A DNA stretch of 64,000 nt from Burkholderiaceae bacterium (lineage in GTDB: Bacteria > Pseudomonadota > Gammaproteobacteria > Burkholderiales > Burkholderiaceae_C), in NCBI GenBank assembly GCA_023150375.1, contig JAKLLA010000003.1:186001-250000 (forward strand), read 5' to 3'. Of the stretch, positions 1-64,000 are shown in pieces. The position numbers and the translations under genes are program-made. The notes under the pieces were generated by a model that was not told the origin of the DNA, made no database searches, and was given only the letters and a program-made list of their open reading frames with translations. Numbering within the stretch: position 1 is the first letter of the stretch; the number at the start of each line of letters is the position of its first letter.

Positions 1-521
1 GGACGGGCCCAGTCGAGCACGGCCGACAGCGGCACGACGTCGTCGGCCTCGCCGTGGATCACCAGCGTGCGCTCCACCGGCACCGGGGCCGGCGTGGCGC
101 GCTGGGTCGAGGGGCCCACCAGCAGCAGCCGCTCGGGCCGGTCGGCTTCGGGCAGGGCGGCCTGCGCCAGCGTGGTGACGTAGGCACCGAAGGAGAAGCC
201 CCCCAGCACCAGCGCCTCGCCGGGCTGGCGCTGCGCGGCGATCACCGCCAGCAGGTCCTCGCTCTCGCCACGGCCCTCGTCGTGCGTGCCGGCGCTGCCG
301 CCGACGCCGCGGAAGTTGAAGCGCAGCACCCGCCAGCCCAGCTGCAGCAGCGCTCGGGCCATGGTCTGCACCACCTTGTTGTCCATCGTGCCGCCGAACA
401 GCGGGTGCGGATGCGCGAGCACGGCCAGGCCGCGCGGGGTCTGGTCGCCGGGCAGGTCCAGGGCGCATTCGATCGGCCCGGCCGCACCGGCGATGCTCGA
501 GCGCTGGGTGTGCGCGTTCAT
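1..521 (-). CDS. Alpha/beta hydrolase, C-terminus beyond window edge
   Basis: Read on the minus strand from the ATG at 521, the frame stays open to base 1, so the gene continues outside the window. The N-terminal part contains HPHPLFGG and, near residues 28-65, FNFRGVGGSAG, typical of the COG2945-type small serine hydrolases. The nucleophile elbow G-F-S-F-G is near residues 105-109. A later VIHGEADDVVP stretch carries the likely catalytic Asp; the catalytic His would lie off the edge. It starts 7 bases after the stop of the ferredoxin gene, so the two are probably co-transcribed. Family members hydrolyse esters or related bonds, but the substrate cannot be read from sequence. There is no signal peptide, so a cytosolic enzyme is expected. 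Fold assignment is confident; function is not. Confidence 0.85.
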   Translation of the reverse strand, partial: MNAHTQRSSIAGAAGPIECALDLPGDQTPRGLAVLAHPHPLFGGTMDNKVVQTMARALLQLGWRVLRFNFRGVGGSAGTHDEGRGESEDLLAVIAAQRQPGEALVLGGFSFGAYVTTLAQAALPEADRPERLLLVGPSTQRATPAPVPVERTLVIHGEADDVVPLSAVLDWAR

Positions 522-528
522 CGCGGTG

Positions 529-855
529 TCAGCGGCCGACGTCGGCCGGCAGGCGCAGGCGCTCGACCGGCTCGCCCCGCTTGAGGTGCGATTCGACGAT
601 CTCGTCGATGTCGCTGTGGTCGACGAAGGTGTACCAGACCGCCTCCGGGTAGACCACGGCCACGGGCGCTCCGGCGCAGCGGTCCAGGCAGCCGGCCTTG
701 TTGACGCGCACCCGGCCGGGTCCGGCCAGTCCCTCGGCCTTCACGCGCGCCTTGCAGTGGTCGAACGCTGCCTGCGCCGCATGGTCGGCACAGCAGGCCT
801 GGCCCCCGTCGCGCTGGTTCAGGCAGAAGAAGATGTGCCGTTCGTAGTAGCTCAT
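529..855 (-). CDS. Thioredoxin-like [2Fe-2S] ferredoxin
   Basis: A 108-residue cytosolic protein. It has the cysteine layout of the thioredoxin-fold [2Fe-2S] ferredoxins (Shethna/NuoE-like): one Cys in FFCLNQRDG near residue 11, a Cys pair a few residues later, and the C-terminal cluster motif GCLDRCAG near residues 55-62, followed by the family's VVYPE and W-Y segments. Such proteins carry a [2Fe-2S] cluster and act as small electron carriers; the partner is unknown. It sits immediately upstream of the alpha/beta hydrolase, the pairing usually seen in Burkholderiales. A TACAAT hexamer lies 13 bases before the ATG, so the transcript may have almost no leader. Confidence 0.88.
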   Translation of the reverse strand: MSYYERHIFFCLNQRDGGQACCADHAAQAAFDHCKARVKAEGLAGPGRVRVNKAGCLDRCAGAPVAVVYPEAVWYTFVDHSDIDEIVESHLKRGEPVERLRLPADVGR

Positions 856-862
856 GCGCGCG

Positions 863-868
863 ATTGTA
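863..868 (-). promoter_or_regulatory. Predicted -10 box, ferredoxin-hydrolase pair
   Basis: TACAAT read on the minus strand, its first base 13 bases upstream of the ATG at 855. Standard spacing puts the transcription start within about one base of the start codon. No convincing -35 box is visible. See the finding on leaderless promoters. Confidence 0.4.
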
Positions 869-892
869 GGAGGGGGCCGGCGCCGGCACGGT

Positions 893-2029
893 TCACGTCC
901 GCGTGCGTCCGTGGCGAGCCTGTGGCGGTGTGGGCGCCTCCACCAGCCGGGCGATCAGGAAGCCCAGCGCGGCCAGCGGCCACAGCCAGCCGACCCACTG
1001 CGCCAGGCCGTGGAAGCGGATGAAGCGGCCCTGTTCCCAGTCGCGCAGCGTGGCGGCGAAGTAGGGGTCGGCGCCGATCTGGTTGACCAGCGCCAGCAGG
1101 GTCGTCAGCGCCACCAGGCCCAGCGCTGCCGTCAGCCGGCGTGGCAGCAGCGCCAGCACGCAGCCCAGCAGCAGTGCCAGAACCAGCGCGCCGCGCAGCG
1201 CGGGCCCGATCCAGGTGGCGGCATGCTCCGGGCCGAAGTTCAGCGCGGTCGACAGCGTCGCGGCGGCCGGGCCGATGGCCGCCGCGCCCAGCAGCAGCAG
1301 CAGGCGCTGCCAGACGTGCCGGGTCATCACGAAGCCCACCAGGCAGGGCGCCAGCAGGCCCAGCGCGATGGCCAGCAGCTCGAGTCCGGGCGGCAGCGGG
1401 CCCTCGGGCGAGGGCAGCCGCACCCAGCCCTCGAAGGCGCTGCCCGCCAGGGTCTCCTCCAGCCAGTCGGCCAGGCGGGCCAGCCCCTGGCCCTGTGCGA
1501 AGGGCAGCGGCGTCGGGAACAGCAGTCCCACCGGCCAGAACAGCAGCAGTGCCAGGCCGGTGGCGCCGTGCGGCACCAGCCAGCCCTCACGCACGCGCTG
1601 CCACAGGCGCAGCGCGCCCAGCGCCTCCAGCAGGAGCGCCGCCCCGGCGCCGACGGCCGTGCCGGCGCTGTTGAGGGCCCAGTCGATGCGCGAAGGCGCC
1701 CGCAGCGGCAGCAGGTGCTGCAGCTGCTCCATCAGCAGCGACAGCAGCACCCCCACGGCCAGGGCGTGCAGGCCGGCCGGCAGGCGGCGGTGGCCGTCGC
1801 GCAGCCGGGCGATCGCCACCAGCGCGCCCAGCGGCAGGTAGGCCAGGAAGTTGCCCCAGAGGTCGAAGCGCGACGAATGCGGCGCCGGCAGGCGGAACAT
1901 CTCCCACCAGGCGCGCGCATCGCTGCCGTGCGGCCAGTGCCAGCCGCCGAAGGGGTGCAGGCTGGCGTAGACGATCAGCCCGATCCACACCCAGGCGACG
2001 GGCCAGGCCGAGGAGCGTGGGGGAGGCAT
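893..2029 (-). CDS. VanZ family integral membrane protein
   Basis: A 378-residue, very hydrophobic protein with about ten predicted membrane segments. The N-terminal quarter has the VanZ-like pattern: an opening helix ending in YASLHPFGGW, then R-F-D-xx-xN-xxAYLPLG and the acidic QL/EW-type region SLLMEQLQHLLPLRAPSRIDWALNSAGT, paraphrased here by its key residues E, Q, R, D and N. The remainder is additional helices, common in the longer proteobacterial VanZ proteins. VanZ was named for teicoplanin resistance in enterococci, but most family members have no known role. It ends 36 bases before the ferredoxin gene and begins 27 bases after hemJ, all on the same strand. The family call is good; no substrate can be given. 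Confidence 0.8.
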   Translation of the reverse strand: MPPPRSSAWPVAWVWIGLIVYASLHPFGGWHWPHGSDARAWWEMFRLPAPHSSRFDLWGNFLAYLPLGALVAIARLRDGHRRLPAGLHALAVGVLLSLLMEQLQHLLPLRAPSRIDWALNSAGTAVGAGAALLLEALGALRLWQRVREGWLVPHGATGLALLLFWPVGLLFPTPLPFAQGQGLARLADWLEETLAGSAFEGWVRLPSPEGPLPPGLELLAIALGLLAPCLVGFVMTRHVWQRLLLLLGAAAIGPAAATLSTALNFGPEHAATWIGPALRGALVLALLLGCVLALLPRRLTAALGLVALTTLLALVNQIGADPYFAATLRDWEQGRFIRFHGLAQWVGWLWPLAALGFLIARLVEAPTPPQARHGRTRT

Positions 2030-2056
2030 GGCGCTCGCGCGCTGGTGTCGGCGGCC

Positions 2057-2500
2057 TCAGAAGGGCTTGAGCACCACCAGCAGCACGATGGCGGCGAACA
2101 GCAGGACCGAGACCTCGTTGTAGACCCGGTACCAGCGGTGGCTGCGGCGGTTGGCCGACTGCTCGAAGCCGCGCAGCAGGCGGCTGTTCACGTGGTGAAA
2201 GCCCAGCACGCCGAGCACCAGGGTGAGCTTGGCATGCATCCAGCCGTTGCCGGGGCCGCTCAGGCCGATGCCCACGCCCAGCCAGAGCCACAGGCCGCTG
2301 GCCAGCGCGATCAGCATCAGGCCGGTGGCGAAGCGCTGCAGCTTGCGCCCCATCAGCAGCAGCCGGTCACGCTCGGCCAGGCTGTCGGGCGCCACCATCG
2401 CGAGGTTGACGAAGATGCGCGGCAGGTAGAACAGGCCGGCGAACCAGCTGGCCACGAAGACGATGTGCAGGGCCTTGACCCAGAGGTAGGACGAAGACAT
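2057..2500 (-). CDS. hemJ: HemJ-like protoporphyrinogen IX oxidase / CopD-family membrane protein
   Basis: A 147-residue protein with four predicted membrane helices. It opens with YLWVKALHIVFVASWFAG, continues with LFYLPRIFV, and has MHAKL and HHVNSRL segments in the second half, the conserved His, Arg and Lys positions of the HemJ (UPF0093) family. HemJ oxidises protoporphyrinogen IX to protoporphyrin IX in haem synthesis in bacteria lacking HemG or HemY. The related CopD family has similar topology, so CopD-like is the alternative. A TATGAT hexamer lies exactly 12 bases upstream of the ATG, which supports this start and implies a leaderless transcript. Confidence 0.75.
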   Translation of the reverse strand: MSSSYLWVKALHIVFVASWFAGLFYLPRIFVNLAMVAPDSLAERDRLLLMGRKLQRFATGLMLIALASGLWLWLGVGIGLSGPGNGWMHAKLTLVLGVLGFHHVNSRLLRGFEQSANRRSHRWYRVYNEVSVLLFAAIVLLVVLKPF

Positions 2501-2506
2501 GCGGCG

Positions 2507-2512
2507 ATCATA
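2507..2512 (-). promoter_or_regulatory. Predicted -10 box of hemJ (leaderless)
   Basis: TATGAT on the minus strand, followed by six bases and then the ATG at 2500. The expected start of transcription coincides with the A of ATG. A recognisable -35 element is not visible. Confidence 0.45.
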
Positions 2513-2573
2513 GGGGCGAGGCGGCCTGCCTCGACCCCGCTCGGCGCAAGACCTGCCCGGCCCGGGGGCGGTG

Positions 2574-2885
2574 TCAGCCCTTCAGGCACTCGCTCATGAA
2601 CTTGCGGCGTGCGTCGCCCTCGAGCTTCTTGCCGCCGGCTTCCTGGTTGCAGGCCTTCATGCGCTCCTGCGGGCTGGCCTTCTTGCCCGACAGGCAGCTC
2701 TTCATGAAGGCCTTGCGCTCGTCGCCCTTGCGCTCGCCGGCCTCCTGGTTGCACTGGGTCATGCGGTTCTGCTGGGCGCTGGGCTTGCGATCCGCACCGG
2801 AGGCGGCCGAGGCCGGGGCGGCAGGCTGCGCAGCGGCAGCCAGGGAGAACAGGGCGAGCGCGGCGGCGGTGATCAGGACTTTCAT
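2574..2885 (-). CDS. PsiF-repeat protein, secreted
   Basis: A 103-residue protein beginning with a clear Sec signal peptide (hydrophobic stretch to about residue 19, cleavage near AAAQ). It then has two tandem PsiF repeats, each with the pattern R-M-x-x-C-N-Q-E-A-G, a charged basic segment and F-M-x-x-C-L, at about residues 41-69 and 75-103. PsiF proteins are small periplasmic proteins named after a phosphate-starvation-inducible gene of E. coli; their biochemical role is unknown. The two Cys per repeat may form disulphides. The ATG at 2885 was chosen because it gives the complete signal peptide; upstream in-frame codons add a run of Arg/Pro-rich residues with no family match. Confidence 0.82.
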   Translation of the reverse strand: MKVLITAAALALFSLAAAAQPAAPASAASGADRKPSAQQNRMTQCNQEAGERKGDERKAFMKSCLSGKKASPQERMKACNQEAGGKKLEGDARRKFMSECLKG

Positions 2886-3051
2886 CGGAGTTCCAGGGTG
2901 AGGGGGAAAGGAGGTCGGTCTGGCGAGGCCGGTGCAACGGGCCGCATCGCCGCGACCCGGCGGGCAGCACTGCCCTTCAACGCGCCAGCCCCGGCGGCGG
3001 TGCACTGCCTGCGGTCCCGGCGGCAGCCGGCGCTGGCGCGTCCTGCGTCGT

Positions 3052-4386
3052 TCAGAGGATGCGCCGGGGATGTGCCAGCGTCTCGTGCGCGGCATGCAGG
3101 CGGCGCACCAGCACGCGGATGAAGGCCTCGTCGAAGAGGTGCCGGCAGCCGGGGCTCAGGCGGGCCAGCGTCTCGGGCGTGAAGGAGATCGTGGTGGCCT
3201 TCTCGGTGACCACCACGTCGGTGCTGTGGCGGCGCAGCTCCGGGTTCGGCGCCAGGTAGGCCATCTCGCCCACCGAGGTGCCCGCACCGAGCTGGGCGAC
3301 GCGCCGGCCGTCGCGGTAGACCTCCACCGCACCCGAGGCGATGATGTGGAAGGTGCGTCCCTCCTCGCCGCGGTTGTAGAGCTTGTGGCCGACCGGGAAG
3401 CGCTGCCAGCGAGCGCGGTGCACCACCTCCCACAGCGCCACGTCGCCGAAGGAGGTGAAGAACTCCAGCGTGCGCAGCAGCGTGAAGCGCTCGGAATCCA
3501 GTACGCCCTGCAGCGCGCCGCGGGGCACCTGCTGGGTGCTCACCAGCTGCGACAGCGCATCGCCCAGCGCCTCCCAGGACGGGTAGCGGTCGTCGGCGCG
3601 CTTGGCCAGGCAGCGCTGCACCACCTCGTCCAGCGCCGGGGTGACGCCCTGGCGCAGCCCGACCAGGCTGGGCGCGGGCACGTGGCAGATCTGGTGCATC
3701 AGGCTGGCCTGGTTGGCCGCCTCGAAGGGCGCCCGCCCGGCGATCAGGTGGTAGAGCACCGCGCCCAGCGAGTAGATGTCCGCGCGCGCGTCGAGCTCGC
3801 TGCCGTCGAGCTGCTCGGGCGACATGTAAGCCAGCGAGCCCACGCGGTGCACCTGCGTCGCGTCGGAGGTCAGGTTCAGCGCGCTGCCGAAGTCGGTGAT
3901 CTTGACGTCGGTGACCACGCCATGGGCTTCGACGGCCAGGATGTTGGCCGGCTTGACGTCGCGGTGCACCAGCCCCTGGCGATAGCAGTAGCCCAGCGCC
4001 ATCGCGCACTTGAAGCCGATTTCGACGATCTGCTCGAGCCCGAGCTGGTGACCGGGCTGGCACCAGGCGCGCAGCGTGGTGCCGGGCACGTACTCCATGA
4101 CCACGTAGGGCGCGACCGGGTCGGGCACGGCGTCGAAGATCTGCACCACGTTCGGGTGGTGCAGCCGGCCGGCCAGCGCGGCCTCGGAGGCGAAGAAGCG
4201 CGCGAAGACATGCCCGTCGACGCTGTCGGCCAGCGCCTGGGCGCGCACCCGCTTGACCGCCACCGAGCGGTCGTGGAACTCGTCGTGGCAGAGAAAGACC
4301 TCGGCCGTCGTGCCCTCCCCGAGCCGGCGCACGACGCGGTACTTGCCGATGCGCTCGGGCAGGACAGGAACGGTGGGATCGAACAT
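3052..4386 (-). CDS. Ser/Thr protein kinase fused to cyclic-nucleotide-binding domain
   Basis: A 444-residue cytosolic protein with two domains. Residues about 14-280 form a Hanks-type kinase: Gly-rich LGEGTTAEVF, the catalytic Lys in VAVKRV (about 41), HRDVKPANI (about 140), DFG (about 164) and SPEQLDG in the activation segment are all present, so it should be active. Residues about 310-430 match the Crp/cNMP-binding fold, with GEEGRTFHIIASGAVEVY, a G-E-M-A phosphate-binding cassette and the Arg-rich segment after it. There is no membrane helix, unlike many PknB-type kinases. The arrangement suggests kinase output tuned by cAMP or c-di-GMP-like ligands, which is inference. No cognate phosphatase or FHA protein lies nearby. 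The ATG lies 12 bases below a TAGGAT box. Confidence 0.9.
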   Translation of the reverse strand: MFDPTVPVLPERIGKYRVVRRLGEGTTAEVFLCHDEFHDRSVAVKRVRAQALADSVDGHVFARFFASEAALAGRLHHPNVVQIFDAVPDPVAPYVVMEYVPGTTLRAWCQPGHQLGLEQIVEIGFKCAMALGYCYRQGLVHRDVKPANILAVEAHGVVTDVKITDFGSALNLTSDATQVHRVGSLAYMSPEQLDGSELDARADIYSLGAVLYHLIAGRAPFEAANQASLMHQICHVPAPSLVGLRQGVTPALDEVVQRCLAKRADDRYPSWEALGDALSQLVSTQQVPRGALQGVLDSERFTLLRTLEFFTSFGDVALWEVVHRARWQRFPVGHKLYNRGEEGRTFHIIASGAVEVYRDGRRVAQLGAGTSVGEMAYLAPNPELRRHSTDVVVTEKATTISFTPETLARLSPGCRHLFDEAFIRVLVRRLHAAHETLAHPRRIL

Positions 4387-4392
4387 CCCGCC

Positions 4393-4398
4393 ATCCTA
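4393..4398 (-). promoter_or_regulatory. Predicted -10 box of the kinase gene (leaderless)
   Basis: TAGGAT on the minus strand, six bases, then ATG at 4386. The geometry is the same as at hemJ and argS. No clear -35. Confidence 0.4.
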
Positions 4399-4501
4399 GC
4401 CGGCTGGGGCCCCGAAAACGACGCGGCCGACCCGACCGCCCGCATCCGCAAGCCGGCGCACGCGCCCTGCATCACGTCCGCGCCGGTCGGGACCCCCCCT
4501 T

Positions 4502-4507
4502 TAGAAT
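4502..4507 (+). promoter_or_regulatory. Predicted -10 box of argS (leaderless)
   Basis: TAGAAT, then six bases, then the argS ATG at 4514. The 127-base spacer between the kinase gene and argS thus carries two divergent start sites. A -35 hexamer is not evident in the GC-rich sequence upstream. Confidence 0.45.
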
Positions 4508-4513
4508 CGCCGG

Positions 4514-6199
4514 ATGATCCAAGCCAAGAACGAGTTGCTGGGTGCGCTGGGTGACGCACTGGCCGAACTGGCGCCGGATGCGGCGCTGCCGCCGGTGTTC
4601 GAAAGCCCCAAGCAGGCCGCGCACGGCGATCTGGCCTGCACCGCGGCGATGCAGCTGGCCCGTCCGCTCAGGCAGAACCCGCGTGCACTGGCGCAGGCGC
4701 TGGTCGAGGCGCTGGGCCGCCGGCCGGCCGTGCAGCGCTGGGTGTCTGCCATGGAGATCGCCGGCCCGGGCTTCATCAACCTGCGCCTCACGCCGGCGGC
4801 CAAGCAGAGCGTGGTGGCCGAGGTGCTGGCCGCGGCCGAGCGCTTCGGCCGCCAGCCGCCCAACGGGCAGAAGCTGATGGTCGAGTTCGTCTCCGCCAAC
4901 CCCACCGGCCCGCTGCACGTCGGCCATGCCCGCCAGGGCGCGCTGGGCGACAGCCTCTGCCACCTCTTCGAGACGCAGGGCTACGAGGTGCTGCGCGAGT
5001 TCTACTACAACGACGCGGGCGTGCAGATCGCCACGCTGGCCACCTCGACCCAGTGCCGCATCCGGGGCCTGAAGCCCGGCGACGACGGCTGGCCCGAGAG
5101 CGCCTACAACGGCGACTACATCGCCGACATCGCCGCCGACTTCCTGGCGAAGAAGACGGTGCAGTCCGACGACCGCACCTTCACCGCCAGCGGCGACCCG
5201 GACGACCTGGACGGCATCCGCCAGTTCGCCGTGGCCTACCTGCGCCACGAGCAGGACCTGGACCTGCAGGCCTTCGGCGTGCAGTTCGACAGCTATTACC
5301 TCGAGTCCAGCCTGTACACCAGCGGACGGGTCGAGCAGACGGTGCAGCGGCTGATCGACGCGGGCAAGACCTACGAGAAGGACGGCGCGCTGTGGCTGAA
5401 GTCGACCGACTACGGCGACGACAAGGACCGCGTGATGCGCAAGTCCGACGGCTCGTTCACCTACTTCGTGCCCGACGTGGCCTACCACATCGCCAAGTGG
5501 GAGCGCGGCTACGGCAAGGTGATCAACTGCCAGGGCACCGACCACCACGGCACCATCGCCCGGGTGCGCGCCGGCCTGCAGGCGGCCGACGTCGGCATCC
5601 CGCCCGGCTACCCGGACTACGTGCTCAACACCATGGTGCGGGTGGTGCGCGACGGCGCCGAGGTCAAGATCAGCAAGCGCGCCGGCAGCTATGTGACGCT
5701 GCGCGACCTGATCGAGTGGACCAGCCGCGACGCGGTGCGCTTCTTCCTCATCAGCCGCAAGGCCGACACCGAGTTCACCTTCGACGTCGACCTGGCCCTC
5801 AAGCGCAACGACGAGAACCCGGTCTTCTACGTGCAGTACGCCCACGCGCGCATCTGCTCGGTGCTGGACACCTACGTGGCCGAGCGCGGCGGCGACCTCG
5901 CCGGTCTGGCGCAGGCGGACCTGTCCGCCCTGGTGGCACCCACCGAGCTGGCGCTGCTGCTGAAGCTGGCCGACTATCCGGACATGCTGGCCAACGCGGC
6001 GCGCGACCTGGCGCCGCACGATGTGGCCTTCTACCTGCGCGATCTGGCGGCGGCCTTCCACAGCTGGTACGCGGCCGAGCGCTTCCTGGTCGACGATGCG
6101 GTGCTGATGCGTGCCCGCATGGCGCTGCTGGCCGCCACCGCCCAGGTGCTGCGCAATGCGCTCGCCGTGCTCGGCGTGGGTGCGCCGCGCAAGATGTGA
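4514..6199 (+). CDS. argS: Arginyl-tRNA synthetase
   Basis: Charges tRNA-Arg with arginine in the cytosol. The 561-residue product is the usual length for class Ia ArgRS. Visible features are an N-terminal additional domain (residues 1-110), the HIGH motif as HVGH at about 134-137 inside [18 protein letters not shown], and the KMSKS-equivalent loop as KISKRAG at about 384. The C-terminal anticodon-binding DALR domain runs to the end with [13 protein letters not shown]. The ATG is the first in frame and lies directly after a TAGAAT box. It is followed after 43 bases by the SPOR protein gene, a neighbour pairing common in beta-proteobacteria. Confidence 0.98.
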
Positions 6200-6242
6200 A
6201 CCGGGCGGACTCGGGCAACCCCTGCGGCAGGAGCGACAAGGC

Positions 6243-6842
6243 ATGAGTGCAACGGGCAACAGTGGGCAGCGAGGCGGCTTCGTGCTGGGCATGATCGTGG
6301 GGCTGCTGATCGGCCTGGCGCTGGCGCTGGGGGTGGCCCTGTACGTCAGCAAGGTGCCGGTGCCCTTCGTCGACAAGGTGCCGCAGCGCACCGCCGAGCA
6401 GGACGCTGCGGAGGCCGAGCGCAACCGCGGCTGGGATCCCAACGCGCCGCTGGCCAGCAAGGGCGCCCCGCCCGCGCCGCCGCCGGCCGCGCCCTCGGCA
6501 GTCGACGCGCCGGCCCTGCCGATGCCGCCGGCCTCCGCACCGGCGGCGCTGCGTGCGCCCGCGGCCGCGTCCGGCGCGGCCTCGGCGGTCCGCGGGGGCG
6601 AGCCCTTCATCTACTTCGTGCAGGTGGCCGCGCTGGCCCGCGCCGACGAGGCCGAGCAGCTGCGTGCCAAGCTGGCCCTGGCCGGCCTGGGCGCACGCAT
6701 CACCGAGCGGGAACAGGCCGGCCGCATCGTCTACCGGGTGCGGCTCGGGCCCTACGATCGGCGTGACGATGCCGAGCAGGTGCAGACCGAGGCGGTGGAT
6801 GCGGGCTATCCGGATGCCACGCTGGTGCGAGTGAACCGATAG
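6243..6842 (+). CDS. SPOR-domain membrane protein
   Basis: A 199-residue bitopic protein. A short cytosolic N-terminus precedes one membrane helix at about residues 14-36 (GMIVGLLIGLALALGVALYV). A periplasmic Pro/Ala-rich linker follows (about 70-120). The C-terminal SPOR domain (about 123-199) has FYVQVAAL-like and VYRVRLGPY signatures. SPOR domains bind denuded peptidoglycan at division sites, so a role in septal wall remodelling (FtsN/DedD-like) is likely. The ATG at 6243 follows an AGGAGCGACAAGGC stretch that acts as ribosome-binding site. It is probably transcribed with argS, 43 bases upstream. Confidence 0.9.
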   Translation: MSATGNSGQRGGFVLGMIVGLLIGLALALGVALYVSKVPVPFVDKVPQRTAEQDAAEAERNRGWDPNAPLASKGAPPAPPPAAPSAVDAPALPMPPASAPAALRAPAAASGAASAVRGGEPFIYFVQVAALARADEAEQLRAKLALAGLGARITEREQAGRIVYRVRLGPYDRRDDAEQVQTEAVDAGYPDATLVRVNR

Positions 6843-6863
6843 CGTCCCGGCCGATCACAAGCG

Positions 6864-6890
6864 ACGCGACACAGCCAACGCGACACAGCC
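6864..6890 (+). repeat. 13-bp tandem direct repeat before dsbA
   Basis: ACGCGACACAGCC occurs twice with one base between (6864-6876 and 6878-6890), just upstream of the dsbA ribosome-binding site. It may be a duplicated regulatory element or simple slippage; its meaning is unknown. Confidence 0.6.
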
Positions 6891-6905
6891 CTACAAAGGA
6901 CCCCC

Positions 6906-7571
6906 ATGGATCGACGTGACTTCATCGGACAGGCCGGCGCGGCCGCCCTGCTCGGTACCCTCGGCGCGGGCGCCCAGGCGCAGACCGGTTTCCAGGAGGG
7001 CCGCCACTATGTGCGGCTCGCGCAGCCGGTGCCGGTGTCGGCGCCGGCCGGCAAGGTGGAGGTGCTGGAGTTCTTCTCCTATGGCTGCCCGCACTGCAGC
7101 GCCTTCGAGCCCGTGCTGGAGTCCTGGGCGAAGAAGCTGCCTGCCGATGTGGCCTTCCGCCGCGTGCCGGTGAACTTCCTCTACAACGCCGAACTGTTCC
7201 AGCGCCTGTACTTCTCCCTCGAGGCGATGGGCCAGGTCGAGGCGATGCAGCGCAAGGTCTTCGCTGCGGTACAGGTGCAGCGCGAGCGCTGGTCCAGTGC
7301 CGAGGCGGTGGCCGACTTCGTGGCCCGCCACGGCGTCGACCGGGCCAAGTTCCTCGAGCTCTACGGCTCCTTCGGCGTGCAGAACAAGGTGCTGCAGGCC
7401 CGTCAGCTGGTAGAGCGCTACAAGATCGACGGCGTGCCGGCGCTGGGCATCCACGGCCGCTTCTACACCTCGCCGTCGCTGGCCGGTGGCGACAATGTGC
7501 CGCCCACCGAGAGCCACCTGCGCGCGCTGGCGCTGACCGACCAGCTCATCGCGCGGGTGAGAAAGGGCTGA
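6906..7571 (+). CDS. dsbA: Thiol:disulfide interchange protein DsbA
   Basis: Periplasmic oxidant that introduces disulphides into exported proteins and is reoxidised by DsbB. The 221-residue precursor has an export signal (residues 1 to about 25) starting DRRDFI. The twin Arg followed by xF resembles a Tat motif, though DsbA is usually routed by Sec or SRP. The active site CPHC is at about residues 60-63 in FFSYGCPHC, and the cis-Pro loop is GVPAL near residue 178. A strong AAAGGA ribosome-binding site precedes the ATG. It sits between the SPOR gene and lptA on the same strand. Confidence 0.93.
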   Translation: MDRRDFIGQAGAAALLGTLGAGAQAQTGFQEGRHYVRLAQPVPVSAPAGKVEVLEFFSYGCPHCSAFEPVLESWAKKLPADVAFRRVPVNFLYNAELFQRLYFSLEAMGQVEAMQRKVFAAVQVQRERWSSAEAVADFVARHGVDRAKFLELYGSFGVQNKVLQARQLVERYKIDGVPALGIHGRFYTSPSLAGGDNVPPTESHLRALALTDQLIARVRKG

Positions 7572-7600
7572 GTCCCCTATTCTTGCGGGCGTCCCGGGGC

Positions 7601-7606
7601 TAGAAT
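7601..7606 (+). promoter_or_regulatory. Predicted -10 box upstream of lptA
   Basis: TAGAAT in the 68-base spacer after dsbA. Transcription would begin about 27 bases before the lptA TTG start. A match to -35 is poor. Confidence 0.35.
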
Positions 7607-7639
7607 CAAAAGCAAAATCCATGCCCCAAAGAGCCCGCC

Positions 7640-8209
7640 TTGTCGCACCTTCTCACGCTCCTGGCTGAACCTCCGTGCCGTCGCCGGTCTGGCGGCTGGC
7701 GGCAGCTCCTGGTCCTGGCGCTGCTGAGTGCCACGTTGACGGCACAGGCCGAGCGCGCCGATCGCAGCCAGGCGCTGCAGTTCGATGCCGGCCAGGTGCG
7801 CATCGACGGCAAGCGCGGCGTGCAGCTGCTCACCGGGGCGGTCGAGATCCGCCAGGGCACGATGCTCATCCGGGCCGAACGGGTCGAACTGCGCGAGACC
7901 GCCGCGGGCCGCCTGGTGGTGGCCGAGGGCTCGGCGCAGGCACCGCTGGTGCAGTTCCGCCAGAAGCGCGACGATGTCGACGAGTGGATCGAGGGCCAGG
8001 CCCAGCGCGTCGAGTACGACTCGGCCGCGCAGGTGGTGCGCCTGCTGCAGCGCGCCCAGGTGCGTGTGCTGCGTGCCGGCGCGCTGGCCGACCAGGTCGG
8101 CGGCGAGTCGATCGTCTACGACAACGCGCGCGACCTCTTCGAGGTGCAGGGCGGCGGCAGCGGCCGGGTGCGCGGCAGCATCACCCCGCGTGCGGAGGCC
8201 GGCCGGTGA
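7640..8209 (+). CDS. lptA: LptA, periplasmic LPS transport protein
   Basis: Forms the periplasmic bridge that carries lipopolysaccharide from LptBFGC to LptDE. The 189-residue precursor has a basic N-terminus, a hydrophobic signal core at about residues 22-36 ([11 protein letters not shown]) and cleavage near AQA. It then has the beta-jelly-roll OstA-like repeats: [32 protein letters not shown] and [16 protein letters not shown]. The start is a TTG at 7640; no in-frame ATG or GTG gives a complete signal peptide. Its stop overlaps the lptB start by 4 bases (GTGA), so translation is coupled. LptC and KdsC, usually immediately upstream, are absent here; dsbA is the neighbour instead. Confidence 0.88.
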
Positions 8210-8973
8210 ATGCGACGGTCGAGCCGCGCAGCGCGACGCGGCTGGAGGCCGAGGGCCTGCAGAAGCGCTACGGCGCGCGCCTGGTGGTCAAGGACGTGCA
8301 TCTTGCGGTCGACGGCGGCGAGGTGGTCGGCCTGCTGGGTCCGAACGGCGCGGGCAAGACCACCAGCTTCTACATGCTGGTCGGCCTGGTGCGCGCCGAT
8401 GCCGGGCACATCCGCATCGACGGACGGGCGGTGGAGCGCCTGCCGATCCACCAGCGCGCCCGCCTCGGGCTGTCCTACCTGCCGCAGGAGGCCTCGATCT
8501 TCCGCCGCCTGACGGTGGAGGAGAACATCCGCGCCGTGCTCGAGCTGCAGCTCGACGAGCGGGGCCGGCCCTACTCCGAGGCCCGCATCCGCCAGCTGCT
8601 CGACGCGCTGCTGGCCGAGCTGTCCATCGAGCGGCTGCGCGACAGCCCGGCGCCGGCGCTCTCCGGCGGTGAACGGCGCCGCGTCGAGATCGCCCGGGCG
8701 CTGGCCACCCAGCCGCGCTTCATCCTGCTCGACGAGCCCTTTGCCGGGGTCGATCCGATCGCCGTGATCGAGATCCAGCGCATCATCGGCTTCCTGAAGG
8801 CGCGCGGCATCGGCGTGCTGATCACCGACCACAACGTGCGCGAGACGCTGGGCATCTGCGACCGCGCCTACATCATCAGCGAGGGCCGCGTGCTGGCCGA
8901 GGGCACGCCCACCGACATCGTCGAGAACCCCGACGTGCGCAAGGTCTACCTCGGCGAACACTTCCGCATGTGA
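8206..8973 (+). CDS. lptB: LptB, LPS export ABC ATPase
   Basis: Cytosolic ATPase that drives LPS extraction from the inner membrane with LptFG. It is 255 residues, a typical length. The Walker [10 protein letters not shown] is at about 45, the Q-loop is in [10 protein letters not shown] (a signature LptB feature), the ABC signature [15 protein letters not shown] is at about 151, and Walker B with [14 protein letters not shown] is at about 173. The H-loop lies in [10 protein letters not shown]. The GTG start overlaps the lptA stop. It is followed 79 bases later by rpoN, the conserved lptA-lptB-rpoN order of proteobacteria. Confidence 0.97.
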
Positions 8974-8998
8974 GCGCGCCGCCGCGCGTGCGTCTGGC

Positions 8999-9022
8999 CG
9001 ACCCCCATTTCGACCCCCATTT
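8999..9022 (+). repeat. Two tandem copies of a 12-bp unit before rpoN
   Basis: CGACCCCCATTT occurs twice in direct succession in the lptB-rpoN spacer, ending about 30 bases before the rpoN GTG. Function unknown. Confidence 0.6.
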
Positions 9023-9052
9023 CCTGCCTGTTCCGACCCCGAGGACCGACCC

Positions 9053-10690
9053 GTGAAACCCTCCCTGCAGGTCCGCCTGTCCCAGCACCTGGCGCTCACC
9101 CCGCAGCTGCAGCAATCGATCCGCCTGCTCCAGCTCTCCACGCTGGAGCTGCATCAGGAAGTCGAGCAGATGCTCGAGCAGAACCCCTTCCTGGAGGTGG
9201 ACGACGAGGGCGGCGCGTCGGGCGAGGCCGCTGCGGCGACCGAGCGGACCGAGGCGGCTGCAGCGGCGGGCAGCGCGACGGCCGACGAGGGCTGGGACAG
9301 CGGCAGCGGGACCGGCGAGGGCGGCAGCGTCGAGACCCCCGGCGCGGCCGAGGCCGAGCAGCCCGGCATGGAGCCGCTGGACTTCGACGGCGGGGCGCGC
9401 GACGAATGGGAGAACGGCACCGAGCGCGAGGACTTCGACGGCCGCGCCGAGGCGCCGGCCAGCCGCAACGCCGCACCCGAGGACGAGGACAGCGACTGGA
9501 CCGAACGCAACACGGTCGCGCCCAGCCTGGCCGATCACCTGCGCGAGCAGCTGCTGGGCATGCGCCTGGCGCCCGAGGACATGTTCCTGGTGGAGTCGCT
9601 GATCGACTCGCTCAACGAGGACGGCTACCTGGCCGACCCGCTCGAGGACGTGGCCGAGCGCCTGGCCATCGCCCTCGAGGAGGCCAACCCGGTCGACCCG
9701 GCCGGGCCCGCGCCGGACGATGCCGCGGTGGCCGAGGCGGCGGCGAGCCTGCGCGAGGACCTGCTCGACCGCCTGCGCTGCGCGCTGGGCTGGCTGCAGA
9801 ACCTGGAGCCGGCCGGCGTCGGCGCGCGCGACCTCTGCGAATGCCTGCAGCTGCAGCTGCGCGACCTGCCCGACAGTCCGGCCCGCGAGGCCGCCCTGGC
9901 GATCTGCCGGGGCCAGCTCGAGGCGCTGGCCCGGCGTGACCTCAAGCGCCTGATGGCCATCACCGGGACCGACGAGGACACCGTGCGCGAGGCACAGGCG
10001 CTGATCGTCGCCCTCGAGCCCAAGCCGGGGCGGCGCTTCACCCGCGCCGAGGCCAACATCGTCGTGCCCGACGTGATCGTGCAGAAGTCCGGCCGCGGCT
10101 GGAAGGTGGTGCTCAACCCGGACGTGATGCCCAAGCTGCGCATCAACGACCTGTACGCGCAGGTGCTGCGCCAGCACCGCAGCCAGCGCAGCGGCGACGA
10201 GGGCGGCGCCACCCTGTCGGCGCGGCTGCAGGAGGCGCGCTGGTTCGTCAAGAACATCCTGCAGCGCTTCGACACCATCCAGCGCGTCTCGCAGGCCATC
10301 GTCGAGCGGCAGAAGGGCTTCTTCACCCACGGCGAGATCGCGATGAAGCCGCTGGTGCTGCGCGAGATCGCCGACGAGCTGGGGCTGCACGAGTCGACCA
10401 TCTCGCGGGTGACGACGGCCAAGTACATGAACACGCCCTTCGGCACCTTCGAGCTGAAGTACTTCTTCGGCAGCTCGCTGAACACCGAAGCCGGCGGCAA
10501 CGCCAGCTCCACCGCGGTGCGTGCGCTGATCAAGCAGTTCGTCGCCGCCGAGGATGCGAAGAAGCCCCTGTCGGACAGCCAGCTCAGCCAGATGCTCGAG
10601 GAGCAGGGCATCCAGGTGGCGCGACGCACCGTGGCCAAGTACCGCGAGGCGCTGAAGATCGCCCCGGCCAACCTGCGCAAGGCGATCTGA
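9053..10690 (+). CDS. rpoN: RNA polymerase sigma-54 factor RpoN
   Basis: Alternative sigma factor that recognises -24/-12 promoters and needs enhancer-binding activators. Region I (residues 1-50) has the Gln/Leu-rich opening with QHLALTPQLQQSIRLLQLSTLEL. An unusually long acidic Region II (about 55-165, rich in Glu, Gly and Ala) follows, making the protein 545 residues against 477 in E. coli. Core-binding segments follow. The helix-turn-helix is at about 444 (LGLHESTISRVT), and the diagnostic RpoN box ARRTVAKYRE is at about 522. Start is the GTG at 9053; no in-frame ATG precedes it. A candidate RpoN-dependent promoter is present elsewhere in this window at 41569. Confidence 0.97.
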   Translation: MKPSLQVRLSQHLALTPQLQQSIRLLQLSTLELHQEVEQMLEQNPFLEVDDEGGASGEAAAATERTEAAAAAGSATADEGWDSGSGTGEGGSVETPGAAEAEQPGMEPLDFDGGARDEWENGTEREDFDGRAEAPASRNAAPEDEDSDWTERNTVAPSLADHLREQLLGMRLAPEDMFLVESLIDSLNEDGYLADPLEDVAERLAIALEEANPVDPAGPAPDDAAVAEAAASLREDLLDRLRCALGWLQNLEPAGVGARDLCECLQLQLRDLPDSPAREAALAICRGQLEALARRDLKRLMAITGTDEDTVREAQALIVALEPKPGRRFTRAEANIVVPDVIVQKSGRGWKVVLNPDVMPKLRINDLYAQVLRQHRSQRSGDEGGATLSARLQEARWFVKNILQRFDTIQRVSQAIVERQKGFFTHGEIAMKPLVLREIADELGLHESTISRVTTAKYMNTPFGTFELKYFFGSSLNTEAGGNASSTAVRALIKQFVAAEDAKKPLSDSQLSQMLEEQGIQVARRTVAKYREALKIAPANLRKAI

Positions 10691-10703
10691 ACGTCCCTCC
10701 GGC

Positions 10704-10727
10704 CCCCCGGCGCCAGCGTGCCGGGGG
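10704..10727 (+). terminator. GC-rich hairpin after rpoN
   Basis: CCCCCGGC (10704-10711) and GCCGGGGG (10720-10727) form an 8-bp stem with an 8-base loop, 14 bases past the rpoN stop. There is no T-run, so termination efficiency is uncertain. Confidence 0.5.
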
Positions 10728-10886
10728 ACCGCGCAGGCGGCCACCCGGCTGCGGTGGCCGTGCATCGATCACGTGGGCGGCCGCTGCGGCCGGGCGCCGA
10801 TACGGATTGCAGCAAATTCTGGTGTTTGTCTGAATGACACGGCACGCTGCCTGCATGGACCATGGCCTTCGGGAGACATCACGGCC

Positions 10887-11177
10887 ATGGACGACACCAC
10901 CCAGCATCGACTGCGCATCGCGCACCGCATCCACGACCTGCTGCTGCACGAGCTGGGCGAGGACATGGACGTGTCGCTGCTGCTGGGCCCGCCCGAATAT
11001 GCCCGCGCCGTGCTCAGCCTCTGCCGTGCCTGCGGCAGCACCGAACTGGTGCGTCTGAGCGAACAGTTCGTGCAGGCCAGCGACGCGCAGGACCGCGCCG
11101 AGCGCCATGCCCAGCTGCGCCTGCCCGCGACCGCGGCGGTCGCGCCGACGCCGCCCGGCCGGCGGGCTGGGGCCTGA
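10887..11177 (+). CDS. Small hypothetical protein
   Basis: A 96-residue soluble protein, predicted mostly helical, with no signal peptide or membrane segment. The first 75 residues look like an ordered domain (HRIHDLLLHELGEDMDV, a Cys pair in SLCRACGS); the tail is Ala/Pro/Arg-rich. I do not recognise the family. It follows rpoN by 196 bases, in the place where hpf and ptsN often occur in other proteobacteria, but it resembles neither. The ATG at 10887 was chosen over in-frame codons upstream because the upstream part has low-complexity, non-protein-like composition. Coding bias is consistent with a real gene. Confidence 0.6.
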   Translation: MDDTTQHRLRIAHRIHDLLLHELGEDMDVSLLLGPPEYARAVLSLCRACGSTELVRLSEQFVQASDAQDRAERHAQLRLPATAAVAPTPPGRRAGA

Positions 11178-11194
11178 ACGCAGCGCCGCCGGCC

Positions 11195-11743
11195 TCAGCC
11201 TGCCTCGCCGTCCACCGGCGGCAGCTCGCCGAGCAGCCCGATCAGCTCGTCCAGCGTGGCGTAGAAGCGCTCGATGAAGTCGCGCCCGATGTGCGCCTCG
11301 ATCGCCTCGTAGACCGCCTCGATCTGCGGCGCCAGCGTGGCGGCCAGCACGCGGGCGCGCTCGGTCAGGCTCACCCGCACGCGGCGCTGGTCGTGCGCCA
11401 GGCGCTCGCGCGCCACCAGCCCCAGGTCGTCCATGCGCGCGAGCACACCCGCCAGGCTCGGGCTGGAGATGCGGCAGACCTCGCCGATCTGGCGGGGCTC
11501 CAGCGGGCCGCGTTCCAGCAGCGCGCGCACGATGCGCCACTGCTGTTCGGTGATGCCGTGCGCGTTCAGGATGGGCCGGAAGTGCCCGATCACGCTCTCG
11601 CGCGCGTGCAGCAGCAGCAGCGGCAGGTTGCGGTGCGTGAAACCGGCGCGCCGCAACTCGGCCGGGCCGGCCGGATCGGCGGCTGCGGCGGGCGACGGAG
11701 CGGGATCCGCGCCGGGCGATAAGGGTTGGCCAGCGGTTGACAT
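11195..11743 (-). CDS. hpaR: HpaR, MarR-family repressor of homoprotocatechuate degradation
   Basis: A MarR-type winged-helix regulator of about 182 residues. After a Pro/Ala-rich N-terminal tail of roughly 28 residues, the HpaR core begins with FTHRNLPLLLLHARE. It continues with the recognition-helix region ISSPSLAGVLARMDDLGLV and the wing segment RVRVSLTERA. HpaR of E. coli represses the hpa meta-cleavage operon and is relieved by 4-hydroxyphenylacetate-type ligands. It is transcribed divergently from hpaG1, and the spacer contains a perfect inverted repeat. An alternative GTG start lies two codons upstream at 11749; the ATG at 11743 is slightly preferred. Confidence 0.92.
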   Translation of the reverse strand: MSTAGQPLSPGADPAPSPAAAADPAGPAELRRAGFTHRNLPLLLLHARESVIGHFRPILNAHGITEQQWRIVRALLERGPLEPRQIGEVCRISSPSLAGVLARMDDLGLVARERLAHDQRRVRVSLTERARVLAATLAPQIEAVYEAIEAHIGRDFIERFYATLDELIGLLGELPPVDGEAG

Positions 11744-11764
11744 GCTCACATCTTAGTGAATAAT
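11737..11764 (+). promoter_or_regulatory. Predicted sigma-70 promoter of the hpa operon
   Basis: TTGACA (11737-11742), 16 bases, AATAAT (11759-11764), directed at hpaG1. The -35 lies over the start codons of hpaR, and the -10 lies inside the HpaR operator palindrome. This is the best -35/-10 pair I found in the window. Confidence 0.6.
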
Positions 11765-11788
11765 GGAATCACTAAGAGGTTAGTGAAT
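11752..11788 (+). promoter_or_regulatory. Probable HpaR operator
   Basis: CTTAGTGA (11752-11759) and TCACTAAG (11769-11776) are a perfect 8-bp inverted repeat with a 9-base spacer. A third half-site, TTAGTGAAT, is repeated directly at 11780-11788. The palindrome covers the -10 of the hpaG1 promoter and the leader of hpaR. That geometry predicts repression of both genes by a MarR dimer. Confidence 0.7.
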
Positions 11789-11793
11789 TACCG

Positions 11794-12552
11794 ATGCGCC
11801 CCACCCCGCCGACTTCGCCCCCCGCTTCGACCACGTTCGCGCCGACGGACGGTGCCGCCCGCGTCCGGATGGACGTCGCCCCCTGGCGGCTGTCCGGCGT
11901 GGTCGTGGCGGCGCAGCTCAACCACCGCGCGCAGCTCGCCGCGCTGGCCGAGGCTGCCCAGCGCGCGCCCTACAAGGCGCTGCCGAGCGCGCCGGTGCTG
12001 GCGGTGCAGCCGCGCAACACCCTGGCCCTCGATGGGGATGAGGTGACCGCCGGCGCCGATGGCCTGGACGTGGGCGCGACGCTGGGCATCGTCATCGGCC
12101 GGGTGGCCTGCCGCGTCGCCGCTGCCGAGGCGCTGGACCACGTGGCTGGCTACCTGGTGGCCAATGACCTGACCGCGCCGATCCCCGGTGACACGCCGCA
12201 CTACCGCCCCGGTGTGCGCTTCAAGGCGCGCGATCGCTCCTGCCCGCTGGGCGCGGCGGTCGTACCCGCCGCGGCGGTGGCCAACCCCGATGCGCTGGCG
12301 GTGCGGGTGTGGATCGACGGCACGCTGGCGCAGACCACCGACACCGCCGAGCGCGTGCGCGGCGTGGCGCAGCTGATCGCCGACGTCAGCGAGTTCATGA
12401 CGCTGAACCCCGGCGACGTGCTGCTGCTGGGCGTCTCGCAGGGCGCGCCGCGGGCGCGGCCGGGGCAGGCGGTCACCGTCGAGATCGACGGCGTGGGCCG
12501 GCTCACGAACCGCCTCGTCCACGATGACCCCTCCACCGGGAGCGCCGCATGA
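11794..12552 (+). CDS. hpaG1: HpaG1, N-terminal half of homoprotocatechuate isomerase/decarboxylase
   Basis: A 252-residue FAH-fold subunit corresponding to the N-terminal half of E. coli HpaG (HpcE), which decarboxylates 5-oxo-pent-3-ene-1,2,5-tricarboxylate (OPET). Recognisable features are LNHRAQLAALAEAAQRAPYK, VQPRNTL, and ANDLTAPIP near the middle. The E-x-E metal ligand pair found in the partner HpaG2 is replaced by VGATLGIVIG. The start is weakly defined: ATG 11794 has an AGAGG sequence 14 bases away, and ATG 11869 is a possible alternative nearer to where family similarity begins. It overlaps hpaG2 by 4 bases. First gene of the hpa operon. Confidence 0.88.
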   Translation: MRPTPPTSPPASTTFAPTDGAARVRMDVAPWRLSGVVVAAQLNHRAQLAALAEAAQRAPYKALPSAPVLAVQPRNTLALDGDEVTAGADGLDVGATLGIVIGRVACRVAAAEALDHVAGYLVANDLTAPIPGDTPHYRPGVRFKARDRSCPLGAAVVPAAAVANPDALAVRVWIDGTLAQTTDTAERVRGVAQLIADVSEFMTLNPGDVLLLGVSQGAPRARPGQAVTVEIDGVGRLTNRLVHDDPSTGSAA

Positions 12553-13316
12553 AGACCGCCCGCGTCGCCTATGCCGGCGCCCTCCACACCGCCTTCGAAC
12601 ACGCGCAGGGTCTGCGCCTGGCCGATGGCCGCATCGTCGCCGAGGACCAGGTGGTCTGGCTGCCGCCCTTCGAGGTGGGCACTGTGATCGCGCTGGGGCT
12701 GAACTACGCCGACCACCTCGAGGAGCTCCGCAAGGAGCTGACGGTGACTGCCAAGGACGAGCCGCTGGTCTTCCTGAAGACGCCCGGCGCGGTGATCGGC
12801 CACCGCGGCCAGACCCGCCGCCCGCAGGGCGTGGCCTTCATGCACTACGAGTGCGAGCTGGCGGTGGTGATCGGCCGCACGGCGCGCAACGTCGCCCGCG
12901 CCGACGCGATGGCCCACGTGGCCGGCTACACCGTCTGCAACGACTACGCGATCCGCGACTACCTCGAGAACTGGTACCGCCCCAACCTGCGCGTCAAGAA
13001 CCGCGACGGCGGCACCGTGCTGGGCCCCTGGTTCGTGCCCGCCGAGGACGTGGCCGACCCGCACGCGCTGGGCCTGCGCACACTCGTGAACGGCCAGGTC
13101 ACGCAGCAGGGCACGACCGCCCACATGGTCAATCACATCCCGGCGCTGATCGAGTACCTCAGCGCCTTCATGACCCTGCAGGCCGGCGACGTGATCCTCA
13201 CCGGCACCCCCGAGGGCGTGATCGACGTCAACGAGGGCGACGAGGTCGTCACCGAGATCGACGGCATCGGCCGCCTCGTGAACCACATCGTCGGCGACGC
13301 CGTCTTCGGACGCTGA
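12549..13316 (+). CDS. hpaG2: HpaG2, C-terminal half of homoprotocatechuate isomerase/decarboxylase
   Basis: A 255-residue FAH-family protein matching the C-terminal half of HpaG/HpcE, which isomerises 2-hydroxyhepta-2,4-diene-1,7-dioate (HHDD) to 2-oxohept-3-ene-1,7-dioate. It has the metal ligands: E-C-E in MHYECELAVVIG at about 101, and Asp in CNDYAIRDY at about 137. The substrate-binding segment K-T-P-G-A-V is at about 77, and the final TGTPEGV block is characteristic. The ATG overlaps the hpaG1 stop (ATGA-type coupling), so the two halves are likely made in equal amounts as a heteromer. Confidence 0.92.
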   Translation: MKTARVAYAGALHTAFEHAQGLRLADGRIVAEDQVVWLPPFEVGTVIALGLNYADHLEELRKELTVTAKDEPLVFLKTPGAVIGHRGQTRRPQGVAFMHYECELAVVIGRTARNVARADAMAHVAGYTVCNDYAIRDYLENWYRPNLRVKNRDGGTVLGPWFVPAEDVADPHALGLRTLVNGQVTQQGTTAHMVNHIPALIEYLSAFMTLQAGDVILTGTPEGVIDVNEGDEVVTEIDGIGRLVNHIVGDAVFGR

Positions 13317-13351
13317 CGCCGGCCGAGCACCCAGAACGAAGGATTCCCCCC

Positions 13352-14821
13352 ATGCGCATCGACCACCTGATCGACGGCCAGGCCGTCAGCGGCCGCGACA
13401 CCTTCGAGACCGTCGACCCCGCCACGCAGGAGGTGCTGGCCGAGGTCGCCCGCGGCGGCGAGGCCGAGGTGAACGCCGCCGTGGCCGCCGCCAAGGCCGC
13501 CTTCCCGGCCTGGGCCGCCCGCCCCGCCACCGAGCGCGCCGCGCTGATGCGCAAGCTCGGCGAGCTGATCACGAAGCACGTGCCCGAGCTGTCGCAGACC
13601 GAGACGAAGGACACCGGCCAGTCCATCAGCCAGACCGGCAAGCAGCTGGTGCCGCGCGCGGCGGACAACTTCCACTACTTCGCCGAGATGTGCACCCGGG
13701 TGGACGGCCACACCTACCCCACGCCCACGCACCTGAACTACACCCTCTTCCACCCGGTGGGCGTGTGCGCGCTGATCTCCCCGTGGAACGTGCCCTTCAT
13801 GACGGCGACCTGGAAGACGGCGCCCTGTCTCGCCTTTGGCAACACCGCGGTGCTGAAGATGAGCGAGCTGAGCCCGCTGACCGCCGCGCGCCTGGGTGAG
13901 CTGGCGCTGGAGGCGGGCATCCCGGCCGGCGTGCTGAACGTGGTGCATGGCTACGGCGCCGAGACCGGCGAGCCGCTGGTCAGCCACCCGGACGTGCGCG
14001 CCATCAGCTTCACCGGCTCGACGGCCACCGGCAACCGCATCGTCAAGAGCGCCGGCCTGAAGAAGTTCAGCATGGAGCTGGGCGGCAAGAGCCCCTTCGT
14101 GATCTTTGCCGACGCCGACCTGGACCGCGCGCTGGACGCCGCGGTCTTCATGATCTTCTCCAACAACGGCGAGCGCTGCACCGCCGGCAGCCGCATCCTG
14201 GTGCAGAAGTCGATCTACGCCGACTTCGCCGCCAGGTTCGCCGAGCGGGCCCGGCGCATCACCGTGGGGGATCCGCTGGCCGAGTCAACGATCGTCGGCC
14301 CGATGATCAGCCCCGGCCACCTGGCCAAGGTGCGCAGCTACATCGAGCTTGGCCCGAAGGAAGGCGCCACGCTGCTGTGCGGCGGCATCGACCGCCCGAG
14401 CTACGCGCCCGAACTGCCTGCCGGCATGGAGCGAGGCAACTTCGTCTGGCCGACGGTGTTCGCCGATGTGGACAACCGCATGCGAATCGCGCAGGACGAG
14501 ATCTTCGGCCCGGTGGCCTGCCTGATCCCCTTCGAGGACGAGGCGGACGCGGTGCGCATCGCCAACGACATCGCCTACGGCCTGTCCAGCTACGTCTGGA
14601 CCGAGAACATCGGCAAGGCGCACCGCGTGGCCGCGTCGATCGAAGCCGGCATGTGCTTCGTCAACAGCCAGAACGTGCGCGACCTGCGCCAGCCCTTCGG
14701 CGGCACCAAGGCCAGCGGCACCGGCCGCGAGGGCGGCACCTGGAGCTACGAGGTGTTCCTGGAGCCGAAGAACGTGGCGGTGTCGATGGGCAGCCACCAC
14801 ATTCCGCATTGGGGCGTCTGA
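13352..14821 (+). CDS. hpaE: 5-carboxymethyl-2-hydroxymuconate semialdehyde dehydrogenase
   Basis: Oxidises the ring-cleavage product CHMS to 5-carboxymethyl-2-hydroxymuconate with NAD+. The 489-residue protein is a standard ALDH. The oxyanion Asn is in SPWNVPFM (about 147), the general base Glu in MELGGKSP (about 242), the nucleophilic Cys in NNGERCTAGSR (about 276), and the EIFGPV motif at about 384. The ATG follows GAACGAAGGATT, which includes a usable ribosome-binding site. It lies 35 bases after hpaG2 in the operon. Confidence 0.95.
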   Translation: MRIDHLIDGQAVSGRDTFETVDPATQEVLAEVARGGEAEVNAAVAAAKAAFPAWAARPATERAALMRKLGELITKHVPELSQTETKDTGQSISQTGKQLVPRAADNFHYFAEMCTRVDGHTYPTPTHLNYTLFHPVGVCALISPWNVPFMTATWKTAPCLAFGNTAVLKMSELSPLTAARLGELALEAGIPAGVLNVVHGYGAETGEPLVSHPDVRAISFTGSTATGNRIVKSAGLKKFSMELGGKSPFVIFADADLDRALDAAVFMIFSNNGERCTAGSRILVQKSIYADFAARFAERARRITVGDPLAESTIVGPMISPGHLAKVRSYIELGPKEGATLLCGGIDRPSYAPELPAGMERGNFVWPTVFADVDNRMRIAQDEIFGPVACLIPFEDEADAVRIANDIAYGLSSYVWTENIGKAHRVAASIEAGMCFVNSQNVRDLRQPFGGTKASGTGREGGTWSYEVFLEPKNVAVSMGSHHIPHWGV

Positions 14822-14867
14822 GCGCGTCTGTGCCTGCGAGCGTCACGATTCAACAGGAGACAACACC

Positions 14868-15791
14868 ATGGGAAAACTCGCCCTCGTCGGCAAGATCACC
14901 CACGTCCCGTCCATGTACCTGAGCGAGCTGCCCGGCGAGCGCCAGGGCACGCGCCAGGACGCCATCGACGGCCACATCGAGATCGGCCGCCGCTGCCGTG
15001 AGCTGGGCGTGGACACCATCGTCGTGTTCGACACCCACTGGCTGGTCAACGCGAACTACCACATCAACTGCGCGCCGCACTTCAAGGGGCTGTACACCAG
15101 CAACGAGCTGCCGCACTTCATCGCCAACATGCCCTTCGAGTGCCCCGGCAACCCGAAGCTGGGCAAGCTGCTCGGCCAGGTCTGCAGCGAGTACGGCGTC
15201 GAGACCCTGGCGCACGACAACACCACGCTGGACCCGGAGTACGGCACCCTGGTGCCGATGCGCTACATGAACACCGACCAGCACTTCAAGGCCATCTCGG
15301 TGTCCGCGCTGTGCACGGTGCACTACCTCGACGACAGCGCGCGGCTGGGCTGGGCGATGCGCCGCGCGGTCGAGGACCACTACGACGGCACGGTGGCCTT
15401 CCTGGCCAGCGGCAGCCTGAGCCACCGCTTCGCCCAGAACGGCCTGGCGCCGGAGTACGCGTTCCGGATCTGGAGCCCCTTTCTGGAGACGCTGGACAAG
15501 GAGGTGGTCGAGATGTGGAAGCGTGGCGACTGGGCCACCTTCTGCGCGATGCTGCCCGAGTACGCCGTCAAGGGCCACGGCGAAGGGATGATGCACGACA
15601 CCGCGATGATGCTGGGTGCGCTCGGTTGGTCCGAGTACGAAGGCCGTGCGGAGATCGTCACGCCGTACTTCGGCGCCTCGGGCACCGGGCAGATCAACGC
15701 GGTCTTCCCGGTCACGCCGGTGAGCGGCCGGGCGATTCCGGCGGCCCAGGCCTCGACCGCGGATGGCTACCGCGCCTTTCCCCGGCTGTGA
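14868..15791 (+). CDS. hpaD: 3,4-dihydroxyphenylacetate 2,3-dioxygenase
   Basis: Extradiol ring-cleavage dioxygenase of the LigB (class III) superfamily, 307 residues. It opens 3,4-dihydroxyphenylacetate (homoprotocatechuate) to CHMS using Fe(II) and O2. The start KLALVGKITHVPSM with its His, then FDTHWLVNANYHI (His ligands at about 53 and 62), and later ASGSLSHRF and GMMHDTAMM are the family's metal and substrate residues. A strong CAGGAGACA site precedes the ATG. Located 46 bases after hpaE and followed by a hairpin repeat element. Confidence 0.95.
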   Translation: MGKLALVGKITHVPSMYLSELPGERQGTRQDAIDGHIEIGRRCRELGVDTIVVFDTHWLVNANYHINCAPHFKGLYTSNELPHFIANMPFECPGNPKLGKLLGQVCSEYGVETLAHDNTTLDPEYGTLVPMRYMNTDQHFKAISVSALCTVHYLDDSARLGWAMRRAVEDHYDGTVAFLASGSLSHRFAQNGLAPEYAFRIWSPFLETLDKEVVEMWKRGDWATFCAMLPEYAVKGHGEGMMHDTAMMLGALGWSEYEGRAEIVTPYFGASGTGQINAVFPVTPVSGRAIPAAQASTADGYRAFPRL

Positions 15792-15796
15792 CATGT

Positions 15797-15871
15797 CCCA
15801 CCCCCGTTGCGGCTGACGCCGCTCCCCCTCAAGGGGGCGCAAACAGCGGCCCGGCGAAGCCGGCTCCGCGG
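15797..15871 (+). repeat. Intergenic hairpin repeat, copy A
   Basis: Begins 5 bases after the hpaD stop. It contains a GCGGC/GCCGC stem, then CCCCCTCAAGGGGG, then a conserved tail AGCGGCCCGGCGAAGCCGG followed by CTCCGCGG. The same three-part layout recurs after hpaH (copy B) and livF (copy C). Confidence 0.75.
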
Positions 15872-15941
15872 TTGCTGCGCAGTGAAGGCGTTCTGAGGCA
15901 GCATGTTCGCGTGCTCCACGCCTTGAACGACGGACCCGACC

Positions 15942-16388
15942 ATGCCCCACCTCGTGATCCTCTACACCGCCAACCTCGATGCCCCCGCCGACCAGGGCGG
16001 CACGGACATGTCCGCGCTGTGCCGGCAACTGGCCGATGTGATGCTGGCACAGCGCGACGAGGCGGGTGGCCCCGTCTTCCCGCCCGGCGGCGTGCGTGTG
16101 CTGGCCTACCCGGCGCCGCACTTCGCGGTGGCGGATGGCGGGGCCGCGGGGCGTGAGGCGGGAGTGCCGGGCGAGTACGCCTTCGTCTACCTGAACCTGC
16201 GCATGGCGCGGGGCCGCTCCGCGGCGGTGCAGCAGGGCGTCGGCCGGGCGCTGGAGGCGGCCTGCCAGGCGCACTTCGCCAGCCAGCTCGCCAGCCGCCC
16301 GATCGGCGTGACGCTGCAGGTCGACGAAGGCCCGGAGGTCTTCGACGCCAAGAACAGCTCGCTGCACCCGCTGTTCCGAAAGCACTGA
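15942..16388 (+). CDS. hpaF: 5-carboxymethyl-2-hydroxymuconate delta-isomerase
   Basis: Converts 5-carboxymethyl-2-hydroxymuconate to 5-oxo-pent-3-ene-1,2,5-tricarboxylate. It is 148 residues against about 126 in E. coli; the extra length is a Gly/Ala insertion near residues 60-72. Pro2 directly follows the initiator Met (MPHLVILYTANL), as needed for the catalytic N-terminal proline of the tautomerase superfamily. This fixes the start. The C-terminal FDAKNSSLHPLF is diagnostic of HpaF. Confidence 0.93.
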   Translation: MPHLVILYTANLDAPADQGGTDMSALCRQLADVMLAQRDEAGGPVFPPGGVRVLAYPAPHFAVADGGAAGREAGVPGEYAFVYLNLRMARGRSAAVQQGVGRALEAACQAHFASQLASRPIGVTLQVDEGPEVFDAKNSSLHPLFRKH

Positions 16389-16436
16389 TCCACCCGCCTC
16401 GGCCTCGGTCGAGGCAAAAGACAAGACCTGACCCCC

Positions 16437-17240
16437 ATGCTGGAACCTGCCCTGATCCCACAGCTCGCCCGCCAGCTCTACGAGGCCCGCAAGACCCGCA
16501 CGCCGCTGCGCCACTTCTCGAAGCAGCACCCCGGCATGACGATCGAGGACGGCTACGCGATCCAGCGCGAGTGGGTGAAGCTGGAGCAGGCCGACGGCCG
16601 GCGGATCCTGGGCCGCAAGATCGGCCTGACCTCGCGGGCGATGCAGCAGGCCAGCCAGATCACCGAGCCGGACTACGCCCCGCTGATGGACGACATGTTC
16701 TTCGAGACGGGGTCGGACCTGCCCTTCGACCGCTTCATCGCCCCGCGCGTGGAGGTGGAGCTGGCCTTCATCCTCGGTCGTCCGCTGAAGGGCCCGGGCC
16801 TGACGATGTTCGACGTCCTGGCCGCCACCGAATACGTGACGCCGGCGGTGGAGATCATCGACGCGCGCATCGAGCAGTTCGACCGCGACACGAAGGTGAT
16901 GCGCAAGGTCTTCGACACCATCAGCGACTTCGCCGCCAACGCCGGCATCGTGCTGGGTGGGCGGCCGGTCAAGCCCGATGCGCTGGACCTGCGCTGGGTC
17001 GGCGCGATGCTGTTCAAGAACGGCGTGATCGAGGAAACCGGCCTGGCCGCCGCGGTGCTCAACCACCCCGCCACCGGCGTGGCCTGGCTGGGCAACAAGA
17101 TCGCCCCCTACGGCGAGCAGCTCGAGGCCGGCGACGTGGTGCTGGCCGGCTCCTTCACCCGGCCCACGCCGGCAGCACGCGGCGACACCTTCCATGTCGA
17201 TTACGGCCCGCTGGGCGCGATCGCCTTCCGTTTCACATGA
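16437..17240 (+). CDS. hpaH: 2-oxo-hept-4-ene-1,7-dioate hydratase
   Basis: Hydrates 2-oxohept-4-ene-1,7-dioate to 4-hydroxy-2-oxoheptane-1,7-dioate, the substrate of HpaI. The 267-residue protein belongs to the 2-keto-4-pentenoate hydratase family. It shows [12 protein letters not shown] at about 60, the metal pair E-V-E in [11 protein letters not shown] at about 105, and the C-terminal ggsft-type [12 protein letters not shown]. The ATG is preceded by AAAAGACAAGACC, a weak ribosome-binding site. A repeat element follows at once. Confidence 0.94.
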
Positions 17241-17314
17241 CCCCCCCCGAAGCGCCTTCGGCGCCTCCCCCTCCAGGGGGCCACGCCAGCGGCCCGGCGA
17301 AGCCGGATCCGCGG
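17241..17314 (+). repeat. Intergenic hairpin repeat, copy B
   Basis: Begins on the base after the hpaH stop. It contains an AGCGCC/GGCGCC stem, CCCCCTCCAGGGGG, and then AGCGGCCCGGCGAAGCCGG followed by ATCCGCGG. Almost identical to copy A in its 3' half. Confidence 0.75.
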
Positions 17315-17385
17315 CGTGTGCTGGGTTCGACGGCTGCGTGCGCCCTGTTCGCCGCGCCAGCGCCACAAGCCACCTGAGACGAGCG

Positions 17386-18153
17386 ATGCAGATTCCCCGC
17401 AACACCTTCCTCGACGCACTGCGCGCCGGCCGGACCCAGCTGGGTTTCTGGCTGGGCTACACCGACCCGAACGTGGCCGAGTCGCTGGCCGCCTGCGGCT
17501 ACGACTGGCTGCTGATCGACGGCGAGCACGCCCCCAACGATGTGCGCCAGGTGCTGCAGCAGCTGCGCGCGGTGGCGCCCTACCCGGTGCACCCCATCGT
17601 GCGGCCGGTGCAGGCCGATGTGGCGCTGGTCAAGCAGCTCACCGACATCGGCGCGATGACCCTGCTGGTACCGATGATCGACAGCGCCGAGCAGGCCGAG
17701 CGGATGGCGCAGGCGATGCGCTACCCGCCCGAGGGCATCCGCGGCGTCGGAACGGCGCTGGCGCGCGCCTCGCGCTGGAACCAGGTCGAGGGCTACATTG
17801 CCGCCGCCAACGCGCAGATGTGCCTGCTGGTGCAGGCCGAGACCACCACCGCGCTGGGCAACCTCGCCGAGATCTGCGCCGTGCCGGGGGTGGATGGGGT
17901 GTTCTTCGGCCCGGCCGACCTGGCCGCGTCGATGGGCCTGCCGGGCCAGTCGGGGCATCCGCAGGTGCTGCAGGCGATGCTGGACGGTTTCCGCCAGGTG
18001 CGCGAGGCCGGCAAGGCGGCCGGTGGCATCGCGCCCGACCCGGCCACCGCCCGGCGTCTCCTGGACGGCGGCGCCAGCTTCGTGGCGGTCGGCCTCGACA
18101 CCTCGATGCTGGTGCAGGCGGCGCGTGAACGCCTGAAGCTGTTCCGTCCCTGA
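17386..18153 (+). CDS. hpaI: 4-hydroxy-2-oxo-heptane-1,7-dioate aldolase
   Basis: Class II, metal-dependent pyruvate aldolase that splits 4-hydroxy-2-oxoheptane-1,7-dioate into pyruvate and succinate semialdehyde, the last step of the pathway. It is 255 residues. Visible are GFWLGYTDPN, LLIDGEHAPND with the catalytic His at about 45, the Arg in IVRPVQ at about 70, the metal Glu in LVQAETTTALGN at about 149 and the Asp in FFGPADLAASMG at about 175. The start ATG gives the family's N-terminus NTFLDAL directly. Confidence 0.95.
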   Translation: MQIPRNTFLDALRAGRTQLGFWLGYTDPNVAESLAACGYDWLLIDGEHAPNDVRQVLQQLRAVAPYPVHPIVRPVQADVALVKQLTDIGAMTLLVPMIDSAEQAERMAQAMRYPPEGIRGVGTALARASRWNQVEGYIAAANAQMCLLVQAETTTALGNLAEICAVPGVDGVFFGPADLAASMGLPGQSGHPQVLQAMLDGFRQVREAGKAAGGIAPDPATARRLLDGGASFVAVGLDTSMLVQAARERLKLFRP

Positions 18154-18194
18154 CCCCCGGGCCGCAAGGTCCTGTCGATCCTGGAGAGCCTGCG

Positions 18195-18968
18195 ATGACT
18201 GCTGCCTTCATCCGTCCCGAACGTTTCAGCCTCGAGGAGTGGGAGGCCCGCGTGCAACTCGCGGCCTGCTACCGCATCTTCGACCACCTGGGCTGGACGG
18301 AGCTGATCTACAACCACATCTCGCTGCGCGTGCCCGGCCCGGAGGGCGACGCCGGCGGGTACCTGATCAACCCCTTCGGCCTGCACTACCGCGAGGTGCG
18401 CGCCTCCAACCTGGTCAAGGTGGACCGGGAGGGCCGCATCGTCGGCGGCAGCGACTGGCCGATCAACCCGGCCGGCGTCACCTTCCACGGCCAGATCCAC
18501 GCCGAGGTGCCGGATGCGCACTGCGTGATGCACGTGCACACCACGCCGACGCTGGCGGTGTGCTGCCTGGAAGAGGGACTGTCCTTCACCAACTTCTACG
18601 CCGCGCAGCTCTGGGGCCAGGTGGCGTACCACGACTTCGAGGGCATCACGGTGCGCGCCGACGAAGGCAGCCGCATCCTCGACAGCGCCGGTGACAAGCG
18701 CGTGCTGCTGCTGCGCAACCACGGCCCGGTGGTGATCGGCCAGACCCTGCCGCACGCCCTGTCGCTGATGTGGCTGGTGCAGCGTGCCTGCGAGGTGCAG
18801 CTGGCCGCGCAGTCGATGGGCGGCAAGCTGCGCCCGATCCCGGTGCCGGTGCTGGAGCGCTGCGTGGCCGACTCGCTGAACTTCAACCCGAAATATGGCG
18901 CCGGGGCGGACAGCTTCGCCGCGCTGCAGCGCATCGTCGACGGCATCGACCCGAGCTATCGGAGCTGA
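18195..18968 (+). CDS. Class II aldolase/adducin family protein
   Basis: A 257-residue protein of the fuculose-1-phosphate aldolase/adducin fold. The zinc His pair lies in HGQIHAEVP and VMHVHTTPT (about residues 98 and 115-117), and a third His is in LLLRNHGPVVIG at about 177. Family members are aldolases, epimerases or decarboxylase-like enzymes; the substrate here is unknown. It starts 41 bases after hpaI with a GGAGAG site and ends one base before the next gene, so it is probably part of the hpa transcript. It is not a standard hpa enzyme. Confidence 0.85.
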   Translation: MTAAFIRPERFSLEEWEARVQLAACYRIFDHLGWTELIYNHISLRVPGPEGDAGGYLINPFGLHYREVRASNLVKVDREGRIVGGSDWPINPAGVTFHGQIHAEVPDAHCVMHVHTTPTLAVCCLEEGLSFTNFYAAQLWGQVAYHDFEGITVRADEGSRILDSAGDKRVLLLRNHGPVVIGQTLPHALSLMWLVQRACEVQLAAQSMGGKLRPIPVPVLERCVADSLNFNPKYGAGADSFAALQRIVDGIDPSYRS

Positions 18969-18969
18969 C

Positions 18970-20034
18970 ATGTCCGCCACTCCCCAGAAGATCTGCATCG
19001 TCGGTGCCGGCGCCATCGGCGGCTTGATTGCCGGCTGGGTTGCCCAGCGTATCCCGGCCATCGAGGCCGAGGTCAGTGTGCTGGCGCGTGGCGAGACGCT
19101 CGCAGCCCTGCGTGAACGCGGCCTGCGCATCGACGAGGCTTCAGCGCCTGACGCGGCGCCGATCGTCGTCCACCCACGCGCTGAGTCCGACCCCGCCGCG
19201 CTGGGCGTGCAGGATGTGGTGATCGTCGCCGTCAAGGCGCCCGCGCTGGCGGCCGCGGCACCGGCGGTGTCGCAGCTGATCGGGCCGCGCACCCAGGTGG
19301 TGGTGGCGATGAACGGCGTGCCCTGGTGGTTCTTCGATGGCCTGCCGGGCCCCTGCCAGGGCCTGCGCCTGGCCAGCGTGGACCCTGGCGATGTGGTCCG
19401 AGCGGCTCTCCCGAGCCGCCAGATCGTCGGCTGCGTCGTGCACCTGGGCTGCAGCAACCTCGGCCCCGCGCACCTGCGCCACGGCATGGGCAACGGCCTG
19501 ATCCTGGGCGACCCCTTCGGCGCCGTGCGGGCCGCGGTCGACGCCAGCGCACCGGCGCTGACCGGGCCGGACGACCCGCAGTCGCCCGAGCGCCTGGCCG
19601 CCCTGGCCGACCTGCTGCAGCGCGCCGGTTTCGCGGCCAGCGTGTCGCCGCAGATCCAGCGCGAGGTCTGGTACAAGCTCTGGGGCAACATGAGCATGAA
19701 CCCGATCTCCGTGCTCACTCGCGCCACGCTGGACCGCATCCTCGACGAGCCGCTCACCCGCGCCTGGGCCAGCAGCCTGATGCGCGAGGCCCAGGCCCTG
19801 GGCAATGCCTTCGGCTGCCCGATCGAGCAGGACCCGGAGGAGCGCCACCAGGTGACCCGCAAGATCGGCGCCTTCAAGACCTCGATGCTGCAGGACTACG
19901 AAGCCGGCCGGCCGATGGAGATCGACGCGCTGGTCGGCGCGGTCTGCGAGATCGGCCGCCACCTGGGCCTGCCGACGCCGAACATCGACGCGCTGCTCGG
20001 GCTGGTGCGGCTGGCGGACCGCTCGCGCGGCTGA
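18970..20034 (+). CDS. 2-dehydropantoate 2-reductase family (PanE/ApbA-like) protein
   Basis: A 354-residue NAD(P)-dependent reductase. The N-terminal Rossmann motif is VGAGAIGG at about 11-18, then VLARGETLAALRERG. The C-terminal helical domain carries the catalytic-type segment EVWYKLWGNMSMNPIS at about 234 (Lys and Asn) and the DYEAGRPMEIDALVG block at about 313. PanE makes pantoate for CoA, but many paralogues in catabolic clusters reduce other 2-oxo acids. Its placement directly after the class II aldolase, with the start codon one base past the stop, suggests such a catabolic role. This is inference. Confidence 0.85.
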   Translation: MSATPQKICIVGAGAIGGLIAGWVAQRIPAIEAEVSVLARGETLAALRERGLRIDEASAPDAAPIVVHPRAESDPAALGVQDVVIVAVKAPALAAAAPAVSQLIGPRTQVVVAMNGVPWWFFDGLPGPCQGLRLASVDPGDVVRAALPSRQIVGCVVHLGCSNLGPAHLRHGMGNGLILGDPFGAVRAAVDASAPALTGPDDPQSPERLAALADLLQRAGFAASVSPQIQREVWYKLWGNMSMNPISVLTRATLDRILDEPLTRAWASSLMREAQALGNAFGCPIEQDPEERHQVTRKIGAFKTSMLQDYEAGRPMEIDALVGAVCEIGRHLGLPTPNIDALLGLVRLADRSRG

Positions 20035-20044
20035 GCCGCCCGGC

Positions 20045-20836
20045 TCAGACAAAGCGCAGCGCCACCTCACCGCCACCCTGCGCCGGGTCGCCGACCCGGG
20101 CCGAGAAGCGCATGCCCGGCTGGGCCGCAAAGGCCCGGGTCAGCCCCCCGGTCAGCACGACGTCGCCTGCACGCAGCATCGCGCCGTCGCGCAGCAGCCG
20201 CTCGGCCAGCCAGGCCAGCGCGGCCATCGGGTGGCCCAGCGCGTCCGCCCCGCTGCCTTCGCCGAGCAGCTCGCCGTCGGCGCACAGCCGCACCGGCAGC
20301 GTGGCCAGATCGGCCTGCGGCGGCAGCGCCATCACCGGTCCGATCACGAAGCGCGCCGCCGACGAGTTGTCCGCGATGTTGTCCGCCGCCTTGAACTTGT
20401 AGGCCTCGTAGCGGGTGTCGACGATCTCCAGCGCCGCATGCACGCTGGCCACCGCAGCGGCGGTCTGGGCAGGATCCGGCACGTCGGACGCCATCACGAA
20501 GGCGATCTCCGGCTCCACCAGCGGGTGGATCAGCTCGGCCATCGCCAGCCTGCCGTCGTGCGGCACCCGGGTCGGCGCCGTCAGCACGCCGTAGTTCGGC
20601 TGGTCCACGCCCATCTGCGCGCGCATCGCGGCGCTGGTGTAGCCCAGCTTGTAGCCCACCCGCGGCTCGGCCAGCAGCGCTTCGGTGGCGCGGGCGATGG
20701 CATAGGCGAGCGCTTCGTCCAGCTCCGGCCAGCGGGTGGTCAGGGTGGTGATCGGCCGGCGGCTGCGCCGGGCGGCCACCAGGGCCTCGGCGGCGGCGGC
20801 GATGCGCTCGGCAAGGGCGGTCGGGGCATCGGGCAT
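20045..20836 (-). CDS. 2-keto-4-pentenoate hydratase family protein
   Basis: A 263-residue FAH-type hydratase related to MhpD and HpaH. It has RVGYKLGYTSAAMRAQMG at about 64, the metal ligands E-P-E in LVEPEIAFVMA at about 106, and GDVVLTGGLTRA near 230. It is convergent with the ketopantoate-reductase-like gene (10 bases between stops). A promoter-like TATGCT (20865-20870, minus) and GAGGAG precede the ATG at 20836, supporting this start over an in-frame ATG at 20869. It may hydrate a 2-oxo-4-enoate other than the HpaH substrate. Confidence 0.88.
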   Translation of the reverse strand: MPDAPTALAERIAAAAEALVAARRSRRPITTLTTRWPELDEALAYAIARATEALLAEPRVGYKLGYTSAAMRAQMGVDQPNYGVLTAPTRVPHDGRLAMAELIHPLVEPEIAFVMASDVPDPAQTAAAVASVHAALEIVDTRYEAYKFKAADNIADNSSAARFVIGPVMALPPQADLATLPVRLCADGELLGEGSGADALGHPMAALAWLAERLLRDGAMLRAGDVVLTGGLTRAFAAQPGMRFSARVGDPAQGGGEVALRFV

Positions 20837-21014
20837 GCGGGCTCCTCGGCAGCATGAAAGGGCCAGCATAGGCCAGAAGCGCTGCGCGCGTCAGCGCCGG
20901 GGCGGTTGCAATTGCTTGCATCTGCGCTGCATCCAGCCCGCGGGCCGCAGGCTAGTGCTCGGTGTGAGGCCGCCATTCCGGCGCGCCGAACGCCCCAACC
21001 CGCAGGAGCTCCTC

Positions 21015-21593
21015 ATGTCGACCCTTCGCCTTGCCCCGCTTTCCCTGGCCCTGGTGGCCGCCAGCCTGGCCGCCTGCGGCTCGATGTCCGGCACCGGCTC
21101 GATGCCGATGATGGCGCCTTTCAGCCAGGACGCTCTGCCCGACGCCGTCAAGGTGCCCGCCGGCCACCGCGTCGCCTGGGAGACCGTCGGCGTCGGCGAG
21201 ATCACCTACGAGTGCCGCGCCAAGGCCGGCGCCGCCGATGCCTTCGAGTGGGTCTTCGTCGGCCCGAAGGCCGACCTGCGCTCGCGCCAGGGCAAGGTGG
21301 TCGGAGGCTACTGGGGCCCGCCGGCCACCTGGGCGGCGCAGGACGGCTCCAGCCTGACCGGTGCGCAGCTGGCGGTGGCACCGGCGGGCAGCGGCAACAT
21401 CCCGCTGCAGCTGGTCAAGGCCAACCCGGCCAAGCTCGTCGATGGCAAAGGGGACCTGCAGGGCGTGAGCTACATCCAGCGTGTGGCCACCCGCGGCGGT
21501 GTCGCGCCGGCGCTGGCCTGCGGCAGCGCGTCGCTGGGCCAGCGGCAGGTGGTGACCTACCAGGCCGACTACATCTTCTGGAAACCCGTCTGA
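21015..21593 (+). CDS. DUF3455 family lipoprotein
   Basis: A 192-residue exported protein with a lipobox-like LAAC at about residues 17-20, so probably lipid-anchored. The mature part matches DUF3455: VPAGHRVAWETVGVGEITYECRA, a W-V-F-V-G-P segment, GGYWGPPATW, and the C-terminal VTYQADYIFWK. The function of this family is unknown; it is often encoded beside ECF sigma factors, as here (86 bases upstream of the sigma gene). The ribosome-binding site is AGGAGCT. Confidence 0.85.
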   Translation: MSTLRLAPLSLALVAASLAACGSMSGTGSMPMMAPFSQDALPDAVKVPAGHRVAWETVGVGEITYECRAKAGAADAFEWVFVGPKADLRSRQGKVVGGYWGPPATWAAQDGSSLTGAQLAVAPAGSGNIPLQLVKANPAKLVDGKGDLQGVSYIQRVATRGGVAPALACGSASLGQRQVVTYQADYIFWKPV

Positions 21594-21678
21594 ACCCGGG
21601 CCTTTGGCGGTGTGGGACAGTGGCCGCGTTGGGGGAGCACCCTCCCCCTTTGAGGTCCTCTGAACGCCATCTCCGCCG

Positions 21679-22245
21679 ATGCCCCGGACGCCCGACGCCC
21701 CTGAGCTTCTCGATCACGAAGCCGCCTTGGAGGCCTGCGCCCGCGGCGAGCGCTTTGCGCTGCGGGTGATCTACGAGCGCGAGGGCCGCTGGCTGCTCGG
21801 CGTGGTGCAGCGCATCGTGCGCGACCCGGCGCGCGCCGAAGAGGTCTTCCAGGACGCGATGCTGCAGGTCTGGAGCCGCGCGGCCACCTTCGACCCCAGC
21901 CTGGGGTCCGGCCGCGGCTGGATCTACACGGTGGTGCGCCATCAGGCGCTCAAGGCGGTGCGCGGCGGCAGCGCCGAGGAGGCCATGGAGCCCCAGGCCC
22001 TCGGTGATCTGTCCGACGCCCGCCAGGCGGCGCAGCACGACGCGCCGGCCGCGGACGGACTCGATGCCGACCAGCTCGAGCGCTGCCTCGAGCGCCTGGA
22101 GCCCGAACGCCGCGCCTGCGTGCTGCACGCCTTCGTCGACGGCTACACCCACGACCAGATCGCCCGGCGCCTGGCCACCCCGCTGGGCACCGTGAAGGCC
22201 TGGATCCGCCGCTCGCTGCTGGCGCTGCGGGAGTGCATGGCATGA
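21679..22245 (+). CDS. ECF-type RNA polymerase sigma factor
   Basis: A 188-residue group IV sigma factor. Region 2 (about residues 25-95) has AEEVFQDAMLQVWSRA and GRGWIYTVVRHQALKAVRG. Region 4 (about 130-185) has RRACVLHAFVDGYTHDQIARRL followed by GTVKAWIRRSLLALREC. Its stop overlaps the anti-sigma start (ATGA), and the DUF3455 lipoprotein precedes it. The likely regulon includes this cluster. There are no C-terminal accessory domains. Confidence 0.92.
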   Translation: MPRTPDAPELLDHEAALEACARGERFALRVIYEREGRWLLGVVQRIVRDPARAEEVFQDAMLQVWSRAATFDPSLGSGRGWIYTVVRHQALKAVRGGSAEEAMEPQALGDLSDARQAAQHDAPAADGLDADQLERCLERLEPERRACVLHAFVDGYTHDQIARRLATPLGTVKAWIRRSLLALRECMA

Positions 22246-23003
22246 AACTCGACACCGCCGAGGACCGCAGCGCCGCCGCGGGCGAGTACGTGCTGGGCAC
22301 GCTGACCGCGCAGGAGCAGGCTGCCTTCGAGACCGCCCTGGCTGGCAACGGTGCGCTGCGTGCAGAAGTGGGCTACTGGCAGGACCGGCTGCTGGGCCTG
22401 ACCCGCCGCAGTTCGCCCGCCGAGCGCCTGCCCGAGGGCGGCTGGGCCCGCCTGGAGTCGCGACTGGTCGCCCTGGCACCCCGGCCGGCCGGGTCAGGTG
22501 CGGCGCGGCCGCCCTGGTGGCGGCGCCTGGGGTTCTGGCAGGGGCTGTCCGGCGTGGCGGTGGCGGCGGTGCTGGTGCTGGGCAGCCACCTGGTGCTGCG
22601 CCAGGCCCTGCCACCGGCGCCGGAGATCCGCTACGTCGCGGTGCTGCAGGATCCGCGTGGCGGCGGCAACGGCTGGGTGGTGGAGATGACCGCGGCACGC
22701 GATCTGCCGGGGCAAGGGCAGGGGCAGGGTGGCGAGTTGCGCCTGGTGCCCCTGCGGGCGGACTTCCAGGTGCCCGCCGACCGGGTGCTGCAGTTCTGGA
22801 CCAAGGCCCCCGATGCCGCCGGCCCCAGTTCCCTGGGCCTGGTCCCCGCGGGCCGCGTCACCTCGCTGCCGCTGCAGCGCCTGCCCGCGCTGAAGCCCGA
22901 CCAGCTGTTCGAGATCACCCTCGAGCCGCCCGGCGGCTCGACGATCGGCCGCCCCACGGGCCCGGTGCTCTACATCGGCCGCGCGGTGCCGCTGGGCACC
23001 TGA
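22242..23003 (+). CDS. Anti-sigma factor, RskA-like
   Basis: A 253-residue membrane anti-sigma factor. The cytosolic N-terminal domain has EYVLGTLTAQEQAAFETAL, the sigma-binding motif of RskA/anti-sigma-K proteins, without the HxxxCxxC zinc signature. One membrane helix lies at about residues 100-122. The periplasmic domain has the YVAVLQDP opening, a PVPADR-like segment and LEPPGGSTIGRPTGPVL, typical of the RskA domain. The ATG is coupled to the sigma-factor stop. It should hold the sigma factor inactive until an envelope signal is received. Confidence 0.9.
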   Translation: MKLDTAEDRSAAAGEYVLGTLTAQEQAAFETALAGNGALRAEVGYWQDRLLGLTRRSSPAERLPEGGWARLESRLVALAPRPAGSGAARPPWWRRLGFWQGLSGVAVAAVLVLGSHLVLRQALPPAPEIRYVAVLQDPRGGGNGWVVEMTAARDLPGQGQGQGGELRLVPLRADFQVPADRVLQFWTKAPDAAGPSSLGLVPAGRVTSLPLQRLPALKPDQLFEITLEPPGGSTIGRPTGPVLYIGRAVPLGT

Positions 23004-23030
23004 CGCCTGGAGCCAGGGGCTTCCCCGGGG

Positions 23031-24143
23031 CTACTTCCACAGCTCCACCGCCTGACCGCGCTCGCGCAGCCGGTCGGCCTTGTCGCGGATGAAGCGCTGG
23101 AACTCCGGCTGGCGCTGCCAGGCGCGCTCGGCCACGTACTCCAGCGAGGTCGCCAGGTGGAAGGGCCGGGTGTAGCCATCCAGGCGGAACACCTCCCGCC
23201 CGGCGCTGGCCGGCCCGGCGGCGTCGAAGAACACCAGCGTCGGTGTGAAGCCCACCCCCAGCTCGCGCGCCCAGGCCTGCGCGGCCAGGCGCCGGCCGTC
23301 CGGCGTCGTGACCTCGCGGCGGTCGTTCAGCGCAAAGCGCACCACGTCCAGCCGGCGCAGCTGCGCCTGAACCTCCGGGCGGCGGAAACCCTGCTGATGC
23401 ATCTCGTCGCAGGGCGCACAGCGGCGCGTCTCGAACAGCACCGCCAGCGGCCGGCTGCCGGACTTGCGCCGCAGGTCGAAGGGGGGCGGCAGGAAGAAGG
23501 GCTGCGCGTTCAGCTCGGCGCGTGCCGTCTCCTGCACATTCGCCGCCAGATACTCCGCCAGTGGCTGGCGCCGCTCGCCGCGGGCGATCACATGGTCCAG
23601 CGCCGCCGAGAAGCGCTCCGGCGGCTGGTAGCCGTTGAGCCGGCCGACCACCTGGCCGCTGCCCGGGTCGATGAACAGCAGCGTCGGCGTGAACTGCACC
23701 TTCAGCGCCTTGGCCAGCGCCTTCTCGGTGGTCTTCTTCCCGTCCAGCCAGGTCAGCTCCCGGTCGCCCCAGAGGTTCAGCGCGATGGCGACGAAGTTCG
23801 CCCGCGTCTTCTCGACGATGGCCCGCTGGCTGAAGTTGGTCTGCATCAGCTCGCGGCAGTAGGGGCAGCCGTCCTGGCCGATGTAGACCAGCAGGCGCTT
23901 GCCGGCCTTGGCCGCCTCGGCCATCTCCTCGGGGAAGTCCAGGAAGCTGTCGGTGAACCAGGGCGGGATGTCGATGGCGGCGGGGGCTTCGTGGGCCGCG
24001 GCCGCCGGGGTTGCGGCTGGGTCGCGGGCCGGCTGGGCGGGGCTGGCGGTGGCGCAGAGCAGGCCGGCCAGGGTGGTGGCGAGCCACAGCCGCCCGCGCG
24101 ACTGCCGTGGCGCCGTCGGTGGGGGCAACATCGGTCGGGACAT
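23031..24143 (-). CDS. Periplasmic protein with two thioredoxin domains
   Basis: A 370-residue exported protein with a signal peptide to about residue 36. Domain 1 (about 70-190) has a redox motif C-P-Y-C in IGQDGCPYCREL. Domain 2 (about 215-365) has C-A-P-C in FETRRCAPCDEM. Both are SoxW/thioredoxin_2-like, with VGFTPTLVFFDAAG and QFTPTLLFIDPGSG cis-Pro loops. Two different active sites in one chain suggest a relay or reductase in the periplasm; the substrate is unknown. An AAGGAG site precedes the ATG at 24143. It converges with the anti-sigma gene. Confidence 0.85.
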   Translation of the reverse strand: MSRPMLPPPTAPRQSRGRLWLATTLAGLLCATASPAQPARDPAATPAAAAHEAPAAIDIPPWFTDSFLDFPEEMAEAAKAGKRLLVYIGQDGCPYCRELMQTNFSQRAIVEKTRANFVAIALNLWGDRELTWLDGKKTTEKALAKALKVQFTPTLLFIDPGSGQVVGRLNGYQPPERFSAALDHVIARGERRQPLAEYLAANVQETARAELNAQPFFLPPPFDLRRKSGSRPLAVLFETRRCAPCDEMHQQGFRRPEVQAQLRRLDVVRFALNDRREVTTPDGRRLAAQAWARELGVGFTPTLVFFDAAGPASAGREVFRLDGYTRPFHLATSLEYVAERAWQRQPEFQRFIRDKADRLRERGQAVELWK

Positions 24144-24262
24144 GCGGTCTCCTTGTCGGGTCCGCGCCGAGGCGGGAGGTACGCGCGGGCCCGTGCCAGT
24201 CTAGGGCGCCAGGGCCGCTGGCGCCATCCGCTGCGCGACGTCCCCCGGCGGGCGGGCCGGCA

Positions 24263-24694
24263 TCAGGCCGGTGCCAGCCGCTGCAGCGTGGCCGGATCCC
24301 GCCGGCCGCCGTACCAGCGCGCCAGCAGCACGCCGAACACCGGCTCCTCGGGCGCCACCCGCTCGAACAGCGTCAGGCAGGAGCGCAGCTTCAGCGCGTC
24401 CACCGGTCCGAGGACCTGCTCGGCGCTGAGCGTCGGCGGCAATGCGACCAGCAGACCGCAGGCCTCACGTAGGCGCGGCCCCAGCAGCGGGTGGGCCCAG
24501 TACGCCTGGGCTTCATCGAGGTCGGCGATGCCGTACAAGCGCGCCGTTTCGCTGCGGCCCAGGCCATGCAGCTGCGGGAAGACGAACCACATCCAGTGGC
24601 TGCGCTTGGCGCCTGCGGCCAGCTCGGCGCGCACCTGCGGCCAGACCGGGGCCTGGGCGTCGACGAAGCGCTGGAGCGAATGCGCATCGGGCAT
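24263..24694 (-). CDS. DUF1810 family protein
   Basis: A 143-residue cytosolic protein. LQRFVDAQ at the start, KRSHWMWFVFPQL near residues 34-46 and YGIADLDEAQAYWAHPLLGPRL are the DUF1810 signatures. The family (YgfB-unrelated, often called calpastatin-like) has no assigned biochemistry. The ATG at 24694 gives the canonical N-terminus; an upstream in-frame ATG would add 38 unrelated residues. A TAGACT box (24720-24725, minus) lies 19 bases before the predicted leader. Confidence 0.85.
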   Translation of the reverse strand: MPDAHSLQRFVDAQAPVWPQVRAELAAGAKRSHWMWFVFPQLHGLGRSETARLYGIADLDEAQAYWAHPLLGPRLREACGLLVALPPTLSAEQVLGPVDALKLRSCLTLFERVAPEEPVFGVLLARWYGGRRDPATLQRLAPA

Positions 24695-24743
24695 GGGACT
24701 CTCCGCGGCGGAAGGCTTCAGTCTAGGGCGCAGGTGCGGGGAG

Positions 24744-24749
24744 GACAAT
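24744..24749 (+). promoter_or_regulatory. Possible -10 box of the methyltransferase gene
   Basis: GACAAT, six bases, then ATG at 24756. A GGGGAGGA stretch overlaps it and could instead be a ribosome-binding site, so the leaderless reading is less secure here. Confidence 0.3.
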
Positions 24750-24755
24750 CGCCGC

Positions 24756-26063
24756 ATGAATCCGCCCACCGCCGCGCCGACGTCGCCCACCGACCCCCAG
24801 AAGTTCATCGCCCGCCTGCGCCAGAGCCTGGCCGACGGCAGCTTCCAGCGGCTGGTGCTGGGCCGGCCGCACGATGCCGAGCCGTCGCTGGAGAAGGTCC
24901 TGGCGCGGCGGGTGCTGCTGCGCGGGGAGGAGCACCTCTCGATGGTCTGGCGTCACCGCACCAAGGACATCACCAAGAACCTGCCGCTGGAGGCGGCGGT
25001 GGAGGAGGTGGCGCGGCTGGTGGCACAGCAGTTCCACCACGCGCACCTGGTCACCCGCGGGCACGACATCCAGCTGATGATGGGCAAGAAGGGGCAGTGG
25101 GGGCTGCGCATCGGCAAGGTCTCCGCGCCCGCCGCAGCGGCGGTGCTGCCGGACCCGGAGGCCCCCGATGCGCCGGATGCGGCCACCGCCCACGACCGGA
25201 CCAAACGCCACGCGCTGTCGCTGGACACGCCCTTCCTGGCCGAGCTGGGCGTCACCGATGCGCAGCAGCGCCTGGTGCCGGCGATGGCGCGCAAGTGGCG
25301 GCAGATCAACAAGTTCGTCGAGGTGCTGGACCACGCCATCGCCCAGTCGCCGCTGGCGCAGCGCGATGCCGCGCAGCCGGTGCGGGTGCTGGACTTCGGT
25401 GCCGGCAAGGGCTACCTGACCTTCGCGGTGCACCACATGCTGCGCGCCGCCGGGCGGGTGCCGGAGGTGACCGGCGTGGAGCTGCGGGAGGACCTGACCA
25501 CGCTGTGCAACGACGCGGCCGCGCGGCTGGGTTTTGCGCCCGGGCAGAACGCGGATGGCGGCGCGCTGCACTTCGCCACCGGCGATGTGCGCAGCTTCGC
25601 GGCCCGGCCGATCGACATCATGATCGCGCTGCACGCCTGCGACACCGCCACCGATGTGGCGATGCACCGCGGCGTTCAGGCCGGCGCGGCGATCATCCTG
25701 TGCTCGCCCTGCTGCCACAAGGAGCTGCGTCCGCAGATGAAGGCGCCGCCGCTGCTGCAGCCCATGCTGCGCCACGGCATCCACATGACCGAGCAGGCCG
25801 AGATGCTCACCGACACGCTGCGCGCCCTGCTGCTGCAGGCCAGTGGCTACGACACCCAGGTGTTCGAGTTCATCTCGCCGGAGCACACCAGCAAGAACAA
25901 GATGGTGCTGGCGGTGCGCCGCGCCCGGCCGCTGCCGGCGGCGCAGCGGCAGGCGCTGCTGGCGCAGGTGCAGGCGCTGAAGGCGCACTACGGCGTGGGG
26001 CGGCAGACGCTCGAGGCGCTGCTGGACGAGGCGCCGCCGCCGGCCGAACCCGCGCCGCATTGA
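24756..26063 (+). CDS. SAM-dependent methyltransferase (Methyltransf_32 type)
   Basis: A 435-residue cytosolic protein. The N-terminal 150 residues carry KDITKNLPLEAAV and a basic patch (MGKKGQWGLRIGK), possibly for RNA contact. The class I methyltransferase core begins with RVLDFGAGKGYLTFAVHH (SAM motif I, about residues 210-227), then VTGVELREDL and IDIMIALHACDTATD. A CSPCCHKEL segment at about 325 is typical of this family, which includes eukaryotic METTL25/GSTCD-like proteins. The substrate is not established. It is divergent from the DUF1810 gene with 61 bases between starts. Confidence 0.85.
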   Translation: MNPPTAAPTSPTDPQKFIARLRQSLADGSFQRLVLGRPHDAEPSLEKVLARRVLLRGEEHLSMVWRHRTKDITKNLPLEAAVEEVARLVAQQFHHAHLVTRGHDIQLMMGKKGQWGLRIGKVSAPAAAAVLPDPEAPDAPDAATAHDRTKRHALSLDTPFLAELGVTDAQQRLVPAMARKWRQINKFVEVLDHAIAQSPLAQRDAAQPVRVLDFGAGKGYLTFAVHHMLRAAGRVPEVTGVELREDLTTLCNDAAARLGFAPGQNADGGALHFATGDVRSFAARPIDIMIALHACDTATDVAMHRGVQAGAAIILCSPCCHKELRPQMKAPPLLQPMLRHGIHMTEQAEMLTDTLRALLLQASGYDTQVFEFISPEHTSKNKMVLAVRRARPLPAAQRQALLAQVQALKAHYGVGRQTLEALLDEAPPPAEPAPH

Positions 26064-26192
26064 TTCAACCCAACGCAGGGCCCTGCGGCCGGACGGCCCG
26101 GGCTTGTGAACTTCCTCACGAACCGTTACAACGAAGCGGCTGCATGGGCGGCGCTGCGTGGGCCTGCAGTCTGGCCCGGGTGGGAGTGGGCG

Positions 26193-28307
26193 ATGGTGCG
26201 TGCAATCGTGTGGCTGCTGGGCCTGCTGCTGCTGGCCGGGCTCGGGGGCTGTGGCGGCAGCGGGGGAGGCGGTGGCGGGCGGGCGCCCTTCATCGTCGCG
26301 ACGGTGGTCGGCTTTCCGCCCGGGCAGGTGCCGCCGGGGGCGGTGCCCTCGGGGCGCAACAGCGCGGCCTTCGTGGTGGTGCTGGACGACGAGTCCGGCG
26401 AGCCGATCGCCGATGCCAGCGTGAGCGTCGACGGCGTCGCGCTGAGCTACGCGGCCGCGGACGGCGGCTACGGCGCCGAGCTCGACGTCACCCCCGGCGA
26501 CCGGGTCGAGCTGCAGGTGCAGTGGCGCGGCGCCACCTACCGCGCCAGCGCCCGGCAGGCCACCGAGTACCCGACGATCACCCAGCCGGCCACCGGCGTC
26601 GTCTGGCCCCCGGAGAGTCCGCACGAAGTGCAGTGGAGTGCCGGCACGCCGCCGGCCGGCGCCAGCTACGTCTACGGCCTGGGGGTGCTGGCTGCCGACG
26701 GGCGGGTGATCTGGCCCGCCGACGGGTCCTTCGAGGTGCTGCCCGCCGCCAGCCGCAGCTTCACGCTGCCGGGCTACAGCCTGCCGCAGGGCGAGCACCT
26801 GCTGGTGGTGGGCCTGATCGCCGAGACGGACATCGCCGGGGCGGCGGCCGAGTCGATGCTGCTGGTGGGCGGCTTCACCTACCGCCCGGTGTCGGTGAGC
26901 AGCACCCCGCCCCCGGCCACGCTGAACAGCCTGGCCGTCGCGCCGACGCAGTCGGTGCTGGTGCCGGGGCAGACGCTGCAGCTGGCGGCCACGGGCCAGT
27001 ACTCGGACGGCAGCCAGCGCGACCTGGCCAGCCAGGTGACCTGGACCTCCTCCGACCCGGGCCGCGCCACCGTGAGCGCCAGCGGGCTGGTCAGCGCGGC
27101 GGCCGGCGCCACTGGCACCGTGACGGTCACCGCGACGCTGCAGGGTTTCAGCGCCGCCTCGACGCTGACCTTCTTCCAGCCGGGCAGCTCGCCGCTGCCG
27201 CCGCTGTCGCAGTCGGTGACCTACCAGGGGGACTACGCGCACAGTGGCCGGGCGGTGCAGGCGACGGCGCCGGTCTTCCCGGCGGCGCGGGCCTGGTCGG
27301 TGGCGCTGTCCGGCCCGGCCAGCTATCCGGTGATCGCGGGCGGCCGGGCCTTCGTGCTGGCCGGCGCACCGCCGAGCGGGAGCGGCTACGGCACCACGCT
27401 GCATGCGCTGGATCTGGCCGACGGCCGCACGGCCTGGGGGCCGGTGGCGCTGTCGGGCACCTACTTCTGGGCCGGCCACGCCTACGACCAGGGCCAGCTG
27501 TATGTGCTGAACTACGACGGCCTGCTGCGCAGCTTCGATGCGGCCACCGGCGCGGCCGGCTGGTCGGTGCAGCTGCCCGGCCAGTACGCCTTCAGCTCGC
27601 CGCCCACCGCGGTCGACGGCATGGTCTACGTCGGCGGAGCGGGCAGCGGCGGCACGCTCTACGCGGTGGACGCGGCCAGCGGCGCGCTGCTGTGGACGGC
27701 TCCGGTGGCCAACGGCGACCACAGCTCGCCGACGGTGTCGCCCGACGGCGTGTTCGTGGCCTACCCCTGTCAGGTCTACAAGTTCGCCCGGCTCAGCGGC
27801 CGCCTGCTCTGGCAGCGCAACACCGGCTGCTCGGGCGGCGGCGGCCGCACCGCGGCCTATGCGAACGGCCGGCTGTACGTGCGCAGCGTCACCGGCGGCA
27901 GCAACGAGATCCTCGACGCGGCCACCGGTGCGCCGATCGGCAGCTTCGGCGGCACGGCGATTCCGGCGTTCACCGACACGCTCGGCTTCTTCCTGTCCGG
28001 TTCGACCCTGCAGGGCGTGCACAGCGGCACCGGCGCGGTGGCCTGGAGCTTCGCGGGCGACGGGCAGCTGGTGTCGCCGCCCTTCGTGCTGAACGACCGG
28101 GTCTTCGTCGCCTCGGCCAGCGGCCAGGTCTTCGCGCTGGATGCGGCCACCGGCGCCCAGGTCTGGAGCGGCCAGGCGGCCGCGGGTGCGAGCGCCACCG
28201 ACGAGCACAACGTGTCGCAGCCCTACGCCGGCCTGGGCATCGGCGAGGGCTGGCTGATCGTTCCGGCCGGCCAGACGGTGAACGCCTGGCGCCTGACGGC
28301 ACCCTGA
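26193..28307 (+). CDS. Lipoprotein with Ig-like and PQQ-type beta-propeller domains
   Basis: A 704-residue exported protein. Residues 1-20 form a lipoprotein signal ending in LGGC, followed by a Gly/Ser-rich tether. Residues about 35-240 are beta-rich. A bacterial Ig-like (BIG2) domain with TLNSLAVAPTQSVLVPGQTLQLAATGQYSDGS-type sequence lies at about 245-325. The C-terminal half (about 340-704) has repeated A-x-D-A-A-T/S-G-A-x-x-W blades of a PQQ-like propeller. It probably sits on the outer membrane or in the periplasm. The role is unknown. The ATG at 26193 was chosen because it begins the lipoprotein signal. Confidence 0.82.
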   Translation: MVRAIVWLLGLLLLAGLGGCGGSGGGGGGRAPFIVATVVGFPPGQVPPGAVPSGRNSAAFVVVLDDESGEPIADASVSVDGVALSYAAADGGYGAELDVTPGDRVELQVQWRGATYRASARQATEYPTITQPATGVVWPPESPHEVQWSAGTPPAGASYVYGLGVLAADGRVIWPADGSFEVLPAASRSFTLPGYSLPQGEHLLVVGLIAETDIAGAAAESMLLVGGFTYRPVSVSSTPPPATLNSLAVAPTQSVLVPGQTLQLAATGQYSDGSQRDLASQVTWTSSDPGRATVSASGLVSAAAGATGTVTVTATLQGFSAASTLTFFQPGSSPLPPLSQSVTYQGDYAHSGRAVQATAPVFPAARAWSVALSGPASYPVIAGGRAFVLAGAPPSGSGYGTTLHALDLADGRTAWGPVALSGTYFWAGHAYDQGQLYVLNYDGLLRSFDAATGAAGWSVQLPGQYAFSSPPTAVDGMVYVGGAGSGGTLYAVDAASGALLWTAPVANGDHSSPTVSPDGVFVAYPCQVYKFARLSGRLLWQRNTGCSGGGGRTAAYANGRLYVRSVTGGSNEILDAATGAPIGSFGGTAIPAFTDTLGFFLSGSTLQGVHSGTGAVAWSFAGDGQLVSPPFVLNDRVFVASASGQVFALDAATGAQVWSGQAAAGASATDEHNVSQPYAGLGIGEGWLIVPAGQTVNAWRLTAP

Positions 28308-28325
28308 GGGCGGGACCTGGGACCC

Positions 28326-28345
28326 GGGCCCGGGGCCCGGGGCCC
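28326..28345. terminator. GGGCCC hairpin between convergent genes
   Basis: Three alternating GGGCCC/GGGGCCC blocks in the 43-base spacer between two converging genes can fold in either transcript. There is no T-run; a bidirectional terminator is inferred from position and symmetry. Confidence 0.4.
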
Positions 28346-28350
28346 TGCCG

Positions 28351-29382
28351 TCAGGTGCGCGGCGGGGCCAGGTCCGCCAGCAGGCGGGCCATCACCTCCG
28401 CGGTGCGCAGGGCGCTGTCGCCGCTGCTCGGGCAGCGACCCAGGCCGTTCCATTCGTGCACGATGGTCTGCACCAGCGGCTGGTGCACATGCGGCGGGTC
28501 GGGGATGGGCAGGAGCTGGGTCTGGCCGTCGACGGTCAGTTCGATCGCCGAGCCTCGGTCGGCCGACCAGCGGATGCGTCCGCGGCTGCCGATGATCTCG
28601 GTGGATTCCTCCGCGAGGCCGGCCGCATGGCACCACAGGGCGCTGCCGATCACGCCGCGGCCGGTGCCACGGTAGGCGCCGGCCTCGCCGCTGCCGGCGT
28701 GGCGCCAGGTGGCGGCGACGATGTCCTCCGGCGCCCAGGCCCCCGCCTGGTTGGCCGCCAGCCCCTGCACCTGCTCGAGCGGGCCGAGCAGCCAGTCCAG
28801 CGCATCCAGGCCATGGCAGGCGGCCTCGAAGAACAGCCCGCCGCCCGAACGCGCGGCATCGACGCGCCAGCGGTGCGCCGCGCTGGCCTGGCGATCGGCG
28901 CCGGGCAGCGGGCGCAACTGCCGCACGACGACCGCGCGCAGCGCGCCCAGGGCCTGGCCGGCCAGCATCTGGCGCACGGCGATGAAGCGCGGCAGCGCGC
29001 GGCGGTAGTAGGCCACCCACAGCGGCACCCCGGCGGCGCGGCAGGCCTCGACCATGCGCCGGCACTCGGTGGGGTCCAGCGCCATCGGTTTCTCGACCAG
29101 CACCGCCTTGCCGGCGGCGGCGGCGCGCAGCGTCAGCGCGCAGTGGCTGTCGGGGTGGGTGGCGATGTAGACGGCGTCGATGTCCGGCGCGGCCAGCAGC
29201 TCATCCACGCTGGCATGCCAGCGCGGCACGCCGTGGCGGCGCGCCCAGTCGGCCGCCTGTTCCGGCCGGCGGCTGGCCACCGCGACCAGCTGCGAGCCCT
29301 CGGCCTGCTGCAGTGCCGGGCCGCTCTTGACCTCGGTGACATCGCCGCAGCCGATCAGGCCCCAGCGCAGGGTCCGGGCCAT
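28351..29382 (-). CDS. Gfo/Idh/MocA family oxidoreductase
   Basis: A 343-residue cytosolic NAD(P)-dependent dehydrogenase. The Rossmann motif is GLIGCGDVTEVKSGPAL at about 7-23. The catalytic E-K-P is in VLVEKPMAL at about 95. The C-terminal half has FFEAACHGLDALDWLLG, with the conserved His, at about 180. Family members oxidise or reduce sugars, inositols or biliverdin-like compounds; the substrate is unknown here. The start ATG at 29382 gives the canonical N-terminus. It follows the dienelactone hydrolase gene by 7 bases and is probably co-transcribed. Confidence 0.9.
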   Translation of the reverse strand: MARTLRWGLIGCGDVTEVKSGPALQQAEGSQLVAVASRRPEQAADWARRHGVPRWHASVDELLAAPDIDAVYIATHPDSHCALTLRAAAAGKAVLVEKPMALDPTECRRMVEACRAAGVPLWVAYYRRALPRFIAVRQMLAGQALGALRAVVVRQLRPLPGADRQASAAHRWRVDAARSGGGLFFEAACHGLDALDWLLGPLEQVQGLAANQAGAWAPEDIVAATWRHAGSGEAGAYRGTGRGVIGSALWCHAAGLAEESTEIIGSRGRIRWSADRGSAIELTVDGQTQLLPIPDPPHVHQPLVQTIVHEWNGLGRCPSSGDSALRTAEVMARLLADLAPPRT

Positions 29383-29389
29383 GGGGATC

Positions 29390-30088
29390 TCAGCCCAGCG
29401 TGCGTCCGAAGAAGCGCAACGTGCGGTCCCAGGCCACCTGCGCCCAGGCGGCGTCGTACTGGGTGAAGGGGTAGCGGCCCGGCCCCTGCGCCGTCTCGTT
29501 GGCGAAGGCGTGGCCGGCCAGGTAGCGGTGGCCGGTGTAGGCCACGCCGGCGGCGCGCAGCTTCTCCTCCAGCGCATCGACGCCGGCGATCGCGAAGGCC
29601 TGGTCCTGTTCGGCCCAGTGCGCCAGCAGCGGCGCAGTGATCCTGCCGGCGTCGACGTACTCGAGCGGCGGGTAGCCGTACCAGACCACGCCGGCATCGG
29701 CCTCGGGCACCATCGTCAGCGACAGAATGGTCAGCGCCCCGCCCATGCAGTAGCCGGTCACCCCGACCTTCGTCGCGCCGCGCGCCTTCAGCGCCTGCAC
29801 CGCACCGCGGATGTCCTGCGCGGCGGCGTCGCCGAAGTTCAGGCCGCTCATCAGGTGGTGGGCCTCCTCGGCCTCGACGGTGGACTGGCCGCGGTACAGG
29901 TCCGGCACCAGCGCGGTGTAGCCGGCGCGCGCCAGGCGCTCGGCCACGCCGCGGATCTGGTCGTTCAGCCCCCACCATTCCTGGATCACCACCACCGCCG
30001 GGGCCCCGGCGCTGCCGCCGGCCGGCTCGGCCAGATAGCCCTGCACGTCCTGCCCGTCGGGGCGCTGGAAGCCGATCATGCTGCCCAT
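29390..30088 (-). CDS. Dienelactone hydrolase family protein
   Basis: A 232-residue cytosolic alpha/beta hydrolase. VVVIQEWWGLNDQIRG is the oxyanion region with the conserved Glu (about 36). The nucleophile is Cys in GVTGYCMGGALT (about 119), as in true dienelactone hydrolases. AEQDQAF and LAGHAFANE supply Asp and His. In chloroaromatic pathways such enzymes open dienelactones; no other genes of that pathway are nearby, so a broader carboxymethylene-lactone or ester role is possible. An AGGAGA site precedes the ATG. Confidence 0.92.
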   Translation of the reverse strand: MGSMIGFQRPDGQDVQGYLAEPAGGSAGAPAVVVIQEWWGLNDQIRGVAERLARAGYTALVPDLYRGQSTVEAEEAHHLMSGLNFGDAAAQDIRGAVQALKARGATKVGVTGYCMGGALTILSLTMVPEADAGVVWYGYPPLEYVDAGRITAPLLAHWAEQDQAFAIAGVDALEEKLRAAGVAYTGHRYLAGHAFANETAQGPGRYPFTQYDAAWAQVAWDRTLRFFGRTLG

Positions 30089-30240
30089 CGTTGCGATCTC
30101 CTGAGTCTGGAAGAAAGGGCGCCGGCCCGCTGCCGCCGCCTCACAGGCCCGAAGTAGAAGGCCTGTGCCCGGCCAGCGTCAATGCGCAGGCGCCGCCCGC
30201 GCCGCGCTGCGCCACCGCCAGCTTCCGAGGCGCGCTGGCC

Positions 30241-30246
30241 TAGACT
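30241..30246 (+). promoter_or_regulatory. Predicted -10 box (leaderless)
   Basis: TAGACT, six bases, then the ATG at 30253. There is no ribosome-binding site because the transcript would start at the ATG. Confidence 0.4.
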
Positions 30247-30252
30247 CTCGCG

Positions 30253-30705
30253 ATGGCGATTCCTTCCCGTGTGATCCTATGGCTGGCGGCGGCCCTGCTG
30301 GCCCTCGTCTTCGGTCTGCCCTGGGCCCTGTACGGACTGGGGCTGCGCTCGATCGCTGCGCTGCCCGAGCCGCCGGCGACGCTGCGGCCGGCTGGCGAAC
30401 TGCGCGAGGTCTGGCAGCGCGCCGGCATTCCCGGCGAGCCGGTCGGCGCGGTGCTCGACCCGGTGAGCTACCTGGCCTCTGCCTCCGTGCAGGCCCGACC
30501 GCCGGCGATCACCGCCTTTGCCTGGCGTGTCGCTTCCGACCATCTCGCCCGCGAGCCCGGCAGCGGGCGCGGGCCGTTGCAGCAGCACCTGGCCGGAGCT
30601 GCCCTGACGATCTGGCTGACCCGGCACTGGACGGCCGAGGCCCTGCTCAGCCGGGTGGTCGAACTGGAGGCGGCCGGCCGCAGCGCGGTGCCGACGGGGC
30701 GCTGA
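30253..30705 (+). CDS. Hypothetical membrane-anchored protein
   Basis: A 150-residue protein with one N-terminal hydrophobic helix (residues 8-30, LWLAAALLALVFGLPWALYGLG), likely an uncleaved anchor. The rest is soluble and mostly helical: a TLRPAGELREVWQRAG segment, AFAWRVASDHL, and a C-terminal TIWLTRHWTAEALLSRVVEL that repeats the W-L-T-R pattern. I do not recognise the family. The ATG is supported by the adjoining -10 box. Confidence 0.65.
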   Translation: MAIPSRVILWLAAALLALVFGLPWALYGLGLRSIAALPEPPATLRPAGELREVWQRAGIPGEPVGAVLDPVSYLASASVQARPPAITAFAWRVASDHLAREPGSGRGPLQQHLAGAALTIWLTRHWTAEALLSRVVELEAAGRSAVPTGR

Positions 30706-30726
30706 GCCCCGTCCCGGCCGGCAGGG

Positions 30727-31389
30727 TCAGGACGTCCTGCGACCGCGCAGGGGCGAGCGCGAACCGATGCTGACCAGGTAGTAGAGGCGGTTGATCCAGC
30801 GCCGCCAGCCGGGATCCATGGACTCGGCGCCGCTGGCGCTGCGGTCCGGCTGGCCGGCAACCAGCTGCTTCTCCATCACCAGATAGGCCAGCCCGGCCGG
30901 CCCCTCGCGGGTTTCCTTCACCCGCGCATAGCCCTGCTTGCGATACAGCTCGATGGCCTGATGGTTTTCTGCCAGGACCCGCAGTCCGATCCGCGGCAGG
31001 CTGGCCTCGCGGGCGAGCTGCTCGGCCAGCAGCATGAACTTCTGGCCGATGCCGTGGCGCCGGAAGGGCTCGTCCACCGCGATCATGTTCAGCCACATCA
31101 GGTGGTTCTCGGGCTTGGGCTCGATGTGCATGAAGCCCGCCAGGGTGCCCCCGACCCGCGCGGCGTGGAAGCAGGCGGACTGGTTGCACAGGTGGTAGCG
31201 CAGCTCCAGTTCGTCGGCATGGGGGAAGAAGCGGGCCACCATCTGCAGGATGTCCATCCAGTCCGACATGCGGGCGGGTTCGACGTCTGCGCTCAGGGCC
31301 CGGACAACGGGTTCGGCAACGTGCACGGGAAGGGCTGGGGTCGTGGACGCGGCACGTGGGCCACGCATGACCTGGCTATCGGCAGACAT
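30727..31389 (-). CDS. GNAT family N-acetyltransferase
   Basis: A 220-residue cytosolic acetyltransferase. An N-terminal tail of about 35 residues precedes the GNAT fold. The acetyl-CoA-binding motif is AVDEPFRRHGIGQKFML (R-x-x-G-x-G, about residues 105-121), followed by LRVLAENHQAIELYRKQGY at about 137. The tail after residue 185 is basic. The substrate is unknown. The ATG is 14 bases from a GGAAGTC sequence. It converges with the upstream hypothetical gene (21 bases between stops). Confidence 0.85.
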   Translation of the reverse strand: MSADSQVMRGPRAASTTPALPVHVAEPVVRALSADVEPARMSDWMDILQMVARFFPHADELELRYHLCNQSACFHAARVGGTLAGFMHIEPKPENHLMWLNMIAVDEPFRRHGIGQKFMLLAEQLAREASLPRIGLRVLAENHQAIELYRKQGYARVKETREGPAGLAYLVMEKQLVAGQPDRSASGAESMDPGWRRWINRLYYLVSIGSRSPLRGRRTS

Positions 31390-31577
31390 GGAGACTTCCT
31401 GAGAGTTTCTTGAAGTGAAAAAACTATCAGGCAGGGTCCTCCTTTCCGGTATCCCGTGAGCGAGGGGTGCACCGACCGAGGGCCAGGGCCGTCCATTTCT
31501 GCACAGCTCAGGTGCGGACAGCGCGGCCATTGCGTGGCGAACGAACCGCAGGCGGGCCGGGCGCTGCCCCGCAAAGG

Positions 31578-31619
31578 GCCACGCGCCCGTGGCGGCGGTG
31601 GCCGGCACGGGCGCGTGGC
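31578..31619 (-). terminator. 14-bp stem hairpin after the SNF2-like gene
   Basis: A perfect 14-bp inverted repeat (31578-31591 and 31606-31619) with a 14-base loop begins 25 bases past the stop at 31644. A short TTT follows on the minus strand. This is the strongest hairpin in the 254-base spacer; the remainder holds the short AT-rich leader of the GNAT gene. Confidence 0.55.
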
Positions 31620-31643
31620 GTCGGCAGGGCCGGACGGCGAGGA

Positions 31644-34600
31644 TCAGACGGCGCGCAGCACGTCGCGCAGCTGCTGCACGGCAGCGGTCAGCGCCGACCC
31701 GCCCAGGAAGGCGCCGCCGGCGGGTCCGTCCAGCCGCTCGGCCAGGGCCACCATCGCGGGCGTGTCGCCCTGGGCGGCGGCCGCGCTCTGCAGGTCCAGC
31801 AGGGCTTCCTCGATGCTGCCTTCGGCGATCAGGTGCAGCACCGGCACCCCGTCGGCCGGCGGCGGGGCCGACGCCTCGGCGAGGGCCGGCTGCACGCAGT
31901 CCAGCCGTTCGGCCAGCCGCCGCGGATGCCAGGGGCGGTCCAGGTGCACCACGCCGGCCAGGTCGTGCACCAGGCGCAGGCGCGGGCGCACCGCGTCGTC
32001 GACCAGTGCGACCAGGGGCTGCGGGTCCTGGGCAAACCGTGCCGCGCCGTCGGCCAGGGCGGCATCGTCCATGCCGGCGTCGAAGACCTGGTGGCCGATG
32101 CCCTGCCGTTCCAGCACCCGGGCCAGGCCCTGCAGTGCGGCCGGCCACTGGCTGAAGACCACCAGCCGCACTTCCGGCACCCGCGGCGACAGCTCCTGCA
32201 TCAGCGACAGCAGCGCGGCGGTCTTGGCCTCCGTCACGGCCTCGTCGGCCGGGACCACGCAGGCCTGGCGCATGCCCTGCACGGCGACGAAGAGCTCGCG
32301 CTGCTCGCGGCTGGAGAGGTCGCCGACGCGCTCCCAGCGGGCCACCAGGCGCTCGGCCCGCTCGCGCTGGGCCTGATGGCGGGCCCGCTGGGCCAGGTCC
32401 AGCGGCAGGGTCTGCACGTCGTCGTCGCCGGGCAGGGCCACCGCCGGCAGGGCAGCGTCGCTGCGGCGGCGCTGCAGCAGCAGGGGCAGCAGAGTCTCGC
32501 CGAGGCGGTCCAGGTCCCGCCAGCCGGCGCTGGCGGGCGTGCCCGGCTCGCCCGGCTGGGGGGCGTGGGCCTCCAGCAGGCGCCGCATCGGGCCCAGGCG
32601 CAGCGGGTCGAGCCAGCGCAGCAGCGCGGGCAGGGCCTGCGGGCGGGTCTGCAGCGGCCGGCGCGTCAGCAGCAGCGTGGCGCCTGGGTCCAGGCGGCGC
32701 AGCGCCGCGCCAGTGGCGCCCAGCCAGGGCGGCTCGTCGAGCAGGCCCTCGTCGATCACCAGCACATCGGGCGCCCAGGCTGCCAGCACGTCGACCTGGC
32801 TGCGCAGCTCGTCCAGGCTGATCAGGCGCAGCAGCGGTGCATCGTCGGCCGCCAGGCCTTCCAGGCCGGGGCGCAGGGCGAAGGAGGTCCAGCGCGCGAT
32901 GGCGCGCTGCCAGCGGCGCAGCCAGCCGGCCGGTGCGGCCACCAGCAGGCGCTCGGCGCCGAAGTGGCGGCGCAGCAGCGCCAGCGTGGCGAGCGCCTGC
33001 ACCACCTTGCCCAGGCCAGGCTCGTCGGCCAGCACACAGCGCCCGGCGCAGGCGGCCAGCAGCGCGGCCTCGAGTTGATGCGGTGCCACCGGGTGGCGCA
33101 GCAGGCCCTGCAGCAGGCCGGCATCGGTCGGGCCCGCCGGGTAGGCGGCCTCCAGTGCCAGCACGCGCCGACGGGTGTCGTGCTGCTCGCCGAGCAGGGC
33201 CCAGACGCCTTCCTCGACCTCGACGCGGTGGCCCTGGCGGGCGGCCAGGCGCAGCAGCTGCTGCAGCGCTTCACCGTCCTCGAGGCGCAGGCTGCCGTCG
33301 TGCGCGCTGGCAGCGCCGACCGCCTCGCGCAGTTCGGCCGCAGCCTCGCTGCCCAGGCGCCAGACGATCTGTCGCTGCGCGCCATGGCGCAGGTGCAGTT
33401 CGCTGTATGCCCGCCTTTCACCCTGGCGCAGAGTGGTCAGCAACTCCGGCCGGGCCTCGAGCCACTGCGCCAGCAGGCTGTGCAGGTGCGGGCAACGGCC
33501 CTGCGGATCGGCCGCGAAGTCCTCGCAGTCGCAGTGGCTGTCGCCCCCGGCCAGATCGCGCAGGCGCAGACGGTGCACCTGGCCGCTGCGGCGGTCGGTC
33601 ACCTCCTGCCAGCCGAAGGGATCGTCGGTGGGCAGTGCGCAGGCGAAGCGTGCCGGGTCGGCCAGTTCGAGCAGCGGTGCCGGCTCGGCCGGCGGCGGCG
33701 CGGCCGCCTCGACCTGTTCGCCCTCCTGTTCGACCCCTGCACCGGTCTCGACCGCCTCGTGCCTGTCGATGACCAGGTCTTCGGGGGGAGACTCGCCGTC
33801 GCCTGCGGCCGCGGCATCGGACGCCGTAGCGGTCGTGGCGGCCTCGCCCCGGCCGCGACCGCGCCGACGCCGCGGCCGGCGGTTGCCGCTGTCTTCCTGG
33901 GGCGGGGTGTCCGCAGCGGGCGGGCTGTCTGCCGACGTGTCGGCCATCGGGGGGGCCTCGTCTGCGCTGGACAAGGCTGCAACGGCCGTGGCTTCGGCTG
34001 CGCTGGCCGGCGGGGCGGCTTCCGGGACCGCCGTCTCGGGGGCTGGTGCTGCCGCAGCCGGGTCGACCTGCGGCGTGGCGGCGGCAACGGCCTCCCGCTG
34101 CGCGCCGCGACGCCGTCGGCCGGTGCTCTGTCGGGTCTCGGGGGCCGGGGCGGCGTCGGCGACGACGCTCGAGATGACGTCGGACGGGGCCTCGACCATG
34201 CCGGGCGCCTCGGCCGCGCCGGTCGCGGGGGTCGCCGGCTGCGCTGCGCTGCGGCGGTTGCGGCGCCGGGGTGCAGCGGGAGGCGCATCTGTCTGCGCCG
34301 CGGCCGCGTCCGGCAGCGGGGCGGCCGCAGTGTCGGCGGTGGCCGCGAGGGCGACCTCGGTGGCGACTGCGGGCGTGGCTTCGGGCGTGACCTCGGGCCT
34401 GACCTCGGGCGTGGTGGCTTCGGCCGTTGGCGTGGCGCTGCGACGGCGGCCGCGCGGTGCGGCCGCCTTGGCGTTGCCGGTTGCCGGGGCGTCCGGCGAG
34501 GCTGAGGGGGCCGTCGGCGTGGCCGCCTCGGCGGGCGGCGCTTCGGCCGACGCTTCACTGGCACGGCGCGGGGCGCGGCGGCGCGAGGGGGCGGCGGGGG

Positions 34601-35192
34601 CCGGTGCTTCTGCTGCCGCCGTTTCTGCAGCCGCGGTCTCCGCGGGCGCCGGCGCAGCGGTTTCGGCGGCGGCTTCGACCGGGCCGGCGGCCTCGGTCCC
34701 CGCTGCGGACGAAGCCGCACTGCGACGGCTGCGGCGCTTCGGCGGGGCGGGTTGGACCGAGGGCGTCGGCGCCTCCATCGGCGCGACCGCTGCCGGGGTC
34801 GACGCCGCTGGGGTCTCGGACGCTGGCCGAGCCGAGGCATTCGACGCGGCCGCCGGCGTGCGGCGTCGCCGTGCCGGCGACGGCGTGTCGGGCTCGGCCG
34901 ACGGGGCTGGCTCAGCGGCGGGCGATTCGGCCGGTGCAAGGGCGGCCGGTGCGTCGGCCTCGGCCGCGTCGCCGCGGCGCCGCCGGCGTGTGGGGGCAGG
35001 CGCCGCAGTGGGGGGCTGCACGGGGGGCGTGGGCGGCACCGGGTCGACGGCGACCGCGCTGGCAGGCAACTCGGCGGCCGGTGTGCGACGGCGGGCGCTG
35101 CGGCGCGGCGCGGCCGGTTCGGGCGCCGGGGTCGGGACGGATTCGGTCGGGGCGGCAGCGCGGGGGCTGCGGCGCTTGGAAGCGGTGGGCAT
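31644..35192 (-). CDS. SNF2-like protein with SWIM motif, degenerate helicase core, disordered Arg-rich N-terminus
   Basis: A 1182-residue protein in three parts. Residues 1 to about 500 are Ala/Pro/Glu-rich and interrupted by about ten short Arg clusters ([17 protein letters not shown]), predicted disordered. A SWIM-type zinc motif C-D-C ... C-P-H is at about 553-571. From about 690 the SNF2 layout is visible: motif I as GLGKVVQ (about 726, Thr replaced by Val), motif II as IDEGLLDE (about 814), LLTRRPLQT, then VVFSQWPAALQGLA and DRPWHPRRLAERLD (about 1085). The motif VI arginines of active enzymes (Q-R-x-x-R-x-x-R) are replaced by non-basic residues. It probably binds nucleic acid but may lack ATPase activity. 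No neighbour explains it. Confidence 0.8.
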   Translation of the reverse strand: MPTASKRRSPRAAAPTESVPTPAPEPAAPRRSARRRTPAAELPASAVAVDPVPPTPPVQPPTAAPAPTRRRRRGDAAEADAPAALAPAESPAAEPAPSAEPDTPSPARRRRTPAAASNASARPASETPAASTPAAVAPMEAPTPSVQPAPPKRRSRRSAASSAAGTEAAGPVEAAAETAAPAPAETAAAETAAAEAPAPAAPSRRRAPRRASEASAEAPPAEAATPTAPSASPDAPATGNAKAAAPRGRRRSATPTAEATTPEVRPEVTPEATPAVATEVALAATADTAAAPLPDAAAAQTDAPPAAPRRRNRRSAAQPATPATGAAEAPGMVEAPSDVISSVVADAAPAPETRQSTGRRRRGAQREAVAAATPQVDPAAAAPAPETAVPEAAPPASAAEATAVAALSSADEAPPMADTSADSPPAADTPPQEDSGNRRPRRRRGRGRGEAATTATASDAAAAGDGESPPEDLVIDRHEAVETGAGVEQEGEQVEAAAPPPAEPAPLLELADPARFACALPTDDPFGWQEVTDRRSGQVHRLRLRDLAGGDSHCDCEDFAADPQGRCPHLHSLLAQWLEARPELLTTLRQGERRAYSELHLRHGAQRQIVWRLGSEAAAELREAVGAASAHDGSLRLEDGEALQQLLRLAARQGHRVEVEEGVWALLGEQHDTRRRVLALEAAYPAGPTDAGLLQGLLRHPVAPHQLEAALLAACAGRCVLADEPGLGKVVQALATLALLRRHFGAERLLVAAPAGWLRRWQRAIARWTSFALRPGLEGLAADDAPLLRLISLDELRSQVDVLAAWAPDVLVIDEGLLDEPPWLGATGAALRRLDPGATLLLTRRPLQTRPQALPALLRWLDPLRLGPMRRLLEAHAPQPGEPGTPASAGWRDLDRLGETLLPLLLQRRRSDAALPAVALPGDDDVQTLPLDLAQRARHQAQRERAERLVARWERVGDLSSREQRELFVAVQGMRQACVVPADEAVTEAKTAALLSLMQELSPRVPEVRLVVFSQWPAALQGLARVLERQGIGHQVFDAGMDDAALADGAARFAQDPQPLVALVDDAVRPRLRLVHDLAGVVHLDRPWHPRRLAERLDCVQPALAEASAPPPADGVPVLHLIAEGSIEEALLDLQSAAAAQGDTPAMVALAERLDGPAGGAFLGGSALTAAVQQLRDVLRAV

Positions 35193-35197
35193 CGGGC

Positions 35198-35203
35198 AGT
35201 ATC
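35198..35203 (-). promoter_or_regulatory. Possible -10 box of the SNF2-like gene
   Basis: GATACT on the minus strand, five bases, then ATG at 35192. A weaker match than the other near-start boxes. Confidence 0.3.
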
Positions 35204-35378
35204 GGGTTCGGCCGGGGCGCGACGGTGCGCAAGGTGCGCCGGGTGCGCATGCAGGGATTCCTGCGCCCGGTCGTGCATCCTAGCCGCTGGCGCAGCCGCC
35301 ACATGCAACGCGGCGTTCGCAGGCGGCCGGGCCGCTTCCTTCTTCACTGCCCGCGCCGGTCGCGGGGCGCCGTCGCGC

Positions 35379-36290
35379 TCAGACCGACAGCGCGCCGGGG
35401 CGGTGCCCCCAGACCAGCAGGTAGTTGTGCGGGGCACTGGCCGGGCGCTCCTCCAGGATCTCGAAGGGCGGCAGCAGGGCGCGCAGTTCGTCGACCGAGA
35501 GGTGGTCCTCGGTGAACTCCGAGTGCGGGAAGCCCGAGTCCATCACCATGTAGCCGCGCTTCGACCTCGACAGCACCTTGCGGATGTACAGGCGCTGCAC
35601 CGCACTGGGCAGCTCGGAGAAGGCCAGGTTGCTGACGACGAGGTCGTAGTCTTCGTCGCCGGCGCACTGGTTCAGCGTCAGGCAGCGGTAGGTGCCGCGC
35701 AGCGCGAAGCTCTCCAGGTAGCGCGAGATCAGCGCCAGCACCGGCGGCAGGTCGAACAGGTCGACGCGCGAGATCGCGAAGATGCGGTCGTCGATCAGCG
35801 CCTGGCCGCCGTAGCCGGGGCCGATCTCGGCGACCTTGCCGCCGAAGTCGGCGCCGAACAGGCACTGCAGGTCCGAGGCCACCTTGACGTAGCGCAGCGT
35901 GGTCGGGCTGATCGCGCCGGTCTCCGGATACACCTGGGTGATCGGGTCGCCCACGCGGTCGTTCTCCTTGAACTGCTCGATGCGCGCCAGCAGTTCGGGC
36001 GTCTGCCGGCGGATCACTTCGATGTACTCGGCCCCCATGCCCCGGCGCACATGCTCGAGGATGGCCTGGTAGCTGGGGTGGCGCTTGAAGCGGCGGAAGG
36101 CCCGGTAGTCGCGTGCGGCGCGCTGCACGCAGGCCACGTAGGCACCGCGCTCGCTCTCGGCGCGGTTGCCGTCCACCGAGATGTACTCGCGCGGCCCGAG
36201 CGCGCGCAGCCACTGCGAGCGGACCAGGTTCCAGGCCAGCGCCGGGTTCTCCAGCGACTTCGAGACCTTGCGGTGCAGGGCGGACAGCAT
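35379..36290 (-). CDS. Putative sugar O-methyltransferase
   Basis: A 303-residue class I methyltransferase of the putative sugar O-methyltransferase type. The N-terminal half has HPSYQAILEHVRRGMGAEYIEVI and FKENDRVGDP. The SAM-binding motif is VAEIGPGYGGQALID at about 150, followed by FDLPPVLALISRYL and a YDLVVSNLAFSELP motif at about 212. These enzymes usually methylate surface or antibiotic sugars, but no glycan cluster lies here, so this copy is an orphan. An AAGGAAGG site precedes the ATG, after a 110-base AT-rich leader region. Confidence 0.8.
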   Translation of the reverse strand: MLSALHRKVSKSLENPALAWNLVRSQWLRALGPREYISVDGNRAESERGAYVACVQRAARDYRAFRRFKRHPSYQAILEHVRRGMGAEYIEVIRRQTPELLARIEQFKENDRVGDPITQVYPETGAISPTTLRYVKVASDLQCLFGADFGGKVAEIGPGYGGQALIDDRIFAISRVDLFDLPPVLALISRYLESFALRGTYRCLTLNQCAGDEDYDLVVSNLAFSELPSAVQRLYIRKVLSRSKRGYMVMDSGFPHSEFTEDHLSVDELRALLPPFEILEERPASAPHNYLLVWGHRPGALSV

Positions 36291-36314
36291 GGGGCGGGGC
36301 TCCTTCCTTGTTCG

Positions 36315-36350
36315 TGATACAAGTCACGCAAAAGCGTAACGCAATGTATC
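36315..36350. promoter_or_regulatory. AT-rich nested inverted repeat
   Basis: GATACA (36315-36320) pairs with TGTATC (36345-36350), and inside it ACGC-AAAA-GCGT (36326-36337) is nearly concentric. It lies 24-60 bases upstream of the O-methyltransferase ATG, in one of the few AT-rich patches of the window. A promoter/operator is likely; the regulator is unknown. Confidence 0.4.
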
Positions 36351-36408
36351 TCAAAGTAAAGTCGTCCGGCCCCGACCCGGGTCGTGGACGCGGCGTGCCC
36401 GCCGCGCG

Positions 36409-37041
36409 TCAGCGGTCGCCGGCCAGCCAGCGCTCGAGCTGCCCCTTGCGGTCGTTGCCCCAGAAGGGCTCGCCGTCGACGACGAAGAAGGGTGCGCCGA
36501 AGACGCCGGCGGCCACGGCGGCCTCGTTCTCGCGCCGCAGGGCCTGCTTCCAGACCGGGTCGGTGACGATCGCATCGACCTGCTCGCCGTCCAGGCCGAA
36601 CTCGACCGCCAGCGCGCGCAGCTGGGCGGCATCGCTCAGGTTCACGTTGCGGGTGAAGTAGGCGCGCAGCCCGGTGTGGGCCCAGCGCACCGCGCGGGCC
36701 GGATCGTCGGCACCCTGCGGCGAGGCCAGCCAGGTGAACAGCCTTGCGGCCTGGTGGGTGGCGATCGGGAAGGGGTCGGGCTGGCGGTAGGGGACACCTT
36801 CCAGCCGGGCCGAGCGGGCGAAGTCGCGCAGCACGTACTCGCGCTTGAGCGGGTAGGCCACCGGACTTTTCAGCTCGGCGGCCTGGAAGGTCACACCCAG
36901 CAGCATGGCATGCCAGTGCACCGGGCGGCGGTGGCGCGCCGCCAGCGCCTCGATCCATTCGGAGGCGATGTAGGCGTAGGGCGAGGAGAAGTCGAACCAG
37001 AAGTGGATCGGCGCGGCGGGTGCGGCAGGGGTCTGAGGCAT
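36409..37041 (-). CDS. 2-hydroxychromene-2-carboxylate isomerase-like (GST kappa/DsbA fold)
   Basis: A 210-residue cytosolic protein. It opens with IHFWFDFSSPYAYIASEWIE, whose Ser binds glutathione in NahD-type isomerases. YPLKREYVLRDFARSA and the C-terminal GVFGAPFFVVDGEPFWGNDR (cis-Pro region) complete the family pattern. NahD interconverts 2-hydroxychromene-2-carboxylate and its open-chain form in naphthalene breakdown; no other naphthalene genes are present. An in-frame ATG 12 codons upstream is possible but adds no conserved sequence. Confidence 0.88.
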   Translation of the reverse strand: MPQTPAAPAAPIHFWFDFSSPYAYIASEWIEALAARHRRPVHWHAMLLGVTFQAAELKSPVAYPLKREYVLRDFARSARLEGVPYRQPDPFPIATHQAARLFTWLASPQGADDPARAVRWAHTGLRAYFTRNVNLSDAAQLRALAVEFGLDGEQVDAIVTDPVWKQALRRENEAAVAAGVFGAPFFVVDGEPFWGNDRKGQLERWLAGDR

Positions 37042-37190
37042 GGCGCCACGGTAGGCGCTCGGGCCCGGCGCGTCCATGCCGGTCGACCCGCGGACGTGGC
37101 GTGCATGCCGCAGCCACGGCGCGGTGGCGGCCGGTCCACCTTGAGGGCCATCAAGACAGGCCCGCGCGGCGGCCCTAGCATGCCGCCACC

Positions 37191-37865
37191 ATGCTGGATC
37201 CGATCCTGGCCGTTCTGGCCGTGTCCCTGGCGCTGTGGCTGCGGCCCTGGCGCGTCGTCGGCCCGCTCGGGCCGCCCTGGCCCTGGCTGGCCTGGTGCGC
37301 CGCCATGCCGCTGGTCTGGGGCGTGGACCACTACGTAGGCAGCGTGGTGGTGCAGCCGCTGTCCGGCGCGACCCTGCTGCTGCTGATGGCCGGCTGGCCG
37401 CTGGCGGTGCTGGGCATGCTGCCGGTGGCGGTGATCACCGCGCTGACGGCCCAGCTCGACTGGCTCGAGGCGCTGCACCGCTACGTGTGGCTGGGGCTGG
37501 TGCCGGCGACCTTCGCGCTGGGTCTGGGGGCCCTGCTGCGGCGCTGGCTGCCGCATCACCTGTTCATCTACATTCTCGGGCGCGGCTTCATCGGCACGGC
37601 GCTGTCGGCGGCGGCGGCGGGCTGGCTGTCGGCGCTGCTGCACGGCGGGCCGCCGGGCGTGGACGAGGAGCTGCTGATGGTGGCGCGCTGGCTGGCCGCC
37701 TGGGGCGATGCCTTCCTGGCGGGCATGCTGGTGTCGATCTTCGTGGCCTTCCGGCCGCAGTGGCTGGCCACCTACTCGGACCGGCTGTACCTGCCGCCCT
37801 CCTCCGCCCCGCCGCCCGGGCCGCCGCCCGGGCCGCCGCCCGGCTCGATGTCACCGCCGCGCTGA
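37191..37865 (+). CDS. CbiM-like integral membrane protein
   Basis: A 224-residue protein with about six membrane helices. It resembles the energy-coupling-factor S-component CbiM family often annotated in Burkholderiales: opening LAVSLALWLRPW, central VTALTAQLDW and LGRGFIGTAL, and AWGDAFLAGMLVSIFVAFRP near the end. No ECF ATPase or T-component is adjacent, so its transport role is unproven. The cytosolic tail is a Pro/Gly repeat encoded by three 12-bp DNA units. Its last 94 bases overlap the 3' end of the antisense diguanylate cyclase gene. A TAGCAT box lies 15 bases before the ATG. Confidence 0.75.
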   Translation: MLDPILAVLAVSLALWLRPWRVVGPLGPPWPWLAWCAAMPLVWGVDHYVGSVVVQPLSGATLLLLMAGWPLAVLGMLPVAVITALTAQLDWLEALHRYVWLGLVPATFALGLGALLRRWLPHHLFIYILGRGFIGTALSAAAAGWLSALLHGGPPGVDEELLMVARWLAAWGDAFLAGMLVSIFVAFRPQWLATYSDRLYLPPSSAPPPGPPPGPPPGSMSPPR

Positions 37866-40093
37866 GAGGGTGTCCCCGGGTCCGGCGGCTCGGCCGCCGG
37901 TCCGCCGATCCAGCGGTTGCGGCCCTGCCGCTTGGCCTCGTACAGGTGCTGGTCGGCCTGTTCGATCACGCCCATCCAGTCGCCCTCGCGCGGGCGCTGC
38001 GGGTCGGGCGGAAAGGCGGCAAAGCCGATCGAGCAGGTCTGCGCCAGTGCCTGCCCGTCCGGCAGCACGAAGGGCTCGTCCGCGACGCGGCGACGCAGCC
38101 GCTCGGCCAGCGACGGCGCGCAGGCACGCCGGCTGCCGCGCGCGACCACCAGGAACTCCTCGCCGCCCCAGCGCACGATGTGGTCGGAGTCGCGGAACAC
38201 CGCCTGCAGCCGGGTCCTGAACTGCTGCAGCACCGAGTCACCGGCGGCATGGCCGTGGCGATCGTTGACCTGCTTGAAGTGATCCAGGTCGATCAGGAAG
38301 AACAGCAGGTCGCCCGTGCCGTGCGCGCGGTCCTCGCGGCGCGCCGAGCCGCCCTCACGCAGGCGCTGCGCACGGGTTTCGTGCTGGCGCACCGCGTGGG
38401 CGACGTCCTGGTCGATGGTCTGCATCAGGTAGCGGCGGTTGCGCAGCCCGGTCAGCGGATCGGTGAGGCTGAGGTCCTTCATCGCCGCATAGGACGCGCG
38501 CAGCTCGCCGTTGCGCCGTTCGAGCTGGGCCCGCGCGGTTTCCAGCGCGTCGAGGGCGCTGCGCAGCTGCTGGTTGAGCGCGTCCAGCGCCTGCGCGCGC
38601 TGCGTCTGCGCCTGGGCCAGCAGGCGCTGCCGCTGTGCTTCGGCCTGCGCCCGCTCGGTGCCCAGGCGCACCTCCAGGGCCACCGCGCGGCGGTCGGCCT
38701 GCTGGCGTTCGCGCGCGTCCCGCAGCGTGCAGGCCCGGCGCAGCAGGGCAAAGGCGCGGGCATGGTCGCCGCCCCGTGCCAGCTCGGCCGCCAGCTCGTC
38801 GAGCAGCGTGGGCGGCAGCTGCAGGTCGGGGCTGGCGTCGGCCCGGTGCAGGGCCTGCTCGAGGGCCTCGCGGGCGGCGGGCAGGGGCGTGTCGTCGGGG
38901 CAGTCCGCCTCGCTGCGCGCGATGCGCGCCAGCAGGCGCAGCGCGTCGATGTGCGAGGGCAGGTCGCCACTGTCGGCGGACAGCGCCAGGGCGCGCCGGG
39001 CGTGGGGCCGGGCCTCGCCGGGCCGGCCTGCGCCGAGCAGGGCTTCGGCCAGCGCCTGGCTGGCGAAGCGGGGCATCTCCTGCAGGTCACCCTCCGGCGG
39101 CACGGCCAGGATCTGTTCGCACAGCCCGCGGGCGGTCTCCCACTCGCCCGCCGCCAGTGCGATACCGGCCCGCGCCTGGGCGGCGATGTACCAGGCCTTG
39201 GCCTGGCGCACCGGGGCCAGCAGCGCCAGCGCCTCGTCGGCCAGCGCGGCTGCGGCGGCATGGCGGCCGGTCTTCTGCAGGGCCAGCGCGGTGCAGGCCA
39301 GGGTGACGCCGCCCACATGGGGCCAGCCGGTGGCACGCGCCTGCGGCAGGCATTCCTGCAGCAGTTCGAGCGCGCCTTCCGCGTCGTTCATGTCCAGGCA
39401 GAGCGTGGCGGTGTTGTTGCGGTCGATCAGCGCGCGCCGCAGCTGCCCGCTGCGCAGCGCCAGTGCAGCGGCCTGCAGGCCGTGCTCGATGGCCTGCCCA
39501 TAGCGGCCGTCGGCGGCCAGGCCGTGGTGCATGAAGCCGTGCGCCAGCGCGGCCACGGCGGGGCGCGGATCGTCGAGCCAGGCGCGCACCGCCTCGCCAT
39601 GCGCGGCCAGTGCCCGCGCCGGGTCGGCAAAGGCCTCGAAGCACAGCAGCGCGAGCCGGGCCTGGTCGACCCGCTCCACGTCCCCGGCGCGTCCGGCTTC
39701 GACGGCCGACCGCGCGACGGCGGCCTCGCGGGCGTCGTAGCGCCCCCGATCGTTCACCAGCGAGGCCTCCAGCCAGGCCAGATCGGCGCGCAGCAGGGCA
39801 TCGTCGCCGGCGGCCGCAGCGGCCTGGGCCAGCAGGGCCTCGGCCTCGTCCAGCCGAGCCTGCAGCCAGGCCACTTCCGCGCGCACCAGCGCCAGGCGGC
39901 CCGCATGCGGCTGCCAGAGCGCCGTCGGCTGCGCCTGCACCGCCTCGGCCAGCGCCAGCGCCCGGTGGCAGTCGCGCTGGCGCAGGTGCCAGGCCAGCTC
40001 GACGGTGCAGCCGGTTCGCGCCGGCCCGTCGGTGGCGGCTTCCAACCGGGCCTGCAGCGGCGGGAGGGATTCGTCGGGGGCGAAGCGCAGCAT
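37772..40093 (-). CDS. TPR-containing GGDEF diguanylate cyclase
   Basis: A 773-residue cytosolic protein. Residues about 1-430 are helical TPR-like repeats (many A-x-A-L-x-L-A, W-L-x-A and A-x-x-A-L-x-L units). A long coiled coil occupies about 440-535. The GGDEF domain (about 539-710) has LTDPLTGLRNRRYL, DLDHFKQVNDRHGH and an active-site G-G-E-E-F at about 642. Directly before it R-D-S-D matches the RxxD inhibitory site. It should make c-di-GMP with feedback control; the TPR part may sense a partner protein. The ATG at 40093 is preferred because a GACAAT box lies about 33 bases upstream, downstream of the alternative ATG at 40150. The last 36 residues are Gly/Pro-rich and overlap the CbiM-like gene. 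Confidence 0.9.
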   Translation of the reverse strand: MLRFAPDESLPPLQARLEAATDGPARTGCTVELAWHLRQRDCHRALALAEAVQAQPTALWQPHAGRLALVRAEVAWLQARLDEAEALLAQAAAAAGDDALLRADLAWLEASLVNDRGRYDAREAAVARSAVEAGRAGDVERVDQARLALLCFEAFADPARALAAHGEAVRAWLDDPRPAVAALAHGFMHHGLAADGRYGQAIEHGLQAAALALRSGQLRRALIDRNNTATLCLDMNDAEGALELLQECLPQARATGWPHVGGVTLACTALALQKTGRHAAAAALADEALALLAPVRQAKAWYIAAQARAGIALAAGEWETARGLCEQILAVPPEGDLQEMPRFASQALAEALLGAGRPGEARPHARRALALSADSGDLPSHIDALRLLARIARSEADCPDDTPLPAAREALEQALHRADASPDLQLPPTLLDELAAELARGGDHARAFALLRRACTLRDARERQQADRRAVALEVRLGTERAQAEAQRQRLLAQAQTQRAQALDALNQQLRSALDALETARAQLERRNGELRASYAAMKDLSLTDPLTGLRNRRYLMQTIDQDVAHAVRQHETRAQRLREGGSARREDRAHGTGDLLFFLIDLDHFKQVNDRHGHAAGDSVLQQFRTRLQAVFRDSDHIVRWGGEEFLVVARGSRRACAPSLAERLRRRVADEPFVLPDGQALAQTCSIGFAAFPPDPQRPREGDWMGVIEQADQHLYEAKRQGRNRWIGGPAAEPPDPGTPSQRGGDIEPGGGPGGGPGGGAEEGGRYSRSE
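37812..37847. repeat. 12-bp unit repeated three times in overlapping gene ends
   Basis: CCGCCCGGGCCG occurs at 37812-37823 and 37824-37835, with a variant at 37836-37847. It encodes P-P-G repeats on the plus strand and G-G-G-P repeats on the minus strand, inside the antisense overlap of two genes. Confidence 0.7.
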
Positions 40094-40179
40094 GACGGCG
40101 GGGAGGGTGACGCCGCGATTGTCGCCGCGCCTGCGCGCCCGGTGCATCATGCGCCGTCCTGCCCTGTGGAGCGATGGCC

Positions 40180-40545
40180 ATGACGACCCTGCCCGAGCCG
40201 CCCTACTTCGCCGTGATCTTCGGCTCGCAGCGGCGTGATGTCGACCCCGAGGGCTATGCGGCGACCGCCGCGCGCATGACCGAGCTGGCCGCGCAGCAGC
40301 CCGGCTGCCTGGGGGCGATCAGTGCGCGCGGGCCGGACGGCTTCGGCATCACCGTCAGCTACTGGACCAGCGAGGCCCACATCGCTGCCTGGCGGGAACA
40401 GGTCGAGCACCGCCTGGCCCGGGAGGCCGGGCGTGCGCGCTGGTACACGCACTACACGCTGGAGGTGGCGCGTGTCGAGCGTCGCTACGTCTGGACCGCC
40501 TCGGCCTCCCCGGAACCGGGGGGGGCTTCCGGGGTCGCGCCGTGA
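40180..40545 (+). CDS. Antibiotic biosynthesis monooxygenase (ABM) fold protein
   Basis: A 121-residue dimeric alpha+beta-barrel protein. YFAVIFGSQRRDVDPEGY, ELAAQQPGCLGAISARG and FGITVSYWTSEAHIAAWREQVEH are the ABM/heme-degrading-like signatures, with the W-x-x-Q-x-x-H segment near residue 72. Family members range from quinone-forming oxygenases to heme degraders, so the reaction is unknown. The start ATG at 40180 has GGAG 9 bases upstream; an ATG two codons earlier (40174) is too close to it. Divergent from the GGDEF gene. Confidence 0.85.
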   Translation: MTTLPEPPYFAVIFGSQRRDVDPEGYAATAARMTELAAQQPGCLGAISARGPDGFGITVSYWTSEAHIAAWREQVEHRLAREAGRARWYTHYTLEVARVERRYVWTASASPEPGGASGVAP

Positions 40546-40666
40546 ACTGCGCCGCCCGTCGCCGGCTTTGCGCAAACCGGGTCGAAAGTCCGCATGCGGT
40601 CGGCCTTAGCATCGCGTCCTTGCTGTCACCCCGGGCGTGCCAGGCTGGCCTGCCGCCCCCCATGCC

Positions 40667-41410
40667 ATGGCCGCCCAGTACCGCCTGTCCGTCTGCCCGC
40701 ACGACACCGCCAAGAACCTGGCGGGCTGGTTCCTGCTGAACACCTACCTGCAGCGCCGACTGGGTTTTTCGATGCACTTCGAGCCCAGCGACAACTTCAA
40801 CGTCGAGCGCGAGGCGGTGCTGGCCGGCGGGGCGGATTTCGTCTATGCCAACCCCTTCAGCGCCTGGCGCTTCCACCAGCAGCGCGGCTTCGTGCCGGTG
40901 GCCAAGCCGGTGGAGGTCTGCGACGAGACCCTGCTGGTGGCCCGCGCCGGCGCGGCGCCCGACCCGTCCCAGGGCCTGACGATCGCCTCGGCCACCGACA
41001 AGCTGATCGTGCACTTCCTGGGCCTGACCGTGCTGGACGAACTGGGCTGGCCGCTGTCGAAGATGCGCTACGAGTTCGTCGGCAACCACCTGAAGGCCGT
41101 GCAGGCCGTGCTGGGTGGCAAGGCCGACGCCGGCTTCGTCTTCAACGAGACCTGGCAGGGCCTGTCGGCGAGCAGCCGGTCCGCGCTGCAGGTGCTGGGC
41201 GAGACGCGCAGCCGCCAGGCCTGCCACTGCTTCTGCATCGGACCGGCGCTTCTGCCCCGCCTGTCCGAGATCCGGACAGTCCTGTGCAGCATGCACGAGG
41301 ACCCTGCCGGGCAACGGGTGCTCGAAGACCTGCGCTTCCGCGCTTTCGAGCCCCTCGAGGAGGGGGCACTGGCGGCGCTGAGCCACCTGCTGCCGCCCGA
41401 AGCGGCGTAG
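40667..41410 (+). CDS. PhnD-like binding protein lacking a signal peptide
   Basis: A 247-residue protein of the phosphate/phosphite/phosphonate periplasmic-binding family. YRLSVCPHDTAKNLAGWFLLNTYLQRRLG, DFVYANPFSAWRF, and AVLGGKADAGFVFNETW are the recognisable parts. No export signal precedes the domain, so it appears cytosolic. No PhnC or PhnE partners are adjacent. This suggests a ligand sensor rather than a transport component. A TAGCAT box at 40607-40612 is about 55 bases upstream of the ATG. Its 3' end contains one of the palindromes described for the downstream operon. Confidence 0.78.
   Translation: MAAQYRLSVCPHDTAKNLAGWFLLNTYLQRRLGFSMHFEPSDNFNVEREAVLAGGADFVYANPFSAWRFHQQRGFVPVAKPVEVCDETLLVARAGAAPDPSQGLTIASATDKLIVHFLGLTVLDELGWPLSKMRYEFVGNHLKAVQAVLGGKADAGFVFNETWQGLSASSRSALQVLGETRSRQACHCFCIGPALLPRLSEIRTVLCSMHEDPAGQRVLEDLRFRAFEPLEEGALAALSHLLPPEAA
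41262..41278. promoter_or_regulatory. Palindromic upstream site 1 (TGTCCG-N5-CGGACA)
   Basis: Perfect 6-5-6 inverted repeat (7 bp with flanking bases) inside the 3' end of the PhnD-like gene, about 325 bases before the predicted sigma-54 transcription start. Confidence 0.45.
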
Positions 41411-41412
41411 TT

Positions 41413-41429
41413 TGTCTGGAATTCGGACA
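41413..41429. promoter_or_regulatory. Palindromic upstream site 2 (TGTCTG-N5-CGGACA)
   Basis: Same half-sites and spacer length as site 1, with one mismatch between arms. It lies directly after the PhnD-like stop codon, about 175 bases upstream of the predicted transcription start, a normal position for an enhancer-binding activator. Confidence 0.5.
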
Positions 41430-41435
41430 ATGAAC

Positions 41436-41452
41436 TGTCCGGTTTCCGGTCG
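41436..41452. promoter_or_regulatory. Palindromic upstream site 3 (degenerate)
   Basis: TGTCCG-N5-CGGTCG, 23 bases downstream of the start of site 2. The right half matches at four of six positions. It also forms CGGACA-N6-TGTCCG with the right arm of site 2. Confidence 0.4.
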
Positions 41453-41568
41453 AGTTTGCCTGCCGCCGGCGGTGATGGCGCCGCCGAAACGGCGCTCGGG
41501 CCCGTCGTTCGGTCTGGGAGCCCGGCTTTTCGGCTGAAATCTCAGGGTTTGCACCGAGTCTGTGCATG

Positions 41569-41585
41569 TTGGCACGGCCTGTGCG
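41569..41585 (+). promoter_or_regulatory. Predicted sigma-54 (-24/-12) promoter
   Basis: TGGCACG (41570-41576) matches the -24 consensus fully. GTGC (41581-41584) matches three of four -12 positions. The GG and GC dinucleotides are 10 bases apart, as RpoN requires. The transcription start would be near 41596, giving a leader of about 74 bases to the binding-protein ATG. Confidence 0.65.
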
Positions 41586-41669
41586 TCAGAGGGGGGCACC
41601 GGTCCCGACCGGACCCTGATGACCTGCGCCCCGGCTCGCCGCGTTGGCGCCCCACGCTGGAGACATGCG

Positions 41670-42914
41670 ATGACCGACTGCCGAGAGACTGCTCCTTCCC
41701 TGTCCGTGGCCCGCCGCCGCGGCTTCACCCTGGCCGGGGTCGCCGCGGCCGCCCTGGCGGTCTGTGCCCCGCTGCCGGCACTGGCCCAGGCCAAGGGTGA
41801 GGTGAAGATCGCCATCATCGTCAGCAAGACCGGCCCGCTGGAGGGCTACGCGAAGCAGACCCTGACCGGTTTCGCCCTCGGCCTGCAGTACGCCACCGGC
41901 GGCACGATGACCGTGGCGGGCAAGAAGATCACCGTGATCGAGAAGGACGACCAGGGCAAGCCCGACGTGGGCAAGGCTGCGCTGGCCGCTGCCTACGCCG
42001 ACGACAAGGTGGATCTCGCGGTGGGCCCGGTGGCCTCGCCCGTGGCGCTGGCGATGCTGCCGGTGGCCGAGGAGTACAAGAAGATTCTGCTGGTCGAGCC
42101 CGCGGCGGCCGACTCGATCACCGGCGACAAGTGGAACAAGTACATCTTCCGCACCGGCCGCAACAGCAGCCAGGATGCCGCGGCCAACGCCGCCGCGCTG
42201 GACCAGCCGGGCAACGTGATCGCCATCCTGGCCAACGACAACGCCTTCGGCCGCGACGGCGTCAAGGCCGCCAAGGAGTTCACCAGGAAGGCCAAGATCG
42301 TCCACGAAGAGTACCTGCCGGTGGGCACCACCGACTTCACCGCCGGCCTGCAGCGCATCATCGACAAGCTCAAGGACCAGCCGGGCAAGAAGTACATCTC
42401 GGTGGCCTGGTCGGGCTCGCCCACGCCCTTCGGCAAAATCGCCGACCTCGAGCTCGAGAAGCGCTACGGCATCAAGCTGGCCACCGGCGGCAACATCCTG
42501 TCGGTGATGGTGCAGTACAAGAACTTCCCCGGCATGGAAGGCGCGCTGTACTACTACTTCGGCATCCCGAAGAACCCGGTCAACGAGTGGCTGGTGGCCA
42601 ACCACTACAAGCAGTTCAAGGCCCCGCCGGACTTCTTCACCGCCGGCGGCATGAGCGCAGCCATCGCCGTGGTCGAGGCGCTGAAGAAGACCAACGGCGA
42701 TACGAACACCAACAAGCTCATCGCCACGATGGAGGGCATGAGCTTCGAGACGCCCAAGGGCAAGATGACCTTCCGCAAGGAAGACCACCAGGCGATGCAG
42801 GACATGTACCACTTCCGCATCAAGAACGACCCGGCCTTCGCCTGGGGCGTGCCGGAGCTGGTGCGCGTCATCCCGGCCAGCGAGCTGAACATCCCGATCC
42901 GCAACCAGCGCTGA
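41670..42914 (+). CDS. ABC transporter substrate-binding protein, LivK type
   Basis: A 414-residue periplasmic binding protein of the branched-chain amino acid/amide/aromatic family (Peripla_BP_6). The export signal contains R-R-R-G-F-T-L, a good Tat motif, then ALAVCAPLPALAQA with cleavage near residue 38. The mature part has VKIAIIVSKTGPLEGYAKQTLTGF and KKITVIEKDDQGKPDVGKAAL. The family binds amino acids, short amides, urea or aromatic acids; the ligand here is unknown. The GGAGA site at 41659 is followed by a two-codon minimal frame (ATGCGATGA) overlapping the true ATG. First gene of the transporter operon. Confidence 0.92.
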   Translation: MTDCRETAPSLSVARRRGFTLAGVAAAALAVCAPLPALAQAKGEVKIAIIVSKTGPLEGYAKQTLTGFALGLQYATGGTMTVAGKKITVIEKDDQGKPDVGKAALAAAYADDKVDLAVGPVASPVALAMLPVAEEYKKILLVEPAAADSITGDKWNKYIFRTGRNSSQDAAANAAALDQPGNVIAILANDNAFGRDGVKAAKEFTRKAKIVHEEYLPVGTTDFTAGLQRIIDKLKDQPGKKYISVAWSGSPTPFGKIADLELEKRYGIKLATGGNILSVMVQYKNFPGMEGALYYYFGIPKNPVNEWLVANHYKQFKAPPDFFTAGGMSAAIAVVEALKKTNGDTNTNKLIATMEGMSFETPKGKMTFRKEDHQAMQDMYHFRIKNDPAFAWGVPELVRVIPASELNIPIRNQR

Positions 42915-42956
42915 CGCGCCGGTTGCGGACGAGTCCGCCTCCGTTGAGTTCCCCCC

Positions 42957-42977
42957 AGCCCCCTCCAGGAGGGGGCT
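42957..42977 (+). terminator. AGCCCCCTCC hairpin after the binding-protein gene
   Basis: AGCCCCCTCC pairs with GGGGGCT across a short loop, 43 bases after the stop. It may lower expression of downstream genes relative to the abundant binding protein (partial terminator or mRNA-end stabiliser). Confidence 0.4.
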
Positions 42978-43023
42978 CCAGCATGGTTGACTGAGGTCCG
43001 GCCCAGGCCGGCGCGTGCCTGCG

Positions 43024-43815
43024 ATGCTTGAAACCCAAGAACTGACCATCCGCTTCGGCGGCCATGTGGCGGTGGACCATGTGTCCTGCCGCTTCGAGCC
43101 GGGCACGCTCACGGCCATCGTCGGTCCGAACGGTGCGGGCAAGACCACCTACTTCAACCTGATCTCCGGCCAGCTGCCGGCCAGCGAGGGGCGGGTGCTG
43201 CTGGACGGCGAGGACCTCACCGCGCTGCCGGCGCCGCTGCGCACCCGGCGCGGGCTGGGGCGGGCCTTCCAGCTCACCCAGCTCTTCCCCAACCTGACGG
43301 TGCGCGAGAACGTGCGCCTGGCCATCCAGGCCCGCGAGGCCGGGCGGGGCAAGGCCGGGGGCATCGCGGGCATCGACTTCTTCCGGGTCTGGCTGGATCG
43401 CAAAGCCTGGATCGACGAGGCGCAGGCCATCCTCCAGCAGGTGCGCCTGGGCGACAAGCACGACGTGCACGCCAGCGCGCTGCCGCACGGGGACCAGCGC
43501 AAGCTGGAGGTGGCGCTGCTGATCGCGCTGGACCCGAAGGTCTTCATGTTCGACGAGCCCACCGCCGGCATGAGCGTGGACGAGGTGCCGCTGGTGCTGG
43601 ACCTGATCCGTGCCCTCAAGCAGCGCCGCGACGTGACCATCCTGCTGGTCGAGCACAAGATGGACGTGGTGCGCGAGCTCTCCGACCGCATCATCGTGCT
43701 GCACAACGGCCAGCTCGTGGCCGATGGCGAGCCGGCCGCGGTGATCGCCAGCCCCGTCGTCCAGCAGGCCTACCTCGGCATGGCCGCGCAAGAGCCGGAA
43801 GGAGCAGCCGCATGA
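43024..43815 (+). CDS. ABC transporter ATP-binding protein, LivG type
   Basis: A 263-residue cytosolic ATPase. The Walker [10 protein letters not shown] is at about 35, the Q-loop at AFQLTQLFPNLTV (about 82), and the LivG-style signature LPHGDQRKLEVA, replacing LSGGQ, at about 158. Walker B FMFDEPTAGMS is at about 176, and the H-loop is in LLVEHKMDVV. The start ATG at 43024 is preferred over a GTG three codons upstream. It pairs with the LivF-type ATPase downstream. Confidence 0.93.
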   Translation: MLETQELTIRFGGHVAVDHVSCRFEPGTLTAIVGPNGAGKTTYFNLISGQLPASEGRVLLDGEDLTALPAPLRTRRGLGRAFQLTQLFPNLTVRENVRLAIQAREAGRGKAGGIAGIDFFRVWLDRKAWIDEAQAILQQVRLGDKHDVHASALPHGDQRKLEVALLIALDPKVFMFDEPTAGMSVDEVPLVLDLIRALKQRRDVTILLVEHKMDVVRELSDRIIVLHNGQLVADGEPAAVIASPVVQQAYLGMAAQEPEGAAA

Positions 43816-43899
43816 GCACGGGCCGAGCGCCGGGCCGCTCCCAAGCCGGCCCGCATCCCCTTGGGGGATCGAACGGCGTACCCGCCGGTCGAGGGGCAA
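43812..43899 (+). repeat. GC-rich hairpin element between livG-type and livF-type genes
   Basis: Starts at the livG-type stop. It contains GGGCCGCTCCC, an ATCCCC-TTG-GGGGAT hairpin (43855-43869) and a CGGCGTACCCGCCG segment. The sequence reads open in the livF frame from an overlapping ATG (43812), which would add 30 non-conserved residues. I judge it an intergenic repeat, not coding. Confidence 0.5.
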
Positions 43900-43901
43900 A
43901 C

Positions 43902-44630
43902 ATGATCCTGGAATTGACGGGTGTGCACACCCACATCGGCGCGTACCACATCCTGCACGGCGTGGACTTCGCGGTACCGGCCGGCGAGGTGACGATGCTG
44001 CTGGGCCGCAATGGCGCGGGCAAGACCACCACGCTGCGCACGATCATGGGCCTGTGGCGCGTCTCGCAGGGGGACGTGCGCTTCCAGGGCCAGAGCCTGA
44101 AGGCCCTGGGTACGCCGGAGATCGCCCACCAGGGCATCGCCTACGTGCCGGAGAACATGGGCATCTTCACCGACCTGACGGTGAAGGAGAACATGGTGCT
44201 GGCGGCCCGCTCGGCGCGCAACGCCAGCGAGCTGGACACGCAGCGGCTGGAGTGGATCTTCGGCTTCTTCCCGGCGCTGAAGAAGTTCTGGCTCTACCCG
44301 GCCGGCAAGCTCAGCGGCGGGCAGAAGCAGATGCTGGCGGTGGCCCGCGCGATCTGCGAGCCGCGTGCGCTGATCCTGATCGACGAGCCCAGCAAGGGCC
44401 TGGCACCGTCGATCATCCAGAACCTGGTCACCGCCTTCGGCGAGCTCAAGCGCCAGAAGACCACCATCCTGCTGGTGGAGCAGAACTTCATGATGGCCCG
44501 TGCGCTGGGCGACCGCGTCGCGGTGATGGACAACGGCCGCGTGGTGCACACCGGTGACATGCGCGAGCTGGCCGAGGACGAGTCGATGCAGCAGCGCCTT
44601 CTGGGACTGTCTCTGGGAGCGCATCAGTGA
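43902..44630 (+). CDS. ABC transporter ATP-binding protein, LivF type
   Basis: A 242-residue cytosolic ATPase. The Walker A GRNGAGKTT is at about 38, signature LSGGQKQMLAVARA at about 141, Walker B LILIDEPSKGLAP at about 162, and H-loop in LLVEQNFMMA. The ATG at 43902 gives the canonical LivF N-terminus (ILELTGVHTHIGAY). An ATG at 43812, overlapping the upstream stop, would prefix 30 residues translated from a repeat element. Copy C of the intergenic repeat follows the stop. Confidence 0.93.
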   Translation: MILELTGVHTHIGAYHILHGVDFAVPAGEVTMLLGRNGAGKTTTLRTIMGLWRVSQGDVRFQGQSLKALGTPEIAHQGIAYVPENMGIFTDLTVKENMVLAARSARNASELDTQRLEWIFGFFPALKKFWLYPAGKLSGGQKQMLAVARAICEPRALILIDEPSKGLAPSIIQNLVTAFGELKRQKTTILLVEQNFMMARALGDRVAVMDNGRVVHTGDMRELAEDESMQQRLLGLSLGAHQ

Positions 44631-44705
44631 CCCACCCCCGCAGCGGCTTGCGCCGCTCCCCCTCCAGGGGGCGCCTCCAGCGGACCGGCCGAGCCGGATC
44701 CGCGG
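44631..44705 (+). repeat. Intergenic hairpin repeat, copy C
   Basis: Begins on the base after the livF-type stop. GCAGCGGC/GCGCCGC stem, then CCCCCTCCAGGGGG, then AGCGGACCGGCCGAGCCGG followed by ATCCGCGG. The same architecture as copies A and B. Confidence 0.75.
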
Positions 44706-44745
44706 CGGCTGCTGGCCAGGCGCACCCCGGGAACTCCGATTCGTC

Positions 44746-45789
44746 ATGAACAGCATCGCTATGAACACCACCCCCGCGGCGGCTATCCCCAAGGCCGACT
44801 TCGACTGGAAGCCGCTGCTGATCCTGTTGGGGCTGATCGTGCTGGCGCTGCCGGCCGTCGGCAGCCCCTCGTCCTGGCTGACGCTGACGGCCGCCGGCAT
44901 CGCGATGGGGCTGATCATCTTCGTCATCGCCTCGGGCCTGACGCTGGTCTTCGGCCTGATGGACGTGCTGAACTTCGGCCACGGCGTGTTCATCGCGCTG
45001 GGTGCCTTCGTGGCCACCAGCGTGATGGGCGGCATGGCCGGCTGGGCGGGCGACAGCGGCTGGGCCCAGTTCGCCAGCATCTTTGCCGCGATGGCGGTGG
45101 CCATGGCGGTGGCCGGTGCGATCGGCTGGGCCTTCGAGCGCGTCATCGTGCGTCCGGTCTACGGCCTGCACCTCAAGCAGATCCTGATCACGATGGGCGG
45201 GATGATCGTGGGCGAGGAGATCATCAAGGTGATCTGGGGCCCGCTGCAGATCGCCCTGCCGCTGCCGGACGTGCTGCGCGGCGCCTGGTACCTGCCGATC
45301 GCGGACGGTCTGGGTGGGGGCGACGCGGCCATCGAGAAGTACCGCGTGCTGGCCGCGGCGATCGGCCTGCTGGTGTTCGCCGCGATGGGCCATGTGCTGG
45401 CGCGCACCAAGGTGGGCCTCTTGATCCGTGCCGGCGTGCAGGACCGGGAAATGGTCGAGAGCCTGGGCTACCGCATCCGGCGCCTCTTCGTCGGCGTGTT
45501 CGCGGTGGGTTCGGCACTGGCCGGCCTGGGCGGCGTGATGTGGGGCCTGTACCAGCAGAGCGTCACCCCGCAGATGGGCGCGCAGGTCAATGTGCTGATC
45601 TTCATCGTCATCATCATCGGCGGGCTGGGCTCGACGCTGGGCTGCTTCGTCGGCGCGCTGCTGGTGGGGCTGATGGCCAACTACACCGGCTTTCTGGCGC
45701 CCAAGGTGGCACTGTTCTCCAACATCGGCCTGATGGTGCTGGTGCTGCTGTGGCGCCCGCAGGGCCTCTATCCGGTCACGAACCGATGA
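44746..45789 (+). CDS. Branched-chain amino acid-type ABC permease, LivH-like
   Basis: A 347-residue inner-membrane permease with about nine helices. GLTLVFGLMDVLNFGHGVFIALGAF at about residues 63-87 and the coupling segment RTKVGLLIRAGVQDREMVESLG at about 222 identify LivH. A C-terminal IIGGLGSTLGCFVGALLVG block completes it. Forms the channel with the LivM-like subunit 13 bases downstream. The ATG at 44746 is used; the region before it is the repeat element. Confidence 0.92.
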   Translation: MNSIAMNTTPAAAIPKADFDWKPLLILLGLIVLALPAVGSPSSWLTLTAAGIAMGLIIFVIASGLTLVFGLMDVLNFGHGVFIALGAFVATSVMGGMAGWAGDSGWAQFASIFAAMAVAMAVAGAIGWAFERVIVRPVYGLHLKQILITMGGMIVGEEIIKVIWGPLQIALPLPDVLRGAWYLPIADGLGGGDAAIEKYRVLAAAIGLLVFAAMGHVLARTKVGLLIRAGVQDREMVESLGYRIRRLFVGVFAVGSALAGLGGVMWGLYQQSVTPQMGAQVNVLIFIVIIIGGLGSTLGCFVGALLVGLMANYTGFLAPKVALFSNIGLMVLVLLWRPQGLYPVTNR

Positions 45790-45802
45790 GGGCAGGATCA
45801 TC

Positions 45803-50042
<4,240 letters not shown>

Positions 50043-50107
50043 CCGCCACGTTGCGGGGCCGGATCGGAAGCAATCACGGGGCCCGGCAGGGACCGGGCCG
50101 GGCTTCC

Positions 50108-50113
50108 TAGAAT
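50108..50113 (+). promoter_or_regulatory. Predicted -10 box of the long uvrA-like gene
   Basis: TAGAAT, 36 bases before the ATG at 50144. A TTG codon in the same frame lies exactly 12 bases after its first base (50120), the leaderless geometry seen elsewhere, so a TTG start cannot be excluded. Confidence 0.4.
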
Positions 50114-50143
50114 GGCCGGTTGCCTTCTCGAAAAGCACCCGCC

Positions 50144-53100
50144 ATGCCGTCCGCACCGACCGGTTCCCAGCTGCCCTCGCCGTCCACCACGTCGGGGGGC
50201 GGCGGCCTGATCCGCATCCGCGGTGCGCGCCAGCACAACCTCAAGAACCTCGATCTGGACATCCGCACCGGCGAGCTGACGGTGGTGACCGGGCCCAGCG
50301 GCTCGGGCAAGTCCAGCCTGGTGTTCGACACGCTGTATGCCGAGGGGCAGCGGCGCTACGTCGAGACCTTCAGCGCCTACGCGCGCCAGTTCCTTGACCG
50401 CATGGACCGCCCTGCGGTGGATGCGGTGGAGGGCGTGCCGCCGGCGATCGCCATCGACCAGACCAACCCGGTGCGCACCAGCCGCAGCACGGTCGGCACG
50501 ATGACCGAGCTGAACGACCACCTGAAGCTGCTGTTTGCGCGGGCCGCGCAGCTCTTCGACGCACAGACCGCGCAGCCGGTGCGCGAGGACGACCCGCAGA
50601 GCATCTGGGCCGACCTGGCCGCGCGCAGCGAGGTGGCCGGCGACCCGCGGCTGGTGGTGACCTTCCCGGTCGAGCTGCCGGCCGGCACCACGCCGGAGGA
50701 GATCGAGGGCTGGCTGGCGGCCTCGGGCTACACCCGCGTGCAGGCCGAGCGCGAGGTGGCCACGCCCACCGGGCCGCGCAAGGTGCTGGACGTGGTGGCG
50801 GATCGCTTCCGCTTCTCTGCCGCCGAGAAGGTGCGCGTGATCGAGGCGCTGGAGGCCTCGCTCGAGCGCGGTGGCGGGCGCTGCACGGTCTACGCCGCGA
50901 AGGAGGACGGTGAACCCGAGCTGTGGAGGTACAGCCGGGGCCTGCACTGCCCGGAGAGCGACCGGCGCTACAGCGCGCCGCAGCCGGCGATGTTCTCCTT
51001 CAACTCGGCCTACGGTGCCTGCGAGACCTGCCGCGGCTTCGGCCGGGTGATCGGGGTGGACTTCGGCCTGGTGATCCCGGACCACAAGAAGACGCTGCGC
51101 GGCGGCGCGATCAAGCCGCTGCAGACGCCGGCCTGGAAGGAGTGCCAGGACGACCTGATCAAGTACGCCGGCGACGCCGGCATCCCGCGAGACACCGCCT
51201 GGGCGCAGCTCACACCGGCGCAGAAGAGCTGGGTGATCGACGGCTCGCCGAACTGGAACGGCCAGTGGAACCAGCAGTGGTATGGCATCCGGCGCTTCTT
51301 CGAGTACCTCGAGAGCAAGGCCTACAAGATGCACATCCGCGTGCTCCTGTCCAAGTACCGCAGCTACACGCCCTGCGGCGACTGCGGTGGCGCGCGGCTC
51401 AAGACCGAATCGCTGCTGTGGCGGCTTGGCACGAAGGAGGGCGCGGATGCCGTGCTCGACCCGGCGAAACGCTTCCTGCCCAAGGGCGTGGGCTGGACCC
51501 GCGACGCGCTCGAAGCCCTGCCCGGCCTGGCGCTGCACGACCTGATGCTGCTGCCCATCCACCGGCTGCGGCGCTTCTTCGATGCCCTGACTTTTCCGTC
51601 TACGCTGCTGGACGAGGCGCTGCAGCTGCTGCTCGACGAGATCCGCACCCGGCTGAAGTACCTCTGCGACGTCGGCCTGGGCTACCTGACGCTGGACCGG
51701 CAGAGCCGCACGCTGTCGGGCGGCGAGGTGCAGCGCATCAACCTGACCACCGCCCTGGGCACCTCGCTGGTCAACACGCTGTTCGTGCTGGACGAGCCCA
51801 GCATCGGCCTGCACCCGCGCGACATGCACCGCATCGTCGAGGCGATGCTGCGCCTGCGCGACGCCGGCAACACGCTGGTGGTGGTGGAGCACGACCCGGC
51901 GGTGATGCTGGCGGCCGATCGCGTGATCGACCTCGGCCCCGGCCCGGGCACGCAGGGCGGGCGCATCGTCTTCGACGGCACCCCCGAGGAGCTGAAAGCC
52001 GCCGAGACGCTGACCGGCGCCTACCTGGGCGCGCGGCGCTCGATCGGCCTGGGCCTGAGCCGCCCGGTGCTGGACAGCACGCCGCGGCTGATCCTGGAGG
52101 GTGTGCGCGAGCACAACCTGCGCAACCTGACGGTGGAGTTCCCGTTGCAGCGCCTGGTCTGCGTGACCGGCGTGAGCGGCTCGGGCAAGTCCACGCTGAT
52201 CCAGGACGTGCTGGCGCCCGCGCTGGCGCGTCACTTCGGCCAGGCCACCGAAAGCCCGGGCGAGTTCGACCGCCTGCTGGGCGCGGACTGGCTGTCCGAT
52301 GCGGTGTTCGTGGACCAGAGCCCGATCGGCAAGACGGCGCGCTCCAACCCGGCCAGCTTCGTGGGCGCCTTCGACGCGGTGCGCGAGCTCTTCGCCGCGC
52401 TGCCCGCCGCCCGCGAGCGCAGCTACAGCGCCGGCATGTTCAGCTTCAACGCCGGCGACGGCCGCTGCCCCACCTGCGGCGGCTCGGGCTTCGAGCACGT
52501 CGAGATGCAGTTCCTCAGCGACGTCTACCTGCGCTGCCCGGACTGCGACGGCACCCGCTACCGCGCCGAGATCCGCGAGATCCAGCTGGAGCGCGGCGGC
52601 AAGGAACTCAGCATCGCCGACGTGCTGGAGCTCACCGTGGCCGACGCGGTGCGCCTGTTCGCCGCCGACCGCGAGGTGGTGCGCGCGCTGCAGCCGCTGG
52701 CCGACGTGGGGCTGGACTACGTCAAGCTCGGCCAGCCGGTGCCCACGCTGTCGGGCGGCGAGGCGCAGCGCCTGAAGCTGGCCGGCTTCCTCGCCGAGGC
52801 GGCGAAGAACGCCAGTGCCAGCCGCCAGAAGCTGGCCAAGAAGGGTACGCTCTTCCTCTTCGACGAGCCCACCACCGGCCTGCACTTCGACGACATCGCC
52901 AAGCTGATGCGCGCCTTCCGCAAGCTGCTGGAGGCGGGCCACTCGCTGCTGGTCATCGAGCACAACCTGGACGTGATCCGCGCGGCCGACTGGATCGTCG
53001 ACCTCGGCCCCGATGGCGGCGAGGACGGCGGCGAGCTGGTCGCCGAGGGCACGCCAGCGGACCTGCGCGCCCACCCGCGCAGCCACACCGGCGCGGCGCT

Positions 53101-55918
53101 GCGCGACTACGACACCAGCCTGGGCCAGGGCGGCCTGGCGGTCGAGGAAGGCCGGCCGCTGCAGGCCGTGGTCAAGGCGCGCCGCGACGAGGCGAAGCGC
53201 CTCACCGACAACCTGATCCAGATCGTCAACGCGCGCGAGCACAACCTCAAGGGCCTGAGCGTCGACATCCCGCGCGGCCGGTTCAGCGTGGTGACCGGCG
53301 TGTCGGGCTCGGGCAAGTCCACGCTGGCCTTCGACATCCTGTTCAACGAGGGCCAGCGCCGCTACCTGGAGAGCCTGAACGCCTACGCCCGCAGCATCGT
53401 GCAGCCGGCCGGCCGGCCGGAGGTGGACGCGGTCTACGGCATCCCGCCGACGGTGGCCATCGAGCAGCGCCTGTCGCGCGGCGGGCGCAAGTCCACCGTG
53501 GCCACCACCACCGAGGTCTGGCACTTCCTGCGCCTGCTCTACGTGAAGCTGGGGCTGCAGTACTGCCCGAAGTGCTCGGACTTCCACGCGCCGATGGACG
53601 AATGGGTGGCCGTGCAGCCGCAGACGCCCGAGCAGATCGCCGCGCAGCTGCTGCGCCCGGTGGAGGAGGGCGGCTACCGCGGCCAGCACATCGGCCTGCT
53701 GGCGCCGCTGGTGATCCACCGCAAGGGCCTGTACACGGATCTCGCCAAGTGGGCCAAGGGCAAGGGCTACACCCACCTGCGGGTGGATGGCGAGTTCCTG
53801 CCCGTGGCGCCCTGGCCCAAGCTGGACCGCTACAAGGAACACACCGTCGAGCTGCCGGTGGCCGACCTGGTGGTGGATGTGGCCCACGAGGCGCATCTGC
53901 GCGCCAAGCTGGCCGAGGTGCTCGAGCACGGCAAGGGCGTGCTGCACCTGCTCACCCCGCTCAAGGGCCTGCAGACCGCGATGGCCGCCGGCCAGAGCGG
54001 GCGCATCGGTCGCACCAAGGTGTTCTCGATCAAGCGCGCCTGCCCGGTCTGCGGCAGCAGCTACCCCGAGCTGGACCCGCGCATGTTCAGCTACAACAGC
54101 AAGCACGGCTGGTGCCCGGACTGCGTCGGCACCGGCCTGACGCTCACCAAGGAGCAGCGCAAGGCTCTGGACGACAGCCAGGCCGAGCGCGACCCTTCCG
54201 GCCGCGAGAAGACCTTCGCCGAGCCCGAGGTGGAGGACCTGGCCGACACGCCCTGCGGCAGCTGCGGCGGCGCGCGGCTGAATCCGGTGTCGCGCGCGGT
54301 GCGCTTTCGCGGCCGCTCGATCGCCGAGCTGGCGGCGCTGTCGGTCGACGACGCGGCGCGCTGGATCGCGAAACAGAAGCTCGACGGCCGCGAGGCGGCG
54401 ATTGCCCGCGACGTGATCGGCGAGATCCGCAGCCGCCTGAGCTTCCTGGCCGAGGTGGGCCTGGGCTACCTGACGCTGGACCGCGCCGCGCCCACGCTCT
54501 CGGGCGGCGAGGCGCAGCGCATCCGCCTGGCCGCGCAGCTGGGCAGCCACCTGCAGGGCGTGTGCTACGTGCTGGACGAGCCGACCATCGGCCTGCACCC
54601 GCGTGACAACCAGGTGCTGCTGGATGCGCTGCACAAGCTCGGGGCGGCGGGCAACACGCTGGTGGTGGTGGAGCACGACGAGGACACCATCCGCCGCGCC
54701 GACCACATCATCGACATCGGCCCCGGCGCGGGCAAGCGAGGGGGCCGGATCGTGGCGCAGGGGACCGCGGCCGAGCTGATGGCGCAGGCCGACTCGATCA
54801 CCGGCCGCTTCCTCAACGCGCCGCTGAAGCACCCGCTCCAGCCCCGCCGGCCGGTGGACGCCGACACGCCCGGCCTGACCCTGCGCGGTGCGAACCTGCA
54901 CAACCTCCAGGCGGTGGACGTGGAGATCCCGCTGGCCCGGCTGGTGGCGGTGACGGGGGTGTCCGGCTCCGGCAAGTCCACGCTGGCGCGCGACGTGCTG
55001 CTGGCCAACGTGCAGGCCATCGTCGCGCACAGGATGCTGGGCAGGAAGGCCGAGACGACGCCCCGCCCGGCCTGGGTGGGCTGCAGCGGGCTGGAGGGCT
55101 GGAGCAACGTCGACCGGGTGCTGGAGGTGGACCAGACGCCCATCGGCAAGACGCCGCGCTCCTGCCCGGCCACCTACATCGGCTTCTGGGACCTCATCCG
55201 CAAGCTCTTCACCGAGACGCTGGAGGCCAAGGCGCGCGGCTACGCCGCCAACCGCTTCTCCTTCAACACGGGCGCAGGACGCTGCCCGGCCTGTGAGGGC
55301 CAAGGGATGCGCACCATCGAGATGGCCTTCCTGCCCGACGTCAAGGTGCCCTGCGACCAGTGCCACGGTGCGCGCTTCAACCCGGAGACGCTGGCCGTCA
55401 CCTGGCGCGGCCGGAGCATCGGCGACGTGCTGCGCATGGAGGTGGACGAGGCGGTGGAGTTCTTCGCCTCCATGCCCGGCATCGCCCACCCGCTGAAGCT
55501 GCTGCAGGACGTGGGCCTGGGCTACCTGACGCTGGGCCAGCCCAGCCCGACGCTGTCAGGCGGCGAGGCGCAGCGCATCAAGCTGGTGACCGAACTCAGC
55601 AAGGTGCGCGACGACATCGGCCGGCGGGGCCAGAAGGCCCCGCACACGCTCTACGTGCTCGACGAGCCGACGGTCGGCCTGCACATGGCCGACGTGGAGA
55701 AGCTCATCCGCGTGCTGCATCGCCTGGTCGACGCCGGCCACAGCGTGGTGGTGATCGAGCACGACCTGGACGTGATCGCCGAGGCCGACTGGGTCGTCGA
55801 CCTGGGGCCGGAGGGCGGCACCGGCGGCGGGCGGGTGGTGGTCTGCGGCACGCCGGAGGCGGTGGTGAAGAGCCGCAGCCACACGGGGGTGGCGTTGAAA
55901 CCCGTCCTGAAGCGCTGA
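50144..55918 (+). CDS. Double-length UvrA-like protein with four ABC ATPase domains
   Basis: A 1924-residue protein, twice the normal UvrA length (about 940). It consists of two complete UvrA-like units joined near residue 1000. Walker A motifs (GPSGSGKSS, then GVSGSGKST three times) are at about 49, 676, 1052 and 1604; LSGGE signatures are at about 524, 867, 1452 and 1804. In unit 1 the first zinc module has lost a Cys (C-P-E-S instead of C-x-x-C) while its CxxC partner ACETC is kept. The corresponding site in unit 2 (ACPVC and WCPDC) is intact, as are the second modules in both units (CPTC...CPDC and CPAC...CDQC). UvrA dimerises to load UvrB on damaged DNA; a tandem chain would be a built-in dimer. 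The ordinary uvrA gene is presumably elsewhere. Confidence 0.92.
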
Positions 55919-56019
55919 TTCGCTCGCAGGGAGCCTGGACGCCGGGGTTGCGACCTGGGTGGCGCGGCGGCACGCCGGCTGAGGGCCTCGGGCCGCGGCC
56001 GGGCCACCGGCGCGGTCTG

Positions 56020-56427
56020 TCAGCCCGCCGGGTGAGGCTGCGCGGGCGGCACCGGGCGGGCCGCCCGGGTCAGCCACAGCGCCAGACCCGCCAGGCCGAG
56101 CAGCATCAGCAGGCCGGCGCCCCAGACGATCCACAGCAGCGGCATCAGCCAGGCCATCGCACTGTCCACGCCCGGCCAGACGGCCTGCAGGCTCTCGAAC
56201 ATCGAGGCGACCAGGTCCAGCAGGCTGCGCAGCGCCTCCAGGTCGACCCACAGCGCCAGCCACTGCGGCAGCGGCCAGTCGGCCAGCACGCGGCCCCAGT
56301 CGTCGGGGGCGCCGCCGCTGCCCGAGAGCAGGCCGGCGGCCCAGCGCAGCAGCGCGGCGCCGGCCCAGCACAGGCCGGACCAGAACAGGGCCAGCAGACC
56401 GAACAGGGACCAGATCAGCGTTTTCAT
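56020..56427 (-). CDS. Hypothetical membrane protein
   Basis: A 135-residue protein with two or three hydrophobic segments: residues 4-35, an amphipathic middle with WPLPQWLALWVDLEALRSLLDLVASMF, and 93-122. It has many Trp and Leu residues and a Pro-rich tail. I do not recognise the family. It follows the cytochrome c gene on the same strand after 90 bases, and its own TGGGG-rich leader gives no clear promoter. Confidence 0.65.
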   Translation of the reverse strand: MKTLIWSLFGLLALFWSGLCWAGAALLRWAAGLLSGSGGAPDDWGRVLADWPLPQWLALWVDLEALRSLLDLVASMFESLQAVWPGVDSAMAWLMPLLWIVWGAGLLMLLGLAGLALWLTRAARPVPPAQPHPAG

Positions 56428-56517
56428 GGGGTGGGGCGCAGCGCGGCGCAGGTGAGAGACCGGGAAGAAGATCCTGCCTGCGCCGACGGGTTCCGTGGGC
56501 CCCGGGGGATTTGCAGG

Positions 56518-56907
56518 TCAGCGCACCAGCACCAGCAGCCAGTTGACCAGCATGCGCGCCTCCTCGGCGCTGATCGTCGCGGCGTTGGGCGGCATGGTCG
56601 CGGCACCGGTCTTGCCGACCCAGTGGCGCGCCTTCGGGTCGGCGCCGGTCATCACCGTGTCGGTGAGCTTGCGGTAGGCCACCGGGTCGTCGCGGTACTT
56701 CAGCGCCACCTCGCGCCAGGAGGGGGCGATCGGCGGCAGGCCGTCGGCCCGCGGCGGCTTGGGATCGATGCTGTGGCAGGCCATGCAGCCCTTGTCGGTG
56801 GCCAGTTGCCGCATCGCGGCGTCGTTTTCGGCGGGCGTGGCCTGGGCCATGAAGGGAATCGTGGCGAGCAGCAGGGCGGACAGCGTGGCAGGACGGAAGG
56901 GGTGCAT
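56518..56907 (-). CDS. Small periplasmic c-type cytochrome
   Basis: A 129-residue precursor. The signal peptide runs to about residue 23 (cleavage near AQA). The haem motif C-M-A-C-H is at about residues 41-45, followed by SIDPK. The distal haem ligand Met is in GAATMPPNAATIS at about 106. It belongs to the monohaem cytochrome c5/c551 class and carries electrons in the periplasm. The final segment AEEARMLVNWLLVL is the usual C-terminal helix. The ATG at 56907 gives the complete signal peptide. Confidence 0.9.
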   Translation of the reverse strand: MHPFRPATLSALLLATIPFMAQATPAENDAAMRQLATDKGCMACHSIDPKPPRADGLPPIAPSWREVALKYRDDPVAYRKLTDTVMTGADPKARHWVGKTGAATMPPNAATISAEEARMLVNWLLVLVR

Positions 56908-56985
56908 GGCAGGACGGGGAAAGGCGCGACGTGGGCAATCGCCCGGCCCCATTGTTCCACCGCGCCGGGTCAGCGGCACAGCGCC

Positions 56986-59900
56986 TCAGCGCCCTTGTCG
57001 CAGCGTCTGCCGCGCGGCGTCGAAATCGAAGCGGCGCACCTGAGCCTGCAGGGTGTCGAACTGCGCACCCAGACGGGCCTGCAAGTCCGCCGCGTGCGTC
57101 TCCAGAAGTGCCGTGGCGGCGATGTCGCCCTCGTGCAGCAGGGTGTCCAACGCTTCGAGCCAGGCCGCGGTCGTCGCGACCTCGGTGGCGGCGTCGGCGT
57201 CGGCGCCGGGCCGCGGCGGTGCAGGGCGCGCTGCCGGTGACGGGGCCTGGGATGCGGCCTGTGGTGCCGCCGGTGATTCCGCCCCTGTGGACGCAGCCGG
57301 CAGAACCTGCCGCAGGACCTGCAGGGCCTCGCGCAGGGCGGCCGCAGACGACTGCCAGTGGCGAGCGACCTGCGGGTCGGGGTCGCGCAGGCAGGCCTCG
57401 AGGTCGCCGGCCCGCTCGGCGAGGGTGGTCAGGCCCAGCGTGCTGCCGGCCCCGCGCAGCCGATGTGCCAGGTGTCGCAGGGCGCCGGCGGGCCCTTCGG
57501 CCGCCTGCGCACCGGCGGCCGCATCCAGCAGCGCGCAGGCGGGCGGCAGCTCGGCGGCGAACTGGCGCAGCAGGGCCAGGTACGAGCCGGTGCGACCGCG
57601 CACCGCACCCAGGCCGAAGTCCACATCCACCCCCGGCAGGGCCCGCAGCCGGGCCAGAACGGCCTCGTCGGCGGGGGCGGGTGGCGATCCGTTCGCGCCG
57701 GCACCCGGGGCGCCCGGCCCCCGGCCGTGCAGGCCGCGCGGGCGCGCCGGGCCGTCCGGCGCGCCCGGCGGGGGGGCATCGCCGGCCTGGTGCAGCCAGG
57801 CCTGCAGCGCGGCGTAGAGCTTCGCCGGCTCCACGGGCTTGGTCAGCATCTCGTTCATGCCGGCGTCCAGGCAGGCGCGGCGGTCCTCGGCAAAGGCATT
57901 GGCGGTCAACGCCAGGATGGGCACCTCGGCCCAGCCCGGCAGCCGGCGGATGGCCCGGGTGGCCTCGAGGCCGTCCATCTCGGGCATCTGCATATCCATC
58001 AGCACCAGGTCGAAGCGGCGTGCGCGGGCCTGCTCGAACGCCTGGCGGCCGTCGTGGGCGACCGTCACGTCCAGCCCCACGGCATGCAGCAGCTCCAGGG
58101 CCACCTCGACGTTGATCAGGTTGTCCTCGGCCAGCAGCACGCGGGCCCCGCGGTGCTGCCGGCGCAGGCCGGCCTCGGCATCGGCCAGGGGGTCGGCGGC
58201 GGGGGGCGCGGGCATGGGGCCATGGCCGCGCTGCAGCGGCACGTCGAACCAGAAGGTGCTGCCCTGCCCGGCGTGGCTGCGCACGCCCACCTCGCCGCCC
58301 ATCGCCTCGATCAGGCGGCGGGTCAGCGCCAGGCCCAGGCCGGTGCCGCCGAAACGGCGTGCGGTCGAGCCGTCGGCCTGCTCGAAGGCACGGAACAGCC
58401 GGGCCTGCTGCGCCTCGGTCAGCCCGATGCCGGTGTCGGCCACCTCGAAGCGCACCCGCAGCGCCTCGCCGTCCTGGAACAGCAGCAGGGCGCGCAGCGC
58501 GATCTCGCCGCGCACGGTGAACTTGACCGCGTTGCCGGCGAAGTTCAGCAGCGCCTGGCGCAGCCGGGTGGCATCGCCGCGCAGCCACAGCGGCACGCCG
58601 TCGGGGTCGATGTGCAGGCGCAGGCCCTTGGCCTCGGCGGCCTCGCGCACGATCGAGGCCACGTTGTCCAGCACCGCCGAGAGGTGGAAGTTGCGCTGCT
58701 CGAGTTCCAGCCGGCCGGCCTCGATCTTGGACAGGTCGAGCACATCGTCGACGATGGACAGCAGGTGCCGCCCGGCGCTTTCCATCTTCTCCAGCCGCTC
58801 GGCCTGCAGCGGCTCGAGGATGTCGCGGCGCAGCAGGTGGTTCAGGCCCAGGATGGCGTTCAGCGGCGTGCGGATCTCGTGCGACATGTTGGCCAGGAAG
58901 CTGCTCTTGGCCTGGTTGGCGGCCTCGGAGGCTTCCTTGGCCTGGAGCAGCTGGCGGTGCGTTTCCTGCAGGTCCTGCGTGCGCTCGGCCACGCGGGCCT
59001 CGAGGTCCTCGGTGAGGCGCTGCAGCGCGGCCTCGGCCTGCTTGCGCGGCGAGATGTCGCGGGTGATGGTGACGAACACGTCGCGCCCGCCGATGCGCGC
59101 GCTCTGCAGGCTGACCTCGGCGTCGAAGTGGCTGCCGTCCAGGCGGCGGTAGCGACTCTCGTAGACGACTTCCAGACGCTCGCCGGCCGGCAGCTGTTGC
59201 GCGAGCGTCTCGCGCGGGCGCAGGGTGTCGAAGTCCCAGAGGTGCAGCGCCGGCAGCTGTGCCATCGTGCCGCCGAGCATCTGCGCGAAGCGCTCGTTGG
59301 CCTCCAGCAGCCGGTAGCCGGCGTCGAAGATCGCGATGCCCTCGACCGCGTTGCGGATCAGGGTGCGGTGCCACTCGGCCTCGTTCTCCAGTGCGGTGCG
59401 CGCCGCCTTCTCGGCCGTGATGTCCTCCGAGATGCCGAGCAGGAACTCGGCCTCGCCGCGTTCGTTGCGCAGCGCCAGCTTGCGCGTGCGCAACAGGTGG
59501 CGCCGGCCGTCGCGGGTGGTGATCTCCTCCTCCTCGATCTCCATCACGCCGTCGCTGGCGAGCACCTCGCGGTCGCGGGCGATGAAGAAGTCGGCCTGCT
59601 CGCGGGGGAAGAAGTCGTGGTCGCTGCGGCCCAGCAGCTCGCCGCGCTGCCAGCCCAGCAGCTGCTCGCCGGCCTCGTTGAACAGCACGAAGCGCAGCTC
59701 GGCGGCCTCCTTCAGGAAGATCATGTTCGGGATGTGCTCGACGATCGAGTCGAGCAGCCGGCTGGTGGCCTGCAGCCGGGCGGCCTTGTCGTCGGCGTCG
59801 CGCAGCGCCTGCCGCCCGGTGGCCTGCAGCGCCAGCACGGCCGCGGCCAGCTCGTCGATCTCGTCGGGCCGGGCCGGCGCCGCTGCCGGGGCAGTCGGTG

Positions 59901-60522
59901 GGGTGCGGCGCAGGTCGTCGGGGGTGACGTTGCGCAGTTCCGCGGCCAGTGCCAGCAGGCGGCGCGTCAGCAGCCCCTGGTAGACCAGCGAGGACAGCAG
60001 CGCGATCAGGACGATCACCAGCGCATGGCCGCCGAAGCCCAGCGCCAGCTCGCGCACCCAGCCCTGACGCAGCGCGCCCAGGTCGGTGACCAGGGTGAGG
60101 GTGCCCAGCTCGCGGGTCTGGCCCTCCTCGACATGTCGCAGCGGCAGCGAGACCGCCAGCGTGTCGTCCGACAGGGCCTGACGGCGCACTTCCAGCGGGG
60201 CCATCCCGGTCTGCTCCAGGCGCACGGCAGCGACGTCGGGCAGGGCCTCCAGGCTGCGCAGCTGCAGCTCGACCTGCTTCTGGTCGAAGGCCCAGGCACT
60301 GCGCGCCAGCGACGGCAGCACGAAGGCGCCCATGGCCTGCAGGTTGGTCTGCAGCGCCTGGACGCGCTCGCGGTAGGTATGCACCGCCATCGCCGCGGCC
60401 ACCAGCAGCGAGCTCAGGCCGCCGACCAGCAGGGTGCCCAGCAGCAGCCGGCGCGCCACGCGGCTGCGCAGGCCGAGGCGGTCCAGCCAGCCCGGGATGC
60501 AGTGCGCTGCGGCGTCGGCCAC
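56986..60522 (-). CDS. Hybrid histidine kinase with PAS, receiver and Hpt domains
   Basis: A 1178-residue membrane sensor. Two helices at about 27-47 and 162-184 flank a periplasmic domain. Then two PAS domains (about 255-385 and 390-515), a coiled coil, HisKA with the phospho-acceptor His in [10 protein letters not shown] (about 546) and the ATPase domain with DTGIGL (about 697) and GTGLGLA (about 727) follow. A receiver with LLAEDN (about 797) and phospho-Asp in [13 protein letters not shown] (about 842), and an Hpt domain with His in AHRLRGAG (about 1019), complete the relay. No DNA-binding output is attached. The start is a GTG at 60522, 11 bases after the stop of the binding-protein gene, so the two are an operon. 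Confidence 0.9.
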
Positions 60523-60533
60523 GGTGGCGTCGT

Positions 60534-61295
60534 TCAGGGGCCGGTGTGTGCGGCGGTGAGCAGACGCTGGTAGCTGCCGTCGACCTTCATCTCGCGCAGC
60601 GCCTGGGCGAGCCGCGGCACCAGGGCCTCGTGCCGGCGGTGCAGGTACAGGTACATGTCCACGTCCTTCAGCGCGGGCGACAGCGGGGCGATGCCGCGCA
60701 GGCCCAGCTCGCGCACCAGCGCCACGCCGTCGGCCCGCGTGTACAGCGCCAGCTGCACGCGCCCGCTGTCGAGCATGCGGAACATCTGCTCCGGCTGGTC
60801 GACCTGCGTGACCAGGCGCGCCTTCGTCGCCGCGTTGGCCTCGAACATCTTCCAGCCGAGGATGAAGGCGACGCTGTAGGGCTGCAGGCTGTCCCAGCCC
60901 TGGTCGAGACGGATCGAGGCATCCTTGGCGAAGGCGACGAAGCTCACGCCCAGGAAGCGCTCCGGCACCTGCACCAGATTCGGGTACTGCGCCGCGAGGC
61001 CCGCCACGCGCAGGCCCTCGCCGTCGATCTCGCCGAGGTTGGCCGAATGCAGCGAGCGCTCCGAGGGCAGCGTCACCATCCTGAACTCGAGCCCGATGCG
61101 GCGGAAGGCCTCGCCTGCCAGGGCCTGCAGTGCGCGGCGGTCCAGCGGCGTGTTGTTGGTGCTGATCGTGACGACCGGCGCGGCGTCGGGGGCCTGCGGC
61201 TGGGCCAGGGCGGCGGTCCACGGCAGCGCACAGGCCAGCGTCAGGGTCAGCGCCCGGCCGGCGGCCAGGCAGAGGATGCGACGGGCAAGGGACAT
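60534..61295 (-). CDS. Periplasmic solute-binding protein (SBP_bac_3 type)
   Basis: A 253-residue exported protein with a signal peptide to about residue 31. The mature part shows the family-3 binding-protein fold: [45 protein letters not shown], and [15 protein letters not shown]. No transporter genes are adjacent; instead the next gene is a hybrid histidine kinase. It therefore probably presents a ligand to that sensor rather than to a permease. The ATG at 61295 follows a CACCTGCAGGTG palindrome that also supplies AGGTG as ribosome-binding site. Confidence 0.85.
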
Positions 61296-61309
61296 GGCAC
61301 CTGCAGGTG

Positions 61310-61349
61310 AAAAAAGCGAGCCCGGCCGGCGCAATGTCACCCCGGCCGG
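61310..61349 (-). terminator. Rho-independent terminator after lutB
   Basis: On the minus strand CCGGCCGG (61342-61349), a 12-base loop and a second CCGGCCGG (61322-61329) form a stem. A T6 tract follows at 61310-61315. It lies 136 bases past the lutB stop and just before the binding-protein gene. Confidence 0.6.
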
Positions 61350-61485
61350 CGATGCTGTCGATTGTCCGTCAGCCGCACCCGCCCCGGCTTCCGGGGGGAC
61401 GGCCCGCGGCGCACAGCCGTTGCAGGTGCACGGCTTCGGCGCGGCGCGTGCATGGGTGCCGGGCGCCGTGCCTGTGCGGCGGGCC

Positions 61486-62970
61486 TCAGCGGGGCGTCGC
61501 CGCGGGGTCGGCGTCCCGCTCGGCCAGCCGTTCGCGCAGCCCCTTTGCGGCCAGCGTCATCGGGGTGCGGTGCGCCGTCCAGCCGCCCTGCCAGGACGGC
61601 GTCAGGCTGCGCAGGCGCCGGCCGATCGCCACCGCACGCCGGTACAGCGCTGGGTGCTCGTTCATCCAGGCCCAGGCGCGCCAGGCCAGGGCCTCCTTCC
61701 AGTCCTTGGCACTGGCCTGGCCGCCCAGCGGTTCGTGGCCCGGCTCGGGGTCGTGCTTGGCGGCGCGGCGCAGCTGCATCAGCAGCTCGGGGATCGGGAT
61801 GCCCACCGGGCAGACCTCGGCGCAGGCGCCGCACAGGCTGCTGGCGGTGGGCAGGTCCTGGGTGGGTTCCAGGCCGAGCAGGTGCGGCGAGATGATCGAG
61901 CCGATCGGCCCCGGGTAGGTGGTGCCGTAGGCCAGTCCGCCGATGCGCGCGTAGACCGGGCAGTGGTTCATGCAGGCGCCGCAGCGGATGCACTGCAGCG
62001 TGGCGCGGAAGTCGGCATCGCGCCAGGCCTGGCTGCGGCCGTTGTCCAGCAGCACCAGGTGCACCTCCTTCGGCCCGTCCAGCTCGCCCGGGCGGCGCGG
62101 CCCGGTGATGGCGTTGAAGTAGGTGGTGACCGCCTGGCCGGTGGCCGAGCGCGTGAGCAGGCTGAACAGCGGGAGCACGTGCTCGAAGCGCTCCACCACC
62201 TTCTCGATGCCGGTGATGGCGATGTGCACCTCGGGCACGGTGGTGCACATGCGGCCGTTGCCCTCGTTCTCGACGAGACACAGCGTGCCGGTCTCGGCGA
62301 CCAGGAAGTTGACGCCCGAGACGCCCACCTTGGCGTCTCGGAACTGATTGCGCAGCACGCGCCGCCCGATGGCGATCAGCGCATCGACGTCCTCGGTGTA
62401 GGGCGTGTCGGGGATCTCCTGGGCGAACAGCGCGGCGATCTGCTGCTTGGTCTTGTGGATCGCCGGCATGATGATGTGGCTCGGCCGCTCGCCGGCGAGC
62501 TGGACGATGTACTCGCCCATGTCCGACTCCAGGCAGTCCACGCCCTGCTCGGCCATGCGGTGGTTCAGCTCGATCTCCTCGCTGACCATCGACTTGCCCT
62601 TGATCATCCCCTTGGCGTCGTGCGTACGGGCGATGGCCAGGAAGATCGCGTTGGCCTCTTCGGGGGTGGCCGCCCAGTGCACCTGCACGCCGCGCGCGGT
62701 CAGGTTCTGCTCCAGCTGCTCCAGCAGGTCGGGCAGGCGCGACAGGCTGTAGCGGCGGATCGCCTCGCCGACGCCGCGCAGCGCGTCGAAGGCCGCGGTG
62801 TCGCTGAAGTGGCCGGCGCGCTTGGCCTGCAGGAAGTCCATCGCGCTGCGAAAGCTCGCGCGCAAGTGGGCGTCGCTCACCGCCTCGGAGGTGTTGGCCT
62901 TGAAGTGGCGCGGATCGACGAAGTGCAGCGGCGCGGCGGTGGCGGCGGAGGAATGGGATGCAGCGCTCAT
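61486..62970 (-). CDS. lutB: LutB, L-lactate oxidation iron-sulfur protein
   Basis: Iron-sulfur subunit of the LutABC system that oxidises L-lactate to pyruvate. The 494-residue protein has the LUD domain (about 70-295) with GMIKGKSMVSEEIELNHRM and NFLVAETGTLCLVENEGNGRM. Two 4Fe-4S clusters are bound by CIRCGACMNHCPVY (about 312) and CGACAEVCPVGIP (about 362). The C-terminal tail carries a conserved helix WAWMNEHPALYR. Its start overlaps the lutC stop by 4 bases. A terminator follows. Confidence 0.95.
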   Translation of the reverse strand: MSAASHSSAATAAPLHFVDPRHFKANTSEAVSDAHLRASFRSAMDFLQAKRAGHFSDTAAFDALRGVGEAIRRYSLSRLPDLLEQLEQNLTARGVQVHWAATPEEANAIFLAIARTHDAKGMIKGKSMVSEEIELNHRMAEQGVDCLESDMGEYIVQLAGERPSHIIMPAIHKTKQQIAALFAQEIPDTPYTEDVDALIAIGRRVLRNQFRDAKVGVSGVNFLVAETGTLCLVENEGNGRMCTTVPEVHIAITGIEKVVERFEHVLPLFSLLTRSATGQAVTTYFNAITGPRRPGELDGPKEVHLVLLDNGRSQAWRDADFRATLQCIRCGACMNHCPVYARIGGLAYGTTYPGPIGSIISPHLLGLEPTQDLPTASSLCGACAEVCPVGIPIPELLMQLRRAAKHDPEPGHEPLGGQASAKDWKEALAWRAWAWMNEHPALYRRAVAIGRRLRSLTPSWQGGWTAHRTPMTLAAKGLRERLAERDADPAATPR

Positions 62971-63701
62971 GCGGCAGCTCCTGGCGCGGCGGCCGAGGTC
63001 ATCGGGGCGGTCAGGTCGTCGACGAGGACGATCACCAGCGCCTTCGGGCCGTGGGCGCCGAAGGCCAGCACCTGCTGGATGTCGGCGGTCTTGGACGGGC
63101 CGGTGACCAGCAGCAGGTTGGTCGGCATGGCGGCTTCGGGCGCCAGGGTGCGCAGCGCGGCGGGCAGGCCGGCGTAGAGCGTGCTGGCGCGCAGCAGCGC
63201 CACGTGCAGCGGCGGCACGAGCGAGAGCGTGCGCGGCTCGTCGGCGCCCGGGCGCAGCACCAGCGTGCCGGTGTCGGCGATGCCGGCCTCTGTGAAGGTG
63301 AAGCCGGCGTCGATGCGGTCGAACAGCTCGCCCTTCCACTGTTCGATCGGGCGGTCGAAGACGGTCATCTGGAGGCCCTGCAGGGCGGCGGCCAGGTCGG
63401 GTCGGGCCGCCGCAGCGCGACCCAGCACGAGGCGGCGCACGCCCCGCGCCTCGAGCGCCGCGCGCACCGCCTGCGGCCAGTCGGCGGGGCGGGCGTGCAG
63501 CACGTCGGCGCGCCAGCCGCGCGCCGCGGCCTCGAAGGGCGCGACCAGCGTGGCCGGGTCGATGCGCTCGCCCAGGCTGCCGTGGCCGAAGGGGCCCTGC
63601 AGGTAGGCGTCGAGGCTGGGCGCGGGCAGGGCGGTGGTGGGTACGCCGCGCAGTCGGCCGAGGATCCGGCTGCGCGCGGCGAGGGTGTTCGGGATCGTCA
63701 T
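62967..63701 (-). CDS. lutC: LutC, L-lactate utilisation protein
   Basis: A 244-residue LUD-domain protein, the third subunit of the LutABC lactate oxidation complex. Visible are ILGRLRG at the N-terminus, DAGFTFTEAGIADTGTLVLRPGADEPRTLSLVPPLHV (the LUD core) at about 132, and LLLVTGPSKTADIQQVLAFGAHGPK near the end. It overlaps lutB by 4 bases and lies 26 bases after lutA. The ATG has GGTTCC-type weak ribosome binding upstream. Confidence 0.94.
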   Translation of the reverse strand: MTIPNTLAARSRILGRLRGVPTTALPAPSLDAYLQGPFGHGSLGERIDPATLVAPFEAAARGWRADVLHARPADWPQAVRAALEARGVRRLVLGRAAAARPDLAAALQGLQMTVFDRPIEQWKGELFDRIDAGFTFTEAGIADTGTLVLRPGADEPRTLSLVPPLHVALLRASTLYAGLPAALRTLAPEAAMPTNLLLVTGPSKTADIQQVLAFGAHGPKALVIVLVDDLTAPMTSAAAPGAAA

Positions 63702-63727
63702 CGTGGGTTCCGGTCGGATCGGCGGGT

Positions 63728-64000
63728 TCAGTCGGTCACCACCCGGGCCGCGTCGGGGGCGCCGAGCACGCGCTCGCGCAGGAAGCTGGCCAGGTGCACG
63801 CAGCGCGGCAGGGCTTCGCCGCCGGCGCGGCGCTTCTCGGCGGCGTGGTGCAGGTTCAGCAGGCAGCCGCAGTCGGCGCTGACCAGCACCTCGGCGCCGG
63901 TGGCGGCCACGGCGTCGAGCTTGTCGTTCACCATCGCGCCGGAGATCGCCGGGTGGCGGGCCGAGAAGGTGCCGCCGAAGCCGCAGCACTCGGCCACCCG
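63728..64000 (-). CDS. lutA: LutA, C-terminal part only
   Basis: The last 90 or so residues of the (Fe-S)-binding CCG-domain subunit of LutABC. The second CCG motif is complete: E-C-C-G-F-G-G-T-F near the edge, then ADCGCLLNLH about 35 residues on. The frame remains open at base 64000, so the start lies outside. An internal GTG near 63997 is not the real start. Confidence 0.93.
   Translation of the reverse strand, partial: RVAECCGFGGTFSARHPAISGAMVNDKLDAVAATGAEVLVSADCGCLLNLHHAAEKRRAGGEALPRCVHLASFLRERVLGAPDAARVVTD

Follow-up and report, generated by a model that had tools for sequence, protein, structure and literature searches.

The window analyzed here is a stretch of 64,000 nucleotides (G000:C19:186001-250000) from a 4.63 Mb genome in 43 contigs. 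It contains the gene for sigma-54 and a predicted ABC importer operon preceded by a promoter-like element and three inverted repeats. Positions below are those of the window, and repeat centers are counted from a predicted start assumed to lie about 12 bases past the GC of the -24/-12 element.

8879..10690, + strand: rpoN, encoding sigma-54, with AID, CBD, and DBD domains (frame range, start not fixed)
41262..41278, + strand: enhancer-like perfect inverted repeat TGTCCGAGATCCGGACA, center about -326, inside the 3' end of a PhnD-like gene
41413..41429, + strand: enhancer-like inverted repeat TGTCTGGAATTCGGACA, center about -175, an exact TGTCYG-N5-CRGACA
41436..41452, + strand: enhancer-like inverted repeat TGTCCGGTTTCCGGTCG, center about -152, 10/12 to consensus
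41570..41584, + strand: -24/-12 (sigma-54) element TGGCACG-N4-GTGC, TGGCACGGCCTGTGC, GG-N10-GC
41670..42914, + strand: substrate-binding protein of a Liv/Urt-type ABC importer (Peripla_BP_6)
43024..43815, + strand: LivG/UrtD-type ATPase (start not fixed)
43902..44630, + strand: LivF/UrtE-type ATPase (start not fixed)
44743..45789, + strand: LivH/UrtB-type permease (start not fixed)
45803..46876, + strand: LivM/UrtC-type permease (from a family search)
46978..47832, + strand: alpha/beta hydrolase, 3' of LivM (from a family search)

Judged by its family matches, the importer is of the same transporter class as Liv/Urt. The named families point to no substrate, since every operon protein scores below the curated cut-offs for urea and branched-chain amino acid transport (UrtA, 65 of 493 bits; LivK-type, 63 of 477; UrtD, 197 of 304; UrtE, 213 of 286; UrtB, 150 of 250; UrtC, 115 of 296). 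The predicted operon would comprise the binding protein, LivG, LivF, LivH, LivM, and probably the hydrolase. Among 80 named orthologous loci (the best 80 of 579), a hydrolase homolog of at least 64% identity is present at 45, and a hydrolase follows LivM at 40 of the 51 that have LivM and at least 900 bases beyond it. Further downstream, after this hydrolase, lies an Old-yellow-enzyme/FadH-type oxidoreductase gene (48000-50000, + strand), and a 1,932-codon frame (50120-55915, + strand) carries UvrA interaction and UvrA DNA-binding domains in separate parts, together with several ATP-binding motifs; it is possibly a double-length UvrA. The genome encodes sigma-54, its sole Sigma54_DBD match being the window's rpoN, some 31 kb away from the importer's promoter element.

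Upstream of the importer, a PhnD-like binding protein (Phosphonate-bd) is encoded at 40664-41410 on the + strand. It is perhaps cytoplasmic, as no obvious signal peptide is seen by eye, and has no solved homolog at E 0.01. A 73% match occupies the same place in the nearest relative, G012. We considered this gene as part of the system and dropped it: among the 96 loci compared (see below), some of them with only 1.5 kb of upstream sequence, it was matched only in the window and in G012, and it therefore looks like a local neighbor. A weak terminator-like stem (41388-41407; one found in the scan versus 0.3 expected) ends the gene, and its T-rich tail reaches into the 41413 repeat.

The initial annotation had proposed control of the importer by RpoN and an AAA+ enhancer-binding protein, citing a TGGCACG-N4-GTGC element with 10-base GG-to-GC spacing 86 bases before the transporter's ATG. 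The element is found at 41570-41584, near consensus and with GG and GC 10 bases apart; it does precede the ATG (41670), although by 85 bases rather than 86. The three 17-bp sites that had been placed at about -325, -175, and -152 are likewise present, with computed centers of -326, -175, and -152, and the perfect palindrome does fall within the PhnD-like open reading frame, which ends at 41410. The 41413 and 41436 repeats are offset by 23 bp, or about two helical turns. As for the sigma-70 promoter that had been named as the alternative, a consensus scan of 41200-41720 returned none.

Counts within this single genome speak less clearly. The repeat pattern matches the window six times (one repeat being counted on both strands) versus a shuffle mean of 2.24, and at least six matches occurred in 3 of 100 shuffles of the window; the -24/-12 string matches once versus a mean of 0.21, with 18 of 100 shuffles having one. 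Such window-only counts are modest evidence. Across the 4.63 Mb, TGTCYG-N5-CRGACA has two exact matches, 151 bp apart and both in this control region. At up to one mismatch it occurs at 12 places, fewer than the 37 for a reversed-pattern control, such that the one-mismatch site shows no genome-wide enrichment. The search for further TGTCCG-type pairs that had been suggested did recover an exact TGTCYG-N5-CRGACA pair, but both matches lie only here, and the idea of a regulon defined by extra sites in this genome was dropped.

To gauge conservation, we assembled 96 loci, comprising the 80 named orthologous loci (the best 80 of 579 listed) and 16 from a genome search, the window's own included. 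We excluded six loci at which we were unable to fix the start or delimit the region before it (L036, L042, L044, L069, L090, and L093), leaving 90. A site was defined as a match to at least 10/12 consensus positions and a promoter element as a score of at least 6/7 within the last 160 bases, and both were compared with 100 dinucleotide shuffles. At least one repeat was found at 73/90 loci, window included (shuffle mean, 5.0; maximum, 12), and at least two at 48/90 (mean, 0.15; maximum, 2), for a total of 148 repeats (mean, 5.2; maximum, 12). The -24/-12 element was found at 70/90 loci, again including the window (mean, 1.6; maximum, 5). In the coding control, the repeat appeared at 0/90 loci and a promoter-like element at 2/90. 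The consensus derived from 145 sites, with the window left out, is TGTCTGAAATTCAGACA. When upstream regions were grouped by alignability (blastn E 1e-8), 28 groups resulted, one of which holds 58/90 members; the window's upstream region stands alone as a separate group. A majority of members carry sites in 19/28 groups and the promoter element in 21/28. The control region thus shows multiple upstream inverted repeats conserved together with the promoter element. Comparison of the spacer across relatives had been put forward as a check, and a lack of conservation of the palindromes or GG/GC elements as a refutation; over the 90 loci, both kinds of element proved to be conserved.

At loci with a promoter element, 108/124 sites lie at -200 to -80, 7/124 beyond -200, and 9 at +22 or +23. 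The last group (L025, L026, L027, L029, L031, L032, L065, L076, and L103) carries a repeat of at least 10/12 at +22/+23 beside or replacing upstream sites, possibly as a self-limiting site. Gene order is unchanged in G012, and each of the four elements keeps its place there while the intervening sequence has diverged: the aligned counterpart of the -24/-12 element is TGGCATGCGGTCTGC, and the counterparts of the 41436, 41413, and 41262 sites match at 10/12, only 9/12, and 11/12, respectively. At the 41262-type site, some encoded residues differ in G012 (read by eye).

The genome has 20 Sigma54_activat matches, 12 of them strong. None of the 20 falls within C19:186001-250000, in agreement with the initial annotation, which had seen no such activator in the window; the genome-wide search for AAA+ activators that it proposed yielded the 12 strong matches, including a candidate on contig C20. 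Gene order in relatives points to this candidate. In Acidovorax sp. GW101-3H11 (L047) and in L024, an enhancer-binding protein gene immediately precedes the binding-protein gene. A homolog of this activator (at least 55% identity) is found near the transporter at 64/90 loci; in 64/64 it precedes the transporter in the same orientation at a distance of no more than 2.5 kb, and at 49 of those 64 it lies within 600 bases. The two proteins compared are as follows.

G000:C20:57708-59207: ortholog of the relatives' PAS-AAA+-Fis enhancer-binding protein (the C20 protein), on another contig and unlinked to the operon
L047:3203-4789: enhancer-binding protein of L047

The C20 protein matches the L047 activator at 62% over 491 residues (566 bits), the best among the 12 strong enhancer-binding proteins; the next-best protein of this genome scores 228 bits. 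When the genome was searched with the C20 protein at E 1e-100 or better, only the protein itself was retrieved. It contains PF00158 (AAA+ sigma-54 interaction domain), a GAYTGA loop, and HTH_8 (Fis-type HTH), as expected of an enhancer-binding protein. The L047 ortholog has PAS_4 above cut-off, and the region of the C20 protein that aligns with it gave no such call. A domain search called no receiver domain in the L047 ortholog. Of 27 NCBIfam-named regulator families matched, the C20 protein is below cut-off for all 25 shown, including the curated cut-offs for NtrC, NorR, NifA, PrpR, and TyrR; its best E-value is for PrdR, at 357 bits versus a cut-off of 795. On these grounds, the ortholog of the relatives' transporter-linked activator is a strong candidate for the operon's regulator. 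The initial annotation had assigned neither regulator nor substrate; for the regulator, this protein is now proposed.

The C20 gene is flanked on one side by an O-acetylhomoserine-sulfhydrylase-like gene and on the other by ribosomal protein genes (translations, by eye), and no linked target was seen beside it. Autoregulation was considered and set aside: there is no convincing nearby site, and three 10/12 matches within the surrounding 20 kb are each more than 4 kb off. The G012 activator is likewise unlinked (C1:809 kb versus 289 kb for the transporter). Across eight relatives, two of which have none, there are 8 exact copies of TGTCTG-N5-CAGACR, and by coordinates 7 of these copies precede this transporter gene. 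Because these exact sites almost all precede this operon, the activator appears to be near single-target, which makes the importer's substrate, or something produced from it, the likely signal.

The activator, the repeats, and the transporter also tend to occur together. A binding protein of at least 69% identity is present in 16/60 genomes (own included), 15 of which have the activator at 63% identity or more, whereas in the other 44 genomes only two activator matches, each at 55%, reach E 1e-100. The sixteenth genome, G010, encodes the binding protein with no activator at that identity, no 10/12 site, and no promoter element; LivG, LivM, and the hydrolase were unmatched within the 15 kb taken. 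For 22 loci, 18 of them picked because no adjacent activator had been seen, whole genomes were searched for the activator, which was present in 15 and absent from 7. At a laxer threshold, 6 of these 7 genomes have other enhancer-binding proteins. Repeats of at least 10/12 were found at 73/82 loci with the activator in the genome versus 0/8 without it, the promoter element at 77/82 versus 1/8, and either element at 81/82 versus 1/8; 9/82 activator-bearing loci lack a 10/12 site. Fisher P values for co-occurrence range from 8e-9 to 3e-6 and overstate independence, since the loci are related (58/90 in one alignable group) and are not independent trials. Seven of the 8 activator-less loci come from genomes of 1.9 to 4.7 Mb whose completeness is unstated, so that absence of the activator may reflect incomplete assembly. 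At one locus, L084, the promoter element is complete and three sites match at 9/12, with no activator found. Of the 18 loci scored as having the activator elsewhere, L104, L105, L106, and L111 in fact have it within about 3 kb, the available stretch being merely short. At six loci (L021, L022, L023, L081, L087, and L092; drafts only), the transporter is retained at about 78 to 90% identity (best segment), and the activator, 10/12 repeats, and promoter element are all absent; these are possible cases of natural rewiring.

We consider it likely, at a probability of about 0.82, that 41262-41584 is the control region of a sigma-54 operon whose repeats are bound by the C20 ortholog of the relatives' PAS-AAA+-Fis activator. 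This reading draws on features read from sequence: the elements and their conservation, and an activator that is present in the genome, is linked to the transporter in relatives, and co-occurs with the sites. Sigma-54 RNA polymerase would sit on TGGCACG-N4-GTGC at 41570-41584, and dimers of the C20 activator would occupy the 17-bp repeats at 41413, 41436, and perhaps 41262. The main role probably falls to the -152 and -175 sites, and that at -326 is probably accessory. A putative PAS domain would sense the transported compound or its metabolite; sensing would then drive assembly of the AAA+ ring, looping, and opening of the promoter. The operon would thus probably be substrate responsive, with a near single-target activator. 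The original proposal of RpoN plus an AAA+ enhancer-binding protein is supported by the conservation of the elements and their co-occurrence with one such protein.

Three other readings were weighed. The C20 gene is unlinked to the operon here and is one of 12 strong Sigma54_activat matches, so another enhancer-binding protein could take the repeats at a genuine sigma-54 promoter, leaving the C20 protein to regulate something else. We regard this as quite unlikely, given that the C20 ortholog is the very protein found upstream of the transporter at 64/90 loci and that its presence tracks the repeats. Of the 7 genomes lacking it, 6 have other enhancer-binding proteins, yet 10/12 sites occur at 0/7 of the loci. 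The repeats might instead be operators of an ordinary GntR, TetR, or LysR type regulator acting independently of sigma-54, as the operator-like position of the +22 or +23 repeat at nine loci would allow. An ordinary operator fits poorly with 108/124 sites lying at -200 to -80 and 48/90 loci having at least two, and the presence of the -24/-12 element and of the sites follows that of an enhancer-binding protein, which makes this reading less likely still.

The last possibility, that the motifs arose by chance in GC-rich DNA and the operon uses another promoter, gains something from the weak single-genome statistics, in which window-only counts are mildly unusual and the one-mismatch genome count falls under its control. 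Conservation in relatives places the motifs far above chance, and comparison with the shuffles and the coding control contradicts a chance origin; so does G012, which keeps the element positions while the sequence between the sites has diverged. After the cross-locus comparison, we rejected this reading as largely refuted and hardly credible.

Clues to the substrate of the importer conflict. The window's binding protein has two close homologs of solved structure from Rhodopseudomonas, 3n0x (508 bits) and 3nnd (490 bits), and no ligand for either was found in the literature searched. Among the 80 named loci (the best 80 of 579), a PHB-depolymerase-like esterase gene lies directly 3' of the binding-protein gene at 8 (L047, L054, L058, L060, L072, L074, L077, and L082; the L047 esterase matches 2d80 at 223 bits), a second hydrolase family lies 5' of the transporter at 8, tripartite tricarboxylate-type genes, recognized by eye, lie upstream at up to 26, and malonyl-CoA decarboxylase and AMP-binding acyl-CoA synthetase families occur at 8 loci each (Pfam in L024 and L023, respectively). 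Because esterase and hydrolase genes adjoin the transporter, this gene content suggests an ester-derived small acid, with 3-hydroxybutyrate as the first candidate; 3-hydroxybutyrate or its oligomers is a guess to which we give about one chance in three, as malonate-type and tricarboxylate-type neighbors are also common. In a Rhodopseudomonas ligand survey (PMC3223731), the ligands of such binding proteins are described as hydrophobic acids or other amino acids, not leucine, isoleucine, or valine, and Liv in a name therefore does not reveal the substrate.

Among known systems, the mechanism proposed here is standard, and no family in the library searched gives the regulator a name. The NtrC box is a 17-bp inverted repeat with an N5 center and the half-site TGCACC; the sites here share its 17-bp/N5 design, the half-site differs, and in the NtrC family, where the cut-off is 558.6 bits, the C20 protein reaches 308.8. 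The nearest characterized arrangement found is that of AauR, a Fis-type enhancer-binding protein that, with RpoN, controls aatJ-aatQMP, an acidic amino acid ABC transporter of Pseudomonas (PMC7962211). There, a -12/-24 promoter has two consensus-like sites upstream, and in PAO1 the site is reported for no other gene (PMC7962211); the likeness lies in an enhancer-binding protein and RpoN acting on an ABC importer as a single site-bearing target. The AauR site, TTCGG-N4-CCGAA, differs from TGTCYG-N5-CRGACA, AauR belongs to the two-component system AauSR whereas the L047 ortholog has a PAS domain with no receiver called, and the importer here is of the Liv/Urt class, unlike aatJ-aatQMP. GcsR (glycine cleavage, Pseudomonas aeruginosa) offers a precedent for three repeats before one RpoN promoter and has one direct target operon; it differs in being TyrR-like, in its 18-bp site (TGTAACG-N4-CGTTCCG), and in controlling enzymes rather than a transporter (PMC4894688). 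PA2005, mentioned in one sentence and cited in PMC13390443, is an enhancer-binding protein acting with RpoN in (R)-3-hydroxybutyrate metabolism in P. aeruginosa; the likeness, drawn by description only, is to small-acid metabolism and bears on the substrate guess. The four site strings had no match in the literature searched, and nothing on this system was found there, judged by titles and abstract beginnings.

A more speculative picture, which we hold to be improbable as a whole, is that of an unnamed Burkholderiales clade of PAS enhancer-binding proteins with this importer as near-sole target, functional though unlinked in some lineages, sensing an ester-derived small acid such as 3-hydroxybutyrate, and at some loci using a second, self-limiting site at about +22. 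If it were true, genomes with the transporter in which the protein and the sites have both been lost would be natural examples of rewiring. The main reading would itself yield a regulator without a family name in many Burkholderiales genomes, along with its likely binding motif, its target, and a testable link between sensor and substrate. It would also illustrate a way to match an orphan sigma-54 promoter with its activator even when the two genes are unlinked.
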